A stretch of 56,706 bases of DNA from Eubacterium sp. Its GTDB lineage: Bacteria; Bacillota; Clostridia; Lachnospirales; Lachnospiraceae. Under the pieces are notes generated by a model. The model was not told the origin of the DNA. It did not search any database and worked only from the letters and a program-made list of their open reading frames with translations. The position numbers were made by a program, and so were the translations under genes. The stretch is taken from contig JAFUDC010000150.1 in assembly GCA_017459345.1 (NCBI GenBank), forward strand, positions 1 through 56,706, in the 5' to 3' direction. Position 1 is the first letter of the stretch; each line of letters opens with the position of its first letter. Shown in pieces: positions 1 through 56,706 of the stretch.

Positions 1-451
1 TGAAATCTTCTCTTTCCTTCTTCTGAAGATTATGTCATAGCAGCAGTATCACATCGTACATATTGATGAGATCATCTCTTTCCTTCTTCCGGAGATTATG
101 TCATAGCAGCAGTAATCACATCATACATATTGATGAGATCATATATGAAGTAACTTTTTTGTTTTATTCCAACTATTTCCTACAAAATTAGGTATGAATT
201 TCTGAAATCAGAATCTCTACCCACAGCTTTTTATACATTTCAAAAGAATTCCAGGATAAGGGCAAAACTCTATGGGTAGAGAATGCCATATCGTCTTATT
301 ATACCAATTATTTGCGGAAAAGATATCTTAAGGAGTATTTTTTTCCGCAAAACATGTTTTCAATCGTACTCACGGCTGAGATTAAATCCACAGAAATCAG
401 GCTTGGGCCGGATATACCTGGCTGCAAAGGGAATCATCTATTCCTCTTTTC
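1..451. other. Intergenic region left of potD with tandem and inverted repeats
   Basis: No convincing gene is visible. The first 142 bases hold two copies of a 66-67 bp tandem repeat. Two inverted pairs follow: TCTCTACCCA at 214-223 with its complement at 273-282, and an 11-bp stem (311-321 with 341-351) around a 19-base loop. Neither hairpin is followed by a clear T-run on the minus strand, so a classical terminator for the pot operon could not be assigned. Short open frames here have no ribosome binding site. Confidence 0.7.
9..142. repeat. Two-copy 66/67-bp tandem repeat
   Basis: The unit starts TCTCTTTCCTTCTTC at 9 and again at 75. It carries ATTATGTCATAGCAGCAGTA at 29-48 and 95-114 and ends with ATATTGATGAGATCAT in both copies. 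The copies differ by a few substitutions and one inserted A. It is non-coding in appearance. Confidence 0.9.
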
Positions 452-1531
452 TCACCTGGCCTTAAGCTCTTTCCACAGTCTGGTATAATAGCGGTCTGCC
501 TCGCTGCCCAGGTATTGGTAGACTTCGCACTTTTTAAGGACTTCTTCAGGGGGGAAGATTGTCTCGTCTTCCTGGGTTTCCTTGTCCAATGCGTCGTATA
601 CTGCCCTGTTGGGTGTTCCGTAGTATATATAGTCAAAGTTCATCATGGCTGTATCTTCCTGGTTCATGAAGTCGATAAAGAGTTCAGCCTCTCTTTTGTG
701 CCTGCAGCTTTTGGGAATCACCCAGCAGTCAAACCAGACATTGGACCCTTCCTTCGGGACCACATAGTTTAGGCTTTCATTGGAGTCCATGGCCTCCGTG
801 GCATCTCCGGAGTAAGTGACAGATATGGCGGCGTCTCCGGCAATCATGGCGTCACGGATCTCATCCACCAGGTAGGCTTCCACCAGGGGCTTCTGCTTCA
901 TCAGCATGTCCTGGGCTTCTCTCAGTTCTTCCTTGTCCGTCGTATTTAAGGAATGTCCATTCAGCTTCAGGGGAACCAGGAAGGCATCTCTCATGCTGTT
1001 CTGCATCACAATCTGATTCCTGTAGTCCTCATTCCACAGGATGGACCAGCTGTCGATCTCTTCCTCGACCATATCCTCATTATAGAGGATCCCCACTGTT
1101 CCCCAAAGATAGGGGACTGCATACTGGTTATCCGGGTCAAAACTCTGGCATAGGTCCAGGTATCTGGAGTCCAGATTGTCATAGTAGTCCATCCCGGATT
1201 TATCCAGAGGAAGAAGCTCTCCCTCCTGCTTCATCTTCTCCACCATATACTCCGAAGTACAGATCAGGTCATAGTCGATCACATCAGAAGAATACTTGGT
1301 GTACATATCTTCCGGAGTAAGGTACTCTTCATACTTTACATCAATTCCTGTCTCCTCCTCAAACAGGTCAATAGTCTCCCGGTCAATGTAATCTCCATAA
1401 TTAAAGACCACAAGGCTGTCTTTCCTGTCTGCGCCGCTTTCTTTTCCACAGCCTGTAAGAGACAGGAGACCGCCGGCAGATATAATCAGGATGATTCCAA
1501 AAGCTTTTCGGTAAATATTACATTTACTCAC
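452..1531 (-). CDS. potD: Spermidine/putrescine ABC transporter substrate-binding lipoprotein PotD
   Basis: This is the extracytoplasmic polyamine receptor that delivers spermidine or putrescine to the PotBC permease. The protein has 359 residues. An N-terminal hydrophobic segment ends in a lipobox LTGC with the lipidated Cys at residue 28, so it is membrane-anchored on the outside. The mature part starts with the PotD-like VVFNYGDYID and has the family's periplasmic-binding fold length. The start is GTG, chosen because GGAGG lies 7 bases upstream. It is the last gene of the puuR-potABCD run, about 100 bases after potC. The family assignment is firm; which polyamine is preferred cannot be told from sequence. 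Confidence 0.93.
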   Translation of the reverse strand: MSKCNIYRKAFGIILIISAGGLLSLTGCGKESGADRKDSLVVFNYGDYIDRETIDLFEEETGIDVKYEEYLTPEDMYTKYSSDVIDYDLICTSEYMVEKMKQEGELLPLDKSGMDYYDNLDSRYLDLCQSFDPDNQYAVPYLWGTVGILYNEDMVEEEIDSWSILWNEDYRNQIVMQNSMRDAFLVPLKLNGHSLNTTDKEELREAQDMLMKQKPLVEAYLVDEIRDAMIAGDAAISVTYSGDATEAMDSNESLNYVVPKEGSNVWFDCWVIPKSCRHKREAELFIDFMNQEDTAMMNFDYIYYGTPNRAVYDALDKETQEDETIFPPEEVLKKCEVYQYLGSEADRYYTRLWKELKAR

Positions 1532-1629
1532 ATCATTTCCTCCAATGTATTCTTCATAAGTAAGATGCCATAGCCATCGCGATGCTCCCGCGGATTCAAG
1601 GGGACATTTCCGGTTAAATACTGCCAGAC

Positions 1630-2421
1630 TCAGGATGCCTTTTCCTCCAATGTATTCTTTGCCGTTATGTGGTTGACAATTCCCAGCAGAAGCAGGATTA
1701 CCAGCAGAAAGATAGCTGAGAGGGCATACATCTGGGGATTGATCCCCCGCCGCAGCTGCTGATAGAGCATGGTGGATATGGTGTTGATGCCGGGTCCTTT
1801 GGTAAAATAGGTCACCACGAAGTCATCCATGGAAACGGTAAATGCAAAAAAGAAGCCGGCGGCAATTCCCGGAAAGATTTCCGGCAGTACCACGGAAAAA
1901 AATGCGTATATTTCCGATGCACCCAGGTCCAGGGCAGCTTCATAGACTCCCTTGCTGGCTCTCTGCAGCCTGGGCATGACATTCAGTATGACATAGGGAA
2001 TGCCCAGGGTCACATGGGCCGCCAGCATGGAGCCGAAGCCCAGGGTGAAATAGCGGGCAAAAAGCAGCATGATGGCAATACCTGTCACGATATCCGCATT
2101 GAGCATGGGAATATTGGTGATATTCATCAGCAGGTTCTTGCTGCGCCTGCTCATGACGGTCATACCCACACAGGCCATGGTTCCCAGGATCACGGCGATC
2201 AGAGCTGCCGCAATGGTCAGCATCAGGGAGGTACGCAGGGCAGATAAAACTTCCTCATTCTGAAAAAGGTCCCTGTACCAGTGGAGGGTGAAACCTCCCC
2301 AGACCGTCCTGGCTTTTGACTTATTAAAGGAGCAGACGATCAGAATAGCCAGGGGCGCATAGAGCAGGACAAGCACCAGGCCGATATAGCATCTTCCCAG
2401 ATGTTTTTTTAATCCTGACAT
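1630..2421 (-). CDS. potC: Spermidine/putrescine ABC transporter permease PotC
   Basis: One of two inner-membrane permease subunits of the polyamine importer, 263 residues with about six hydrophobic segments. The binding-protein-dependent permease EAA loop is visible as EAALDLGASEIYAFFSVV, roughly residues 160-178; it contacts the PotA ATPase. The start has a GGAGG upstream. It lies between potB and potD in the same orientation, with 61 bases to potB, matching the canonical potABCD order. Confidence 0.93.
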   Translation of the reverse strand: MSGLKKHLGRCYIGLVLVLLYAPLAILIVCSFNKSKARTVWGGFTLHWYRDLFQNEEVLSALRTSLMLTIAAALIAVILGTMACVGMTVMSRRSKNLLMNITNIPMLNADIVTGIAIMLLFARYFTLGFGSMLAAHVTLGIPYVILNVMPRLQRASKGVYEAALDLGASEIYAFFSVVLPEIFPGIAAGFFFAFTVSMDDFVVTYFTKGPGINTISTMLYQQLRRGINPQMYALSAIFLLVILLLLGIVNHITAKNTLEEKAS

Positions 2422-2482
2422 AGCATCCTGTCCTCCTTCCCGGATCCAATGCAGTTTTTTCTGCCATTTTCGATTTTTACTC

Positions 2483-3301
2483 CTACCATAGCATCATATC
2501 CTCCTCCCCGGAGCCTGACCGGTTCATCACCGCCATGCTGATAAAGATGAAGAGCATCAGGACAATGGACAGGCCGGAGCCCAGGTTCCAGTTGCTGGAC
2601 AGGTTGAACTCCTGGTCAATTACATTGCCATAGAGAAGGATCTTGGACCCTCCCAGAATATCCGCCACCACAAACTCAGAGATGCTGGGGATAAATACCA
2701 TGATGATGCCGCTGATCACGCCGGGCATGGACAGGGGAACCAGAATGCGGATAAAGGTTGTCAGACTGTCCGCCCCCAGGTCTCTGGCCGCCTCGATGAC
2801 ATCCTTGTCAATTTTTCGGATGGCATTATAGATGGGCAGGATCATGAAGGGAAGGTAATCATAGACCATACCGATCAGGATTGCTGTCTTGGAGTACATG
2901 ATATGGACCGGTCCCATGCCAAAAAGCTTAAGAACCGCATTCAGGATGCCCGTGTTGGACAGGATCATCTGCAGGGCAAGGATCCGCAGCAGAAAGTTGA
3001 TCCACATGGGAATCACAAAAATCATGATCAGGACATCCGTATTCTTCCCTTCTCTGCGGCTTAAGATCAAAGCCAGCGGGTAAGCGATCAGAAGACTGAT
3101 CACTGTTGAGAGGAAGGCTATCCAGACAGAATTTGCGAAGGCATGGTAGTGAATGGGATCGGCAAATGCTCTGATATACTCAAAGGTAACCCGGCCTCCC
3201 GGTCCTGTGATACCATAGTAGAGTACCATGAGCAGGGGCAGCAGGATAAAGCCCGCAGCCCAGATTATATAAGGACCGGCCATATATCTTCTTCTATCCA
3301 T
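2483..3301 (-). CDS. potB: Spermidine/putrescine ABC transporter permease PotB
   Basis: The second permease subunit, 272 residues, with six predicted membrane spans and the EAA loop [18 protein letters not shown] near residues 170-190. The start taken here is ATG at 3301; a TTG directly before it is also open. The first codons overlap the end of potA, whose stop lies at 3294-3296, so translation is probably coupled. PotB and PotC form the heterodimeric channel that PotA powers. Confidence 0.93.
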
Positions 3302-4367
3302 CAAGACTCACCGCCTTCTCATCCTCGGATTCCGGCTTATTCATAATCTGTATATTGAAGGGGATGACCGAGATGCTGACCCTGGTTCCTTCCGGATAGC
3401 AGAAGGTGCTGTGGACAAGCCACTCATAGCCTCCGGCCATGACATCCATCTCATAATGAACCCCCTTAAAGATCACAGAGGTCACCACTCCGTCCAGGTT
3501 GCCCACGCCCGGCTCCTTGAGCATGACATCCTCGGGACGGATCACCACGTCCACCGGCCGGTTGGTCCCGAAACCGGTATCCACACAGTCAAAGCGGACG
3601 CCCAGAATCTCCACCAGCTTATCCTCGATCATGATTCCGTCGATGATATTGCTGTCCCCGATAAAGTCAGCCACAAAAGCATTCTCCGGCTCATTATAAA
3701 TGTCTTCCGGTGTGCCCATCTGCTGGATATAGCCCTGGTTCATGACCACGACGGTATCCGACATGGTAAGGGCTTCCTCCTGGTCATGGGTCACGTAGAC
3801 GAAGGTGATGCCCAGCTCCTCCTTAAGCCGCATGAGCTCATACTGCATGTCCTGCCTGAGCTTTAGATCGAGGGCACCAAGAGGTTCGTCCAGCAGAAGG
3901 ACCTTGGGTTCATTGACAATGGCCCTTGCGATGGCGATTCTCTGCTGCTGGCCTCCGCTTAAGGATGCGGGGCTCCTCTTCTCAAAACCATCCAGGTTCA
4001 CGAGTTTTAAGGCATAGCGGATCTTATCCTGTATGTATGCCTTTGACTTCTTGCGGATCTTAAGGCCGAAGGCGATATTCTCCTCTATACTCATATGGGT
4101 AAAGAGGGCATATTTCTGAAATACCGTATTCAGATTCCTCTGGTTGGCAGGAAGACCTGTGATATCCTTCCCGTCAAAGATCACCTGGCCCTGGTCCGGA
4201 TTCTCAAAGCCGCCGATGATGCGCAGGGTCGTGGTCTTGCCGCAGCCGGAGGGGCCAAGGAGGGTGAGGAACTCATTCTCCCTGATTTCCAGGTCCAGCT
4301 CATCCAGCACCAGAGTATTTCCGAAAGATTTTGAAATGTTTTTAAGTTCGATCAGGTTTCTTTTCAT
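3294..4367 (-). CDS. potA: Spermidine/putrescine ABC transporter ATP-binding protein PotA
   Basis: The ATPase that drives polyamine import, 357 residues from the chosen ATG. Walker [10 protein letters not shown] is at residues 38-46, the ABC signature LSGGQ at 136-140 and Walker B VLLLDEP at 156-162, followed by the H-loop THDQEEA. The C-terminal third fits the TOBE-type regulatory domain of PotA. An upstream in-frame ATG would add 21 residues of unrelated basic sequence and has no ribosome binding site, while this ATG has GGAAAGAG upstream. It follows the regulator gene by about 100 bases and overlaps potB. Confidence 0.94.
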
Positions 4368-4473
4368 TCTCTTCTCTTTCCGCTCTTCATTCTTTCCCAA
4401 AAAGGGAAAAGACCATTTTCTTGATTCCATGCCAGAGATTCTTTAAAAAGAGCTAGCGTAAACCAGGAGATTA

Positions 4474-5007
4474 TCAGAAGCTGGGCGGCGATGTCACCCA
4501 CAGCAGCCTGGCTCCCTTTTTGCTGGACAGAAAATGTGGTTTGTCCGCCGTGTAGTAGAAGGAATCGCCCTTAGAAGCATGATAAACCTGCCTGCCGATA
4601 TGAATATCCACTGTTCCCTCAAGAACGTAGCCGAATTCCTCCCCCTCATGGGGATTATCCGGATAGGTGGACCCGTTCTTATCCAGAGTTAAGCAGATGG
4701 GCTCCATGGAATTCTTCTGGGCATTGGGGATGATCCAGGTGATCTGGTTCCCGTACTCCCGGTCTTCCTTCTCAAAATAATCTTCCTCTGTGAATACAAT
4801 CTGTTCTTCTTTATCTTCCCTGAAAAACTCTGAAAGAGTTGTGCCGAGACACTGAAGGATATCCTCCAAAGTGGCGATGGAGGGAGAGGTCATATCCCTC
4901 TCCAGCTGGGAGATAAATCCCTTGGTAAGCTCCGCCCTGTCTGCCAGTTCTTCCTGGGTCAGCCCCTGGGTCTTCCTCAGCTCCCGGATTCGATTACCAA
5001 TATCCAT
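4474..5007 (-). CDS. XRE-family regulator with cupin domain (PuuR-like), first gene of the pot operon
   Basis: A 177-residue two-domain regulator. Residues 1-60 are a helix-turn-helix of the XRE/Cro type (IRELRKTQGLTQEELADRAE... FISQLERD). Residues about 105-175 are a cupin_2 sensor domain (NPHEGEEFGYVLEGTVDIHIG). This is the architecture of PuuR and related regulators often found upstream of potABCD in Clostridia. The likely job is polyamine-responsive control of the operon, including itself; this is inferred from position. The start codon has no good Shine-Dalgarno sequence, and a GGTGGAG-N5-CTCCACC hairpin (5015-5033) sits just upstream. Confidence 0.85.
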   Translation of the reverse strand: MDIGNRIRELRKTQGLTQEELADRAELTKGFISQLERDMTSPSIATLEDILQCLGTTLSEFFREDKEEQIVFTEEDYFEKEDREYGNQITWIIPNAQKNSMEPICLTLDKNGSTYPDNPHEGEEFGYVLEGTVDIHIGRQVYHASKGDSFYYTADKPHFLSSKKGARLLWVTSPPSF

Positions 5008-5065
5008 AAAATGTGGTGGAGCTCATCTCCACCCTGAAAGCCTCCTTTTATGTAGTAAATAAAAA

Positions 5066-5082
5066 GTTTAGTATTATTAAAC
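5066..5082 (-). promoter_or_regulatory. Candidate operator palindrome of the puuR-pot operon
   Basis: On the minus strand this reads GTTTAATAATACTAAAC, a 17-bp palindrome with 7 of 8 pairs matching. It lies just downstream of the predicted transcription start, where a bound repressor would block the operon. Binding by the adjacent XRE-cupin protein is an inference. Confidence 0.45.
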
Positions 5083-5093
5083 ACGCAGGCTTT

Positions 5094-5122
5094 ATTATGA
5101 CAGATTCCCCCCTGGATGTCAA
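5094..5122 (-). promoter_or_regulatory. Sigma-A-type promoter of puuR-potABCD
   Basis: On the minus strand TTGACA (5117-5122), a 17-bp spacer and CATAAT (5094-5099). The expected start of transcription is near 5087, about 80 bases before the regulator's ATG. Confidence 0.7.
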
Positions 5123-5222
5123 TAGGAAAACAGGAAATGTTTCTCCCAATTTAATGATGCTCCAAAAATGCCTGCTGTCAATCGGATCCGCCTCAGGAAT
5201 TCCATATCAAGAAGGGGTCCAT

Positions 5223-5270
5223 AAAAAGGCGCAAAGCCGGTCCCCCCTCAGCAGGGACCGGCTTTGCGCC
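5223..5270 (-). terminator. Intrinsic terminator of cinA
   Basis: A perfect 17-bp GC-rich stem (5228-5244 with 5254-5270) and a 9-base loop. On the minus strand it is followed by TTTTT. It lies 31 bases after the cinA stop. Confidence 0.9.
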
Positions 5271-5301
5271 GCCAATGTATATCTTTTCTTAAGCAAATGT
5301 A

Positions 5302-6099
5302 TTATTCGGTATCTTCCTTTACCCAGGCAATCTTATCTTTTAAGATCTCCGCTATGCGGGTCACCACCGGCTTGATGGCGATCAAAGCCTCCTCCCGGTT
5401 TGACCCGGAGGCTGTCACCCGAATCAGGACGCCGTCTTCCTTGGCATAGGTAGCCACGGTAGGATTCTCATTATCCAGGATATCACCCAGCTCATCGGCA
5501 ATGGGTCCCTCCCCGATCACGCCCAGAGGCATCTCATCGGGGCCTTTGATCTTGATATTGATGGATACAAGAACCCGGTTGGATAATTTGTCAATAAAGA
5601 GCCTGCAGCACTCGGACAGGACTGCCTTCATCTCCTTTGGCGGTCCGGGAAGCATCACAATGGCCTTATCCTCATGAGCCATGATCAGTCCGGGAGCCAG
5701 TCCCACCGGATTGGTGATGACCAGGGAATCCTCCGGAACCATGGCCTGCTTCTTCTGACTCTCCGCTATCTCGTATATGCCGTAGGATTCCAGCTTTTCC
5801 TTGACATGCTGGTACTGGCGCTGGTCAAATATAAGCTGCTTGCCAAAGAAAGAGGCTGCTGTCTCCTTGGTAAGGTCATCCTTGGTGGGACCAAGGCCTC
5901 CGGTCATGATAATCAGATCGGAACGTCCCAAAGCTACGCCGATAACCTCTTTCACTCTCTCTCTGTTATCTCCCACAACGGTATGGTAGTAGAGGTCGAT
6001 TCCCCTTCTGGCCATCTCCTTGGAGATATACTGGGCGTTGGTATTGACGATATTGCCCAGGAGGAGCTCAGTTCCTACACAGATAATCTCTGCAATCAT
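5302..6099 (-). CDS. cinA: CinA-type protein, N-terminal MoaB-like domain only
   Basis: A 265-residue protein matching the N-terminal COG1058 half of CinA (MIAEIICVGTELLLGNIVNTN, MTGGLGPTKDDLT, MLPGPPKEM). The C-terminal nicotinamide-nucleotide amidase (PncC) domain that completes the ~410-residue family form is absent: the protein ends at the usual linker and a strong terminator follows. The MoaB-like half is known to act as an ADP-ribose/NMN-related pyrophosphatase in some species. The ATG has AGGAAA upstream; an earlier start would add 27 unrelated residues. It is divergent from sigG and has its own promoter. Confidence 0.85.
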   Translation of the reverse strand: MIAEIICVGTELLLGNIVNTNAQYISKEMARRGIDLYYHTVVGDNRERVKEVIGVALGRSDLIIMTGGLGPTKDDLTKETAASFFGKQLIFDQRQYQHVKEKLESYGIYEIAESQKKQAMVPEDSLVITNPVGLAPGLIMAHEDKAIVMLPGPPKEMKAVLSECCRLFIDKLSNRVLVSINIKIKGPDEMPLGVIGEGPIADELGDILDNENPTVATYAKEDGVLIRVTASGSNREEALIAIKPVVTRIAEILKDKIAWVKEDTE

Positions 6100-6147
6100 A
6101 ATCGTTTCCTTTCTTGTCAAGAATAATTCCTGCTTTATCTGTCTTTT

Positions 6148-6176
6148 ATCATAGCATGAATAATTTACATTTTCAA
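6148..6176 (-). promoter_or_regulatory. Sigma-A-type promoter of cinA
   Basis: On the minus strand TTGAAA (6171-6176), 17-bp spacer, TATGAT (6148-6153). It is about 50 bases upstream of the chosen cinA ATG and supports that start. Confidence 0.65.
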
Positions 6177-6364
6177 GCACATGCTGCCTGGCTCCTTAAG
6201 TACTATCAAAGACAACTCAGGTAATAAATTGCTCAATAATTCTGTACAAAAAGCCAGGTCTTAATCTGCAGGCAAATATTTCCCGTATAGTTTGACCCGT
6301 TTACGTTTATCCTTTTAACAAGGACGAATATATGACAGAGTCAATTCACTACAGGAGGTCTGAT

Positions 6365-7141
6365 ATGCATCTTAATAAAGTGGAGATCTGTGGAGTTAAT
6401 ACATCGGAGCTGCCTCTGCTGTCAGAGGATGAGAAGAAGGACTTGTTTGAGCGGATCGAGCAGGGAGATGGGGAGGCCAGGGAAAGATATATCAAAGGAA
6501 ACCTGCGTCTGGTCTTAAGTGTGATCCAGCGTTTCTCAGGCAGTCAGGCCAATGCGGATGACCTTTTTCAGGTGGGCTGCGTCGGACTTCTAAAGGCGGT
6601 GGATCACTTTGACCGGTCACTTGATGTGAAGTTCTCCACCTATGCAGTACCCATGATTTTAGGGGAGGTGCGCAGATACTTAAGGGATAACAGCAGCATC
6701 CGGGTCAGCCGGTCACTCAGGGATACCGCCTACAAGGCAATCTCTGCCAGAGAGAAGCTGAAAAGCAGCCTTGACCACGAACCGACCATCGAGGAGATTG
6801 CGAAAAGCGCTCAGATTCCCCAGGAGGATATCGTCTATGCTCTGGATGCCATTGCCACCCCGGTCTCTCTCTATGAACCGGTCTACCAGGAAGGCGGGGA
6901 CGCCCTCTTCCTGATGGACCAGATCAGTGACACGAAAAACCGGGAGGAAAACTGGGTGGAGAAGCTTTCGTTAAAGGAGGCTCTCAGGCAGCTGAATCAG
7001 AGAGAGTACAACATCATCCGCAAGAGATTCTTTGAAGGGAAAACCCAGACCGAAATCGCGGAAGAAATCAGTATTTCCCAGGCTCAGGTGAGCCGGCTGG
7101 AGAAAAACGCCTTAAGGTCAATGAGGAATTATATTGAATAG
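6365..7141 (+). CDS. sigG: RNA polymerase sporulation sigma factor SigG
   Basis: The late forespore-specific sigma factor, 258 residues. The N-terminus NKVEICGVNTSELPLL is diagnostic for SigG and carries the short segment bound by the anti-sigma factor SpoIIAB. Region 2 contains NLRLVLSVIQRF and the DDLFQVGCVGLLKAVD block; region 4 contains the recognition helix in EEISISQAQVSRLEK. The ATG at 6365 has a perfect AGGAGG 6 bases upstream; an upstream ATG has none. It is on the plus strand and converges on sigE with only 8 bases between the stop codons. I found no clear sigma-F or sigma-G promoter upstream. Confidence 0.95.
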   Translation: MHLNKVEICGVNTSELPLLSEDEKKDLFERIEQGDGEARERYIKGNLRLVLSVIQRFSGSQANADDLFQVGCVGLLKAVDHFDRSLDVKFSTYAVPMILGEVRRYLRDNSSIRVSRSLRDTAYKAISAREKLKSSLDHEPTIEEIAKSAQIPQEDIVYALDAIATPVSLYEPVYQEGGDALFLMDQISDTKNREENWVEKLSLKEALRQLNQREYNIIRKRFFEGKTQTEIAEEISISQAQVSRLEKNALRSMRNYIE

Positions 7142-7149
7142 GGCCGGCC

Positions 7150-7893
7150 TCAGCTCATTCTGAGCATTTCCTTTTTCAGACGCAGGATGATCTTCTTTTC
7201 CAGCCGGGATATGTAGGACTGGGAGATTCCCAGCATGTCGGCAACTTCCTTCTGGGTCTTTTCCTCCCCCTCTCTGCCATTCATGCCAAAGCGAAGATAG
7301 ATGATCATCCGCTCCCGGTCATTGAGGGTTTTCAGAGCCTTTTTCAAAAGCCTTTTGTCGATCTCATCCTCCAGGTCCCTCAGGATATCGTCCTCATCTG
7401 ACCCCAGTATATCTGAGAGGAGGAGTTCATTTCCATCCCAGTCCACATTGAGAGGTTCATCAATGGAGACCTCCATCCGGATTTTACTGGTTCTTCGCAG
7501 ATACATGAGGATTTCATTCTCTATGCAGCGGGAGGCATAGGTGGCCAGCTTGATTCTCTTATCCGATTTGAAGGTCTGGATGGCTTTGATCAGGCCGATG
7601 GTGCCAATGGAAATCAGATCTTCCACACCGATGCCGGTATTCTCAAACTTCTTTGCTATGTAAACCACCAGGCGGAGATTGCGCTCGATCAGCAGGGTCC
7701 TGGCCTCCTCTCCCCTCCTGGTATCCAGCTGGCTTAAGACATAAGCCTCTTCCTCCGTATCAAGAGGGGGCGGCAGGACATCTGTCCCTCCGATATAATG
7801 AATCTCATCCACCGGCTTAAAAAAGCGTCGGGGTTTATTCATCATCGTAAATCTCACTTTTCTGGTGTTTGAAGCATTCATCACCACTGCCAT
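7150..7893 (-). CDS. sigE: RNA polymerase sporulation sigma factor SigE (pro-sigma E)
   Basis: The mother-cell sigma factor, made as an inactive precursor. The 247 residues show an N-terminal pro-sequence region before [13 protein letters not shown], then region 2 ([46 protein letters not shown]) and region 4 ([15 protein letters not shown]). It is preceded by spoIIGA, the gene for its processing protease, with 50 bases between them. GGGGAG stands before the ATG. It would control the mother-cell programme, including spoVD and spoIVA, both present in this window. Confidence 0.95.
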
Positions 7894-7943
7894 ACTAAAC
7901 TCCCCTTTCCTTACATTTTCGAGCTTTTACTTAAGTTTCGCAA

Positions 7944-8792
7944 TTATCTATCAAAAATATCCTCCGGCAGAAGGACACCGAATCTCCCCTCCCCGGAAAT
8001 CACTTCCTCTGAGAGGGCGACCATTCCCTTTTTATCCGCCAGAATCTCTTCCTCTTTTCTGACTATGATGCGGTCTGCCAGGATGCCGGGCATGATTGCT
8101 CCCCGGCAGCCTACTGTCCGGTATTCCACAGGATATATTCCGCCTTCATACCAGAGTTCTTTTTTCTGATTGAGAAGATCTCTCTCCTCTTTCCCTAACA
8201 GCAGTTTCCCCTTCTGCCCATTCAGGACGCAGATCCCCGCCCCTGTGATCTGACTTTTCAGAAGATTGCCGGAATCGTAGAGACCGGAGCAGCTGACCCG
8301 CCTCTCTCCGCGGATGATAGTAACCTGATACAGACCCTGGCTGCCCTTTGTCTGCTGCCCGGGAATACCGGCCGTGTCAGGTAAGACACGGTCCATGAGA
8401 AGGCAGAATGCGGAGGCCAGAAGGCAGGATATGAGAAGACGTCCGGGAAGCCCCGGAGGAAGGAATCTCAGGGTGATGATCATGCTGCCTGCCAGGAGAG
8501 CGGACCATAAGAATACTGAGCAGCAGGTAAGAAGCAGCAAATGTACTGTCTCAACCTGATATATGTATCCTGGCAGTATTCCCATCAGCAAAAGACAGGA
8601 TAGTATCCTGGCCCAGCCAGGCCATGAGATGGCCGGCATGAACCATATCATGAAGGACAGGGCGGAAAGAACTCCTCCTGCCACCATTCTTCCCCTGGTC
8701 TTTTCAGAATACAGATGCCTTCTCACCAGCAGAAGAATTGTGGTATCTGCCAGCTGGTTTACCAGATATATACGTATCACAGATGCTGCCAT
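7944..8792 (-). CDS. spoIIGA: Sigma-E processing peptidase SpoIIGA
   Basis: A membrane-embedded aspartic protease that cleaves pro-sigma E after a signal from the forespore. The 282 residues split into an N-terminal half with about five hydrophobic spans (residues 5-135) and a soluble C-terminal protease domain. The catalytic aspartate is D173 in LYDSGN, the conserved DSG motif. The domain ends with the usual VALSEE...GEGRFGVLLPEDIF pattern. GAGGG lies 7 bases before the ATG. It forms the spoIIGA-sigE pair found in spore formers, downstream of ftsZ. Confidence 0.93.
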   Translation of the reverse strand: MAASVIRIYLVNQLADTTILLLVRRHLYSEKTRGRMVAGGVLSALSFMIWFMPAISWPGWARILSCLLLMGILPGYIYQVETVHLLLLTCCSVFLWSALLAGSMIITLRFLPPGLPGRLLISCLLASAFCLLMDRVLPDTAGIPGQQTKGSQGLYQVTIIRGERRVSCSGLYDSGNLLKSQITGAGICVLNGQKGKLLLGKEERDLLNQKKELWYEGGIYPVEYRTVGCRGAIMPGILADRIIVRKEEEILADKKGMVALSEEVISGEGRFGVLLPEDIFDR

Positions 8793-8902
8793 CCTCCGGC
8801 CCTCTTCTCCTGAAACATAAGATTAAATGTAAATACCCGTGCTTTCAATCGGATTTACGATGATCTTAACTGTTTAACCAAGGGTAACATGCCGGACAAA
8901 AG

Positions 8903-8945
8903 AAAAAGGTCGAAATATAAAAGCAAAAGCTTTTATATTTCGACC
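8903..8945 (-). terminator. Intrinsic terminator of ftsZ
   Basis: A perfect 17-bp stem (8908-8924 with 8929-8945) closed by an AAAA loop, followed on the minus strand by TTTTTCTTTT. It is 20 bases after the ftsZ stop and separates the division cluster from spoIIGA. Confidence 0.88.
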
Positions 8946-8964
8946 TGTAATGTCACTTTACTTA

Positions 8965-10101
8965 TTATCTTCTCTTCTGGAGAAACTCTGGTATCTTGAT
9001 CTCCATATCGCTGTTGTCATAGGAGCGAGGAGCCGCCTCGCGCTCCGGCGCTCTGGCCGGGGCCGGCTTGATGGCCTGTCCGCTGTATGTAGGACCGGAC
9101 TTCTCCGGCTTCTTAGCAGCTGCCTTGAAAGCAGGTCCTGCACCGGATACATCATGGAGACCTGTGGCAATGATCGTGATGCTGACCTGGTCCTCAGGTA
9201 CGTCATCGCTCTCAACATTACCGAAGATGATATTGGCCTCGTCACCAGCTACCTCTGTCAGATAGGAAACGGCCTCATAGACTTCCTGGATGCCCACGTC
9301 ACCGGAGAAGTTGATGATGATATCCGTAGCTCCGCTCACGGTTGTCTCAAGAAGCGGGCTCTCCATAGCCTTCTTGATAGCCTCTACTGCCTTATCCTCG
9401 CCGTTGCCCACGCCGATACCGATATGGGCGATGCCCTTATCACGCATAACGGTCTGGATATCCGCAAAGTCAAGGTTGATCAGACCCGGCTTAAAGATCA
9501 GGTCTGTGATTCCCTGCACGCCCTGCTGGAGGACTTCATCTGCCTTACAGAAGGCATCCTTGATGGAGGTTCTCTTATCACAAATCTGGAGGAGCTTGTC
9601 GTTAGGAATGATAATCAAAGTATCTACATGCTCTTTCAGCTTCTCGATTCCTAAAAGGGCGTTATTGGTACGGGGCTTTCCTTCGAAAATGAAAGGCTTG
9701 GTCACAACACCAACGGTAAGGATGCCAAGATCCTTGGCAATCTGGGCTACCACAGGGGCTGCCCCGGTTCCTGTTCCGCCGCCCATACCGCAGGTAACGA
9801 ATACCATATCAGCATCTTTGACCAGTTCTGTCAATTCCTCGCGATTCTCATCGACAGCTGCAGCACCGATCTCAGGCTTGGCACCGGCACCAAGTCCCTT
9901 GGTAAGCTTTTCGCCGATCTGTACTCTGGTGGCAGCCTTGCAGAGATCTAAAGCCTGCTTGTCGGTGTTGATTCCGATCAGCTCTACACCCTCAATCGCT
10001 TCATCTACCATACGGTTTACAGCATTGTTACCAGCTCCGCCGACACCGATAACAAGAATCTTTGCCTGTGCTAATTCTTCGTTTGAAATAATCTCCAGCA
10101 C
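8965..10101 (-). CDS. ftsZ: Cell division protein FtsZ
   Basis: The tubulin-like GTPase that forms the division ring at midcell and at the asymmetric sporulation septum. The 378 residues include [10 protein letters not shown] at 19-28, the tubulin signature GGGTGTG at 107-113 and the T7-loop region NLDFADI. After a variable linker rich in Ala, Pro and Lys comes the conserved C-terminal peptide [11 protein letters not shown], which binds partners such as FtsA or SepF. No ftsA is present nearby. The start is GTG with a strong AGGAGGAG 6 bases upstream. It is the last gene of the division cluster and has its own promoter and terminator. Confidence 0.98.
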
Positions 10102-10138
10102 GGTTTACTCCTCCTTATTCTATTTCAATCGTAATCGC

Positions 10139-10180
10139 CTCAGCGATTGCGCGAAAACTGCGCGCGCGTTAGCGCTCACC
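10139..10180 (-). repeat. GC-rich inverted-repeat element in the ftsZ leader
   Basis: Between the ftsZ promoter and its ribosome binding site lies a block of alternating GCGC. It can fold as AGCG/CGCT plus CGCGCG/CGCGC with an internal loop. Its sequence pattern closely resembles a block at 24434-24470. Confidence 0.55.
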
Positions 10181-10198
10181 TGATTGTAGTCTATACAT

Positions 10199-10227
10199 AT
10201 AATACTTTTTTTCTTAAAAATAATCAA
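10199..10227 (-). promoter_or_regulatory. Promoter directly upstream of ftsZ
   Basis: On the minus strand TTGATT (10222-10227), 17-bp spacer, TATTAT (10199-10204). It lies in the ftsQ-ftsZ gap and would allow ftsZ to be made independently of the rest of the cluster. Confidence 0.6.
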
Positions 10228-10275
10228 CTGTAATTTACATTTTTTTTAAAAAACCGTTAAATACGATGGTTTAAC

Positions 10276-11028
10276 TCACTTGCGGAAAGTGATGATATTC
10301 TTTTCGAGTGTGTACAGATGCATATCAATAGTTCCTTCCTTCTGTGTCTTTGCCACTGACTCCAGCACAGAGGGGATTTTTGACATTTTATCGTCAAGAT
10401 AGGCCGTGGTTCCCAGGTAGATCAGATAAGAGCCGGATACAAGAGTGATATCATCCTCCTCCTCGAAATGAATCTCGGAAACCTCCAGCTCATAGGAAGC
10501 GATTTTCTTGGTGATGGACACGATGGTATCAAAATAATCACCCTTTGTAGGGATTTTCTTTCCCAGAACCAGCTTGTCAAATTCCACTCCGGTCACCACC
10601 GGAACATCGGAAAAAAGGTGGTTCCTGCTCTCCATGGCCATACCGGACTCATTGAAATAGACATATTTGCCCATATACTCAAAGACACCGGCCCGCAGCT
10701 TCTCCTTTACATAAACCTTAAGCACATGCGGCTGGCTGTAGGACATATCTACATGACTGATGAAAGGCAGGTAGGTCTGATGAAAGATCTTCTGCTTAAG
10801 GATCATCAGCAGGGTATTGGGTACATAGTCCTCCTCCTTCAGAGCATGAACAATCTCCGCATCCGAATAAGTGGAGGACCCGCTGATTTCTATATTGGTG
10901 ATGGAAAATTCCGTAACTGCAAAGTAAGCTCCCACTCCGAGAATCAGGAGGAGACAAAGCAGTATGATGATTCTTCTTTTCTTCTTTTTTCGGGGACTCT
11001 CAACCAGAGTCAGTGACTTGCCTTCCAT
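10276..11028 (-). CDS. ftsQ: Cell division protein FtsQ/DivIB
   Basis: A bitopic divisome protein that bridges FtsL/FtsB-type proteins and the septal synthase. The 250 residues have a short basic cytoplasmic N-terminus (KKKKRR), one membrane span at about 20-38, and an extracellular POTRA domain beginning FSITNIEISGSSTYSDAEI at residue 41. The rest fits the FtsQ beta domain. It follows ftsW by 9 bases, in the usual place upstream of ftsZ. Confidence 0.9.
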   Translation of the reverse strand: MEGKSLTLVESPRKKKKRRIIILLCLLLILGVGAYFAVTEFSITNIEISGSSTYSDAEIVHALKEEDYVPNTLLMILKQKIFHQTYLPFISHVDMSYSQPHVLKVYVKEKLRAGVFEYMGKYVYFNESGMAMESRNHLFSDVPVVTGVEFDKLVLGKKIPTKGDYFDTIVSITKKIASYELEVSEIHFEEEDDITLVSGSYLIYLGTTAYLDDKMSKIPSVLESVAKTQKEGTIDMHLYTLEKNIITFRK

Positions 11029-11037
11029 AGCCGGCTC

Positions 11038-12246
11038 CTATCTCGTGTATCTTGAAACCGAGAGTACCAAACCCATCTCTACCAGAAGAAAGAGCATGGA
11101 TGTTCCTCCGTAGCTGATAAAGGGAAGGGGAATCCCGGTATTGGGGATCGTATTGGTGACAACTCCGATATTAATAAAGACCTGAATCCCGATGTGGGCG
11201 ATGGCTCCGACCACGATCATGGAACCAAAGAGGTCTGTGGATTTCATGGCTACCCGCAAAAATCTCCAGAGAAGGATGAAATAGAGGGCAATCACACAGA
11301 TTGCTCCAAATAATCCAAGCTCCTCACATACAATGGAAAAGATCATGTCATTGTGGGTTTCCGGCAGAAAGCCCATCTTCTGCATACTCTGGCCCAGTCC
11401 CTTGCCGAAAAGGCCGCCGGAACCGATGGCGTAAAGGCCCTGCATGGTCTGCATACCCTTCTCGCTGGTTTCGGGATGGAGCCAGGTTGTGATACGCTCC
11501 AGCCGGTAGCTGGCGGTGAGCAGGAGTACTCCGACGCCCAGACCTGCAACTCCTCCCATGAAGAAAAAGGGCACATACTTGGAGCTTGCCACGAAGATCA
11601 TGATGACCGTGATTGCCAGCAGGATAATGCAGGTACTTAGATTCTCCACACCCACCAGGCCGATAATGGGAGCCACCATCAAAAAGGTAATCATAATTCC
11701 TCTGGTGTCCCGCATCTGCCGGGCATTCCTGCTGATATAGATGGCAAGAATCAGGATAAGGGAAACCTTTGCCGCCTCAGAAGGCTGGAAGCGGACCGGT
11801 CCCACACCGATCCAGCGCTTGGACCCGTGGCTTACCGCCGCAAAGACCAGGGTAAAGAGCAGGAGAAAAACGGTCAGCCCGTAATAAACATAGATAAGTA
11901 TATCTCTGCTCTTCCACAGATGATAATCCAGCCGGGCTATGATCAGCATGGCCACTGCACCCACACCGGCAAAGAGAGCCTGCCGCTTCAGCCAGTAGGC
12001 CGGATCATTATAGTAGAGCCCTCCCTTGTAGGAGCTGGTTGAGTAGATCATGATAAGGCCGAAACCCACCAGGAACAAAACCAGGAATAATATGGAATAG
12101 TCCATGGCATGGGCCCGCCTGATAATACGCTCACGGCTCCTTTCAGAAGGTCTGGTCCGGTTTATGGTACGTGCCCGGCTTCCTGTATAGGGACGTTTTC
12201 CTGTCCCTTGTCTGCCGGCCTTATGCAGGTTGGTTCTTTCAGCCAT
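11038..12246 (-). CDS. ftsW: SEDS peptidoglycan glycosyltransferase FtsW (SpoVE/FtsW family)
   Basis: The membrane enzyme that polymerises lipid II into glycan strands at the septum, working with a class B PBP. The 402 residues carry a basic cytoplasmic tail of about 47 residues and then about ten membrane spans. The family signature PETHNDMIFS contains the putative catalytic aspartate D300; the ending NTGIPLPFISYGGTS is also typical. The position after mraY-murD matches SpoVE of Bacillus, so it may serve vegetative division, sporulation or both. It overlaps nothing but is 4 bases from murD. Confidence 0.93.
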   Translation of the reverse strand: MAERTNLHKAGRQGTGKRPYTGSRARTINRTRPSERSRERIIRRAHAMDYSILFLVLFLVGFGLIMIYSTSSYKGGLYYNDPAYWLKRQALFAGVGAVAMLIIARLDYHLWKSRDILIYVYYGLTVFLLLFTLVFAAVSHGSKRWIGVGPVRFQPSEAAKVSLILILAIYISRNARQMRDTRGIMITFLMVAPIIGLVGVENLSTCIILLAITVIMIFVASSKYVPFFFMGGVAGLGVGVLLLTASYRLERITTWLHPETSEKGMQTMQGLYAIGSGGLFGKGLGQSMQKMGFLPETHNDMIFSIVCEELGLFGAICVIALYFILLWRFLRVAMKSTDLFGSMIVVGAIAHIGIQVFINIGVVTNTIPNTGIPLPFISYGGTSMLFLLVEMGLVLSVSRYTR

Positions 12247-12250
12247 CCTC

Positions 12251-13627
12251 TCACTCCTCTGACTTATAACTTCGCACGATATCCTTGAATACCTGTCCTC
12301 TTACTTCGTAATTCTTAAACATACCCCAGCTGGCGCAGGCCGGTGAGAGCAAAACAGCGTCTCCCGGTTCCGCCTGCTTTCTTGCGGCTTCCATGGCTTC
12401 TTCCAGAGAGTCGGCATAGATAATCTGATCAAAACCGTGTCTTATGGCAGTTTGGCCGATGGCCTCTGCGGTGGCCCCCATGAGGATCAGGCATTTGACT
12501 TTTCCGTCAAAGGCTTCGATCCACTCATCATAGGTCGACTTCTTGTCGTAGCCCCCGCCCAGCAGGATGGTGGGCTTTTCCATGGCCTGGATGCCCTTGA
12601 TGGCGGCATCGGGATTGGTTCCCTTGGAATCATTATAATAATCCACGCCATTCACTGTATCCACATATTCGATCCGGTGTTCCACCGCCTTAAAGTCCAT
12701 GACCGCCCGGCGGATAATCCCGGCAGGCACGCCCATATACCAGGCGATGCCGATGGCAGCCAGTATATTCTCATGGTTATGGCTTCCCAGAAGACGGATC
12801 TCATCCGTGCCGCAGACCGGAATTTCTTCCCCATTCTGCCGGATGACAAAAATCTGTCTGTCCCCCTCTTCCTTAAGCAGAATTCCCTCAGGAAGGTCAG
12901 CCAGTCTGGAAAACATGACCGGGCGGGCGGGAGTCTTCCCTGCCATAGCCCTGGTTATGGGGTCATCATAGTTAAGCAGGATCACTTCTTCCCCTGTCTG
13001 CTTTTTCGCTATGGACAGCTTGGTATCTGCATAAACCTCCATGGTCTTATGCCGGTCCAGGTGATCCGGGGTCACATTAAGCACAGCCGAAACCGCAGGG
13101 TGAAAGTCCACAGTCGTCTCCAGCTGAAAGCTGGAGATCTCTGCCGCGATCACGCTGTCCTCCCGGGTATCCAGGGCCACGGAGGTGAAGGGAATTCCGA
13201 TATTGCCCACCACAAAGACAGAGTCATAATATGCCTCAAATATACTGCCGGTGAGGGCTGTGGTTGTGGTCTTGCCATTGGTTCCCGTGATGGCGGCAAT
13301 CCTCCCCTTGCAGAAGGCAGAGGCCAGCTCAATCTCTCCCCAAACCGGTTTATTTTTCTCAAAAAATGCCCGGGGAGCCGGATTGTCAATGGCAATCCCG
13401 GGACTCATGATCAGCAGATCGTATGTATCGGCAAGCTCATCGCGAAACTCTCCCAGTTCAAAGGAGATATCCATCCCCTCCGGCAGGTCTGCCTTAATGG
13501 CTTCTGTATCAAGGTCTTCCTTGCCATCATAGATTGCGGCACCGTATCCGGCTCTTCCCAGAAGCCTGGCAGCCCCCCGGCCGCTGATTCCGGCACCCGC
13601 AATCAGAATCTTTTTATTCTCTAACAT
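12251..13627 (-). CDS. murD: UDP-N-acetylmuramoylalanine-D-glutamate ligase MurD
   Basis: The cytoplasmic ATP-dependent ligase that adds D-Glu to UDP-MurNAc-L-Ala. The 458 residues show an N-terminal Rossmann domain (ILIAGAGISGRGAARLL), the Mur ligase P-loop GTNGKTTT at 115-122, the HLDRH motif in the central domain and a C-terminal domain with SPACASWGMFKNYEVRG. Length and motifs are standard. It lies between mraY and ftsW. Confidence 0.96.
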   Translation of the reverse strand: MLENKKILIAGAGISGRGAARLLGRAGYGAAIYDGKEDLDTEAIKADLPEGMDISFELGEFRDELADTYDLLIMSPGIAIDNPAPRAFFEKNKPVWGEIELASAFCKGRIAAITGTNGKTTTTALTGSIFEAYYDSVFVVGNIGIPFTSVALDTREDSVIAAEISSFQLETTVDFHPAVSAVLNVTPDHLDRHKTMEVYADTKLSIAKKQTGEEVILLNYDDPITRAMAGKTPARPVMFSRLADLPEGILLKEEGDRQIFVIRQNGEEIPVCGTDEIRLLGSHNHENILAAIGIAWYMGVPAGIIRRAVMDFKAVEHRIEYVDTVNGVDYYNDSKGTNPDAAIKGIQAMEKPTILLGGGYDKKSTYDEWIEAFDGKVKCLILMGATAEAIGQTAIRHGFDQIIYADSLEEAMEAARKQAEPGDAVLLSPACASWGMFKNYEVRGQVFKDIVRSYKSEE

Positions 13628-13667
13628 AATCTGTTCTTCCTCTTATCTCATTTTTGGTTTATCGAAG

Positions 13668-14621
13668 TTAAAACGCCAGCATACCGATCAGGCAGAGCAC
13701 GGCCGTCACAATGGAAAAGATGGAAACCACCTTGGTCTCCGGCCATCCTGACAACTCAAAGTGGTGGTGAATGGGAGCCATCTTGAAGACCCTCTTCTTC
13801 GTCCTCTTATAGTAAGCCACCTGAATGATAACAGACAATACTTCCATAAAATAGATAAAAGCGACTATCGGTAAATAAAGCGGCAGTTTCAGCATGTAGG
13901 CTGCGGATGCCACAAAGCCGCCCAGAGCCAGTGATCCGGTATCTCCCATGAAAACCCTGGCCGGATGGGTATTAAAGCAGAGAAAGCCCAGGAGGGCGCC
14001 GATTACCGCACAGATTGCCGGGTGGATCCCTGCATGGGATGCCACGGCAATTACCGTGAAGAATACGGCAATCAGGGTAGTGACACTGGAAGCCAGTCCA
14101 TCAAGTCCATCCGTAAAGTTGGCCCCATTCACCGTGCCGATCACAACAAAGAGCAGCACAGGGATATAGAGGAGACCCAGCTCCAGAGTCTTTCCTCCGG
14201 AGAAGGGAATGATCAGGTCTGTCCCCAGGCCAGAGTACCTTACCATGTAGAAGGCAAATACGGCAGCAACAAGAACCTGACCCAGCATCTTCTGCAGGGG
14301 GGTCAGGCCCAGGTTTCTCTTCATGACCACCTTGATATAATCATCAAGGAAGCCGATCAGGCCAAATCCCAGAGTGACAAAGAGGATGGGGATGATCCTG
14401 GGATACCGGGGGATATAAAAGGCTGATCCTGCAAGTATTCCGACCAGAAAAAGGATGCCGCCCATGGTGGGTGTTCCTGACTTCTTCTGATGGGACTGGG
14501 GACCCTCCTCACGGATAAACTGGCCGAACTTGAGTCTGTGTAAAAACCGGATCAGTCCCGGCCCCAGAATCAGTGTAATAAAAAAAGCCGTCAATGCCGG
14601 TATCGCAATCGAATGATCCAT
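13668..14621 (-). CDS. mraY: Phospho-N-acetylmuramoyl-pentapeptide transferase MraY
   Basis: The polytopic enzyme that transfers phospho-MurNAc-pentapeptide to undecaprenyl phosphate, making lipid I. It has 317 residues from the chosen ATG and about ten membrane spans. The conserved FLDDYIKV, NFTDGLDGLA and IHHHFEL motifs hold the catalytic and Mg-binding residues. The start at 14621 is preferred because GGAGG lies 8 bases upstream; an ATG 15 bases earlier sits before that site. It follows spoVD in the cluster. Confidence 0.95.
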   Translation of the reverse strand: MDHSIAIPALTAFFITLILGPGLIRFLHRLKFGQFIREEGPQSHQKKSGTPTMGGILFLVGILAGSAFYIPRYPRIIPILFVTLGFGLIGFLDDYIKVVMKRNLGLTPLQKMLGQVLVAAVFAFYMVRYSGLGTDLIIPFSGGKTLELGLLYIPVLLFVVIGTVNGANFTDGLDGLASSVTTLIAVFFTVIAVASHAGIHPAICAVIGALLGFLCFNTHPARVFMGDTGSLALGGFVASAAYMLKLPLYLPIVAFIYFMEVLSVIIQVAYYKRTKKRVFKMAPIHHHFELSGWPETKVVSIFSIVTAVLCLIGMLAF

Positions 14622-14706
14622 AATCATAACCTCCATTAGTAACTACAGGCAACCTCTGATTATCTCTGGTAACGCGTAGTGATTTCAGTGTATTATAATC
14701 CTCTTT

Positions 14707-16419
14707 TCAAAGATTATCAAGGCAGGGAAGGACATTTTCGAAAATTTCTGCCATAACCGGGGCTGCGATAGTCCCTCCGTAATAGATGCCCTGGGGTTCA
14801 TCAATGAGGATAAGTCCCATGATCTTAGGATCATCTGCGGGAGCAAATCCCAGAAAAGAGGAGATGTATTTGTTGTTTCTTCTGGGGAGTTTTTCGCTGG
14901 TGGCTGTCTTGCCTCCCACACGGAACCCCTCCACCTGAGCCTTGTTTCCCGTACCCTCGGAGACAACCGCCTCAAGAAGTTCCTTCATGGTCTGCGATAC
15001 TTCCCCGGATACCCGGTTCTTTATCAGGGAATAAGAACAGGTCTCCCTGCTGCCGTTGACGGGATCTGAGACCGCTGCGGCCAGATGGGGAGTCACCAGG
15101 CTGCCGCCGTTTACAACGGCGCTCACTGCCCGAAGCAGCTGCAGGGGCGTAATCTGTATGGACTGGCCGAAGGACATGGTGGCAAGCTCCACCCCTCCTA
15201 TATCCTCTAACTTATGCATGATGGAGGAGGCTTCCCCGGGCAGGTCCACCCCCGTTTTCTCATAAAGGCCAAGCCTGCGGTACCAGGCCAGCATATCCCC
15301 GGCCCCCACCCTGGCTCCGATATCCATAAATACCGGATTGCAGGAGTTCATCACTCCTTCCTTAAAGGTCTCCGTCCCATGTCCCTGTGTCTTGTGACAT
15401 CGGATCTTCCGGTCCTCCACAATACGATAGCCCGGACAGGAAAAAGTATCATCCACTGATACCTTCCCTTCAGAAAGGGCGGCAGCAGCCGTCACAATCT
15501 TGAAGGTTGATCCGGGCTCATATGAATCGCTGATGATGGGATTTCTCCACATATTATTCAGCTGGTCCTGCTTTGATATGGCTGGGTCCTCGTAATCCGG
15601 GAGCAGCCGGTAAGGCTCGTTGAGATCATATTCCGGCACATTGACCATGGCATAGATCTCGCCGTTTTGGGGATTCATCAGTATGACAGAGACACTTTTG
15701 GCCTTCTTCTCCTTAAGAACCTTTTCGGCGGCCTGCTGGGCATAGCACTGGATATTATAGTCCAGGGTCAGGTAGAGATCCTTTCCGGGGACCGGTTCAA
15801 TACGCTCTTCGGCAGCATCCTCCACCTCTACCCCCATAAAGTCTGTCATGGTAAGAATCTTGCCGTCGGTGCCCATCAGCAGCTGGTCATACTTAGACTC
15901 CAGGCCCAGAATACCCTGATTGTCGGAGCCGGTAAATCCCAGAACCCTGGAAGCCAGCTCATCGTGAGGATAATATCTGCGGTAGTCCTCATCCACCTTG
16001 ATGCCGGCAAGGCCAGCCTCCCTGATCTGGTCTGCAAGATCCTTGGGCACATTGCTTTTTATCTTCTCCCGGGAAGAAACCTTCTCTACCTTGTCCCTGA
16101 CCTCCTCCTCAGGCAGGTCCAGGATCCGGGTCAGCAGGGCAATTATCTTCTCCGGCTCTCTGATCTGATGATAAATAACTGATATGTTACATACCGGCTG
16201 GTTGTCCGCCAGAACCTTTCCATTCCGGTCATAGATGATACCCCTGGCGGCCTTGATGGGCCTTTCTCTCTGTTCCACGTCGACTGCCCGCCTGGAAAGG
16301 TCTCCCGAGTCGGCAATCATCAGAAACAGAAGTCTGACGGCAAGTACAAGGTATAAAAAGGTGATTCCCAGAAATACAATCCAGCATTTTCTCTTCTGAA
16401 AAACATGAAACCCCTGCAT
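14707..16419 (-). CDS. spoVD: Class B penicillin-binding protein, SpoVD-like
   Basis: A transpeptidase likely to serve spore cortex synthesis, anchored by one span at about residues 12-35. The N-terminal PBP dimer domain runs to about residue 200. In the transpeptidase domain the catalytic serine is S304 in STFK and the second motif is SCN at 359-361. The third motif, usually KTGT, reads KTAT at 504-507. No PASTA domain is present at the C-terminus. The order pbpB-spoVD-mraY matches the Bacillus cluster, minus murE. A sigma-E-like promoter lies immediately upstream. The SpoVD name rests on position and that promoter; a second vegetative FtsI is possible. Confidence 0.85.
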   Translation of the reverse strand: MQGFHVFQKRKCWIVFLGITFLYLVLAVRLLFLMIADSGDLSRRAVDVEQRERPIKAARGIIYDRNGKVLADNQPVCNISVIYHQIREPEKIIALLTRILDLPEEEVRDKVEKVSSREKIKSNVPKDLADQIREAGLAGIKVDEDYRRYYPHDELASRVLGFTGSDNQGILGLESKYDQLLMGTDGKILTMTDFMGVEVEDAAEERIEPVPGKDLYLTLDYNIQCYAQQAAEKVLKEKKAKSVSVILMNPQNGEIYAMVNVPEYDLNEPYRLLPDYEDPAISKQDQLNNMWRNPIISDSYEPGSTFKIVTAAAALSEGKVSVDDTFSCPGYRIVEDRKIRCHKTQGHGTETFKEGVMNSCNPVFMDIGARVGAGDMLAWYRRLGLYEKTGVDLPGEASSIMHKLEDIGGVELATMSFGQSIQITPLQLLRAVSAVVNGGSLVTPHLAAAVSDPVNGSRETCSYSLIKNRVSGEVSQTMKELLEAVVSEGTGNKAQVEGFRVGGKTATSEKLPRRNNKYISSFLGFAPADDPKIMGLILIDEPQGIYYGGTIAAPVMAEIFENVLPCLDNL

Positions 16420-16445
16420 AGCTGCTCCGCGGGTCTTTTATTATC

Positions 16446-16474
16446 AGTGTACGCATATAAATATGCAATTATGA
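16446..16474 (-). promoter_or_regulatory. Candidate sigma-E promoter of spoVD
   Basis: On the minus strand TCATAAT (16468-16474), 14-bp spacer, CGTACACT (16446-16453). The known sigma-E consensus is close to KMATATT, 14-15 bp, CATACANT. The predicted start is about 20 bases before the ATG, and spoVD is sigma-E dependent in Bacillus subtilis. A GCATAT-AA-ATATGC palindrome lies in the spacer. Confidence 0.55.
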
Positions 16475-16546
16475 CTGGGAACTCTCGATCAATTATTATC
16501 GCATCGGCATCAGCACTAATTGCGCGGCACCGCAGCCGTCTTCCTG

Positions 16547-19027
16547 TTATTCCTGCTGATTTTCTCCCGTTTCAGCTTCCGTATTCTGTTTATTTTCCTC
16601 TGATTCTTTATTATCCTCTGATTCTTTGTTATCCTCAGAGTTCTTATTCTCCTCTGATTCTTTGTTATCCTCGGAGTTCTTATTATTTTCGGATTCTTTA
16701 TCCTCGTCAGAATTCTTATTCTCCTCGGATTCCTGTTTGTCCATGGTCTCTTCCTGGTCCTGGGCTTCCTTGACAGCTTCTTCGCTCTGCTCCTCCGGTG
16801 ACTTATAGGCATGGCCGGTGTGAGCTTCATAAGCATCTAACTGCTTCTGGGTAATCTCCTCTGTGGGCTCAATTCCCAGGAGAGGCAGAATTCTTTCCAT
16901 GCACTGTCTCTGCAGGTCTACAGCCAAAGCTGCCGAAGCCTGATTGTCCACATTCGGCTCATCGATGGTGACATAAATCATCACCTGAGGCTTGTCCACC
17001 GGGGCAAAGCCCATGAAGGAAATGTAATAGTCTGTCTTATTTCTCGGAATCTTCTCCGCAGTACCTGTCTTGCCGCCGATGGCATAGCCAGGGATCTGAG
17101 CCTTCACGCCGGTACCGGTAAGTACCGTCTCCTGGAGATAGGACCGCAATGTCCTGGAAGTCTCCTCGGATACGGTATTGCGGATGAGTTCCTTATCAAT
17201 ATCCTCCACCACATCCCCGTTGTAGGACTGAACCTGCTTCACGATATGGGGGCGGTAATAATTCCCTCCGTTGATCAGGGAGGCAAAGCCCGCTGCCATC
17301 TGGATCATGGAACAGTTGAAGTTCTGCCCGAAGGAATTGGTGCAGAGGGTAACATCATTCTTATAATTGGAAGCATTGTAGACCAGGGTGGAAGTATCTG
17401 CCTCGCCGGGCAGGTCCACGCCGGTCTTTCTGCCGAATCCGAAAAGATTCTGATAGTAGTAGAACTTATCGGCCCCCTCCCGGTAGGCGATATTCATCAT
17501 GGCCACATTGCAGGACTTGGCTACCGCATCCTTCAGGGTGATATCCCCATGGACATGAGAACAGCCAATATGGCGGCTTCCCACCGCCTTGGAGCCTTCA
17601 CAGTAGAACCCTTCCTTCCCAGTCAGGGTTCCGTTCTCAAAGCCCGCTGCCACGGTGAAGGGCTTGTAGGTCGAACCCGGCTCGTTGGTGTCAGAGATGA
17701 TGGCGTTGCGCCAGAGCTCATAGAAGCCGTCATAGATGGTTTTCTCCGGCTCTTTATCCTCCTCATCGGACTCGGTTTCTTCCTCGGACTTCTTGTCTGT
17801 CTCTTTTTTATCAGCGGTACTGGCTGAGTCCTTAGTATCCGCAGCCTCTGTAGTATTCCCTGTATCTGTTCCTGCCGCAGTCTCCTTCTGATCCCCTGTC
17901 TCAGTGCCTGCCGCAGCATCAGCCTCTTTCTCCGCTGTACCCTCATCAGCAGTGTCCGCCTCAGTTTCGTCTGAATCTGTAGAATCTGATTCCCCTGTCT
18001 GTTTTCCTGCCTCCTCCTGCTCCAGCTTTTTGGTATAGTCCTTCATCTTCTGGATCTCGGAATCGGAAAAGAGTTCCTTCAGGTTATCCTCGTTCATAGG
18101 ATCATTCAGATTATAGGGTCTTGAGCTGGCCATGCCCAGAATCTCACCATTCTGAGGGTTCATGACCAGGATGTTGGTATTCTTGCTGCCGATGGACTCA
18201 TCATAGCTCTTAAGCCGCTCTTCGATGATCCTCTGGATCTGCATATCGATGGTGCTGACAACGGAATTCCCGTTTACAGCCTCCTTGACCGTCTGTTCCT
18301 GGGTCAGCTCCTCGTTAAAATAATAGTAGGACCGGCCGTTGGTACCATTCAAGGTGTCATTGTACTGCTGCTCGATCCCCCAGTTCCCCAGATTCCCTGA
18401 GGAGGTAAAGCCCAGGGCCCGGCAGGCCAGGCTGTCATAGGGATAGATCCTTCGAAAACTCTCCTCGAACATGACGCCGGTGATATGCTTGGCTTCCAGG
18501 ATCTCCGCTTTTTCCGCGTCGGATTTGGCATCGCTTGCTGACAGATTCTTCTTGGCCTCGAATTTCTTAAAGGCTTCCACCTGTTCAAAGGAAAGCTCCT
18601 TATCCTCCTCCTTGTAAACAACATAATAGGAGTCCGGATTCTCATTGATCTTGCTGCGGAGGTTATCCTCATCAAGATCAAGATACCTGGCCAGGGCTCC
18701 CGCTGTTGCATCAAGCGCCTCCTCACTGTCGGCAGAGTTCTTCAGTATATTCCTGGGCTCTAAAATCAGGGTGTAAACCTTCTCATTGGAAGCCAGGATA
18801 TTGCCGTTGCGGTCATATATCTTCCCCCGCTCATAGGCAATGGTCGTGCTGGTATGGTTCTGCTGGCCCAGCACGATATTGCGGAACTTATCACCATTTC
18901 TTACCGTCCAATAAACAAGCCTCACCGCCAAAATGAAAAAGAGGCACAGGATACCTAAAAATACGATACTCAGATTGCCTCTCATTCTGGGGGTCAGGCG
19001 TCTGATATTTTTTCTTTTCTTAGCCAT
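16547..19027 (-). CDS. pbpB: Class B penicillin-binding protein, PbpB/FtsI-like, with acidic insert and tail
   Basis: The probable septal transpeptidase, first PBP after ftsL. The chosen ATG at 19027 has AGGTGG upstream and gives 826 residues (residue numbers here count three codons earlier). One span lies at about 22-45, then the dimer domain. Catalytic serine S455 is in STYK, SCN is at 508-510 and KTGT at 656-659, all intact. Two features are unusual. Residues about 335-433 form an acidic, low-complexity insert inside the transpeptidase domain, just before the catalytic serine. Residues about 745-829 form a Glu/Asn/Lys/Ser tail with repeats of the type EENKNSEDNKES. No PASTA domain is seen. 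Confidence 0.9.
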   Translation of the reverse strand: MAKKRKNIRRLTPRMRGNLSIVFLGILCLFFILAVRLVYWTVRNGDKFRNIVLGQQNHTSTTIAYERGKIYDRNGNILASNEKVYTLILEPRNILKNSADSEEALDATAGALARYLDLDEDNLRSKINENPDSYYVVYKEEDKELSFEQVEAFKKFEAKKNLSASDAKSDAEKAEILEAKHITGVMFEESFRRIYPYDSLACRALGFTSSGNLGNWGIEQQYNDTLNGTNGRSYYYFNEELTQEQTVKEAVNGNSVVSTIDMQIQRIIEERLKSYDESIGSKNTNILVMNPQNGEILGMASSRPYNLNDPMNEDNLKELFSDSEIQKMKDYTKKLEQEEAGKQTGESDSTDSDETEADTADEGTAEKEADAAAGTETGDQKETAAGTDTGNTTEAADTKDSASTADKKETDKKSEEETESDEEDKEPEKTIYDGFYELWRNAIISDTNEPGSTYKPFTVAAGFENGTLTGKEGFYCEGSKAVGSRHIGCSHVHGDITLKDAVAKSCNVAMMNIAYREGADKFYYYQNLFGFGRKTGVDLPGEADTSTLVYNASNYKNDVTLCTNSFGQNFNCSMIQMAAGFASLINGGNYYRPHIVKQVQSYNGDVVEDIDKELIRNTVSEETSRTLRSYLQETVLTGTGVKAQIPGYAIGGKTGTAEKIPRNKTDYYISFMGFAPVDKPQVMIYVTIDEPNVDNQASAALAVDLQRQCMERILPLLGIEPTEEITQKQLDAYEAHTGHAYKSPEEQSEEAVKEAQDQEETMDKQESEENKNSDEDKESENNKNSEDNKESEENKNSEDNKESEDNKESEENKQNTEAETGENQQE
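16580..16730. repeat. Tandem codon repeats encoding the acidic PBP tail
   Basis: The DNA contains repeated 18-bp and 36-bp units encoding SEENKN, SEDNKE and similar hexapeptides near the end of the PbpB-like gene. Copies differ at a few positions. The structure makes copy-number change by slippage plausible. Confidence 0.8.
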
Positions 19028-19050
19028 AATTCCCACCTGTTATATATATG

Positions 19051-19566
19051 TCACTTGATATCAATACTTTCGAACTGCCTGAAGTAATCGCTGTTATTAT
19101 CATTATAATAGATAATATGCTTTTGTCCAGGGTAAACCATGCCTTTTTTCTTCACGGCATAGGACCTGATCTCATCTAAGTTGATGGCTTTATCTATCTC
19201 GGTCTTTAAGGCAGTTTGCTTGCTGATCAGACTTGCTTTCTCCTCCTTAAGCTGGGTAACCTGCGTGGACAGGCTGTGGAGATGGATGGTTCCTTTGACA
19301 TATAAAATGGCGCACATCATTAGAACAAAGGCAGCAATCGTGACAACGACGGTGTACTTCCAGTCAAAATCTATCACATGTTCTGCCTGCCTGCGGGCTC
19401 TGGCTCTTCGCTGAGCTTCCCTGGCAGTACGTCCCGCAGTATCGGATCTCCGGCTGTCTGCAGGCTTTCTCCTGACAGCAGGATATGCAGGCTCCGGCGC
19501 TGCCAGCTGTCTTGCCGTATTGCCATAGATGTACTTATAACGATCCGATGTGTTCTGTAATGCCAT
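19051..19566 (-). CDS. ftsL: FtsL-like cell division protein
   Basis: A 171-residue bitopic protein in the ftsL position between rsmH and pbpB. The first 65 residues are basic and Ala/Arg-rich and should be cytoplasmic. A single span follows at about 70-92. Then comes a coiled-coil stretch (LHSLSTQVTQLKEEKASLISKQTALKTEIDKAINLDEIRSYA, about 95-137), as in FtsL/DivIC proteins. FtsL scaffolds FtsQ/DivIB and the septal PBP. The sequence itself is poorly conserved, so the call rests on topology and position. Confidence 0.8.
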   Translation of the reverse strand: MALQNTSDRYKYIYGNTARQLAAPEPAYPAVRRKPADSRRSDTAGRTAREAQRRARARRQAEHVIDFDWKYTVVVTIAAFVLMMCAILYVKGTIHLHSLSTQVTQLKEEKASLISKQTALKTEIDKAINLDEIRSYAVKKKGMVYPGQKHIIYYNDNNSDYFRQFESIDIK

Positions 19567-19588
19567 GTTACCTCTCCTCCAACTAAAA

Positions 19589-20530
19589 TTATATTAATAT
19601 CCGCTCAAATACCCTGAGCTTGGCACTTTTGGACCTGCTGTTCTCCTCCATCTCCTCCTGCGAAGGTACGATGGGCTTTCTGCTGATCACCCGCCCTTTG
19701 GATACCCTGCCGCAGGTACAAACCGGAAAATCCGGCGGACAGATGCAGGGATTCTCAGCTGTCTTAAATATTCTCTTTACAATCCGGTCTTCCAGAGAAT
19801 GAAAAGTGATGATGCTGATCCTGCCTCCGTCATCCAACAGGTCGATCATCTCCATGAGGTGATCTTTCAGGACTTCAAGCTCATGATTAAGCTCAATCCG
19901 TATAGCCTGAAATGTCCTCTTGGCAGGATGTCCTCCCACGGCCCTGAACTTTTTGGGAATGGCCGCCCGGATGATATCGCACAGCTGGCCGGTAGTCTCC
20001 ACCGGCTGGTCCCCTCTGGCCTTCACGATGTGCCTGGCAATATTCCTGGCAAAGCGGTCCTCCCCGTAATCGCGGATGATATGGTAAAGCTCAGTCTCAG
20101 TATAATCATTGACAATATCCCTGGCTGTCCGCTCCTGCCTCAAATCCATCCGCATGTCAAGGGGGACATCCTCACGGTAGGTAAAGCCCCGGTCGCTGTT
20201 GTCAAGCTGATAGGAGGATACGCCAAGATCCAGCAGAATTCCGTCTACCTTATCTATGGACAGGTCTGACAGCACCTCTCTCATCTGTGCGTAATTGCTG
20301 CGGACAATGGTTACCCTCTCCCGAAAAGGACTCAGCCGTCTGCCAGCAGCCTCGATGGCATCTCCATCCTGATCAATCCCGATCAGCCTGCCTCCCCTGT
20401 CAAGGCGTCTGGCTATCTCATAGGAATGGCCGCCGCCCCCCAGGGTTCCATCCACATATATCCCGTCCGGCCGGATATGAAGTGATTCAATTGTCTCCTC
20501 CAGCATGATGGACTTATGGATGAATTCCAT
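19589..20530 (-). CDS. rsmH: 16S rRNA (cytosine-1402-N4)-methyltransferase RsmH
   Basis: The SAM-dependent enzyme (MraW) that methylates C1402 in the ribosomal P site. The 313 residues begin [13 protein letters not shown] and contain the SAM-binding motif [10 protein letters not shown] at 27-36, [10 protein letters not shown], and [16 protein letters not shown] near the C-terminus, all typical. It stands second in the cluster, 11 bases after mraZ. Confidence 0.96.
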
Positions 20531-20541
20531 ATCAGGCTCCT

Positions 20542-20964
20542 TTAGAATTCCAGATCACCGGCAATATCCTCAATAGACATACTGTCTTCATTCTGGTATG
20601 CCTCATATCTCTCTGTGGACCAGATCTCAATCTTATCCGACACTCCAAGAACCGTGACCTCCTTATCGATCTCGGCAAATGTACGGAGCACAGGAGGGAT
20701 AAGAAACCTTCCCTGCTTATCCGTCTCACAATCCTGGGAGCTTCCGATAAAATATCTCTTCAGCTTCCGCGCCTTGGCTGACGATGTGGGCAGGGCATTG
20801 AGCTTGTCCGAGAACGCCTGCCAGGCCTCCGGGGTAAAGATAAAGAGACATCCGTCCAGACCCTTGGTGATTACAAACTGGGTTCCGAGCTCCTCCCTGA
20901 TTCTTACCGGGAGAATCAGCCTTCCCTTTGTATCCAGACCATGCTGATATTCGCCCTGAAACAC
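20542..20964 (-). CDS. mraZ: Transcriptional regulator MraZ
   Basis: The DNA-binding regulator that heads the division and cell-wall cluster. The chosen GTG start gives 140 residues, aligning [14 protein letters not shown] with the usual N-terminus of the family. An ATG at 21000 would add 12 residues that MraZ proteins normally lack. Two SpoVT/AbrB-like halves are seen, with DTKGRLILP near the start and DKQGRFLIP in the middle; MraZ forms ring-shaped oligomers from them. Three candidate MraZ boxes lie at the promoter, so autoregulation is likely. Confidence 0.92.
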
Positions 20965-21007
20965 CTGCTCACCTACTCTCTGGAACCACTTTCCATCCAA
21001 AAAACGT

Positions 21008-21033
21008 CACTTTACCCCACTTTGCTCCACTTG
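21008..21033 (-). promoter_or_regulatory. Three MraZ-type boxes with 10-bp period
   Basis: On the minus strand AAAGTG-like hexamers occur three times. Their complements CACTTT, CACTTT and CACTTG begin at 21008, 21018 and 21028. They overlap and follow the predicted transcription start. MraZ binds closely spaced direct repeats, so this fits its operator. Confidence 0.7.
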
Positions 21034-21039
21034 AATTCT

Positions 21040-21068
21040 ATTTTAGCTCATTAAAGGGTCTTTTGCAA
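21040..21068 (-). promoter_or_regulatory. Promoter of mraZ and the division/cell-wall cluster
   Basis: On the minus strand TTGCAA (21063-21068), 17-bp spacer, TAAAAT (21040-21045). The MraZ boxes lie directly downstream. Confidence 0.7.
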
Positions 21069-21084
21069 TAGGGAATTGAAAAAA

Positions 21085-21133
21085 AAACAGAACAAAAAAA
21101 GAACCCGGAACGGGTTCTTTTTTTGTTCTGTTT
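21085..21133. terminator. Symmetric terminator between the ABC exporter genes and mraZ
   Basis: A core stem GAACCCG/CGGGTTC (21101-21107 with 21111-21117) is flanked by seven As on one side and seven Ts on the other. The pairing extends outward to about 23 bp and reaches the stop codon of the exporter ATPase gene. It can work in either direction and here ends the minus-strand exporter transcript. Confidence 0.88.
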
Positions 21134-21983
21134 ATTTCATAAAGTCCATATAGATGGGCAGTACCACCTCCGGCCGGTCCAGCATGATAATCTCCCCGTC
21201 ATGCATCCACATGATCTGATCACACAGGTCCTGTAAGGTGGACATGGAGTGGGAGACAATGACTACAGTCCGGTCATTCTTGGAGATGAGTTCCTTCATC
21301 TTCTCGTAGCTCTTCTTTCTGAACTTCTGGTCACCGACACTTAAGACCTCATCAATCAGCATGATCTCGGTCTCCAGGATGGCCGTGATGGAGAAAGCCA
21401 GCTTGGAATACATACCGCTGGAATAAGTGCGGACCGGCATGTCAATAAAGTTGCCGATGGCGGCAAAGTCGATAATGGCAGGCATCTTCTCCACGATCTC
21501 CTCCCGGGAGAAGCCTAAAAGCATACCGGACAGGAGGATATTTTCCCTGCCGGACAGTTCCTTATCAAAGCCCACGCCGATGGACAGGAGGGATACAGAG
21601 TGGCCGTGGAGGTCAATCTGGCCGGTATCGGCGGAAAAGATACCCGCTATAGCCCTAAGCATAGTGGACTTTCCGCTTCCGTTCTTGCCGGTGATTCCTA
21701 AGATCATGCCCTCAGGCACCTCAAAAGAGACGTTATTCACCGCCCGGAATACCTCCTGCTTGACTTTCTGAATCTTAAAGAGGCTTTCCTTTATGGAACC
21801 GGATTTCAGGCTCTTATAATCGATACAGACATTTCTCACGCTGATTGCCGAAGGTCTTCCGGTAAAATCCCGGACCTCTCTGACCTCCTCTAAAGCCTGT
21901 CCGCCCTCTCCGGCCAGAATACCTCCGCCCTTTATATCATTCATGCTGTCAGTGACATCCGTCACTATCTCATTATTACTCAT
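21132..21983 (-). CDS. Polysaccharide/polyol phosphate ABC exporter, ATP-binding protein (TagH/Wzt-like)
   Basis: The ATPase of a two-component exporter for a lipid-linked cell-surface glycopolymer, such as teichoic acid or O-antigen-like polysaccharide. It has 283 residues from the ATG at 21983, which has GGAG 7 bases upstream. After an unusual ~40-residue leader come Walker A GKNGSGKST, the Q-loop region VGFDKELSGRENI, an ABC signature in the form YSSGMYSKLAF, and Walker B IMLIDEVLSVGD. These variants are typical of the ABC-2 polysaccharide family. There is no C-terminal carbohydrate-binding extension. It follows the permease gene by 15 bases. Confidence 0.88.
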   Translation of the reverse strand: MSNNEIVTDVTDSMNDIKGGGILAGEGGQALEEVREVRDFTGRPSAISVRNVCIDYKSLKSGSIKESLFKIQKVKQEVFRAVNNVSFEVPEGMILGITGKNGSGKSTMLRAIAGIFSADTGQIDLHGHSVSLLSIGVGFDKELSGRENILLSGMLLGFSREEIVEKMPAIIDFAAIGNFIDMPVRTYSSGMYSKLAFSITAILETEIMLIDEVLSVGDQKFRKKSYEKMKELISKNDRTVVIVSHSMSTLQDLCDQIMWMHDGEIIMLDRPEVVLPIYMDFMK

Positions 21984-21998
21984 ACACAGCTCCAATTC

Positions 21999-22781
21999 TT
22001 ATATCAGCTTGACGTAACTGTTCTCGTTCCGGTAAATCTTGCGGACTCCGAAAGCGGCAATGATAAGGCTGATCACAATCCACACACAGATTACCTTCAG
22101 ATCCGGACTCTCCCCGTAGAGAATACATTTTCTCGTGCCGGTGGTAATGATAGCCAGGGGGTTGCACTTCATCAGGATAGGCACATACTGCTTGGGAAGC
22201 CTCTTTTCAATATTAAAGAAGATACCGGTCAGGAAATACAGCATACGGAGCACGATGCTTGTCACATTCTCCAGGTCCTTAAGAAAGACTCCGTAATGGA
22301 GCAGGTGAGTCATCAAGGCAAAGGTAAATGTAAATAACAATACCAGTTCCGGAATCAGGAAGATGACTCTCCAGGTAAGATGAATCCGGAAGTAGATGAT
22401 CATGATGACGATCACAACCCAGGAAAAAAGCATCTTGTAGCCATTCAAAAACATCCTGGTAATCAGGAGAATAAACTTGGGCAGGTATACCTTGGTGACA
22501 ATGGCCTTGTTATTCCTCATGATTTTTACGCTCTGCACGATGCAGCGGTTGAAGAAATCCCACAGGGTAAGGCCCAGGAAGATAAACAGGGGAAAGTGGG
22601 GTTCCCTTGCGTCAAACACCACGCCGAAGATAAAGGCGTAGATAAGCATGAAGCAGAAGGGCTCCAGAACCCACCAGATCCAGTTCAGATATGAGTTGGC
22701 GATCTCTGATTTCAAAGATGATTTTGCCGACTGTATCGAATACTTGTAATGGCTTTTCAAATCATTCCAAAATCTTTTCAT
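21999..22781 (-). CDS. Polysaccharide/polyol phosphate ABC exporter, permease (TagG/Wzm-like)
   Basis: A 260-residue ABC-2 type permease with about six hydrophobic segments. The N-terminus has the amphipathic helix and NSYLNWIWWVLEPFCFMLIYAFIFG, which resembles TagG/Wzm proteins. The ATG at 22781 has CGGAGG five to six bases upstream; an earlier start adds 21 residues without a ribosome binding site. It forms an exporter with the ATPase that follows. No glycosyltransferase genes are next to it, so the cargo is unknown. Confidence 0.88.
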   Translation of the reverse strand: MKRFWNDLKSHYKYSIQSAKSSLKSEIANSYLNWIWWVLEPFCFMLIYAFIFGVVFDAREPHFPLFIFLGLTLWDFFNRCIVQSVKIMRNNKAIVTKVYLPKFILLITRMFLNGYKMLFSWVVIVIMIIYFRIHLTWRVIFLIPELVLLFTFTFALMTHLLHYGVFLKDLENVTSIVLRMLYFLTGIFFNIEKRLPKQYVPILMKCNPLAIITTGTRKCILYGESPDLKVICVWIVISLIIAAFGVRKIYRNENSYVKLI

Positions 22782-22815
22782 AGGTGCCTCCGTATTATTT
22801 ATAAAAATCCTAGGA

Positions 22816-22844
22816 ATTATAGCACATATATATGTATTTATCAA
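22816..22844 (-). promoter_or_regulatory. Promoter of the ABC exporter genes
   Basis: On the minus strand TTGATA (22839-22844), 17-bp spacer, perfect TATAAT (22816-22821). Confidence 0.72.
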
Positions 22845-22866
22845 GATATGAAGTATGAATGATTTC

Positions 22867-22895
22867 TTTACATTTCCCCTCTTTTATACTATTAT
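22867..22895 (+). promoter_or_regulatory. Promoter of lgt
   Basis: On the plus strand TTTACA (22867-22872), 17-bp spacer, TATTAT (22890-22895). It points away from the exporter promoter and implies a ~120-base lgt leader. Confidence 0.55.
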
Positions 22896-23021
22896 CTTAT
22901 CAGTCTTCTTTAAATCTGAAGCCGTAGATTATGTCTATCCTGCTCACTCCAGTCATGGTTTTATATGTGCAGGGTTCTGAGCAGTTATGTTTATTCTATC
23001 TTTATTCCTGGAGGTATTACT

Positions 23022-23909
23022 ATGCAATATATGGATATCCGTTTCCCACATCTGGGCATCGTCCTGAATCATGTGGGAAGGTCTTTCTCCATCGGCTCCT
23101 TTGAGATCATGTTTTACGGTGTCGTGATTGCCTGCGCCTTTCTCCTGGGCATGATGATCGCCAGACTGGAGGCCAGGTCCACCGGCCAGGATCCGGAGCT
23201 TTACCTGGACTTTCTCCTCTGGCTGGTGATTCCGGCCATTTTGGGAGCCAGGGCTTACTATGTCATCTTATCCTGGGATTACTATGGAGCACATCCCGCC
23301 GAGATTCTGAATCTCCGCCATGGCGGCCTGGGAATCGTGGGAGGTGTGACCGCAGGCATCATCACCATCATCATTTTCTCCAGAGTCAGGAAGTACAGCG
23401 CCCTTTTGATGCTGGATACCGTCACCATGCCCATGCTGATCGGACAGATGCTGGGAAGATGGGGCAACTTCTTTAACCGGGAGGCCTTCGGAGGCTATAC
23501 AGACGGACCCCTGGCCATGCAGATTCCGGTGGGATACTTTGAGCAGACCGGCCGACTTTCGGAGATCCAGAATGCTGGATTGATGGATCATCTGGTCAAT
23601 CTCACCGTAAATGGCCAGGCCATCTCCTATATCCAGGTTCACCCCACCTTCCTCTACGAAGGCCTGTGGAACCTGATGGTTCTGCTCTTTATCTTCTTTT
23701 ACCGCAAGCATAAGCGCTTTAATGGGGAACTGTTATGTATCTATTTTATCGGATACGGAATCGGAAGATTTATGATTGAGAGTCTTCGAACCGACCAGCT
23801 CACCATCGGACACACCGGCATCGCCGCCACCCAGGTGGTCTGTGTACTGATCGTGATTGGGGGATTAATCGGGATTATTGCAGGAAGAAGAAAGAAAAGA
23901 AGGGCCTGA
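23022..23909 (+). CDS. lgt: Prolipoprotein diacylglyceryl transferase Lgt
   Basis: The membrane enzyme that attaches diacylglycerol to the lipobox cysteine of prolipoproteins, the first step for lipoproteins such as PotD and the zinc-binding protein in this window. The 295 residues contain about seven hydrophobic spans, the catalytic-region RHGGLGIVGG (99-108) and the Lgt signature GRWGNFFNREAFGG (145-158). The ATG at 23022 has GGAGGT 6 bases upstream. It stands alone on the plus strand, divergent from the exporter. Confidence 0.96.
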   Translation: MQYMDIRFPHLGIVLNHVGRSFSIGSFEIMFYGVVIACAFLLGMMIARLEARSTGQDPELYLDFLLWLVIPAILGARAYYVILSWDYYGAHPAEILNLRHGGLGIVGGVTAGIITIIIFSRVRKYSALLMLDTVTMPMLIGQMLGRWGNFFNREAFGGYTDGPLAMQIPVGYFEQTGRLSEIQNAGLMDHLVNLTVNGQAISYIQVHPTFLYEGLWNLMVLLFIFFYRKHKRFNGELLCIYFIGYGIGRFMIESLRTDQLTIGHTGIAATQVVCVLIVIGGLIGIIAGRRKKRRA

Positions 23910-23939
23910 AAAACTCGAACCGGATCATAAGTGCTTATC

Positions 23940-24070
23940 GGGCAGAATTAAGCCTAAAGCAGATATGATACTTTTTTGCTTGGCGGGCAAAATGAAGCCA
24001 ACGGCAGATATGATACTATTTTTGCTTGTCAGGCAGAATTAAGCCCAAAGCAGATATGATACTATTTTTA
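23940..24070. repeat. Three ~45-bp tandem repeats after lgt
   Basis: The core GCAGATATGATACT begins at 23959, 24004 and 24050, periods 45 and 46. Each core is followed by a T-run and preceded by a GGCA-type AAGCC segment. The third copy abuts the ~230-bp repeat element. Confidence 0.9.
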
Positions 24071-24073
24071 TCG

Positions 24074-24304
24074 TTCGGTCAGAGTACGGGGAGATACAAA
24101 AGTGTTTCCGACGCAGGTATTATCCACTTTATTTGATAATAATGGACAGTTCGCTATTTTTATCCACCTGATTTGGTGAAAGTTGAGCAAAATCGCAAAG
24201 AACACTTGAAATTGGTAGATACAATCTGCCAGGACTAAGTGTTTTATCGTGAATCTACGATAAAATAGTGTGGAAAACATGATTGTATCTCCCACATCTC
24301 CAAA
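24074..24304. repeat. Repeat element copy 1 (MITE-like, ~230 bp)
   Basis: It is nearly identical to 25869-26099 in the same orientation, at a constant offset of 1795 bases. The ends carry GGGAGATACAA (24089-24099) and its complement TTGTATCTCCC (24283-24293), like terminal inverted repeats. Inside is a perfect 9-bp stem TTTTATCGT/ACGATAAAA. It has no transposase. A miniature inverted-repeat transposable element is the best fit; an insertion-sequence remnant is possible. Confidence 0.75.
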
Positions 24305-24433
24305 GGAAGCTATTCTTTGAGAAATTCACATATCATTCTACTCCAATAAAGTTCATACCTCTGGGCATATTTTTTTCCAATGTTATCTTTTTCAATATAT
24401 TTCAATCTATATTCAAATCGGAATCATTTTGAT

Positions 24434-24535
24434 GATTCCGCGCGAGTTGCGCAGCGCGTATGCGCTTTCCTTTGCGCACAGCATGCAATGCTCGGCGCAT
24501 CGCTTTGCACGCTAAGGCGTCTGCGATGCGCCGTA
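24434..24535. repeat. GC-rich palindromic block
   Basis: A dense run of GCGC-containing palindromes lies inside an otherwise AT-rich gap. It includes a perfect 10-bp pair GGCGCATCGC (24494-24503) with GCGATGCGCC (24523-24532). Its left part follows the same base pattern as the ftsZ leader element. Confidence 0.7.
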
Positions 24536-24538
24536 GGC

Positions 24539-24625
24539 TACATCAGATGGAGATTGTGACTCCACCTGATGGAAGCGAACTTTCTCCCCATTATAGAAGA
24601 GGGAGTCACATTTGAATCTGATGTA
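24539..24625. repeat. Small inverted-repeat element
   Basis: The left arm TACATCAGAT...TGTGACTCC (24539-24563) is mirrored by the complement at 24601-24625. The arms match at about 19 of 25 positions. It directly follows the GC-rich block. Confidence 0.6.
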
Positions 24626-24835
24626 ATACTGCTCTAATCTCTGTACAGCCTCACAATTATTCCTACATTTCTAAATTTAGCCTGCCCTGCAATACCTTCT
24701 GTCTCACCCTCTCCTATACCATCAGGATTATTCTAATATACTTGGTAATTATTTATATTATTATTTTCTATTTACATTATTGTTATTTTATGGTATTCTT
24801 CAGATGTTGTTAATTTTAATATATAGGAGGTGCCT

Positions 24836-25597
24836 ATGAATAGAGCTATTTTGAAAAATAATATCACATCAGAAAAGCAAATGCTTATTAGATGCAAGAA
24901 TAATCTCAAGGGGCTTCCAAAGGGAAGTTTGTCCTGCTATAAAAAAGGGAAACATCTGTACTTTAAAAAATACGACAAAAACAAGCAGGTTTATGTAGGA
25001 GGGGAAGATGAAAGGATAGTTTCCCTATTGAAAAAGAGACATATGCTGGAGATTATGATCAGTACCCTGGAAACGAATATCGAATTGATGGAAAAGCTTT
25101 ATGCCGGTTATAAGGAATTTGATCCGGCAATACTGGAAAGAAGATTCACAAGAGCTTATCAGAATATTCCTCAGGATCTGATCAGAGAGCTTGGCTACTC
25201 TGTCAAAACAAAAAGGCAGTCTTTCTATGAAGATCAAAAGATATACAAAACCTCTGCAGGGATTGATGTACGATCAAGAATAGAAGCATTAATTGCAGAG
25301 ATATATACAAAAAAGGGGATTAGCTTTGATTATGAAGCTGCAATAAAGCTTCCTGATGGAAGCCTCCTGCATCCCGATTTCACTGTCTATTGTCCATCCT
25401 GCAATAAGCATAAGTATCATGAACATATCGGATTATTATCTGATCCTGATTATATGAAAAGTTATCTATGGAAGCTGGAAAGATATATTGCCAATGACCT
25501 GTATCCGTATTATGATGTTTTGTTCACTTATGAAAAGCCAGACCATGGCATCGATATGAATGAGATAGAGTATCTGATAGATGCATTTATGAAGTGA
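24836..25597 (+). CDS. Unrecognised protein, possible PD-(D/E)XK-type nuclease
   Basis: A 253-residue protein I cannot name. Residues about 1-95 are basic, with a hairpin-like GSLSCYKKGKHLYFKKY and then a charged helix. Residues about 145-235 resemble a restriction-endonuclease-like core: Glu in RSRIEALIAEIY (E150), then LLHPDF (D181), then YHEHIG (E196), then an Arg/Lys helix. A CPSC pair (C186, C189) lies between the last two acidic residues. The C-terminus is acidic. The ATG has AGGAGG 5 bases upstream; a GTG inside that site is not the start. The gene is clearly AT-richer than its neighbours and lies between two direct repeats, which suggests acquisition. The nuclease call is inference. 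Confidence 0.6.
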   Translation: MNRAILKNNITSEKQMLIRCKNNLKGLPKGSLSCYKKGKHLYFKKYDKNKQVYVGGEDERIVSLLKKRHMLEIMISTLETNIELMEKLYAGYKEFDPAILERRFTRAYQNIPQDLIRELGYSVKTKRQSFYEDQKIYKTSAGIDVRSRIEALIAEIYTKKGISFDYEAAIKLPDGSLLHPDFTVYCPSCNKHKYHEHIGLLSDPDYMKSYLWKLERYIANDLYPYYDVLFTYEKPDHGIDMNEIEYLIDAFMK

Positions 25598-25679
25598 TGG
25601 TTTTTGTTTCTGGAGGGGTGTTTACAATCATAATATTAGGATCATGAACACTCTGGCGTTTCTGGAGCCGGATTATGGA

Positions 25680-25742
25680 GGGCGTCGCAGTAATAATCTG
25701 CCCATTCAGTTAAGAATGGGCAGTTCAGTTACTGCGACGCCC
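25680..25742. terminator. Large two-part hairpin downstream of the nuclease-like gene
   Basis: A 14-bp outer stem GGGCGTCGCAGTAA (25680-25693 with 25729-25742) encloses a 10-bp inner stem CTGCCCATTC (25698-25707 with 25714-25723). Small unpaired strands separate them. No strict T-run follows, only CCTTTTCT, so it may be a terminator or some other structured element. Confidence 0.5.
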
Positions 25743-25868
25743 CCAGCCTTTTCTAATATAATTCCAACCCGAATCCATGCACCTTGCTTTTCACTCCTGT
25801 CAGTTCCCATGTGGTCCATCGGGCCATTTTCTCCTGCAAAGCATATTTAAAGTTTTGAATTTCAATCC

Positions 25869-26099
25869 TTCGGTCAGAGTACGGGGAGATACAAAAGTGT
25901 TTCCGATGCAGGTATTATCCACTTTATTTGATAATAATGGACAGTTCGCTATTATTATCCACCTGATTTGGTGAAAGTTGAGCAAAACCGCCAAGAACAC
26001 TTGAATTTGGTAGATATAATCTGCCAGGACTAAGTGTTTTATCGTGAATCTACGATAATTCAGAAGAAAGAACAGAATCATATCTCCCATATCTCCAGA
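25869..26099. repeat. Repeat element copy 2 (MITE-like, ~230 bp)
   Basis: The direct copy of 24074-24304. The left end GGGAGATACAA (25884-25894) is intact, while the right partner reads TCATATCTCCC with two changes. Divergence is concentrated in the last 45 bases. The internal TTTTATCGT stem is partly kept. Confidence 0.75.
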
Positions 26100-26165
26100 G
26101 AAAGGGTAAAGTCCTTATAATAGTGTAAATTGAAAGACAGGTTTCTGTTCAGGAGGAAAGCCAAC

Positions 26166-26217
26166 TTACATCAGCAGCGATATCATCTTAGTTACATCAG
26201 CGGCGATATCATCTTAG
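26166..26217. repeat. 26-bp tandem duplication at the cls stop codon
   Basis: Two adjacent 26-bp units (26166-26191 and 26192-26217) differ at one base. The second unit encodes the last codons and stop of cls on the minus strand, so the stop region is duplicated downstream. Confidence 0.88.
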
Positions 26218-27763
26218 CCAATCCTCCCATGAGCTTATAAGACATTTTCTCCTTTTTGATGGTCTCACTGGTGACCTGTCTGCACTTGGCAAAAGTCTCC
26301 TGAAAATCCTTCTCAATGTCAGCGATGCAGTCTGTCCGGTAAAGATAGGTTGCACACTCAAAATGATGATAGAGGCTCCTGTAATCGAGATTGATGGTTC
26401 CCACAACAGCCCTGATGTCATCACTGACGAATACCTTGGCATGAACGAATCCCGGCGTGTATTCATAGAGTTTTACACCGGAATCATGCAGCGCTTTGTA
26501 ATGGGTCTTGGCAAGAGCATATGCCAGCTTTTTATCCGGTATGCCCGGCAGAATCAGTTTTACATCCACTCCCCTCTGGGCTGCAAAGCACAGGGCTGTC
26601 TCCAGTTCGTCATCTAATATCAGGTAGGGTGTCATGATATGGACATAATCTGTTGCACGGTAGAGGATATCCATATAGATGGCTTCCCCGGCCTTGTACT
26701 TGTCTAAGGGGCTGTCACAGTAGGGTAGGACATAGCCAGCTGCGGAAGTTACCTGATTATCAGGCAGAGACAGCCATCTGTCATAGTCTGCTGTATCCGA
26801 TCCGATGGACCACATCTGAAGGAACATCAGGGTAAAGCTCCTGGCTGCCGGGCCTTTGATCATGAGGGCGGTATCCTTCCAGTGGCCAAACCTTTCAATG
26901 CGGTTGATATATTCATCTGCCAGATTGACTCCCCCATTAAATGCCACCTTGCCGTCTATGACGAGGATCTTACGATGGTCACGGTAGTTGTAATGGGAGG
27001 AAACGACAGGTTTTATGGGGGAGAATGCCTTGGCATGGATTCCCTGCGCTTTGAGCAGCTTCCAGTAATTGACCGGAAGAGTGGACATCTCGCACATGCC
27101 GTCATACATGACACGGACCTCGACGCCGGCCTGAGCCTTGCGAATCAGGATATCAAGGATACGCCCCCACATATACCCTTCTTCTATGATGAAGTACTCC
27201 ATGAATATGTACTGCTCCGCCTTCTCCAGCTCCTCAAGCATGGCCTCAAATTTCTTCTCACCCAGGGGAAAGTAGGTCACCTGGGTATGGTCATAGACCG
27301 GAAAACAGCCTGTATGGTTCAGATATCTGCTGATATCATCAAGGCCCGACCCATCATGCTCTATCTCTTTCAGCACGTTCTCTGCCTGAGAAAGTAAGGT
27401 TCGGGTATCATCAATCTGCTTTTTTACAAGCCTGGTCTCCAGGCGGTGTCCGATATTGGACTGGGTCCACAAAAGCATGATGGCTCCAGGAATGGGAAGG
27501 ATGGCAATAATCAGCATCCAGGTGAGCTTGGCAGAGGAATCCATGCTGCTGTTGAACAGGTAAATGATCATCAGGAATGTGAATATCCACTGTAAATGCA
27601 GGAGAACCGGCAGCCTCTCCGTAAAATGCAGATAAGTCAGCACCATGATGACAACCTGTGCCACCAGCAGGACTGCAATCACGAAAAATCTGCTGAATAT
27701 GAGCCGCATGATTCCCTTCTTCACCGGCCTGGCAAGATTGACGGTTCTTACTTCATGATCCAT
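26192..27763 (-). CDS. cls: Cardiolipin synthase, phospholipase D family
   Basis: A membrane enzyme that condenses two phosphatidylglycerol molecules to cardiolipin and glycerol. The 523 residues have two to three N-terminal spans (about 22-100) and two HKD motifs: HRKILVID beginning at residue 263 and HAKVFVSD at 441. The rest matches bacterial Cls in length and layout. GGGAGG lies 6 bases before the ATG. The last codons overlap the 26-bp tandem duplication. No functional partner is adjacent. Confidence 0.93.
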   Translation of the reverse strand: MDHEVRTVNLARPVKKGIMRLIFSRFFVIAVLLVAQVVIMVLTYLHFTERLPVLLHLQWIFTFLMIIYLFNSSMDSSAKLTWMLIIAILPIPGAIMLLWTQSNIGHRLETRLVKKQIDDTRTLLSQAENVLKEIEHDGSGLDDISRYLNHTGCFPVYDHTQVTYFPLGEKKFEAMLEELEKAEQYIFMEYFIIEEGYMWGRILDILIRKAQAGVEVRVMYDGMCEMSTLPVNYWKLLKAQGIHAKAFSPIKPVVSSHYNYRDHRKILVIDGKVAFNGGVNLADEYINRIERFGHWKDTALMIKGPAARSFTLMFLQMWSIGSDTADYDRWLSLPDNQVTSAAGYVLPYCDSPLDKYKAGEAIYMDILYRATDYVHIMTPYLILDDELETALCFAAQRGVDVKLILPGIPDKKLAYALAKTHYKALHDSGVKLYEYTPGFVHAKVFVSDDIRAVVGTINLDYRSLYHHFECATYLYRTDCIADIEKDFQETFAKCRQVTSETIKKEKMSYKLMGGLAKMISPLM

Positions 27764-27954
27764 AGATTACCTCCCATTTTTAACATAGTTTTCTTCTTCG
27801 ATATCTTATAACTCCAGATGAAAAAAAGTGCCCTGTCATATCTGGCAGTCAACGCATTTGCTGCCCATCGAATGTTTGTACAGTAGCATGAACTGTTTTT
27901 TCTTTTTATATCCGGCATTAATTATTTCCTCTCATATGGCATCACTTCAATATA

Positions 27955-28305
27955 TCAGATAATATCATAGTACTCCATTGCCTTATATATTCCGTCCTGG
28001 TTAATATCGGCTGTGACATATCCTGCAATCTCCTTTACAGAATCATAGCCATTGCCCATGCAGATGCTGTTTCCTGCATAATTCATCATCTCAACATCAT
28101 TAGGGCTGTCACCAAATACATAACACTCCTCAGGAGAAAAGTCAAAATAATCTGTCAGATACGCAATAGCAGTGGCTTTGGTGAATGGAAGAGGCAGGAT
28201 TTCTATGAACCCGTTTCCGTTCTCAATCAGGTGATAGTCTTTCATAGCATCTCTGAAGTCCTCTGCTTTCCTTTCGTCCGTGTAAAATGTGGTTAGCTTA
28301 TTCAC
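27955..28305 (-). pseudogene. N-terminally truncated HAD-family (Cof-type) phosphatase
   Basis: A 116-residue frame matching only the C-terminal half of Cof-type HAD-IIB phosphatases: the end of the cap domain, the FTKATAIAYL lysine motif and GDSPNDVEMMNYAG, which binds Mg. The N-terminal DxD nucleophile domain is missing. Full-length relatives have about 270 residues. Upstream of the GTG there is an in-frame TAG within 15 bases and no good ribosome binding site. It is best read as a decayed gene. Confidence 0.8.
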
Positions 28306-28392
28306 TTTTGAAAAATAATTCGAAAACTATATAATTTCTGCACGCACGATTCCGCCGAATCACTTTTTCACTTCACGGGTGCGCCCTCCTAA

Positions 28393-29034
28393 TCATCTGT
28401 TTTTTAACAGTTCTCCCAGAACCTCAAGCTCATCCTCCGGGATATCGGACACCGGCCCGATCTCTCTTGTCAGATGATAAATCTTTAAGACCTCCTCCGC
28501 TGCCTCCACCAGTTTGCAGGCATCCTCCAGGGTTTTCCCCACAGCCGCGCAGCCGTGGTTGGCAAGAAGAACCAGGTCATGATCTTTTAAAGCTTCCTCA
28601 ATTCCATCAAAGATGTGGACTGTTCCCGGTCTACCGTAGGGCAGGCAGGGGATCTCCCCGAATAACATGGCAAATGTGGTGGAGCACTTTAGTTTAATAT
28701 CCTTGCCGCAGTAGGCGTAGGCCGTTAGATAGGGGGCGTGGATGTGGGCTACCGCATTGCAGTCCGGTCTGGCAGCCAGTGCTGCCAGGTGGAGACGGTA
28801 TTCGCTGGATGCCTTATACTCCCCTTCTACCTGCTTCTCATTATTATCCAAGACCGCAACGGTTTCCTCGGTAAGAAATCTTTTCCGCCTTCCTGAGGGG
28901 GTGATATAGAGCCTCCCTGTGCTGCGATCCAGCACAGACAGATTCCCCTCCACCGAGTTGACCAAACCTTTTTCATCCATCATTTTGGCATAGAGTACGA
29001 CTTCGTTTTTAAAATCTTTTGCTTCCTTTCCCAT
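28393..29034 (-). CDS. Class II aldolase/adducin family protein
   Basis: A 213-residue zinc-dependent aldolase of the L-fuculose-phosphate/L-ribulose-5-phosphate 4-epimerase family. Visible motifs are NLSVLDRSTGRLYITPSG, the SSEYRLH catalytic region, zinc ligands in HIHAPY and the third histidine in ANHGCAAVGKTLEDA. The sugar substrate cannot be assigned because no sugar pathway genes are near. A short GATTC-CGCC-GAATC palindrome lies downstream at 28349-28362. Confidence 0.85.
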   Translation of the reverse strand: MGKEAKDFKNEVVLYAKMMDEKGLVNSVEGNLSVLDRSTGRLYITPSGRRKRFLTEETVAVLDNNEKQVEGEYKASSEYRLHLAALAARPDCNAVAHIHAPYLTAYAYCGKDIKLKCSTTFAMLFGEIPCLPYGRPGTVHIFDGIEEALKDHDLVLLANHGCAAVGKTLEDACKLVEAAEEVLKIYHLTREIGPVSDIPEDELEVLGELLKNR

Positions 29035-29408
29035 AGTGTAACCTCCGATTAAATTTCTTTTAATAAACCCTTTTATTCATGACGGCACAGGCAGCTTGCA
29101 TGGAGTTTTTATGCAAATGTATAACTTATGCAAATGTTACTTTAAATTATAATACATTTATCTCCAGGATAAAAGTCCTGTCAGACAAAATTAATGCCGC
29201 ACATTTATTTCAGGTAAGCGGCACTTTAGCAAACTTAGAAGGATTTTCATTGCCTTGACAAATTAAGACTTACTTGATATATTTGAAAGCAATTCTCATA
29301 TTTATCGGGTCCAAATAATATCTTTGAGTATTAACATGCTTAAGGGGAAAGGAGAATTATATCCATTAAAAACATTTCATCTCTAGGACTGACGGAGGTT
29401 TTATTATT
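29035..29408. other. Intergenic region upstream of the zinc-binding lipoprotein gene
   Basis: No gene is seen. The left part is AT-rich with the repeated word TTATGCAAATGT/TATGCAAATGT near 29110-29140. The right part holds a consensus promoter for the plus-strand lipoprotein gene and a Fur-like half-palindrome over its start. Confidence 0.7.
29255..29283 (+). promoter_or_regulatory. Promoter of the zinc-binding lipoprotein gene
   Basis: TTGACA (29255-29260), exactly 17 bases, TATATT (29278-29283). The following GAAAGCAATTCTCA segment has weak 7-1-7 symmetry of the Fur/Zur type, so metal repression is possible but not shown. The leader is about 120 bases. Confidence 0.75.
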
Positions 29409-30506
29409 ATGAAAATAAATATTATTCTTTTTATCACTGCTGTTTTCCTGATCTGCTGTCTTGGTGCATGCGGCAGGGGAAGTGCAGGCAGCTCTGATGA
29501 AACTGCAGATACAGGTCATATTATCAGTTCAGAAAATAAAGCTGATTCAAAGGGATCAGATAATACAGGCCAGGCTGCTGGCAAAGATGGAAAATCACTG
29601 CAGATTGTTACCACCATATTTCCCGAATATGACTGGGTACAGAACATTTTAGGCGAACAGGCTGCCGGCGCAGAGGTCAGCATGCTGCTTGATAACGGGG
29701 TTGATCTTCACAGCTTCCAGCCCACAGCGGAAGATATCCTGAAAATCGGAACCTGTGATATGTTTATTTATGTTGGGGGCGAATCCGATAGCTGGGTCGA
29801 GGATGCCCTGGCAGAGGCAGTCAATAAAGACATGGTGGTGATTAATCTTCTCGATGTGCTGGGCAATCAGGTTAAAGAAGAAAAAATTGTGGAAGGAATG
29901 GAGGGTGAAGAGGAAGAAGAAGGTGAAGCTGTTTCCGGGGCTGATAGCGAAAACGGTGAGCAGGAAACAGAATACGATGAGCATGTATGGCTTTCTCTGA
30001 AGAATACATCTGCCCTTGTGGATTATATAGCTGAATCCCTTGCAGAAATTGATGCAGATAATGCTGAAACTTACAAGGCGAATGCCGCTTCTTATATCGG
30101 GAAGCTGACTGCTCTTGACAAAGAGTATGAAACCGCAGTAAATGAAGCGAATGTATCCACTCTCCTCTTCGGAGACCGGTTCCCCTTCCGCTACCTTACA
30201 GATGATTACGGGCTATCCTACTATGCGGCATTTGCCGGCTGCTCTGCCGAGACTGAGGCAAGCTTCGAAACGATTATATTCCTTGCCAGTAAAGTGGATG
30301 AACTATCTCTGCATTCTATATTGACCATTGAGGGAACGGACCACAGGATTGCCGAGACGATTCGGGATAATACAGGAAATAAGAATCAGCAGATCCTGAC
30401 CTTAGATTCCATGCAGTCGACCACCTCACGGGATGTGGGGGATGGCAAGACCTATCTTTCCATCATGGAAGGAAATCTGGAAGTACTGAAAGAGGCACTA
30501 AAGTAG
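29409..30506 (+). CDS. Metal (zinc-type) ABC transporter substrate-binding lipoprotein
   Basis: A 365-residue cluster A-I solute-binding protein of the ZnuA/AdcA type. The lipobox LGAC puts the lipidated Cys at residue 21. After a Ser/Asp/Gly-rich linker the fold starts LQIVTTIFPEYDW. Likely ligands are H101 (VDLHSF) and H192 (EYDEHVWLS). The third ligand, usually a His, is replaced by D256 in FGDRFPFRY. An acidic loop of about 12 residues (EGMEGEEEEEGE) lies where ZnuA proteins often have a His-rich loop. No permease or ATPase gene is adjacent, so it must pair with a transporter elsewhere. Confidence 0.87.
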   Translation: MKINIILFITAVFLICCLGACGRGSAGSSDETADTGHIISSENKADSKGSDNTGQAAGKDGKSLQIVTTIFPEYDWVQNILGEQAAGAEVSMLLDNGVDLHSFQPTAEDILKIGTCDMFIYVGGESDSWVEDALAEAVNKDMVVINLLDVLGNQVKEEKIVEGMEGEEEEEGEAVSGADSENGEQETEYDEHVWLSLKNTSALVDYIAESLAEIDADNAETYKANAASYIGKLTALDKEYETAVNEANVSTLLFGDRFPFRYLTDDYGLSYYAAFAGCSAETEASFETIIFLASKVDELSLHSILTIEGTDHRIAETIRDNTGNKNQQILTLDSMQSTTSRDVGDGKTYLSIMEGNLEVLKEALK

Positions 30507-30568
30507 AAACCACAACCGACAGCATTAGTCAGGTAATTACTATTGTTATTTAGAGGAGGTAATAAAAG

Positions 30569-31147
30569 ATGAAGAATAAGAAATGCATTGCCCTGGTCTG
30601 CATCATGCTGATCAGCTTATTATCAGGCTGCGGCAGTGCAGGCGGCTCGGGCGGGCGCACGTCCAATCAGCAAAAAGGAGTAAATGACGTCCTGCAGGAG
30701 GGAATGGCGGAAGCTGATTCCACAGATGATACAGCCCGCCAGAGCGGACTGAACGAAGATGCCCCGGAACCGGATGTTTCAGAAGAGGAGGATACCATCC
30801 TCAGCAATACGGAAGGAATCGATGTTGACCTGACGACCCTGTCAAGCTCCATGGTCTATTCTGAAGTCTATAACATGATGTTTGAACCGGATAAATATAT
30901 CGGCAAGACCATAAAGATGGAAGGACAGTTAACCATCTATCAGGATGATACTACAGGGAATACATACTATTCCTGTATTGTCAAGGATGCCGCAGCCTGC
31001 TGTGCCCAGGGCATGGAGTTCATCCTTGCGGATAAGTCCTACCCGGAGGAGGGCAGCAATATTACGGTGACGGGAGTCTTTGACACTTATACAGAGGATG
31101 GCTATGAGTACTGTACTCTGAAGGATGCTAAGCTGGGGGAATCCTGA
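30569..31147 (+). CDS. Lipoprotein, probable partner of the zinc-binding lipoprotein
   Basis: A 192-residue lipoprotein with lipobox LSGC (Cys 21), an acidic disordered linker to about residue 95 and a small C-terminal domain. That domain reads YNMMFEPDKYIGKTIKMEGQ...DAAACCAQGMEFIL, which looks like an OB-type fold related to the C-terminal part of the TIGR03943/YcgQ family. It follows the zinc-binding gene by 62 bases with GGAGG before the ATG, so they are probably one operon. A role in metal handling is inferred from the neighbour and the Cys pair. Confidence 0.75.
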   Translation: MKNKKCIALVCIMLISLLSGCGSAGGSGGRTSNQQKGVNDVLQEGMAEADSTDDTARQSGLNEDAPEPDVSEEEDTILSNTEGIDVDLTTLSSSMVYSEVYNMMFEPDKYIGKTIKMEGQLTIYQDDTTGNTYYSCIVKDAAACCAQGMEFILADKSYPEEGSNITVTGVFDTYTEDGYEYCTLKDAKLGES

Positions 31148-31199
31148 GATTTACTAAAAATTCTTGAGAAGATTCTGACTCTGTGATATACTTCTTTAG

Positions 31200-31258
31200 T
31201 TAGCTTACATTGATAATATCATAAATAAGATTAGCTTACATTGATAATAACATATAAT
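31200..31258. repeat. 31-bp near-duplicate upstream of ychF
   Basis: TTAGCTTACATTGATAATA begins at 31200 and again at 31231. The second copy ends in CATATAAT, which supplies a good minus-10 element (31253-31258) but no convincing minus-35. Confidence 0.75.
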
Positions 31259-31268
31259 AAAGAGGAGC

Positions 31269-31311
31269 CGATTACGTCCGTGAGTGCGTAGCAGGAACGG
31301 ATACGGAATCG
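31269..31311 (+). other. Imperfect hairpin in the ychF leader
   Basis: CGATTACGTCCGT (31269-31281) pairs imperfectly with ACGGATACGGAATCG (31297-31311). It would lie in the 5' untranslated region, about 60 bases before the ychF start. It matches no riboswitch I recognise. Confidence 0.4.
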
Positions 31312-31373
31312 AGCATCCGGACGATTTTGTAAGCAATAAACATACAATTGATTAGTAGAGGAGAATATATACC

Positions 31374-32471
31374 ATGAAATTAGGAATCGTCGGCCTCCCC
31401 AATGTGGGAAAGAGCACATTGTTTAATTCCCTGACCAAAGCTGGTGCAGAATCAGCCAACTACCCCTTCTGTACCATCGACCCCAACATCGGTATCGTGG
31501 CTGTCCCGGATAAACGTCTTGCGGTTTTATCCGACATGTATGATTCCGCCAAGATCGTGCCCGCTGCCATAGAGTTTGTAGACATTGCCGGCCTGGTAAA
31601 GGGAGCTTCCAAGGGTGAGGGGCTGGGCAACCAGTTTCTGGCCAACATCCGCGAGGTGGATGCCATTGTCCATGTAGTGCGCTGTTTTGAGGACAGCAAT
31701 GTCATCCATGTCGACGGCAGCATCAATCCCTTAAGGGATATCGAGACCATCAACTTCGAGCTGATCTTTGCGGATATCGAGGTGCTGGACCGGCGAATTG
31801 CCAAGCAGACCAGAGCTGCTCATAATGATAAGAAAATCGCTGCAGAGGTGGAATTCCTAAAGAGAGTAAAAGCTCATCTGGAAGATGGAAAGCTGGCAAA
31901 AACCCTGGAGCTTGCCGATGAGGATGAGGAAAAGATGCTGGCAGAGTGCAACCTGCTGACAGACAAGCCTGTCATCTTCGCCGCCAACGTTTCCGAGGAT
32001 GATCTGGCTGATGACGGAGCGTCCAATGCATTTGTTCAGGAAGTAAAGGAATATGCAAAGAGCTGTGATGCGGAAGTCTTTGTTGTCTGCGCTCAGATTG
32101 AGCAGGAGATTGCCGAGCTGGATGATGATGAGAAGGAAATGTTCTTAGAAGACCTGGGTCTGAAAGAGTCCGGTCTGGAGAAACTGATTAAGGCCAGCTA
32201 CAGTCTCTTAGGCCTTATCTCCTACCTGACCGCCGGCCCCATCGAGTCCAAGGCCTGGACCATCAAGGCAGGAACCAAGGCACCCCAGGCAGCCGGCAAG
32301 ATCCACTCCGATTTTGAGAGGGGCTTCATCAAGGCCGATGTAATCAGCTACGACGACCTGATTGAAAACGGCAGCATGGCCGCCGCCAGGGAAAAGGGTC
32401 TGGTTCGTTCTGAGGGAAAAGAGTATGTGATGCAGGACGGAGATGTGGTATTGTTTAAGTTCAACGTATAA
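31374..32471 (+). CDS. ychF: Redox-regulated ATPase YchF (Obg-like)
   Basis: A universally conserved P-loop ATPase of the Obg family that binds ribosomes. The 365 residues start [21 protein letters not shown], with the P-loop GLPNVGKST at 6-14 and the family signature [11 protein letters not shown] coiled-coil-type helical insert lies in the middle (about 125-200), and the C-terminal TGS-like domain ends [15 protein letters not shown]. In YchF the NKxD motif is altered, giving ATP preference. It converges on thiN. Confidence 0.96.
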
Positions 32472-32492
32472 TTATTCAGAACCATGCGGGAT

Positions 32493-33146
32493 TTAATCCC
32501 TGGAGCGGATGATCAGAAGACATCCGCTCCTTATTTTTACGGTTCCCATATCCTCTATGAGTTCATTGGAGATCCCCAGACTGACATCACAGGAGAGGGT
32601 CCCATCTGTCAGAGGATAGGAGAAGCCACTAAGATCAATTCCTGTCACCCTGCCGCCCCAGGCAAGGAGAGATAAATAGGGCAGATCATCCCTTCGCTTA
32701 AACTCTCTTTTCCCGGGGCCGGTCAGCATCTCCATCTCGTTATGCCTGTCAATGATCTTACAAAGAATTCCCTTCCCTTCCATCCGGGACAGGAGACCGA
32801 TGTTGGCCAGAGCATGATCATACCTGGTCCCGGTCGCCCCCAGTATGGTCACCATCTCCGGCTTAAGATCTGCCGCATAAGACAGGGCCAGGTGGGTATC
32901 CGTGTAATCTTTTCTCACGGGAAATGTACGGACCGGCACCCCCTGATCTTTATAATATTCCAGCACTTCTAAGTTTTTCAGACTGTCAAAGTCCCCCAGG
33001 ATATCCGTCGGCATGATATCCAGTTCCCTGCAGCAGGCCAGTCCGGCATCCGCTGCTATAATCCGTTCAAACCGCTTATCCTTTATATACTCTCCGGCAA
33101 ATTCTAAATCGATATGGCCGCCAGTGATAATTAATATATTATTCAT
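32493..33146 (-). CDS. thiN: Thiamine pyrophosphokinase ThiN
   Basis: The enzyme that converts thiamine to thiamine diphosphate using ATP. The 217 residues show AADAGLACCRELDIMPTDILGDFDSL at about 34-60 and YTDTHLALSYA, which are the conserved N-terminal motifs, then a beta-rich C-terminal domain. It is the last gene of the long operon after rsgA. Its 3' end overlaps the intrinsic terminator of the convergent ychF. No thiamine riboswitch is present. Confidence 0.92.
   Translation of the reverse strand: MNNILIITGGHIDLEFAGEYIKDKRFERIIAADAGLACCRELDIMPTDILGDFDSLKNLEVLEYYKDQGVPVRTFPVRKDYTDTHLALSYAADLKPEMVTILGATGTRYDHALANIGLLSRMEGKGILCKIIDRHNEMEMLTGPGKREFKRRDDLPYLSLLAWGGRVTGIDLSGFSYPLTDGTLSCDVSLGISNELIEDMGTVKIRSGCLLIIRSRD
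32502..32537 (+). terminator. Intrinsic terminator of ychF, inside the thiN 3' end
   Basis: Stem GGAGCGGATG/CATCCGCTCC (32502-32511 with 32521-32530), 9-base loop, followed by TTATTTTT on the plus strand. These bases also encode the last residues of ThiN on the minus strand. Confidence 0.87.
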
Positions 33147-33161
33147 TTACGCATTTATCCT

Positions 33162-34040
33162 TCACCACTTCTTCATCTGGGCCAGCTCCTCATAGAAGAG
33201 GCAGTAATCATCGTATCTAAGTCTGCTGATCCTGCCATCCTCCACCGCCTCCCGGACAGGGCAGCCGGGTTCGTGGATGTGAGAACAGCCATTGAAGCGG
33301 CACTGGTTTTCGTAAGGTTCAAATTCCGGAAAGTAGTACTTAAGGGTTTCCTTGTCCATCTCCTCCAGATACAGGGAGCTGAAGCCGGGCGTGTCCATCA
33401 GAAAGGTATCCTTCCATAGCCATATGAGCTCCGAGTGCCTGGTGGTATGGCGGCCGCGCTTGATCTTCCGGCTGACCTGACCTGTTTCCATCTGCTTCTC
33501 CCCTCCCAGCTGGTTGAGGGTGGAGGACTTGCCTACGCCGGAGGGGCCGGCCATCACCGTGACTTTACCGTCAAGCAGGCCCCGCAGCTCTTCGATGCCC
33601 TCATGGGTCACCGTGGACAGGAACATTACCCGGCAGCCGCAGCCGGCATAATCTCTGCGAAGCTGATCAAGCTCTTCCTCTGAGGCCAGGTCTGTCTTGT
33701 TAAAACAGATGGTCACCGGGACATCCTGCTTATCCATCATGACCAGAAAGCGGTTCAGGAGATGAAAGTTAGGTTCCGGTTCATGAACGGAGAAGATAAC
33801 CAGGGCCTGGTCCACATTGGCCACCATGGGCCGGATGAGCTGGTTCTTCCGGGGATAGATTTTAATAAGATTCCCCTCCATATCCTCCTGGGAGATCAGG
33901 TCGATATCGACCTGATCTCCCACGTTTGGCTTCATCTTCTTATTGCGGAATATCCCCCTGGCTCTGCATTCATAGAGACCGGCTCCTTCCACATAGACAT
34001 AGTAGAAGCCGCCGACTCCTTTCATGATCCGTCCTGTCAC
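33162..34040 (-). CDS. rsgA: Ribosome small subunit-dependent GTPase RsgA
   Basis: The circularly permuted GTPase that helps mature the 30S subunit. The 292 residues hold an N-terminal OB fold, then G4 NKTD at 114-117 before G1 GPSGVGKSS at 165-173 and G3 DTPGF, which is the permuted order. A zinc-binding CRFNGCSHIHEPGC motif lies near the C-terminus. It follows prkC by 23 bases, as in the conserved stp-prkC-rsgA order; the rpe gene that often follows is missing. Confidence 0.96.
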   Translation of the reverse strand: MTGRIMKGVGGFYYVYVEGAGLYECRARGIFRNKKMKPNVGDQVDIDLISQEDMEGNLIKIYPRKNQLIRPMVANVDQALVIFSVHEPEPNFHLLNRFLVMMDKQDVPVTICFNKTDLASEEELDQLRRDYAGCGCRVMFLSTVTHEGIEELRGLLDGKVTVMAGPSGVGKSSTLNQLGGEKQMETGQVSRKIKRGRHTTRHSELIWLWKDTFLMDTPGFSSLYLEEMDKETLKYYFPEFEPYENQCRFNGCSHIHEPGCPVREAVEDGRISRLRYDDYCLFYEELAQMKKW

Positions 34041-34063
34041 ATTAATCTCCTCATATTATCATG

Positions 34064-36232
34064 TCAATCCGCCACAGCACTCAAACTCAAACTGTAGCTG
34101 TCATATTCCTCCCCATTCACGTAGATGGTGGCGATGGCCTCCTCACCAATCTCCGATTGATAATTAATATTGATGGGGAAGGATTCTGCTGTTGCAGACT
34201 CATTGCTGTAAACCTGCCGGGTCTCCCCGTCCTGCTCCACTTCGATGGAAAGGCTTCCGCTCTCTCCTTCTGCGAAGGGGGAGTCTTCCATGGATATGGT
34301 CGCTTCATAGTGGTAGGTTTCCTGTTCCCCCAGGCTGATGGTGATGGAAACCTCGGTTCCTTTTTTCACCATACTGCCGGAGGGGATATCCTGGTCGATG
34401 ACATCACCGACTCCCACAGAGCCGCTGTAATCGCTGGATACCTTGCCCAGGCGAAGTCCCACATCATTGAGGAGCTTCTCTGCATAGTCTCTGGATACGC
34501 CTGTAAGAGACGGTACCCGGACTTCTCCCACACCCTTGCTGACGGTGATGGTGATGGTGAAGCCTAAGTCTACCTCGGTTCCCTGGTCCGGATTCTGCCG
34601 GATTACGTAACCTTCATTCACTTCATCACTGGCAGCATAGATGACGGAAGCCTTAAGACCTACCGCCTCCAGGGCTTCAATGGCCTTGCTTTGTTCCATG
34701 CCGGTCAGGGCCGGGACCTCCACTCTCTGGGGTTTGGCAGCCTCATTCACGTCAAGGGTCAGGGAAATCACCGTTCCCACCACAACCTGGTCTCCCTTCT
34801 CGTGGTCCTGGGCTATGACAATCAGGTCCTTATCTTCATAATTGTAGGCATCTTCCGTCTTGCTGAAGGTCACATTCAGGGAGTGTTTTTCAGCCCTGGC
34901 CAGGGCCTCCTGCTTGGACAGCCTGACAAAGTCCGGAACAGAAACCTTCTCAGCCTCGGTTGAAGCCTGTGTGCTGGCTTCCGAACCTGGTGCTTCAGTG
35001 GTACTTTCCGTCGTCTTCTCAAATGGCAGGCGGAAAAGGTGCATAGACCTGCCCACCACAAATATGATGAAACAGCCAAGGCCGATACCAATGATAACCG
35101 AGACAATGAGGATCATTTTCTCGAAGCGGGGCCTGGTCTCCTCATCATCATTATAGTCTTCCTCCAGGATTCTGGTCTCACGGTCCTTATCCTCAGCGCC
35201 GGCTCTCCAGTTCACATTGCCTGACTTCTTCCTGGCCGGCCGCTTTCCTGAACCGGATTCATCCGCCAAGCCTTCCCGGCGGTCTTGATTATTGCTGCCG
35301 TCCGGTCCGTATCCTCCGCCAAGACTCTTCTTGATGGCATCAATCTCATCCCTGGTCCTGGCCCTGGTGGGCGAATCATCCACCAGAGAATCTAAGTACA
35401 CATAATTCCCGTCCGGAGACTCAAAGACACGCAGCAGGTCATCAATCAGCTCGCCGGCTGTGGAATATCTCTCCTCCGGACGCTTCCTGGTACATTTTAA
35501 GATGATGTTCTCCAGGCTGACCGGAATATCCGGGAAGTAATCCCTGGGGGGTGTAATCTCATTCTGCAGGTGCATGAGGGCAATTGCCACAGAGTTATCT
35601 CCATCAAAGGGAACCCTGCCGGTTGCCATCTCATAGATGGTTATACCCAGGGAGTAAATGTCACTCCGGTAATCCGAATAGCCGCCCCGGGCCTGCTCCG
35701 GAGACAGATACCTCACCGATCCCATGGCATTGGAGGAAATGGTATCTCCGGTGGCTGCCTTGGCAATACCAAAATCGGTCACCTTGATATTTCCTCCATC
35801 CGAAACCAGGATATTCTGAGGCTTAATGTCCCTGTGTATGATGCCGTGATCGTGGGCAGCCTTGATGGCTTCCGCAATCTGCAGGGCAAAATCCACCGTC
35901 TCCCTGGCGCTTAAGCGGCCGTATCTACGGATATAGTGCTTGAGGGTCATCCCTTCCGCCAGCTCCATCACGATGTAGTAGAGTCCCTGGTCCTTTCCGG
36001 CATCGTATATTTTCACTATATTGGGGTGCGTAAGTCCTTCCGTGGAACGGGCCTCGGCGATAAACTTGCGCACGAAGGCTGCATCTTCATTGTATTCGCG
36101 GCGAAGTATCTTAATGGCAACATAGTGCCCGTTATCGATATTTCTGGCCTTGTAGACATTGGACATGCCGCCGGAACCGATTTCTTCCATCAGTTCATAT
36201 CTATGATCAAGAATCATTCCCATGCGTACCAC
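34064..36232 (-). CDS. prkC: Serine/threonine protein kinase with PASTA domains (PrkC/StkP)
   Basis: A membrane kinase that senses muropeptides or lipid II and regulates wall synthesis, growth and spore germination. It has about 722 residues. The N-terminal kinase domain runs to about residue 275, with GSGGMSNVYKA, the catalytic Lys in VAIKIL, HRDIKPQN and DFGIAKA. One span (MILIVSVIIGIGLGCFIIFVV) lies near residue 380. Three extracellular PASTA repeats follow (starting VSVPDF, VEVPALTG, VRVPSLTG), then a Ser/Glu-rich domain of ~85 residues. The start is uncertain; GTG at 36232 has GGGAGG 8 bases upstream. It overlaps closely with stp. Confidence 0.94.
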   Translation of the reverse strand: MVRMGMILDHRYELMEEIGSGGMSNVYKARNIDNGHYVAIKILRREYNEDAAFVRKFIAEARSTEGLTHPNIVKIYDAGKDQGLYYIVMELAEGMTLKHYIRRYGRLSARETVDFALQIAEAIKAAHDHGIIHRDIKPQNILVSDGGNIKVTDFGIAKAATGDTISSNAMGSVRYLSPEQARGGYSDYRSDIYSLGITIYEMATGRVPFDGDNSVAIALMHLQNEITPPRDYFPDIPVSLENIILKCTRKRPEERYSTAGELIDDLLRVFESPDGNYVYLDSLVDDSPTRARTRDEIDAIKKSLGGGYGPDGSNNQDRREGLADESGSGKRPARKKSGNVNWRAGAEDKDRETRILEEDYNDDEETRPRFEKMILIVSVIIGIGLGCFIIFVVGRSMHLFRLPFEKTTESTTEAPGSEASTQASTEAEKVSVPDFVRLSKQEALARAEKHSLNVTFSKTEDAYNYEDKDLIVIAQDHEKGDQVVVGTVISLTLDVNEAAKPQRVEVPALTGMEQSKAIEALEAVGLKASVIYAASDEVNEGYVIRQNPDQGTEVDLGFTITITVSKGVGEVRVPSLTGVSRDYAEKLLNDVGLRLGKVSSDYSGSVGVGDVIDQDIPSGSMVKKGTEVSITISLGEQETYHYEATISMEDSPFAEGESGSLSIEVEQDGETRQVYSNESATAESFPININYQSEIGEEAIATIYVNGEEYDSYSLSLSAVAD

Positions 36233-36237
36233 TGCTG

Positions 36238-36972
36238 TCACCTCCCATGTTCATACTGGGCTATGACCACAGCGATATTATCAAGGCCTCCGTAAAAGAG
36301 AGCCTCCTGGACGCACTCCTCACAGAGGATTTCCAGGTCTTCCTCCCTGGAAAGGATCTCCGTAAGCTTGTCATCCTCAACCATGTTGGAAAGGCCGTCC
36401 GAGCAGAGAAGTATTCTATCCCCCTCCTTCATCTCGATCATGAAGAAGTCCGGTTCCATGGCCTCCGCCACTCCGATTGCCTTGGTGATAATGTTCTTCT
36501 GAGGATGGTGCCTGCTTTCTTCCCGGTTCAGCTCTCCGGCTCTCACCAGCTCCTCCACCAGGGAATGATCCATGGTGACCTGTCTCATTTCCTCACCATT
36601 ATAGTAATACAATCTGCTGTCGCCGATGTTCATGACATAGGCAACATTGCCCACAATGGAAGCTGCCACAAAGGTTGTCCCCATGCCGGCATACTGGTCC
36701 TGTGTCTCTGACATCCGGTAAATATCCTCGTTGACCTGCTGGATCAGCTTCTCCATGGACAAAAAAGGGATATCGGCTGATGTCTTCTTCGCCAGTTCCA
36801 CAAAGCGGGTGACCGCATAGGAAGACGCCTTATCTCCTGCCTTGTGGCCCCCCATACCATCTGCTACTATATAAAGATTGGGAAAACACCCGATCTTCTC
36901 ATCGGAGAAAAAGAGATAATCCTGATTGATCTTCCTCTTTTTTCCGATATCTGTCATGCCGTAGGATCGCAT
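36238..36972 (-). CDS. stp: PP2C-family serine/threonine phosphatase (Stp/PrpC)
   Basis: The phosphatase that reverses PrkC phosphorylation. The 244 residues contain the metal-binding motifs NQDYLFFSDE, VADGMGGHKAGDKAS, GDSRLYYY and LLCSDGLSNMV. It ends a few bases before the prkC start, and its own start overlaps the rlmN end by about 19 bases, so translation is likely coupled. Confidence 0.95.
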   Translation of the reverse strand: MRSYGMTDIGKKRKINQDYLFFSDEKIGCFPNLYIVADGMGGHKAGDKASSYAVTRFVELAKKTSADIPFLSMEKLIQQVNEDIYRMSETQDQYAGMGTTFVAASIVGNVAYVMNIGDSRLYYYNGEEMRQVTMDHSLVEELVRAGELNREESRHHPQKNIITKAIGVAEAMEPDFFMIEMKEGDRILLCSDGLSNMVEDDKLTEILSREEDLEILCEECVQEALFYGGLDNIAVVIAQYEHGR

Positions 36973-38018
36973 ACTGCCTCGCTCCTTTCCGCATAGCCTT
37001 TTCTAAGCTGACCGCAGGCTGCCTGGATGTCTCTTCCCATCTCCCTGCGGACAGTAACCTGTATATGATTATCTTCCAATACTTTCACAAAATGTCTGAC
37101 AGACCGGTCTTCCGACTGCTTAAAGTCCCTCTCCTGAATGGGATTGACCGGGATCAGATTGATATGGCAGTTAAGGCCCTCTACCAGCTTAACAAGCTTT
37201 AATGCCTCTTCCCGGCCATCGTTCTTATCCTTAACCAGACTGTACTCAAAGGTAATCCGCCGCCTGGTCTTATTTACATAATAATTCGCTGCCTTCATCA
37301 GCTCAGCCAGACTGTAGCGGTTGGCGATGGGCATCAGGTCCCGCCGGCTGGCATCATCCGGGGCATGCAGGGATATGGCCAGGGTTACCTGGGGGTGCCG
37401 GTCGGCAAACTGGTAAATCCGCGGGACGATCCCGCAGGTGGAAACCGTGATATTACGGCGGCTGATATTTAAGCCTTCCGGGTCACAGAGGAGGTCAAGC
37501 ATCCTGCTTAAGGCATCATAATTATCAAAGGGTTCCCCCGTACCCATGACTACAACATGGGAGACCCTCTCTCCCGTCATGCGCTGAATCTGATAGATCT
37601 GATCCAGCATCTCTGAAGGATAGAGATTTCTGGACAGGCCCAGCAGGGTGGAGGCGCAGAAACGGCAGCCCATCCGGCAGCCCGCCTGGGAGGAGATGCA
37701 TACAGAGTTCCCATGCTTGTATTTCATCAGGACGCTCTCGATAATGTTGCCATCATGAAGAGCGAAGAGAAATTTCATGGTTCCGTCAATCTTTGAAACA
37801 TAGCGCTTAAGCTCCGTCACCCCGTAAAGAGGATGATCCTCACAAAGCTTATCAAGACAGGCAGCCGGGATGTTGCGCATTTCCTCAGGCCGGCTGATGA
37901 GCTTCTTGTGAAGCCAGCCGTAGATCTGTCTGGCTCTGAACTTCTTCTCACCCCGGGCCAGAAGGACTTGCGTCAGTTCCTCCATGTTCATTGACCGCAG
38001 GTCATTCCACTGCATCAT
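36954..38018 (-). CDS. rlmN: Dual-specificity 23S rRNA/tRNA (adenine-C2)-methyltransferase RlmN
   Basis: A radical SAM enzyme that methylates A2503 of 23S rRNA and A37 of some tRNAs. The cluster-binding motif CRMGCRFC (Cys spaced 3 and 2) lies near residue 115, followed by GTGEPFDNYD and the SLHAPDD motif. The chosen ATG has AAGGA upstream; a start 9 codons earlier is possible but has a weak site. It stands between rsmB and stp, as in the common Firmicutes operon. Confidence 0.95.
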   Translation of the reverse strand: MMQWNDLRSMNMEELTQVLLARGEKKFRARQIYGWLHKKLISRPEEMRNIPAACLDKLCEDHPLYGVTELKRYVSKIDGTMKFLFALHDGNIIESVLMKYKHGNSVCISSQAGCRMGCRFCASTLLGLSRNLYPSEMLDQIYQIQRMTGERVSHVVVMGTGEPFDNYDALSRMLDLLCDPEGLNISRRNITVSTCGIVPRIYQFADRHPQVTLAISLHAPDDASRRDLMPIANRYSLAELMKAANYYVNKTRRRITFEYSLVKDKNDGREEALKLVKLVEGLNCHINLIPVNPIQERDFKQSEDRSVRHFVKVLEDNHIQVTVRREMGRDIQAACGQLRKGYAERSEAVCDPTA

Positions 38019-38093
38019 GTATAATTCCTTTACATTTTGTTTCATATTTAGGTAGTTGTTAATCTCTTTTCTGACTCTTAATGTTCCTATGTA

Positions 38094-39446
38094 TCACATT
38101 GGCAGCTGCAGCTTTGCCACAAAGAACCCATCCCCGGCAGAAAGGCCGGGCAGCACCTGTATGCAGCCCTCTTTTCCGGTCTTCCCCTTCAGGCTTTCCG
38201 GCAGTTTATCCTCTATAGAAACTGTCCTTAGAGGAGTATGGTCCATGAGCCAGCGGACATTCTCCTCATTCTCAGCCGGGTTGATGGTACAGGTGGAGTA
38301 GACCAGCTGGCCTCCCGGCTTTACATACCGGCTTACGGCGGCCAGGATCTTTCTTTGCAGGATGACCAGGTCATTCATCTGCTGCCTGCTTACATTGTAC
38401 TTGATGTCATTCTTCCTTCCCATGATTCCCAGCCCGCTGCAGGGCAGGTCGGCAATCACCAGGTCGGCAGACCCGGCCAGGCTCTCATCATAAACTGCTG
38501 CGTCCCAGCACTGGGTCTTTATATGATCATAACCGATTCGGTCATTATTTTCCTTAATTAATTCTGTTTTATATTCTGTCAAATCTCTTGCGATCACGGT
38601 TCCGGTTTCCGTCACCCGGTCCGCCGCATGAAATGTCTTGCCGCCGGGAGCGGCACATACATCGATCACCAGGTCTCCGGCGCGGAGGTCTGCCACGGCT
38701 GCCGGAAGCATGGAGCTCTCATCCTGGACTGTAAACCAGCCATCTCTAAAAGAACCCAGCTTTCCAAGGTAATTGAATCCGGATATATGGAAGGCGTAGG
38801 GGAAATAATCCCCGGCTTCCACGGTGACCCCTTCTTCCCCAAGTCTTGCCGCAAGCTCATCAGGACTGCACTTTAAGAGATTGGTCCGGATAGTCACAGG
38901 CCTTACCTGAAGAAAGGAAGCAAGCATACGCTCCGTCGTCTCCGGCCCGTAAAGTATAAGAAAATGTTCCACAATCCACCGGGGCATGGAGTAGATGACC
39001 GACAGATAGGAAAGGTCCCCCTCATTCCGGTCCGGAACCGGCAGAGCCTCCTTGTTTCTTACCAGGGTTCTTAAAACCCCGTTCACAAATCCGGAAAGCC
39101 CCTTAAAACCCTTCTTTTTTGCCAGGCTCACCGCCTCCGAGCAGGCCGCCGCATCCCTCACATTGGTAAAGAGGATCTGGTAGGCCGACATCCGAAGGAG
39201 ATTCCTGATCAGGGGTTTGCATTTTTTCATCTTTGTCCTGGAAAACTGATCCAGGATGTAATCAAGGTATATCCTGCGCTCCGTAACTCCCTCACAGAGC
39301 AGGGTGAAGAAGGCCCTGTCCTGTCTGGGGGCAAACTGGAGCCGCATCAGTGCATCGGAGATTGCGATGTGGGATAACTTCCCGCTTTTTTCCATATCAA
39401 GAAGGGTCATAAGGGCCGCTTCCCGGATATCCGGTCCTTTCGCCAT
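38094..39446 (-). CDS. rsmB: 16S rRNA (cytosine-967-C5)-methyltransferase RsmB
   Basis: A two-domain enzyme of 450 residues. The N-terminal ~140 residues are a NusB-like RNA-binding domain. The methyltransferase half has the SAM motif DVCAAPGGKT, the DLPCSGLG motif and the catalytic Cys in YSTCTINPAENE. It sits 11 bases after fmt, in the same order as the def-fmt-rsmB operons of other bacteria. Confidence 0.95.
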   Translation of the reverse strand: MAKGPDIREAALMTLLDMEKSGKLSHIAISDALMRLQFAPRQDRAFFTLLCEGVTERRIYLDYILDQFSRTKMKKCKPLIRNLLRMSAYQILFTNVRDAAACSEAVSLAKKKGFKGLSGFVNGVLRTLVRNKEALPVPDRNEGDLSYLSVIYSMPRWIVEHFLILYGPETTERMLASFLQVRPVTIRTNLLKCSPDELAARLGEEGVTVEAGDYFPYAFHISGFNYLGKLGSFRDGWFTVQDESSMLPAAVADLRAGDLVIDVCAAPGGKTFHAADRVTETGTVIARDLTEYKTELIKENNDRIGYDHIKTQCWDAAVYDESLAGSADLVIADLPCSGLGIMGRKNDIKYNVSRQQMNDLVILQRKILAAVSRYVKPGGQLVYSTCTINPAENEENVRWLMDHTPLRTVSIEDKLPESLKGKTGKEGCIQVLPGLSAGDGFFVAKLQLPM

Positions 39447-39457
39447 ATCTCATCTCC

Positions 39458-40408
39458 TCACTCATCACCCAGCTGCATTCCCTCTGAAATCTTATAGCCC
39501 AGAAGGAAGCTGGACACAGGCATCCGCTTCTTACCCTGAAGCTGGACCTCATTCACCTTAAGGAGGCCCTGGCCGGTCACCACATAAAAACTATCCTTTG
39601 TCACTGCCGCGATTGTACCGGGATTGCCTGGCCTGGCCCCTTTCGGGCAGCTTTCTGCATCAGCCAGGTCAGCGTCCCAGATCTTCAGCGTCTTTCCATT
39701 CAGTCCGGTGTAGGCACTGGGCCAGGAATTAAGGCCCCGGATCAGGCGCTCTATATACCGGGCATCCTGCTTCCAGTCAATCCGGCCAAGCTCCTTAGTC
39801 AGCATGCCTGCATAGCTGCTCTCCTCATCCTTCTGGGGGATCCGCACTGCAGTCCCCTCCTCCAGCTTGCGCAGGGTTTCAAGAATCAGGCTGCCCCCCG
39901 CCTGGGAGAGCTTGTCATGAAGGCTCTCTCCGGTCTCCCTGGCCTCTACAGGCACAACCACCTTATCGATCATGTCCCCGGTATCAAGTCCCTTTGCCAT
40001 ATACATGGTTGTGACACCGGTTTCCTTCTCTCCGTTAATCACTGCCCACTGGATGGGAGCTGCTCCCCTGTACCTGGGCAGCAGGGAGGCGTGCACATTA
40101 ATGCAGCCATACTTTGGCAGATTCAGAATCTCTTCCGGCAGAATCTGTCCGAAGGCGACAACCACGATCACATCGGGGGCAATCTCTGCAAGAATCCTGA
40201 TAAAGTCAGGCTCCCGCACTTTGACCGGCTGGTAAACCGGTATATCATGAGCCAGGGCTGCCTCTTTGACCGGAGGAAACTGCATGGCCTTGCCTCTGCC
40301 CTTTCTCTTATCCGGCTGGGTTACCACAGCTACTACCTCATGCTTCTCTATCAGCTGATTCAACGTCGGCACCGAAAAGTCCGGCGTTCCCATAAATACA
40401 ACTCTCAT
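39458..40408 (-). CDS. fmt: Methionyl-tRNA formyltransferase
   Basis: Adds the formyl group to initiator Met-tRNA. The 316 residues begin MRVVFMGTPDFSVPTL. The catalytic core contains NVHASLLPRYRGAAPIQWAVINGE, with Asn, His and a downstream Asp in GLDTGDM. The C-terminal OB-like domain binds the tRNA. It follows def by 6 bases; the two enzymes act at opposite ends of the N-formyl cycle. Confidence 0.97.
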   Translation of the reverse strand: MRVVFMGTPDFSVPTLNQLIEKHEVVAVVTQPDKRKGRGKAMQFPPVKEAALAHDIPVYQPVKVREPDFIRILAEIAPDVIVVVAFGQILPEEILNLPKYGCINVHASLLPRYRGAAPIQWAVINGEKETGVTTMYMAKGLDTGDMIDKVVVPVEARETGESLHDKLSQAGGSLILETLRKLEEGTAVRIPQKDEESSYAGMLTKELGRIDWKQDARYIERLIRGLNSWPSAYTGLNGKTLKIWDADLADAESCPKGARPGNPGTIAAVTKDSFYVVTGQGLLKVNEVQLQGKKRMPVSSFLLGYKISEGMQLGDE

Positions 40409-40414
40409 GAATCT

Positions 40415-40900
40415 CTATTCTTCCTCTTCCCAGTCTTCCTCTTCCAGATCTCTGTAGGGTTCATTGGCCCGCTCACCGTAGAGAACACCCTGTAAGTGGT
40501 CCATCTCATGGAGCATGGCCCTGGCTTTTAAGCCCTCTCCCTCATAGGTGACCGGATTCATATCCATATCCAGAGACTTGACCACCACATGATTGGGTCT
40601 GGTCACCTGGGCAACCTTGCCCGGGACACTCAGACAGCCCTCATCGTCGGTCTGCTCCCCATCCGACTCAATAACCTCCGGGTTGATGAGTACGATGGGG
40701 TCTTCATCCATCACATCCACCACGCAGATCTGCCTCAGGATTCCCACCTGGGGAGCAGCCAATCCCACTCCCTTGGCCTCATACATGGTATCAAACATAT
40801 CCTCAATGAGAACCTTCAGGTTCTCTGTCATCTTTACCACCGGCTTGCACTGTTTGCCTAAAACAGGGTCACCGATCACCCTTATTTTCCGAATTGCCAT
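40415..40900 (-). CDS. def: Peptide deformylase
   Basis: Removes formyl from new proteins. The 161 residues carry the three signature motifs GVGLAAPQVG, EGCLSVPG and HEMDHLQG, with Cys and two His as metal ligands. The C-terminus is acidic. It lies downstream of priA, with a 57-base gap that holds a perfect palindrome. Confidence 0.97.
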   Translation of the reverse strand: MAIRKIRVIGDPVLGKQCKPVVKMTENLKVLIEDMFDTMYEAKGVGLAAPQVGILRQICVVDVMDEDPIVLINPEVIESDGEQTDDEGCLSVPGKVAQVTRPNHVVVKSLDMDMNPVTYEGEGLKARAMLHEMDHLQGVLYGERANEPYRDLEEEDWEEEE

Positions 40901-40921
40901 CTTATCCTCCTGGTTATCAAC

Positions 40922-40935
40922 GTAAGTATACTTAC
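40922..40935. promoter_or_regulatory. 14-bp perfect palindrome in the priA-def gap
   Basis: GTAAGTATACTTAC is fully self-complementary. On the minus strand it contains TATACT, a possible minus-10, with a TTTACA 19 bases upstream. It may be an operator or part of a weak def promoter; its role is unknown. Confidence 0.35.
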
Positions 40936-40957
40936 ATTGTTTTCTCTTATGTAAAAC

Positions 40958-43207
40958 TCAATACCTGTTCATGGGGTCTGTATCAAACTGCACCGTAATC
41001 CCCGCAAAGAGGGGATGATGCAGCAGAACCGGTTCCAGCCGCTGCCGGATATCCACAAGCACAGACAGGTCAGTCCCCTTTAAGTACAATACCTGCCGGT
41101 AGACATCCTTGATCCTGGCCACCGCTGCTCCTCCCGGATTCAGTATGGAGACCTTCTCCCCGGAAGTCTCCAGGCTCTGAGCTATGATCTTCTGAATCCT
41201 CTGGGATGCCAGGACAGCCTGGGTCTCATCCCCGCTCTGGATCAGGATCACCAGCATATGCCCGCAGGGGGGATACCCCATGAGACTGCGGTAGGCATAT
41301 TCCTGCTCAAAAAAGTCCTCGTAGGAATGGGAGGAAGCTGCCCTGATGGCATAATGATCCGGATGATAGGTCTGGATCACCACCTGACCTGCCTTCTCTC
41401 CCCGGCCGGCCCGGCCGGCCGCCTGGCATAGCAGCTGGAAGGTCTTCTCCGCACTCCGGTAGTCAGCACTGTTTAAAGATAAATCCGCAGCCAGAATACC
41501 CACCAGGGTCACATTGGCATAATCATGACCCTTGACGATCATCTGGGTTCCCAGCAGAATATCCGCCTGGCCTGCCGAGAAGGCGGAAAGTATCTCCTCA
41601 TGGCCATGCTTCTTCCTGGTGGTGTCTGCATCCATGCGGAGAATCCTTGCCTGGGGGAACTCTGCATGAAGGGCACTCTCCACCTTCTCTGTTCCCAGCC
41701 CGAAGGCTGCCACATGGGGCATCCCGCAGACGGGACAAAGCTTCTGATAGGGGGTCTGATAGCCGCAGTAATGGCAGCGCAGACTCCCGTCTCTATGATA
41801 AGTCAGAGACACGTCACAGTGGGGGCAGCGGATGACCTGCCCGCAGCTGCGGCAGGATACAAAGCCGGCATATCCCCTGCGGTTTAAGAAGAGCATAATC
41901 TGCTCTCCCCGGCTCAGCCTCTCCCGAATCCCTTCTTTCAGATCTTCACTGAATACGGACCGGTTGCCATGGAGGAATTCCTCCCGCAGATCCACGATCC
42001 TTACCTGGGGGAGCCTTCCTGCCCCTGCTCTCCGGTCAAGTCTCCACAATCCGTATTCCCCGGATACAGCCTTCTGATAGCTCTCCACGGAAGGAGTTGC
42101 CGATCCCAACACCAGACTGGCTCCGGCCAGCTCTGCCCGGCGGATGGCTGCCTCTCTGGCATGGTACTTGGGGGTGGAGTCACTCTTGTAGGCAGTGTCA
42201 TGCTCCTCATCGATAATGATCAGCCCCAGATTCCTGACCGGGGCAAAGAGGGCCGACCTGGCTCCGATCACCACATCAGCCTGACCTCTGGTAATCCTCT
42301 CCACCTGGTCAGATCTCTCTCCGGCCGACATGCGGGAATGGATCACTGCAATCCGGTCACCAAATCGCTCCGAAAACCTCCGGACGGTCTGAAAGGTGAG
42401 AGAAATCTCCGGAATCAACACGATGGCCTGTCTTCCGGACCGGATTACCCGGTCGATAAGGGCAAGATAAACCTCCGTCTTTCCGCTGCCCGTCACCCCG
42501 TATAGGAGATAGGTCTTCTTTATTCCCTTCTCCATATCCATGAGGAAGGAATCCACGATGGCCTGCTGGTCCGGATTCAGGGGGATGGGGGGCTTCTTTA
42601 CCGGTCTGCCCTCTTCCGCTATCCCCTTCCGCCAGCGGATGGAAGACTCCATGCGGATGATCCCCTGGTCTTCAAGCTTTTTAAGATCTTTTCCGGAAAC
42701 TCCGCATTCTTTGATGAGTACCTTACTGTCCACTTCCGGCCTGGTCATCAGCCGGTCCATCAGCCGGACTCTTGCCCTGTAATGCTTCCTGTCCCACTCA
42801 TCCCGGATCTCTCCTGCCTGATCTTTGGGCAGCTTAAGGGAAACATAAGTCACTGTCTTATGACGGATCTTTCTCTTTACCGGCAGCACGGTTCGAAGAG
42901 CCTGGGCCATGGTAGAACCATACAATCTGCGCAGATCATCCGCCAGCCGGATCAGCTGTGACTCCACCGGCACACTGTCCGGAAGGATCCCGGAGATATC
43001 CTTAATCTTTTCCGGGTCATAATCCGCCTTATCCTTGAGGGCAATCACATAGCCCTCCCTCTCCCTGCTGCCGGCGCCAAAGGGAATCCGGACCCGCATA
43101 CCGGGCAGCAGACTCCCTTTCAGGGCATCCGGAACCCTGTACTCAAAGACCCGGTCAAGAGCCTCATGGGAGATATCCACAATGATATCTGCATACATAT
43201 TATTCAT
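40958..43207 (-). CDS. priA: Primosomal protein N' (replication restart helicase PriA)
   Basis: The superfamily 2 helicase that reloads the replisome at stalled forks. It has 749 residues from ATG at 43207 (a TTG just before is also open). Visible are the N-terminal DNA-binding domain, Walker A GVTGSGKTE, the DEEH box, and two pairs of zinc-binding Cys clusters (CRSCGQVIRCPHC, CHYCG, CPVCG) inside the helicase. It begins directly after the murE stop. Confidence 0.96.
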   Translation of the reverse strand: MNNMYADIIVDISHEALDRVFEYRVPDALKGSLLPGMRVRIPFGAGSREREGYVIALKDKADYDPEKIKDISGILPDSVPVESQLIRLADDLRRLYGSTMAQALRTVLPVKRKIRHKTVTYVSLKLPKDQAGEIRDEWDRKHYRARVRLMDRLMTRPEVDSKVLIKECGVSGKDLKKLEDQGIIRMESSIRWRKGIAEEGRPVKKPPIPLNPDQQAIVDSFLMDMEKGIKKTYLLYGVTGSGKTEVYLALIDRVIRSGRQAIVLIPEISLTFQTVRRFSERFGDRIAVIHSRMSAGERSDQVERITRGQADVVIGARSALFAPVRNLGLIIIDEEHDTAYKSDSTPKYHAREAAIRRAELAGASLVLGSATPSVESYQKAVSGEYGLWRLDRRAGAGRLPQVRIVDLREEFLHGNRSVFSEDLKEGIRERLSRGEQIMLFLNRRGYAGFVSCRSCGQVIRCPHCDVSLTYHRDGSLRCHYCGYQTPYQKLCPVCGMPHVAAFGLGTEKVESALHAEFPQARILRMDADTTRKKHGHEEILSAFSAGQADILLGTQMIVKGHDYANVTLVGILAADLSLNSADYRSAEKTFQLLCQAAGRAGRGEKAGQVVIQTYHPDHYAIRAASSHSYEDFFEQEYAYRSLMGYPPCGHMLVILIQSGDETQAVLASQRIQKIIAQSLETSGEKVSILNPGGAAVARIKDVYRQVLYLKGTDLSVLVDIRQRLEPVLLHHPLFAGITVQFDTDPMNRY

Positions 43208-43210
43208 CAA

Positions 43211-44671
43211 TTAATACTTTCCGGCCAGGACATCAGCCACAATTTCTTCCTCGCTCATGTGGTACTTCTTCCCCTTGATCTCCTGGTAAGTCTCATGGCC
43301 CTTGCCGGCAAGAACCACGATATCTCCCGGCTGGGCATGGTGCATCACGTAGGAGATGGCCTCCCTTCGGTCAATGATGGAGATATACTCTCCATCCGTC
43401 TTACCGATTCCGGTAAGGATGTCATCGATGATGGCCTGGGGTTCCTCGAATCTGGGGTTATCGGAGGTGATCACGGTAAGATCAGCCAGCCTTCCGGAAA
43501 CTTCCCCCATCTCAAAGCGGCGCAGCCTGGACCGGTTTCCTCCGCACCCGAAGAGGCTGATCAGCCGGTTGGGATGATAAGCCCTCAATGTATGCAGGAT
43601 GCTCTCAAGAGCCACCGCATTGTGGGCGTAATCCACGATCAGGGTATACTCATAACCGGTGGGAATGATCTGCACCCGGCCCTTCACCGTAAAGTGACGG
43701 AGAACCTGGTTGATCTGATCAAGATCCACACCCATGGCAGAGGCCACGCAGATAGCGCCCAGTGCATTATGCACATTAAATGTACCGGGAATGCCGCAGG
43801 TCACCCTGCCGGAAAGCATGCCCGACAGGTCAAAGTCAACGCCCAGGAAGTCGGTATCCCGGGTCAGCTCGATGGAATCGGCCTTAAGGTCAGCACCTTG
43901 ACCCAGTCCGAAGGTCCGGATGGGGCAGCCTGCATGGGCCGTGATTTCCTCATAATGCTCATCATCTATATTGGCAAAGCCCTGCTTTGTCTGGTCAAAG
44001 AGCATGGCCTTACAGCTTAAGTACTCTGCAAAATCCGCATGCTCATTGGGTCCGATATGGTCGGGGGACAGGTTGGTAAAGAGCCCGTAGTCAAACTCGA
44101 TCCCGGCAGTCCGGTCAAGCTTAAAGCCCTGGGAGGAGGCCTCCATCACCACCGCATCGCAGCCGGCATCCGCCATCTGACGGAAGAATCTGTGGATATC
44201 ATAGGATTCCGGTGTGGTATTATTAACCGGGATGTGTTCATCCCCGATTACCACCTCGATGGTGCCGATCACACCCACCTTATGGCCTGCTCTCTCCAGC
44301 AAAGACCGGATCATGTAGCTTGTTGTGGTCTTGCCCTTGGTTCCGGTAACCGCGATGGTTGTCAGCTCCCTGGCCGGATAGCCAAACCAGGCTGCGGAAA
44401 TCAGAGCCATGGCATGACGGGTGCTATCCACCTGGATTACCGTAACATCCTCCGGCACCTCCACCGGCTCCTCCACCACAAGAACCGAAGCCCCCTTCCG
44501 GGCCGCCTCGGCAGCAAATGTATGGCCGTCAAAGGAGGCTCCCCGGATGCAGAGGAAGAGGCATCCCTCCACCAGCTTCCTGGAGTCATTCACGACGGCT
44601 GTAACCTCTCTATCTATGCTGCCCTGAAGACAGTGATATGTCAAATATTCAATCAACTGACTGCAATTCAT
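43211..44671 (-). CDS. murE: UDP-N-acetylmuramyl-tripeptide synthetase MurE
   Basis: The Mur ligase that adds the third residue of the stem peptide. The 486 residues have the P-loop GTKGKTTTSYM, the HNAVALESIL region and the specificity motif DNPRFEEP. Arg in DNPR is the known signature for meso-diaminopimelate, so the wall is probably the mDAP type. It is located about 30 kb from the other division and cell-wall genes, between vanZ and priA. Confidence 0.93.
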   Translation of the reverse strand: MNCSQLIEYLTYHCLQGSIDREVTAVVNDSRKLVEGCLFLCIRGASFDGHTFAAEAARKGASVLVVEEPVEVPEDVTVIQVDSTRHAMALISAAWFGYPARELTTIAVTGTKGKTTTSYMIRSLLERAGHKVGVIGTIEVVIGDEHIPVNNTTPESYDIHRFFRQMADAGCDAVVMEASSQGFKLDRTAGIEFDYGLFTNLSPDHIGPNEHADFAEYLSCKAMLFDQTKQGFANIDDEHYEEITAHAGCPIRTFGLGQGADLKADSIELTRDTDFLGVDFDLSGMLSGRVTCGIPGTFNVHNALGAICVASAMGVDLDQINQVLRHFTVKGRVQIIPTGYEYTLIVDYAHNAVALESILHTLRAYHPNRLISLFGCGGNRSRLRRFEMGEVSGRLADLTVITSDNPRFEEPQAIIDDILTGIGKTDGEYISIIDRREAISYVMHHAQPGDIVVLAGKGHETYQEIKGKKYHMSEEEIVADVLAGKY

Positions 44672-44678
44672 GATATGT

Positions 44679-45212
44679 CTAAATCCTTTCCCTGTATCTA
44701 TAATAAGTCATCCACATTTTACCCTTTTGTGAAGACAACGTCAAGAACAATAAAAGCCCAAAAAGAGCGCCCAGGCTGTCGATCCCCACATCGGCAAGAC
44801 GGGCGGCCCTCCCCGGGACAAAAAACTGATGGAACTCGTCCGTGAGGGCATATAAGAAACTGACCAGGATTGCCGCGGCGCTCCTTTTGATCACCTTTCC
44901 CCCAGCCAGTCCTTCCCTGAGCCACAGAGCCTGACCTGCAAGGAAATGCAGGTTCAGAAAGAAGGAAAGGAGGGCATACTCCAGGAAATGAGCACATTTG
45001 CGGACCAGGGTCTCCAGGCTGTCCCTGCTGATCATGGACTCCTTACTGGTGAGGGCCGGTATCACACGCTCTGCCGTCTCCACGATATATTCGGTCACCG
45101 CAGAACTTTTATCCGAAGACCTGTCCGCATCCTCTCTGGAAAAGAGAAAAATCATGATCATCATTCCCAGAACAGCAAGCAGGGTCAGAAACCAGATAAC
45201 TTTAAGACGCAT
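44679..45212 (-). CDS. VanZ-like family membrane protein
   Basis: A 177-residue protein with four hydrophobic segments and the VanZ-family signatures KCAHFLEYALLSF and LYALTDEFHQFFVPGRAARLADVGIDSLGA. VanZ gives low-level teicoplanin resistance in enterococci, but the function of chromosomal homologues is unknown. The ATG at 45212 is chosen because GGAGGAG precedes it; an upstream GTG lies before that site. It is 7 bases upstream of murE. Confidence 0.85.
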   Translation of the reverse strand: MRLKVIWFLTLLAVLGMMIMIFLFSREDADRSSDKSSAVTEYIVETAERVIPALTSKESMISRDSLETLVRKCAHFLEYALLSFFLNLHFLAGQALWLREGLAGGKVIKRSAAAILVSFLYALTDEFHQFFVPGRAARLADVGIDSLGALFGLLLFLTLSSQKGKMWMTYYRYRERI

Positions 45213-45244
45213 GGCTAACTCCTCCAGATTCACACTTTCGGGTT

Positions 45245-45291
45245 CATGAGATAAAAGCAGACACCATATCAGTGTCTGCTTTTATCTCATG
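45245..45291. terminator. Perfect 20-bp terminator hairpin after rpoZ
   Basis: Stem 45245-45264 with 45272-45291, loop of seven bases. On the minus strand the inner stem GCAGACAC/GTGTCTGC is followed by TTTTATCTC. It lies 15 bases after the rpoZ stop and before vanZ. Confidence 0.88.
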
Positions 45292-45306
45292 TCTCCCATA
45301 TAGTTG

Positions 45307-45609
45307 TCAGATCAGCTCATCCTCCGTATCTTCCGGAAGATCCCCTTCAAAATCGATCTCATCGTCAAATCTGGGATCGTCATCCGGAAGGATGTGAATC
45401 TCTCCGTCAAAGAGCTCCTGGACTGCAATGGACAGAGGCTTATCCCCTTCCATGGATTCATCTATGGGCTCTTTTCCTGAGATCAGCTCTCTTGCCCGCT
45501 TGGCCGATGCAATCACGATAGAGTAGCGGCTGTTGATGGCCGGCTCCTCTCCCCGGATTTCCTCACTGTTAATCTTCTCAAGCAATTCGGTATATGATGG
45601 GTGCAGCAT
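45307..45609 (-). CDS. rpoZ: DNA-directed RNA polymerase omega subunit
   Basis: A small RNA polymerase subunit of 100 residues. The conserved core is SRYSIVIASAKRARELISG...KPLSIAVQEL, which matches RpoZ. The C-terminus is a very acidic extension (about residues 74-100). It follows gmk by 25 bases, the usual gmk-rpoZ pairing. Confidence 0.93.
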   Translation of the reverse strand: MLHPSYTELLEKINSEEIRGEEPAINSRYSIVIASAKRARELISGKEPIDESMEGDKPLSIAVQELFDGEIHILPDDDPRFDDEIDFEGDLPEDTEDELI

Positions 45610-45634
45610 TCTTATCTATTCCTTTCTAATCTTT

Positions 45635-46261
45635 TTATCTATATTCAGCCAGACCTTCCCTGAGAGACCGGATAAAGTCCTCCCGGGCTGATACCCTGCA
45701 GGTCTCACTCTCAATGATGGCATGCACAGTCTCAATGCACTCGGCCAGTTTTCCTTCTTCATTGACAACAATGTATTCATACACATCGATGTCTTCTGCT
45801 TCCTGGGCTGCCCGGCTCATTCTCTTCTCCACAATCTCCATGGACTCGGTTCCCCGGCCCACCAGGCGGTCCTTCAGAAGCTCAATGGATGGAGCCGTGA
45901 TAAAGAGGAGGATGGCATCCGGGTACTGGTCCTTGATCTTCATGGCACCCTGAACCTCAATCTCCAGAAGTACCACATGACCGGCAGCCAGCTCATCCTC
46001 TACATATTTGCGGGGTGTCCCGTAATAGTGGTCCACATACCTGGCATACTCGATAAAGCCATTATAATCGATCAGTTTCAGAAAATCAGACTCTGTCTTG
46101 AAAAAGTACTCTCTGCCGTCCTCTTCTCCCTCTCTCGGGCTTCTCGTGGTGGCAGAGACAGACAGACTGTAGCCGTACCTTTCCACCAGTGCTTTGGATA
46201 CAGTCCCCTTCCCGGCACCTGAAAAACCGGAAATCACAACAAGCTTTCCTCTTTTATCCAT
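45635..46261 (-). CDS. gmk: Guanylate kinase
   Basis: Phosphorylates GMP to GDP. It has 208 residues from ATG at 46261, which has GAGGA upstream. The P-loop is GFSGAGKGT, followed by SVSATTRSPREGEEDGREYFF, which binds GMP. An upstream GTG that overlaps the remA stop is less likely. It lies between remA and rpoZ. Confidence 0.96.
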   Translation of the reverse strand: MDKRGKLVVISGFSGAGKGTVSKALVERYGYSLSVSATTRSPREGEEDGREYFFKTESDFLKLIDYNGFIEYARYVDHYYGTPRKYVEDELAAGHVVLLEIEVQGAMKIKDQYPDAILLFITAPSIELLKDRLVGRGTESMEIVEKRMSRAAQEAEDIDVYEYIVVNEEGKLAECIETVHAIIESETCRVSAREDFIRSLREGLAEYR

Positions 46262-46272
46262 AAGCAAAATCC

Positions 46273-46512
46273 TCACTTGTCCTGACAGCGGGAGGCGATG
46301 GTCTCCGTAGTCAGGGCTGACAAAACCAGATGTCCGCTTTCCATCACCAGAACGGTCTTGGTCTTTCGGCCGCAGGTGGCATCCACCGCCCTGCCTTCAT
46401 CTCTGGCACTCTGTATCATCCTCTTGATTGGCGCAGCATCTGTGCTGACCAGGGAGACAAGCTTGTCTCCGTTAACCATATTGTTAAATCCTATATTAAT
46501 CAAATGTGCCAT
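46273..46512 (-). CDS. remA: RemA family regulator (DUF370)
   Basis: A 79-residue homologue of Bacillus RemA, a ring-forming DNA-binding protein that controls biofilm matrix genes. The core HLINIGFNNMVNGDKLVSLVS...APIKRMIQSARDEGRAVDATCGRKT matches the family. The ATG at 46512 aligns with RemA; 11 earlier residues are probably not translated. The ribosome binding site is weak. The yicC-remA-gmk-rpoZ order is common in Firmicutes. Confidence 0.9.
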   Translation of the reverse strand: MAHLINIGFNNMVNGDKLVSLVSTDAAPIKRMIQSARDEGRAVDATCGRKTKTVLVMESGHLVLSALTTETIASRCQDK

Positions 46513-46545
46513 AATTATGATATTCTTAACTAAACTGAGATGCAA

Positions 46546-47424
46546 TCACTCAATATTCTGAACCTGCTCCCGGATCTTCTCGATCTCTGTCTTCAGATCA
46601 ATGGCCCGGTTGGATATCTCCATGTCGTTGGCCTTGGAAAGGATGGTATTGGCCTCCCGGTTCATCTCCTGGGCAATAAAATCAAGCTTCCTTCCGATAC
46701 TTCCACCGGAGATTAGCTCAGCAGACATATGCTTAATGTGGCTGCGCAGTCTCACCGTCTCCTCGTCCACACAGATCTTATCGGAATAGAGCACAACCTC
46801 CGTCGCGATCCGGTTCTCATCGATGCTGCCATCCTCCAGCAGCTCATGGACCTTATCCTCAAGCTTCTTCCTGTAATCAGCCACCATCTGAGGATACCTT
46901 TTCTCAATCTCCGTGATATTGGCATCCATCCCGGACAGTTTATTAAGGATATCTTCCTTCAGATGGTCTCCTTCCCTGCTCCGGCTCTCGGAGAACTGGT
47001 TCAGGGCCTGGTCCAGGGCCTCCTTCAGATACTCCTCAATCCGGTCAAGGTCGGTCTCCTCCTCCGTCACTGTAAGCACCTCGGGCATGCGGGCGAGCCG
47101 CATCACCGTGATATCGTTGGGAATACCCAGCAGATTGCTCAGATTCTCCAGCTCATGGTAGTACTGCCGGCTGACAGTCTCTGACAGGCTGACGCTGACG
47201 GCATGCTCAGCCAAGTCTTCGTAGCCGATAAATATATCCAGCTTACCCCGGCTGACGGCCTTTTTCACATAAGTCCTGATCTTAGTATCAAGACTGTTCA
47301 GCTTCTTGGGAAGCTTGATGCTAAGATCGCAATATCTATGATTGACGGCTTTGATCTCCACGGTGACCTTAAAATCGTCGGACACGTACTCTCCACGGCC
47401 AAAACCAGTCATACTTTTAATCAC
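46546..47424 (-). CDS. yicC: YicC/YloC family endoribonuclease
   Basis: A protein of the YicC family; E. coli YicC has been shown to act as an endoribonuclease. The GTG at 47424 gives 292 residues starting VIKSMTGFGRGE, the standard N-terminus, with GAGGTG six bases upstream. The C-terminal DUF1732 region contains EEVVLYSDK-type and KLDFIAQEMNREANTILSK motifs. Its promoter overlaps the recU stop codon. Confidence 0.93.
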   Translation of the reverse strand: MIKSMTGFGRGEYVSDDFKVTVEIKAVNHRYCDLSIKLPKKLNSLDTKIRTYVKKAVSRGKLDIFIGYEDLAEHAVSVSLSETVSRQYYHELENLSNLLGIPNDITVMRLARMPEVLTVTEEETDLDRIEEYLKEALDQALNQFSESRSREGDHLKEDILNKLSGMDANITEIEKRYPQMVADYRKKLEDKVHELLEDGSIDENRIATEVVLYSDKICVDEETVRLRSHIKHMSAELISGGSIGRKLDFIAQEMNREANTILSKANDMEISNRAIDLKTEIEKIREQVQNIE

Positions 47425-47459
47425 TTTTCTCACCTCGTTGACGCTTTTATCATCCTATC

Positions 47460-47488
47460 ATTATATATGAAAAGAGATCGTTCGTCAA
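47460..47488 (-). promoter_or_regulatory. Promoter of yicC-remA-gmk-rpoZ
   Basis: On the minus strand TTGACG (47483-47488), 17-bp spacer, TATAAT (47460-47465). The minus-35 element lies over the end of recU. Confidence 0.72.
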
Positions 47489-48018
47489 TCTCTAGCCTCC
47501 AGATCCTTCTGCAGACAGGTCAGATAATGAAGGGACACTCCGCCATGGCCGGTGACAAAATACGCCGGGTCAAGCTCCTCGTACTTGAAATGTTTCGGCC
47601 CGCCCTGTCTCATCCGGTCCCAGTAGCTTTTCATCTCCTGGTATCTTAAATAATAGCATTCCTGCCGGTGGCTGAAGTAGATCAGGAGGAAGCTGACCCC
47701 TTTTTGTTCCTCAAAGGAGGACATGAATTCCACCTGATGCTCATGCAGGTTCTGCAGAGGAAATGTATCAACCGCACACTCCTTGGCATCAAAGCAGACC
47801 GGAATCCCCTGAACCACTCCGATGTAATCCACGGTACTCTTTTTCTCAAAATAGGCCAGGGTGATATGGCGGCTGTCCTTGTCGAACCTCACCGGCGTGA
47901 TGGGGGTGGGTACCTTCTGGATCAGAGCCAGGTTTTTCTCTCTATATCTTTGATTGGTATAATTCACCATTTCCTCGAGGACGGATCCCCGAAGACCTCT
48001 TGAATTCCAGGTAGCCAT
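47485..48018 (-). CDS. recU: Holliday junction resolvase RecU
   Basis: The Gram-positive four-way junction resolvase of recombination repair. The 177 residues show NSRGLRGSVLEEMVNYTNQRY, KVPTPITPVRF, the metal-binding DYIGVVQGIPVCFDAKEC and FPLQNLHEHQVEFM. These match RecU, a restriction-endonuclease-like fold. It lies 25 bases after a pseudouridine synthase gene; the pbp gene that often follows recU is absent. Confidence 0.92.
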   Translation of the reverse strand: MATWNSRGLRGSVLEEMVNYTNQRYREKNLALIQKVPTPITPVRFDKDSRHITLAYFEKKSTVDYIGVVQGIPVCFDAKECAVDTFPLQNLHEHQVEFMSSFEEQKGVSFLLIYFSHRQECYYLRYQEMKSYWDRMRQGGPKHFKYEELDPAYFVTGHGGVSLHYLTCLQKDLEARD

Positions 48019-48043
48019 TATAATCTCTCACCAGTCACTTTCT

Positions 48044-49048
48044 CTACGTTAACGAAAACATCAACAGAGCCTCCCTGAACTCCTCCGGCAGGGGATCCCT
48101 GATCTTAAGGCCCCGCAGAGAGTCCGGGATACTCCCGGTCCGTTCAGGCAGGATCAGCTCGCTGCTGTGGAGCATGAGCGACCTGCTCCCCTTTTTTAAG
48201 TTCCGGTTAAATTCCGGATCTCCGTACTTTCCGTCTCCCAGAATGGGGTGACCCAAGGAGGACAGGTGGGCGCGGATCTGGTGGCTCCTGCCGGTAACCA
48301 GCCTGACCTTTAAGAGGCTTGCTTCCCTGCCGGAGCATAGGGTCTCATACCAGGTCTCCACAGGAGCACTCCCCTCCACGGCTTCTTTGTATAAAGCCAC
48401 CTGGTTTGCCTCCTCATCCTTCTTAAGATAAGCCCGGAGCCGGCGGCTCCCGGTCACAGTCCCTCTCACGATACATAAGTAGTATTTGACCAGTTCCCTG
48501 TTTTTAAACAGGGAAGACAGGATCTGCAGCCCCCTGGTCGTCAGTCCGCAGGCCACGATCCCACTGGTATTGCGGTCCAGACGGTTGGCAACGGAGGGGC
48601 GGAAGGATGGGGGCAGGTCTTTCCCCGCCATGATCTCCCGGGCCCAGTAATCCAGAAGATAATCGTTCAATGAATCATCGCCGGGGCCTGACTTCTGGGT
48701 CAGGAGACCGGCAGGCTTGTGGAGAAAGAGGACATCCTGGTCCCGGTAGAGGACTTTAATCTGCCTTCTTAAGGGGCTTAACCGGGTTTTTTCATCTGCT
48801 TTTTTAACCTGAAGGGCAGTGGACGTCCCCTGCCTGAAGGTCTTCAATGTCTCCTCGGAAAAGTAGATCTGGATCCGGTCACCGCAGATCAGCTTCTCGG
48901 TCCCATCCGCTTTGGCCTGGTTTAACTTGATATTCTTTTTTCGAAGCATTTTATGGAGGAATCCTGAGCCGGCCCCCGGCAGATATCCTCTCAGATACCG
49001 CATGAGACGCTGGCCTTCCTCCTGTCTGCTGATGATGATTTCCCTCAT
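48044..49048 (-). CDS. RluA-family pseudouridine synthase
   Basis: A 334-residue enzyme that isomerises uridine in rRNA or tRNA. An N-terminal S4-like RNA-binding domain spans residues 1-70. The catalytic domain begins VLYRDQDVLFLHKPAGLLT and has the catalytic Asp in NRLDRNTSG, then GRSHQIRAHLSSLGHPILGDGKYG. The exact RNA site cannot be assigned from sequence. Confidence 0.9.
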   Translation of the reverse strand: MREIIISRQEEGQRLMRYLRGYLPGAGSGFLHKMLRKKNIKLNQAKADGTEKLICGDRIQIYFSEETLKTFRQGTSTALQVKKADEKTRLSPLRRQIKVLYRDQDVLFLHKPAGLLTQKSGPGDDSLNDYLLDYWAREIMAGKDLPPSFRPSVANRLDRNTSGIVACGLTTRGLQILSSLFKNRELVKYYLCIVRGTVTGSRRLRAYLKKDEEANQVALYKEAVEGSAPVETWYETLCSGREASLLKVRLVTGRSHQIRAHLSSLGHPILGDGKYGDPEFNRNLKKGSRSLMLHSSELILPERTGSIPDSLRGLKIRDPLPEEFREALLMFSLT

Positions 49049-49136
49049 GATTATCTATTGTCCCGCCGTTAATTTTCTATCTTTATCGTTTTAATTATCG
49101 TCATATCCATAAAGGCCGGTTCACCTCATTCACATT

Positions 49137-49889
49137 TTACAGAAAATGTAAGATAACCCGGTGGGGCAGTATCTTTGCTGCCAGGTGGAATAATTTCATC
49201 AGTTTCCCGTAAACAGAGATTTCCCGGTTCCTCCGGCAATCCTCCAGAGCCTTTTTTACCACCTTCTCGGGGTCAGCCATGACCAGCTTCTTATAAGCCG
49301 GCAGATGCCTCTGCCTGGCTGCCCGGTTGAAGAACTCCGTCTTAACTGCTCCGGGACATACCGCAGTCACCCGGATATTCCTGTTTTTAACTTCTCTTCG
49401 CAGTGCCCGCACATAGCTGAGCACAAAGGACTTGGATGCCGCATAGACGGCGAAGTCAGGCTGGGGCAGAAAGGCTGCCGCAGAGGCAAGATAGATCATG
49501 CCGGAGCCTTCCGCCATAAAGGGCAGAAGGATAGAAGTCAGGCCTGCCACTGTGCGGCAGTTGACATCCACCATCTCCATCTGCTCGGAAGGGGGAATCT
49601 CACTGATCTGCCCCATGATCCCGAAACCTGCACAGTGGATCATCAGGTCAATCTGAGGCTGCACTTCATTAAGCTCCTCATGAAGAAGCTTAAGCTGGTC
49701 CTCCTTACCAAGATCAAGAGCCAGGATCCGGAAGGACTGGTCCTTGTAAAGTCTCGGCCAGTGGTCCAGCCGGTCCTTTCTTCTGGCAATGACCCAGATT
49801 TCGTCATATTTCTCCCTGCCTTGCATGGCGAGCTTTACAAACTCTTTGCCCATACCGGATGAGGCACCGGTAATCAGACATATTCTCAT
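49137..49889 (-). CDS. Short-chain dehydrogenase/reductase
   Basis: A 250-residue NAD(P)-dependent oxidoreductase. The cofactor motif TGASSGMGKEF is near residue 8, then CAGFGIMG, and the catalytic set includes Ser in LASAAAFLP and YAASK. The ATG at 49889 has GGAGGGG upstream; an earlier frame adds 30 basic residues that overlap the ygiQ end region. The substrate is unknown. Confidence 0.88.
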   Translation of the reverse strand: MRICLITGASSGMGKEFVKLAMQGREKYDEIWVIARRKDRLDHWPRLYKDQSFRILALDLGKEDQLKLLHEELNEVQPQIDLMIHCAGFGIMGQISEIPPSEQMEMVDVNCRTVAGLTSILLPFMAEGSGMIYLASAAAFLPQPDFAVYAASKSFVLSYVRALRREVKNRNIRVTAVCPGAVKTEFFNRAARQRHLPAYKKLVMADPEKVVKKALEDCRRNREISVYGKLMKLFHLAAKILPHRVILHFL

Positions 49890-49917
49890 TGAAACCCCTC
49901 CATATTCTGCTTCCCGT

Positions 49918-51900
49918 TCATTTCTTCTTTTTCTTGTGAACATTGCGAATGGTCTTCTTCTTATCCGGCCGATTCTCATTCCGGGAGCCGGTCTGCATCC
50001 CGGACCGATTCTGCGTTTTTAGGTTTTTCTGACTTTTTGGCTGATTCCGGCCTCTTGCCTTATTCCGGCCGGACTCTGCAGATGTATTATCCGACTGCCT
50101 GGGGCGGATCAGACATTTTGGACCGTAGCCGATCAGGTCCTCCCTGCCTGCCTTAAGCAGAGCCTGGCGAACCAGACTGTAGTTATCCGGATTGCGGTAC
50201 TGGATCAGGGCCCTCTGCATAAGCTTTTCCTTCATGGAAACCGGCACATAGACCGGCTTCATGGTCCGGGGATCCAGCCCTGTATGGTACATGCAGGTAG
50301 ATATGGTCCCCGGTGTGGGATAATAATCCTGAACCTGCTCCGGCATATAGCCAAGATCCCTGACATACTCGGCCAGGGCGATGGCTTCCTTAAGACCCGA
50401 ACCCGGGTGGGATGACATCAGGTAGGGAACCAGATACTGCTTCTTGTCAAGCTTTGCGTTCATCTTCTTATATTCCCTGGCAAATGTCTCATAGACTGCA
50501 TTCTCCGGTTTTCCCATGAGGGTAAGTACGGAGTCGCTGATATGCTCCGGAGCTACTTTCAGCTGTCCGCTGACATGGTAGCTGCAAAGCTCTCTTAAGA
50601 AATCCTTTTTCGGGTCAGCCAGCACATAGTCAAAGCGGATGCCGGACCGGATGAATACCTTCTTTACCCCCGGGATAGCCCGCAGCTTGCGAAGCAGGGC
50701 AATATAATCACTGTGGTCGCAGATCAGATTGGGGCAGGGCCGCGGAAAGAGGCACTGGCGGTGGGAGCATACCCCCCTGGTCAGCTGCTTCTTACAGGCC
50801 GGCTGTCTAAGGTCTGCCGTGGGGCCGCCCACATCATGGATATAGCCCTTAAAGAGGGGATGCCTGGTCATCTCCTCTGCCTCTTTGATGATGGATTCAT
50901 GACTCCTCACCTGCAGCCGCCTCCCCTGATGGAAGGTCAGGGCACAGAAACTGCAGCCGCCGAAACAGCCGCGGTTGCTGACCAGGGAGAAACGAACCTC
51001 ATTGATTGCCGGGACTCCCCCCTCCGAATCATAGGAGGGATGACTCTCCCTCATATAGGGCAGGGCATAGACATGGTCCATCTCCTCCATAGTAAGGGGC
51101 AGGGCAGGCGGGTTCTGGACGATATACTCCTTCTCTCTGTAAGGCTCCACCAGCCTCTTTGCCGTGATGGCATCCGTATTCAGATACTGTGTATAGTAGC
51201 TTCTTGCATAAGCTTCCTTGGAATCGTTAATTTCCGTAAAAGACGGCAGGAGCTCATAGTCTCCTGGAAGATCATTAAGATCCTGGCACCTGAAAACCGT
51301 CCCTCTCACATAAGTGATATCCTTTACCGAAAGTCCTGAACTTAAGGCTTCCGCAATCTCCAGAACGGAGTGCTCCCCCATCCCGTACATGAGCAGGTCC
51401 GCTCCCGCATCCAGCAGGATTGACCGGCGGATCTTGTCACTCCAGTAGTCGTAGTGGGCCATGCGCCGGAGGGATGCCTCGATGCCTCCGATGAGGATGG
51501 GCGTATCCTTGTAGGTCTGCCGGATCAGATTGCCATAGACGATGGTGGCCCGGTCCGGCCTTCTGGAAAAGCCGCCCCCCGGCGTGTAGGCATCCTGATG
51601 CCTCCGCTTCTTTGAGGAGGTGTAGTGATTCACCATGGAATCCATATTGCCTCCCGACACCAGAAAAGCCAGCCGGGGCCGGCCGCAGACGCAGACACTC
51701 CTCTTATCCTTCCAGTCCGGCTGGGCAATCACAGCCACCCGGTAGCCCGCATCCTCCAGCAATCTGGTGATGATGGCCATCCCGAAGGTGGGGTGGTCCA
51801 CATAGGCATCCCCGGAGATATAGACAAAGTCCGCCTGGTCCCAGCCCCGCTCCTCCATCTCTCTTAAGTTCATCGGTAAAAAACATTTATTATCTTTCAT
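49918..51900 (-). CDS. YgiQ family radical SAM protein
   Basis: A 660-residue radical SAM protein of the YgiQ (UPF0313) family, of unknown reaction. The N-terminal part has DAYVDHPTFGMAII. The cluster-binding motif is CFGGCSFC in the middle, followed by HDVGGPTADLRQPAC and QVQDYYPTPGT in the C-terminal DUF3362-like part. The last ~50 residues are basic and disordered (KKK-rich) and may bind RNA. It lies 20 bases after the RsuA gene. Confidence 0.93.
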   Translation of the reverse strand: MKDNKCFLPMNLREMEERGWDQADFVYISGDAYVDHPTFGMAIITRLLEDAGYRVAVIAQPDWKDKRSVCVCGRPRLAFLVSGGNMDSMVNHYTSSKKRRHQDAYTPGGGFSRRPDRATIVYGNLIRQTYKDTPILIGGIEASLRRMAHYDYWSDKIRRSILLDAGADLLMYGMGEHSVLEIAEALSSGLSVKDITYVRGTVFRCQDLNDLPGDYELLPSFTEINDSKEAYARSYYTQYLNTDAITAKRLVEPYREKEYIVQNPPALPLTMEEMDHVYALPYMRESHPSYDSEGGVPAINEVRFSLVSNRGCFGGCSFCALTFHQGRRLQVRSHESIIKEAEEMTRHPLFKGYIHDVGGPTADLRQPACKKQLTRGVCSHRQCLFPRPCPNLICDHSDYIALLRKLRAIPGVKKVFIRSGIRFDYVLADPKKDFLRELCSYHVSGQLKVAPEHISDSVLTLMGKPENAVYETFAREYKKMNAKLDKKQYLVPYLMSSHPGSGLKEAIALAEYVRDLGYMPEQVQDYYPTPGTISTCMYHTGLDPRTMKPVYVPVSMKEKLMQRALIQYRNPDNYSLVRQALLKAGREDLIGYGPKCLIRPRQSDNTSAESGRNKARGRNQPKSQKNLKTQNRSGMQTGSRNENRPDKKKTIRNVHKKKKK

Positions 51901-51920
51901 TAATTCAATTGGATTCGTCT

Positions 51921-52694
51921 CTAAAGAGCTCGTATCTCCTCAATCTCTTCCCTGGTCAGGGTCCGGCAGGTTCCCGGCTCTAAAGCCCGGTCCAGGATAA
52001 GAGGTCCCATGGACAGCCTCTTTAAGTACAGGACCTTGCGGCCTGCCGCCCGGGCCATCCTCTTAACCTGATGATATCTTCCTTCCTGGATGGTGATGTA
52101 AACCGCAAAACCCTGCTCCTGCCCGGGCAGGCCGGATATGGTTTTTCCTTCTGCCGTCAGGGGCTCAGCCTCGCTGATCCATCCGACCGGCTCCAGCAGG
52201 GCAGGCATGGTCATCTTCTCATCCCCGATATCCAGGCCCCAGGCGAAGGCTTTCACCTCCTCCTGACCCACAGCCTCATCAAGAATGGCATAGTAGCGCT
52301 TATCCACATGATGAGCCGGGGAGAGCAGGCGGTGGGCCAGCCGGCCGTCATCGGTCAGCAGAACCAGCCCCTCCGTATCCTTATCTAATCTTCCCACAGG
52401 AAAGAGATCTCTTCCTTTACAATCGACCAGATCAAGAACTGTTCTCTCAGCAGAGTCCCGGGTGGCCGATATGACACCGGCGGGCTTGTAAAGCATCAGG
52501 TAGACAAACTCCTCATACAGGCAGATCTCCCCATCAAGCTCTACTTTATTCGTTTCCGGGTCAACCTTTCGGTCCGGTTTCTTCTCCGGAGACCCATCCA
52601 CATTGACCCGTCCCTTTTTGATATACTGCCTGGCCTGGCTGCGGCTGACATCCCCAGCCATGGTCAGAAACTTGTCCAGACGAATCTGTTTCAT
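51921..52694 (-). CDS. RsuA-family pseudouridine synthase (16S/23S type)
   Basis: A 257-residue enzyme with an N-terminal S4 domain (IRLDKFLTMAGDVSRSQARQYIKKGRVNVDG) and a catalytic domain with GRLDKDTEGLVLLTDDG, where Asp is the nucleophile. EGRYHQVKRMARAAG is the conserved substrate motif. It belongs to the RsuA/RluB/RluE/RluF group, and which rRNA uridine is modified is not clear. Confidence 0.9.
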   Translation of the reverse strand: MKQIRLDKFLTMAGDVSRSQARQYIKKGRVNVDGSPEKKPDRKVDPETNKVELDGEICLYEEFVYLMLYKPAGVISATRDSAERTVLDLVDCKGRDLFPVGRLDKDTEGLVLLTDDGRLAHRLLSPAHHVDKRYYAILDEAVGQEEVKAFAWGLDIGDEKMTMPALLEPVGWISEAEPLTAEGKTISGLPGQEQGFAVYITIQEGRYHQVKRMARAAGRKVLYLKRLSMGPLILDRALEPGTCRTLTREEIEEIRAL

Positions 52695-52731
52695 GAGAAG
52701 GCTCCTTTCCGGTAAAACACATATAAACCAT

Positions 52732-52760
52732 TATATACCACGGCAGCTGAAGTTTTTCAA
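52732..52760 (-). promoter_or_regulatory. Promoter upstream of the RsuA gene
   Basis: On the minus strand TTGAAA (52755-52760), 17-bp spacer, TATATA followed by AT (52732-52737). It lies in the 77-base gap after rsmF. Confidence 0.55.
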
Positions 52761-52771
52761 GGTTTAATAAT

Positions 52772-54463
52772 CTACTGCCTTCTCCAGGCAGCCGGATATT
52801 TGTTCCTGACCTGCCCCTTCATTACTTTTCCCCAGCCCAGGGGAAACTCATCCACACAGATCAGGACCCAGCTGCCATCCGGCAGCCTGGTCCCGGAACC
52901 TTCCGGCTCAATATTTCCGGGAACCTTAGCTGCACCATTGCGAATGACCCGGTCAGAAATCCCGGCCAGGTCTATCGTCTCACATCGCAGATACTTTAGC
53001 AGGCGGTCATCCTCCGGAGCCAGAGATAATACATGATCAAACTGGTCCGCTTTTAATGCCATGGCCAGGGCCTGTCCCGGTTCGAAACGTTTCTTTTTGC
53101 AGGTTCCCAGATGGAGGCCGGAGCTGACCACCCGAAGGCCCTGCATATGAGGCCTTTCTTTGGGCAGCAGAAATATTCGGTCATCCACCTTATGCAGCCG
53201 TGACTTCAGTGATTCCCAGCACTGTTCAGCTTGTGATCTCCCGGCTTCCTCCGGGAAATCAGACCCGCTGATCCAGTTCACATGCTTAAAAAAGGCATAG
53301 AATTCTTCCGGAATGAAGTCATCCTCTTCTGCCGGGCTGAAACTTCTACTCCCTCTGCTCCTCCTGGAATTCTGCTTTATGTCAGATTTATCCCTCTTAT
53401 GACCTTTGAGTCTTTTACTGTTTCTGCTGTATTCTTTTTCGGATTCTGTCAGTTTTCTATCACCGGAGATGCCAATCTCCTCGTCTCTCCCGGCAGACAG
53501 GCAGATATTCTTTCCCTCTGTCCCTGAATCCGCTTTCACTAAGAGGGCGGCAAACTGCCCCTCCCCCTCCACCCTGTGATTCCAGAAGCGGCGGCAGCAG
53601 GCCAGGGAGGGGTCTCTGCTAATGCTCCACTCGGGATGTCCCTCATCCAGGCCTTCATAGATGGGCAGGGGTTCCAGACGAAACTGCCGGTCATGAAGGA
53701 GGGTCTCTACCGTCTGTTCGTTCTCCTCAGGAGAGTAAGTACAGGTGGAATAGAGGATCCTTCCCCCGGGCTTAAGCATCAGGGCTGCGGAGGCGAGGAT
53801 CTCCTTTTGCAGGCGGCTGTAGCGGTCGACCTCCTCCGGACTCCATGCTTTTATCATGGCAGGGTCTCTGCGGAACATCCCCTCCCCGGAGCAGGGGGCA
53901 TCCACCAGGATCTTATCAAAATATGCCGGAAAATGTTCTGCAAGCCTCTCCGGGCTTTCGCAGGTGACGATGACATTGGGAATGCCTGCCATCTGAATAT
54001 TTTTCAGCAGGGCCCGGCAGCGGGAGATACTGATATCGTTGGCAATCAGGATACCCTCCCCCTTAAGACGGGCTCCCAGGGCCGTGGTCTTTCCCCCGGG
54101 TGCGGCACAGAGGTCAAGCACCCTGTCTCCGGGCTTAACCGGCAGAAAGGCAGCAGGCGCCATGGCACTGGGCTCCTGCAGATAGTAGACTCCTGCCTGA
54201 TAGTAGGGATGAAGTGACAGACGGTCCTCCCCCGGATAGTAAGCTCCGGTCCGGCACCAGGGAACCGGGCTCACGCCCGGTTCCCCCCGGACACTGCGAA
54301 ACCGGCGGAATAAATCCGCCGGTTCTGTCTTAAGCTGATTCGCTCTGAGTGTCTGCTTTATATGATGTTCAAAGCTAAGTATGTAGTTGTCGTAATCCTC
54401 CCCAAGAAGGGTATTCATCTTTGCCTGATAGGCTTCGGGCAGATTCATAAGTCTGTTCTCCAA
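52772..54463 (-). CDS. RsmF-type rRNA (cytosine-C5)-methyltransferase
   Basis: A 563-residue RNA m5C methyltransferase of the NOL1/NOP2/Sun family. Motifs include DLCAAPGGKTTALGARL, DAPCSGEGMFRRDP and the catalytic Cys in YSTCTYSPEENEQ. The C-terminus matches the RsmF-type RNA-binding extension (LKADQF, GSWVLICVDEFPLGWGK). Between them is a hydrophilic Lys/Arg/Ser-rich stretch at about 315-370. It is the second m5C rRNA methyltransferase in the window, besides RsmB. Confidence 0.9.
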   Translation of the reverse strand: MENRLMNLPEAYQAKMNTLLGEDYDNYILSFEHHIKQTLRANQLKTEPADLFRRFRSVRGEPGVSPVPWCRTGAYYPGEDRLSLHPYYQAGVYYLQEPSAMAPAAFLPVKPGDRVLDLCAAPGGKTTALGARLKGEGILIANDISISRCRALLKNIQMAGIPNVIVTCESPERLAEHFPAYFDKILVDAPCSGEGMFRRDPAMIKAWSPEEVDRYSRLQKEILASAALMLKPGGRILYSTCTYSPEENEQTVETLLHDRQFRLEPLPIYEGLDEGHPEWSISRDPSLACCRRFWNHRVEGEGQFAALLVKADSGTEGKNICLSAGRDEEIGISGDRKLTESEKEYSRNSKRLKGHKRDKSDIKQNSRRSRGSRSFSPAEEDDFIPEEFYAFFKHVNWISGSDFPEEAGRSQAEQCWESLKSRLHKVDDRIFLLPKERPHMQGLRVVSSGLHLGTCKKKRFEPGQALAMALKADQFDHVLSLAPEDDRLLKYLRCETIDLAGISDRVIRNGAAKVPGNIEPEGSGTRLPDGSWVLICVDEFPLGWGKVMKGQVRNKYPAAWRRQ

Positions 54464-54540
54464 TACGATTAGCAGCTCGGCCTATATGCTCTCTGTATCT
54501 GACGACAGGCCTCCCGCTGAAGCAATCGAAATCATCTCGC

Positions 54541-55344
54541 TTATTGCAGGCTCTGAGCCTGGAAACCCTCGGATATGATATCCAGCTGGTTGGAAAAATG
54601 CTGCAGCTGATTCATATCCTCCATCAGATATACTTTATAGAACTCATCCTGAATCCTGGCCACCTCTCTCTTGCTGGCAACCTTATAGAGATTCTGGATA
54701 TTGTTCAGGATATCCTTGACCAGATTCTCCTTCTTTTTGTATGTGTTCTGGGCATCCATGATCTCATCACGAACATCAGACATCACATGGTCCAGATCGA
54801 TAATAGCTTCTGAAGCATCAATCAGTTTCTGTTGTATATAATCCGGGATATTGCCCTTGTACTTATACTGCAGGGAATGCTCGATGGTGGCCCAGAAATT
54901 CATGGCCATGGTCCGGATCTGAATCTCCGCATGCAGGTCCTTGGCCCCCTCGATGGTGTTAACCGTATAACGTACGATCATATGGTAGCTGCGGTAGCCG
55001 CTGGCCTTCATATGCTTGATATAATCCTTCTCCTGCAGCACCTCCATGTCCGTCCGGTTCTTGATCATCGCCACTACCCGGTCAATGTCCTCCACGAACT
55101 GACATGTAATCCTGATACCTGCAATATCCTCGATCTTTTCCTCAATCTCACTCAAAGCCACATCCTTGCGCTGCATCTTATCCAGGATGCTGGTAATGCT
55201 CTTCACCCTGCCATCCACAAACTCGATGGGGGAATAAAGACCCCTGTTCCTGTGCTCGCTTATGATATGGTCAAACTTAACGGTCAGCTCATCGACAGCC
55301 AGCTGGTATGGATCAAGCAGCTCTCTCCATAATTGAATCTCCAT
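54541..55344 (-). CDS. Small alarmone synthetase (RelQ/YjbM-like GTP pyrophosphokinase)
   Basis: A 267-residue single-domain (p)ppGpp synthetase. The synthetase fold shows KSITSILDKMQRK, DIAGIRITCQF, the ASGYRSYHMIV motif and HAEIQIRTMAMNFWATIEHSLQYK. There is no hydrolase domain or TGS domain, which separates it from RelA/SpoT. It would link stress to growth control. A promoter is seen upstream. Confidence 0.93.
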   Translation of the reverse strand: MEIQLWRELLDPYQLAVDELTVKFDHIISEHRNRGLYSPIEFVDGRVKSITSILDKMQRKDVALSEIEEKIEDIAGIRITCQFVEDIDRVVAMIKNRTDMEVLQEKDYIKHMKASGYRSYHMIVRYTVNTIEGAKDLHAEIQIRTMAMNFWATIEHSLQYKYKGNIPDYIQQKLIDASEAIIDLDHVMSDVRDEIMDAQNTYKKKENLVKDILNNIQNLYKVASKREVARIQDEFYKVYLMEDMNQLQHFSNQLDIISEGFQAQSLQ

Positions 55345-55455
55345 CTGATCACCTCCAAGTTCTAATTCATCTCACCTTGGCTGCGACTCTCACTGATAAT
55401 CAACCGAAATCATCTCGATATCCGGTGCAAATTGTATATAATAATTATCGATAGT

Positions 55456-55483
55456 ATTATATCATATATTTCCAAAAAAACAA
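55456..55483 (-). promoter_or_regulatory. Candidate promoter of the alarmone synthetase gene
   Basis: On the minus strand TTGTTT (55478-55483), 16-bp spacer, perfect TATAAT (55456-55461). It gives a leader of about 100 bases. Confidence 0.55.
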
Positions 55484-55528
55484 ACATTTTTCTTTATTTT
55501 TTGTGAAAATGTACCTACTCAGAAAAAA

Positions 55529-56002
55529 CTACACGCCCGGATCAAGCAGGAGGTCATTCCCCTGCGCTGCTGCCACTGCCAGCCGGTCACAGCGCTCATT
55601 CTCCGGATGACCGGCATGTCCTTTAACCCAGTGGAAGGTCACCTGGTGGCCCTCCATGGCTTTCAGCAGCCGTTTCCACAGGTCAACATTTTTCACCGGT
55701 TCATTTTTTCCCCGGGTCCAATTCTTTTTCTTCCAACCCTCAATCCAATGCTCATTAAAGGCTTTTACCAGATACTGGGAATCCGAGTACAGGTCAACCT
55801 GACATGGGCGGATCAGGGCTTCAAGCCCCACGATGGCTGCCATCAGCTCCATCCGGTTGTTGGTTGTTTTCCGGTATCCGCCGGAGAGCTCCCTGCGGTG
55901 AGTCTCCCCCTTCCCGTCCACATACAAAAGGACAGTCCCATAGCCCCCGGGGCCATTGGGATTGCCTTTTGCAGAGCCATCTGTGTATATCGTAACTTTC
56001 AT
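55529..56002 (-). CDS. rnhA: Ribonuclease HI
   Basis: Degrades RNA in RNA-DNA hybrids. The 157 residues include [17 protein letters not shown] with the catalytic Asp at residue 8, the Glu in [10 protein letters not shown], the Asp in DLYSDSQYL, and [16 protein letters not shown] with the last His and Asp. This is the standard RNase H1 fold without an N-terminal hybrid-binding domain. Confidence 0.95.
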
Positions 56003-56075
56003 ATGTGTCTCCTGTCTTAGTTTTATTGTGATAGAGGAACTTTATGAGCCGGGATAAGAGTTTTGCAATCAGCGA

Positions 56076-56706
56076 TTATATAATAATACAAATCAGTCCT
56101 CCGCTGGACTCATTGACAATCTTCTCCATGGCACTTTGCAGCTTCTCCTGGCTGTCCTCGTTAATCCTGGTCACCTTGCCGGAGATACCGTCATCCACCA
56201 GCTGTTCCAGTGTCTTTCCGAATATATTCACCTTCCAGATTTCATCCGGCTCTTCCCCCGCCTGGTCTCTGATGTAGGTTATCAGATCCTCTGCCTGCAT
56301 CTCGGTACCCACGATGGGGGCGACTTCCGTAGTCAGATTGGCCCGGATCAGATGAATGGATGGCGCCTCAGCCCGAATCTTTACGCCATACTTATTCCCA
56401 TGCTTAACCACCTCCGGCTCAGACAGGTCGATTTCTTTAAGAACCGGCTTCATCACACCGTAGCCCCGCTCCCTGGCATCCTTAAGTGCCTGGGCCACCT
56501 CCTCAAATTCCTTCTTCCTTCCTGCCAGCTCCTTTAAGGTCCGGATCAGATGGTACTCACTGCGGATGGGAAGTCCCGTAAGATCGGACAGGATCTCATA
56601 ATAATAGGAATCCCGGATCTGGATCATTACTTCCACCTGACCGGTATCCATATGTATACTCTCTCTCGTGCCGGAGCTGATGTACTCATTATCCGGCAGG
56701 GTCTCA
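56076..56706 (-). CDS. spoIVA: Stage IV sporulation protein SpoIVA, C-terminal part
   Basis: The C-terminal ~209 codons of the ATPase that forms the base of the spore coat on the forespore surface. The reading frame is open to the window edge at 56706, so the N-terminal ATP-binding domain is outside. The ending KVNIFGKTLEQLVDDGISGKVTRINEDSQEKLQ...GGLICIII is typical, including the hydrophobic tail that anchors to SpoVM. It would be sigma-E controlled, consistent with sigE elsewhere in the window. Confidence 0.93.
   Translation of the reverse strand, partial: ETLPDNEYISSGTRESIHMDTGQVEVMIQIRDSYYYEILSDLTGLPIRSEYHLIRTLKELAGRKKEFEEVAQALKDARERGYGVMKPVLKEIDLSEPEVVKHGNKYGVKIRAEAPSIHLIRANLTTEVAPIVGTEMQAEDLITYIRDQAGEEPDEIWKVNIFGKTLEQLVDDGISGKVTRINEDSQEKLQSAMEKIVNESSGGLICIII

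Follow-up and report, generated by a model that had tools for sequence, protein, structure and literature searches.

Within the window analysed here, a stretch of 56,706 nucleotides that constitutes one contig (C126) of its own genome (G000, an assembly of 2.96 Mb in 188 contigs from a gut bacterium of the Lachnospiraceae), a single AT-rich gene lies between two similar repeats. The question raised by this locus is whether the repeats and the gene form one unit that can be gained and lost, or whether they are neighbours by coincidence.

The repeat pair and the gene between its copies

Repeat copy A occupies positions 24064-24309 and copy B positions 25859-26104, both on the forward strand, and each contains a core element of 223 bp (24081-24303 and 25876-26098). 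A repeat search of the window returns them as direct copies of 246 nt each, with 90% identity and an offset of 1795. Between them, the two strands together contain a single ORF longer than 100 aa, at 24830/24836-25597 (255/253 aa), with a GC content of 36% versus 50% for the window, and the bracketing of one AT-rich gene by direct repeats, to which the earlier note had drawn attention, is thus real. Its description of the copies as almost identical holds for most of their length (9 mismatches in the 200 positions 24064-24263) but fails in a mosaic right subterminal stretch of copy A (24264-24287), where 13 of 24 positions differ from copy B (Fisher 2e-9 for the mismatch density of these two stretches); 3 of 22 positions differ in 24288-24309. 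The upstream gene, which we take to be lgt, and the downstream gene on the opposite strand, presumably cls-like (both names stem from the earlier note and our own recognition), are 2.3 kb apart.

Other repeats are found in the same region. A 46-nt repeat in three tandem copies (83-91% identity) is located between lgt and copy A at 23932-24068, while a GC-rich palindromic repeat at about 24410-24626, in the interval between copy A and the gene, has relatives at L180, L182, L178 and L183 of the same genome. A hairpin (GGGCGTCGCAGTAA..TTACTGCGACGCCC) at 25676-25742 has relatives at L174 and L182. Farther downstream, a short ORF of 116 aa (27955-28305) seems to be what survives of the C-terminal part of a longer HAD-type gene.

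The bracketed gene (24836-25597, forward strand, 253 aa) is predicted to encode a stand-alone nuclease of the PD-(D/E)XK type. The protein consists of an N-terminal helix, three strands with a long helix, and a C-terminal nuclease domain reaching from about residue 131/135 to residue 253. In the structure model (mean pLDDT 80.5, pTM 0.49) residues from about 131 to 253 match in predicted fold the nuclease domains of the homing endonuclease I-Bth0305I, Bax1, TnsA and Vsr, which we take to be members of the PD-(D/E)XK superfamily; VIA-align served as a second-look fold comparison, in which absence from the list leaves a family possible. For the N-terminal half, fold scores of unrelated coiled coils reach 8.3. 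Residues E150, D181 and H197 are invariant across 20 aligned family members, and the predicted core fold with conserved acidic residues is that of the PD-(D/E)XK superfamily. In addition, the C-terminal part of the PADLOC candidate PDC-S68 matches the nuclease domain (E 2.8e-24), and this match and the fold model together bear out the label ‘nuclease-like’ given earlier to the gene. Membership of PDC-S68 itself was rejected, as the match is C-terminal only and the 253-aa protein stands alone, whereas PDC-S68 proteins are large and multi-domain (~1200 aa; models of about 1200-1270 positions). The gene also differs from I-Bth0305I, Bax1, TnsA and Vsr, as the likeness is in predicted fold only and no intron or intein is seen in the window. 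Nothing was found for the protein in Pfam and NCBIfam at E up to 10, PHROGs gave weak matches only (best E 0.0037), and none of the 4 matches in a PDB sequence search is credible. By protein, the nearest named records come from uncultured Lachnospiraceae MAGs (three loci), a ranking that may omit the own genome's records.

Anatomy and distribution of the element

From the end inwards, each arm of the element comprises the terminal repeat GGAGTtctGGGAGATacAA, a spacer of about 20 bp, a TTATC-N10-GATAA palindrome, another 20 bp or so and a half site with the consensus TTATCtACC. In copy A, the left terminal inverted repeat (24081-24099, forward strand) has its right partner at about 24285-24303, and in copy B the two are located at 25876-25894 and 26080-26098. 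The left 20-bp palindrome is found at 24120-24139 (copy B: 25915-25934) and the right one at 24244-24263 (26039-26058), beyond which A and B cease to be closely alike. The inner half site TTATCCAC (24160-24167, forward strand; copy B: 25955-25962) starts 40 bp past the start of the left palindrome and is mirrored by its partner GGTAGATA on the reverse strand (24215-24222; copy B: 26010-26017). Counted from the left end, sites start at 40, 55 and 80 in both copies, and from the right end at 41 and 56. The ends are presumably unlike those of Tn3.

All 19 strong copies of the element are 222-225 bp long, with a GC content of 0.28-0.37. Pairwise comparison of 12 representative copies shows on average 64 substitutions and 8.6 gap events, while the standard deviation of length is below 1 bp. 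At variable columns, arms resemble each other to the same degree within a copy as between copies (0.307 versus 0.307, permutation p 0.50), which favours conserved sites, of the kind that a DNA-binding protein recognises, over a co-varying hairpin. To judge from the aligned copies, the symmetry of the element looks like that of conserved protein-type sites. An RNA element was rejected, as a search of 22800-29000 against Rfam yields nothing at E up to 1 and the arms do not covary; of the 29 pairs that RNAalifold gives for the element, 3 are changed at both partner positions.

When the own genome is searched with copy A at the DNA level, both copies and three partial matches are recovered, and a pattern of the inner palindromes gives 17 matches at 16 places (control 0). 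A covariance model constructed from an alignment of 16 copies gives 46 matches, one per strand at each of 23 loci, with 19 loci strong and 4 weaker. In the window, a weak match to this model is also seen at 160-341 (model positions 23-206, E 0.022), perhaps another subfamily. The 23 congeners searched with the model yielded a match in G015 only, a weak one (E 7e-4), and among 397 genomes of the family the own genome alone matches, under stricter filters and with five candidates scored per genome, so that weak relatives could escape. A pattern of two palindromes spaced 92-122 bp apart, run on 145 genomes, gave 20 matches in G000 (that on C11 being unrelated), 2 in G015 and 1 in each of nine others; since six genomes had control matches, only G000 and G015 stand out. 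A one-end pattern matches the own genome 35 times (control 0), with 34 of the matches within 18 full-length elements and one, on C115, lacking a partner; it also matches 18 viral contigs. The element is intergenic, only 1 of 24 places overlapping a mechanically called ORF, and the flanking genes are in tandem, divergent or other orientations.

According to PMC10969869, bacterial MITEs such as Chunjie and QMITE vary widely in length and include partial copies, and their target repeats fade with age. The window element resembles the MITEs described there in having terminal inverted repeats, a length below 500 bp and no gene (and hence no transposase gene), and in being AT-rich, intergenic, dispersed and present in many copies. 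It appears to differ from them in showing no truncated copies by the end pattern, no target duplication and no visible autonomous partner, and in its mirrored sites at fixed spacing. No target-site duplication was seen at a fixed boundary in 13 copies when the flanks were compared copy by copy. An autonomous transposon with the same ends was sought with the end pattern and not seen; no end occurs outside full-length elements in the 188-contig assembly save the one unpaired match. The interpretation given in the earlier note is upheld in part: repeats of a mobile-element type are present at many loci and similar direct pairs occur elsewhere, but for a gain of the gene by transposition, which is conceivable, no target duplication, transposase or empty site was found.

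Other origins were also considered. Mobilisation of the Y1/RAYT type was rejected, the single Y1_Tnp gene in G000 being located at a distance of about 9 kb from one of the copies, with nothing visible to connect the two; it is a frame of 153 aa on C134 beside a TnpB-like frame, IS200/605-like by inspection, and Y1_Tnp is partial in G004 and not found in G015. An origin from phages or plasmids was likewise rejected, as the element has no DNA match in phage and plasmid collections; the nuclease protein has weak partial matches there in 3 phage and 7 plasmid records. Nine viral-contig relatives of A2 are large proteins (723-1332 aa, some cut by contig ends), and a viral scan with A1 gave none. 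A literature search, conducted without preprints and most subscription papers, found no print description of a length-constrained, symmetric repeat family of this kind, and at minimum such a family is described here.

Direct pairs and nuclease relatives at other loci

Two further direct pairs were found, both in the congener G015. On C80, copies at L198 2536-2835 and 4697-4996 (92% identity, offset 2161) enclose a hipBA operon, composed of an HTH gene (PF01381) and a HipA gene (PF13657, PF07804). On C33, direct repeats of 268 bp (84%) surround a homologue of the nuclease; their sequence differs from that of the window element and carries TTTTGCNAC sites, but the spacing from the first to the inner site is again, as in the window element, 40-41 bp in both arms. 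Elsewhere in the sampled part of G015 the C33-type repeat recurs once in full (L243, 72%) and twice in part (L243, L253). The layout of a composite MITE, in which two element copies bound a cargo, is thus present in the window, on C33 and on C80. The ends of the element flanking hipBA (L198:2520-2892) also carry a widespread REP-like motif, GGAGACAGAGAACCGTCCCCTGTCTCC, with 41 matches in G004, several of them as inverted pairs.

Control scans looked for direct pairs with copies of 120 bp or more, an identity of 75% or more and a spacing of 0.5-5 kb. In 419 kb of G015 three pairs were recovered, namely C33, C80 and a tRNA-like one, and in 311 kb of G000 only that of the window. A repeat-blind sample of G015 (380 kb in 19 stretches, which come from the longest contigs and may be poorer in repeats) held no direct pair, and a further 217 kb of G000, also repeat-blind, held one of similar size, which is coding. 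Together these 597 kb contain no non-coding, non-tRNA direct pair. Given this sample and an element present at about 23 loci of the genome, the pair in the window is beyond chance. Direct pairs at L255 (tRNA-like genes, judged by inspection) and L264 (a coding repeat in two neighbouring proteins) were dismissed.

The likeness between paired copies is mosaic in one arm in the window and on C80, that is in two of the three known pairs; the C80 copies are identical for more than 200 bp up to one end and divergent in the other arm. In the stretch corresponding to 24264-24287, 21 other copy pairs of above 85% identity, all from one subgroup, are at least 75% alike, compared to 46% for A and B. Such a pattern in the alignments could stem from gene conversion or from recombination close to the palindrome.

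Turning to the nuclease relatives, the arrangement of copy A, nuclease and copy B is not shared by the relatives searched: in 23 genomes with 25 lgt loci, a nuclease gene adjoins lgt in the own locus alone, as far as the flanks reach (at most 1.5 kb, and less where a contig ends). The closest lgt outside the own genome is 77% identical, and no cls match was seen within flanks of up to 1.5 kb at the 24 other lgt loci, compared with a spacing of 2.3 kb in the window. In the congener G014, a homologue of the nuclease (48%) and an aldolase gene are arranged convergently, the latter sharing 72% identity with that of the window (28393-29034). This synteny suggests that the nuclease gene at the window locus may predate the repeats, and that it may be an old resident which was bracketed later. 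Three further paralogues are encoded in the own genome, including one on C98 (61% identical), none with a flanking direct pair (for one of them, the sequence on one side is limited to 483 bp). Flanking direct repeats were also not found at the nuclease loci of G014, G004 and G015 C12 (the left flank of C12 is missing), nor at 22 more distant members tested. In G004 (C5, L202:7860-8371) the homologue is split over two frames, in pieces of 72% and 49%, and is a probable pseudogene, while in G014 (C208, L201:5447-5651) two tandem 78-nt repeats (94%) and a palindrome are located just upstream of the homologue.

Across the whole nuclease family, direct repeats on both sides were seen at 2 of 27 loci (the window and G015 C33) versus 0 of 17 lgt loci, a difference without significance (p 0.51). 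The 27 loci have at least 60 bp on each side, 19 of them at least 1 kb, with two low-flank loci and one piece of the broken G004 gene left out, and the lgt control represents those 17 of the 25 loci with full flanks. For the subfamily of the window the figures are 2 of 4 versus 0 of 17 (p 0.03), or 2 of 5 when the broken G004 copy is counted (p 0.04), and co-occurrence of element and subfamily amounts to 2 of 2 versus 2 of 59 (p 0.003; p 0.05 without the discovery genome), all being small numbers with a subfamily cut set after the fact and cases partly found by looking. Once the window is left out the pair statistics are weak (1 of 3 versus 0 of 16, p 0.16; 1 of 4 versus 0 of 16, p 0.20).

Cassette, coincidence or host element

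The reading we prefer, at a little below an even chance, is that A and B are lineage-restricted, non-autonomous MITE-like elements, and that paired copies with their content represent composite-MITE-like cassettes. The terminal repeat of each arm, the 20-bp palindrome about 40 bp from the end and the half site about 40 bp further in would be putative protein-binding sites, on which a DNA-cleaving or DNA-joining protein may act. Two neighbouring elements and the DNA between them could in this way become a composite-MITE-like cassette, while RecA gene conversion would keep the members of a pair similar for most of the element. If the direct copies recombined, the gene could be lost and a solo element would stay behind, the usual form here; loss of the nuclease gene through recombination between A and B is plausible. 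The data hint at small gene cassettes that the repeats can shift or shed, their movement being what we infer from the pairs.

Alternatively, two MITE-like elements may have inserted independently around a long-resident nuclease gene and become alike later through gene conversion, the pair not being a unit. Such a coincidence is rather unlikely, although the spacer is repeat-rich (23932-24068, about 24410-24626 and 25676-25742), the nuclease-aldolase synteny is found in G014, and gene conversion between adjacent copies would leave just such a mosaic. The two additional pairs in G015, one of them around a nuclease homologue, and the lack of any non-coding, non-tRNA pair in the repeat-blind 597 kb speak against it. 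That the 223-bp repeat is instead a functional element of the host, either a structured RNA or a chromosomal site under selection (serving nucleoid, segregation or transcription control), with the nuclease adjacent only incidentally, is highly improbable. Length and site spacing fixed across diverged copies, the intergenic location in mixed gene contexts and a strong single-strand fold (z -6.2) would all suit such a function, but the element was not found in nearly all congeners searched, covariation is little overall and nil between arms, and Rfam gives no match at E up to 1.

A further explanation is a homing-like cassette, in which the predicted nuclease would recognise and cut solo elements, and repair from the paired copies would insert element, gene and element together; nuclease lineages and element families would co-evolve, and hipBA would be carried along in trans. 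We consider this unlikely, since a fold match reveals no function (coiled coils score up to 8.3 with the N-terminal half), the same nuclease domain terminates large candidate defence proteins, and C98, the G014 homologue and 22 distant members have no flanking direct pair. Little credence is likewise given to a homing-type mobility system composed of a nuclease family with this predicted fold and a matching class of mirror-symmetric miniature elements, in which nuclease lineages would each recognise their own motif (TTATCNAC or TTTTGCNAC) on a shared 40-bp grid, and direct pairs would ferry the nuclease, or passengers such as hipBA, between solo elements. If the nuclease does act on the elements, the matched motif families would make the homing reading directly testable, and the homing principle would extend to free-standing genes and miniature elements.

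Returning to composite-MITE-like cassettes, the closest layout is that of TIME-COMPs, which according to PMC13367494 are bounded by two MITEs, derive from the Tn3 family, are mainly found on plasmids, carry resistance genes and mostly have flanking direct repeats. Common to both are two miniature elements around a cargo, and a size of 1-2 kb and direct orientation are both among the known forms. Unlike these, the window pair is chromosomal, the cargo of such pairs is a nuclease or a toxin-antitoxin system, no duplication is seen in the flanks of the single copies and movement is inferred. If the pairs are real cassettes, they would represent a compact means of gaining and losing single defence-like genes in gut bacteria, with no transposase in the unit. 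Element copies also occur together in another arrangement in G000: an intergenic unit of about 1.36 kb on C2 (L171:7513-8874) with 50-bp inverted ends (94%) contains two copies of different subfamilies, and stretches related to it are found on C1, C31, C74, C127 and C158, several of which end nearby.
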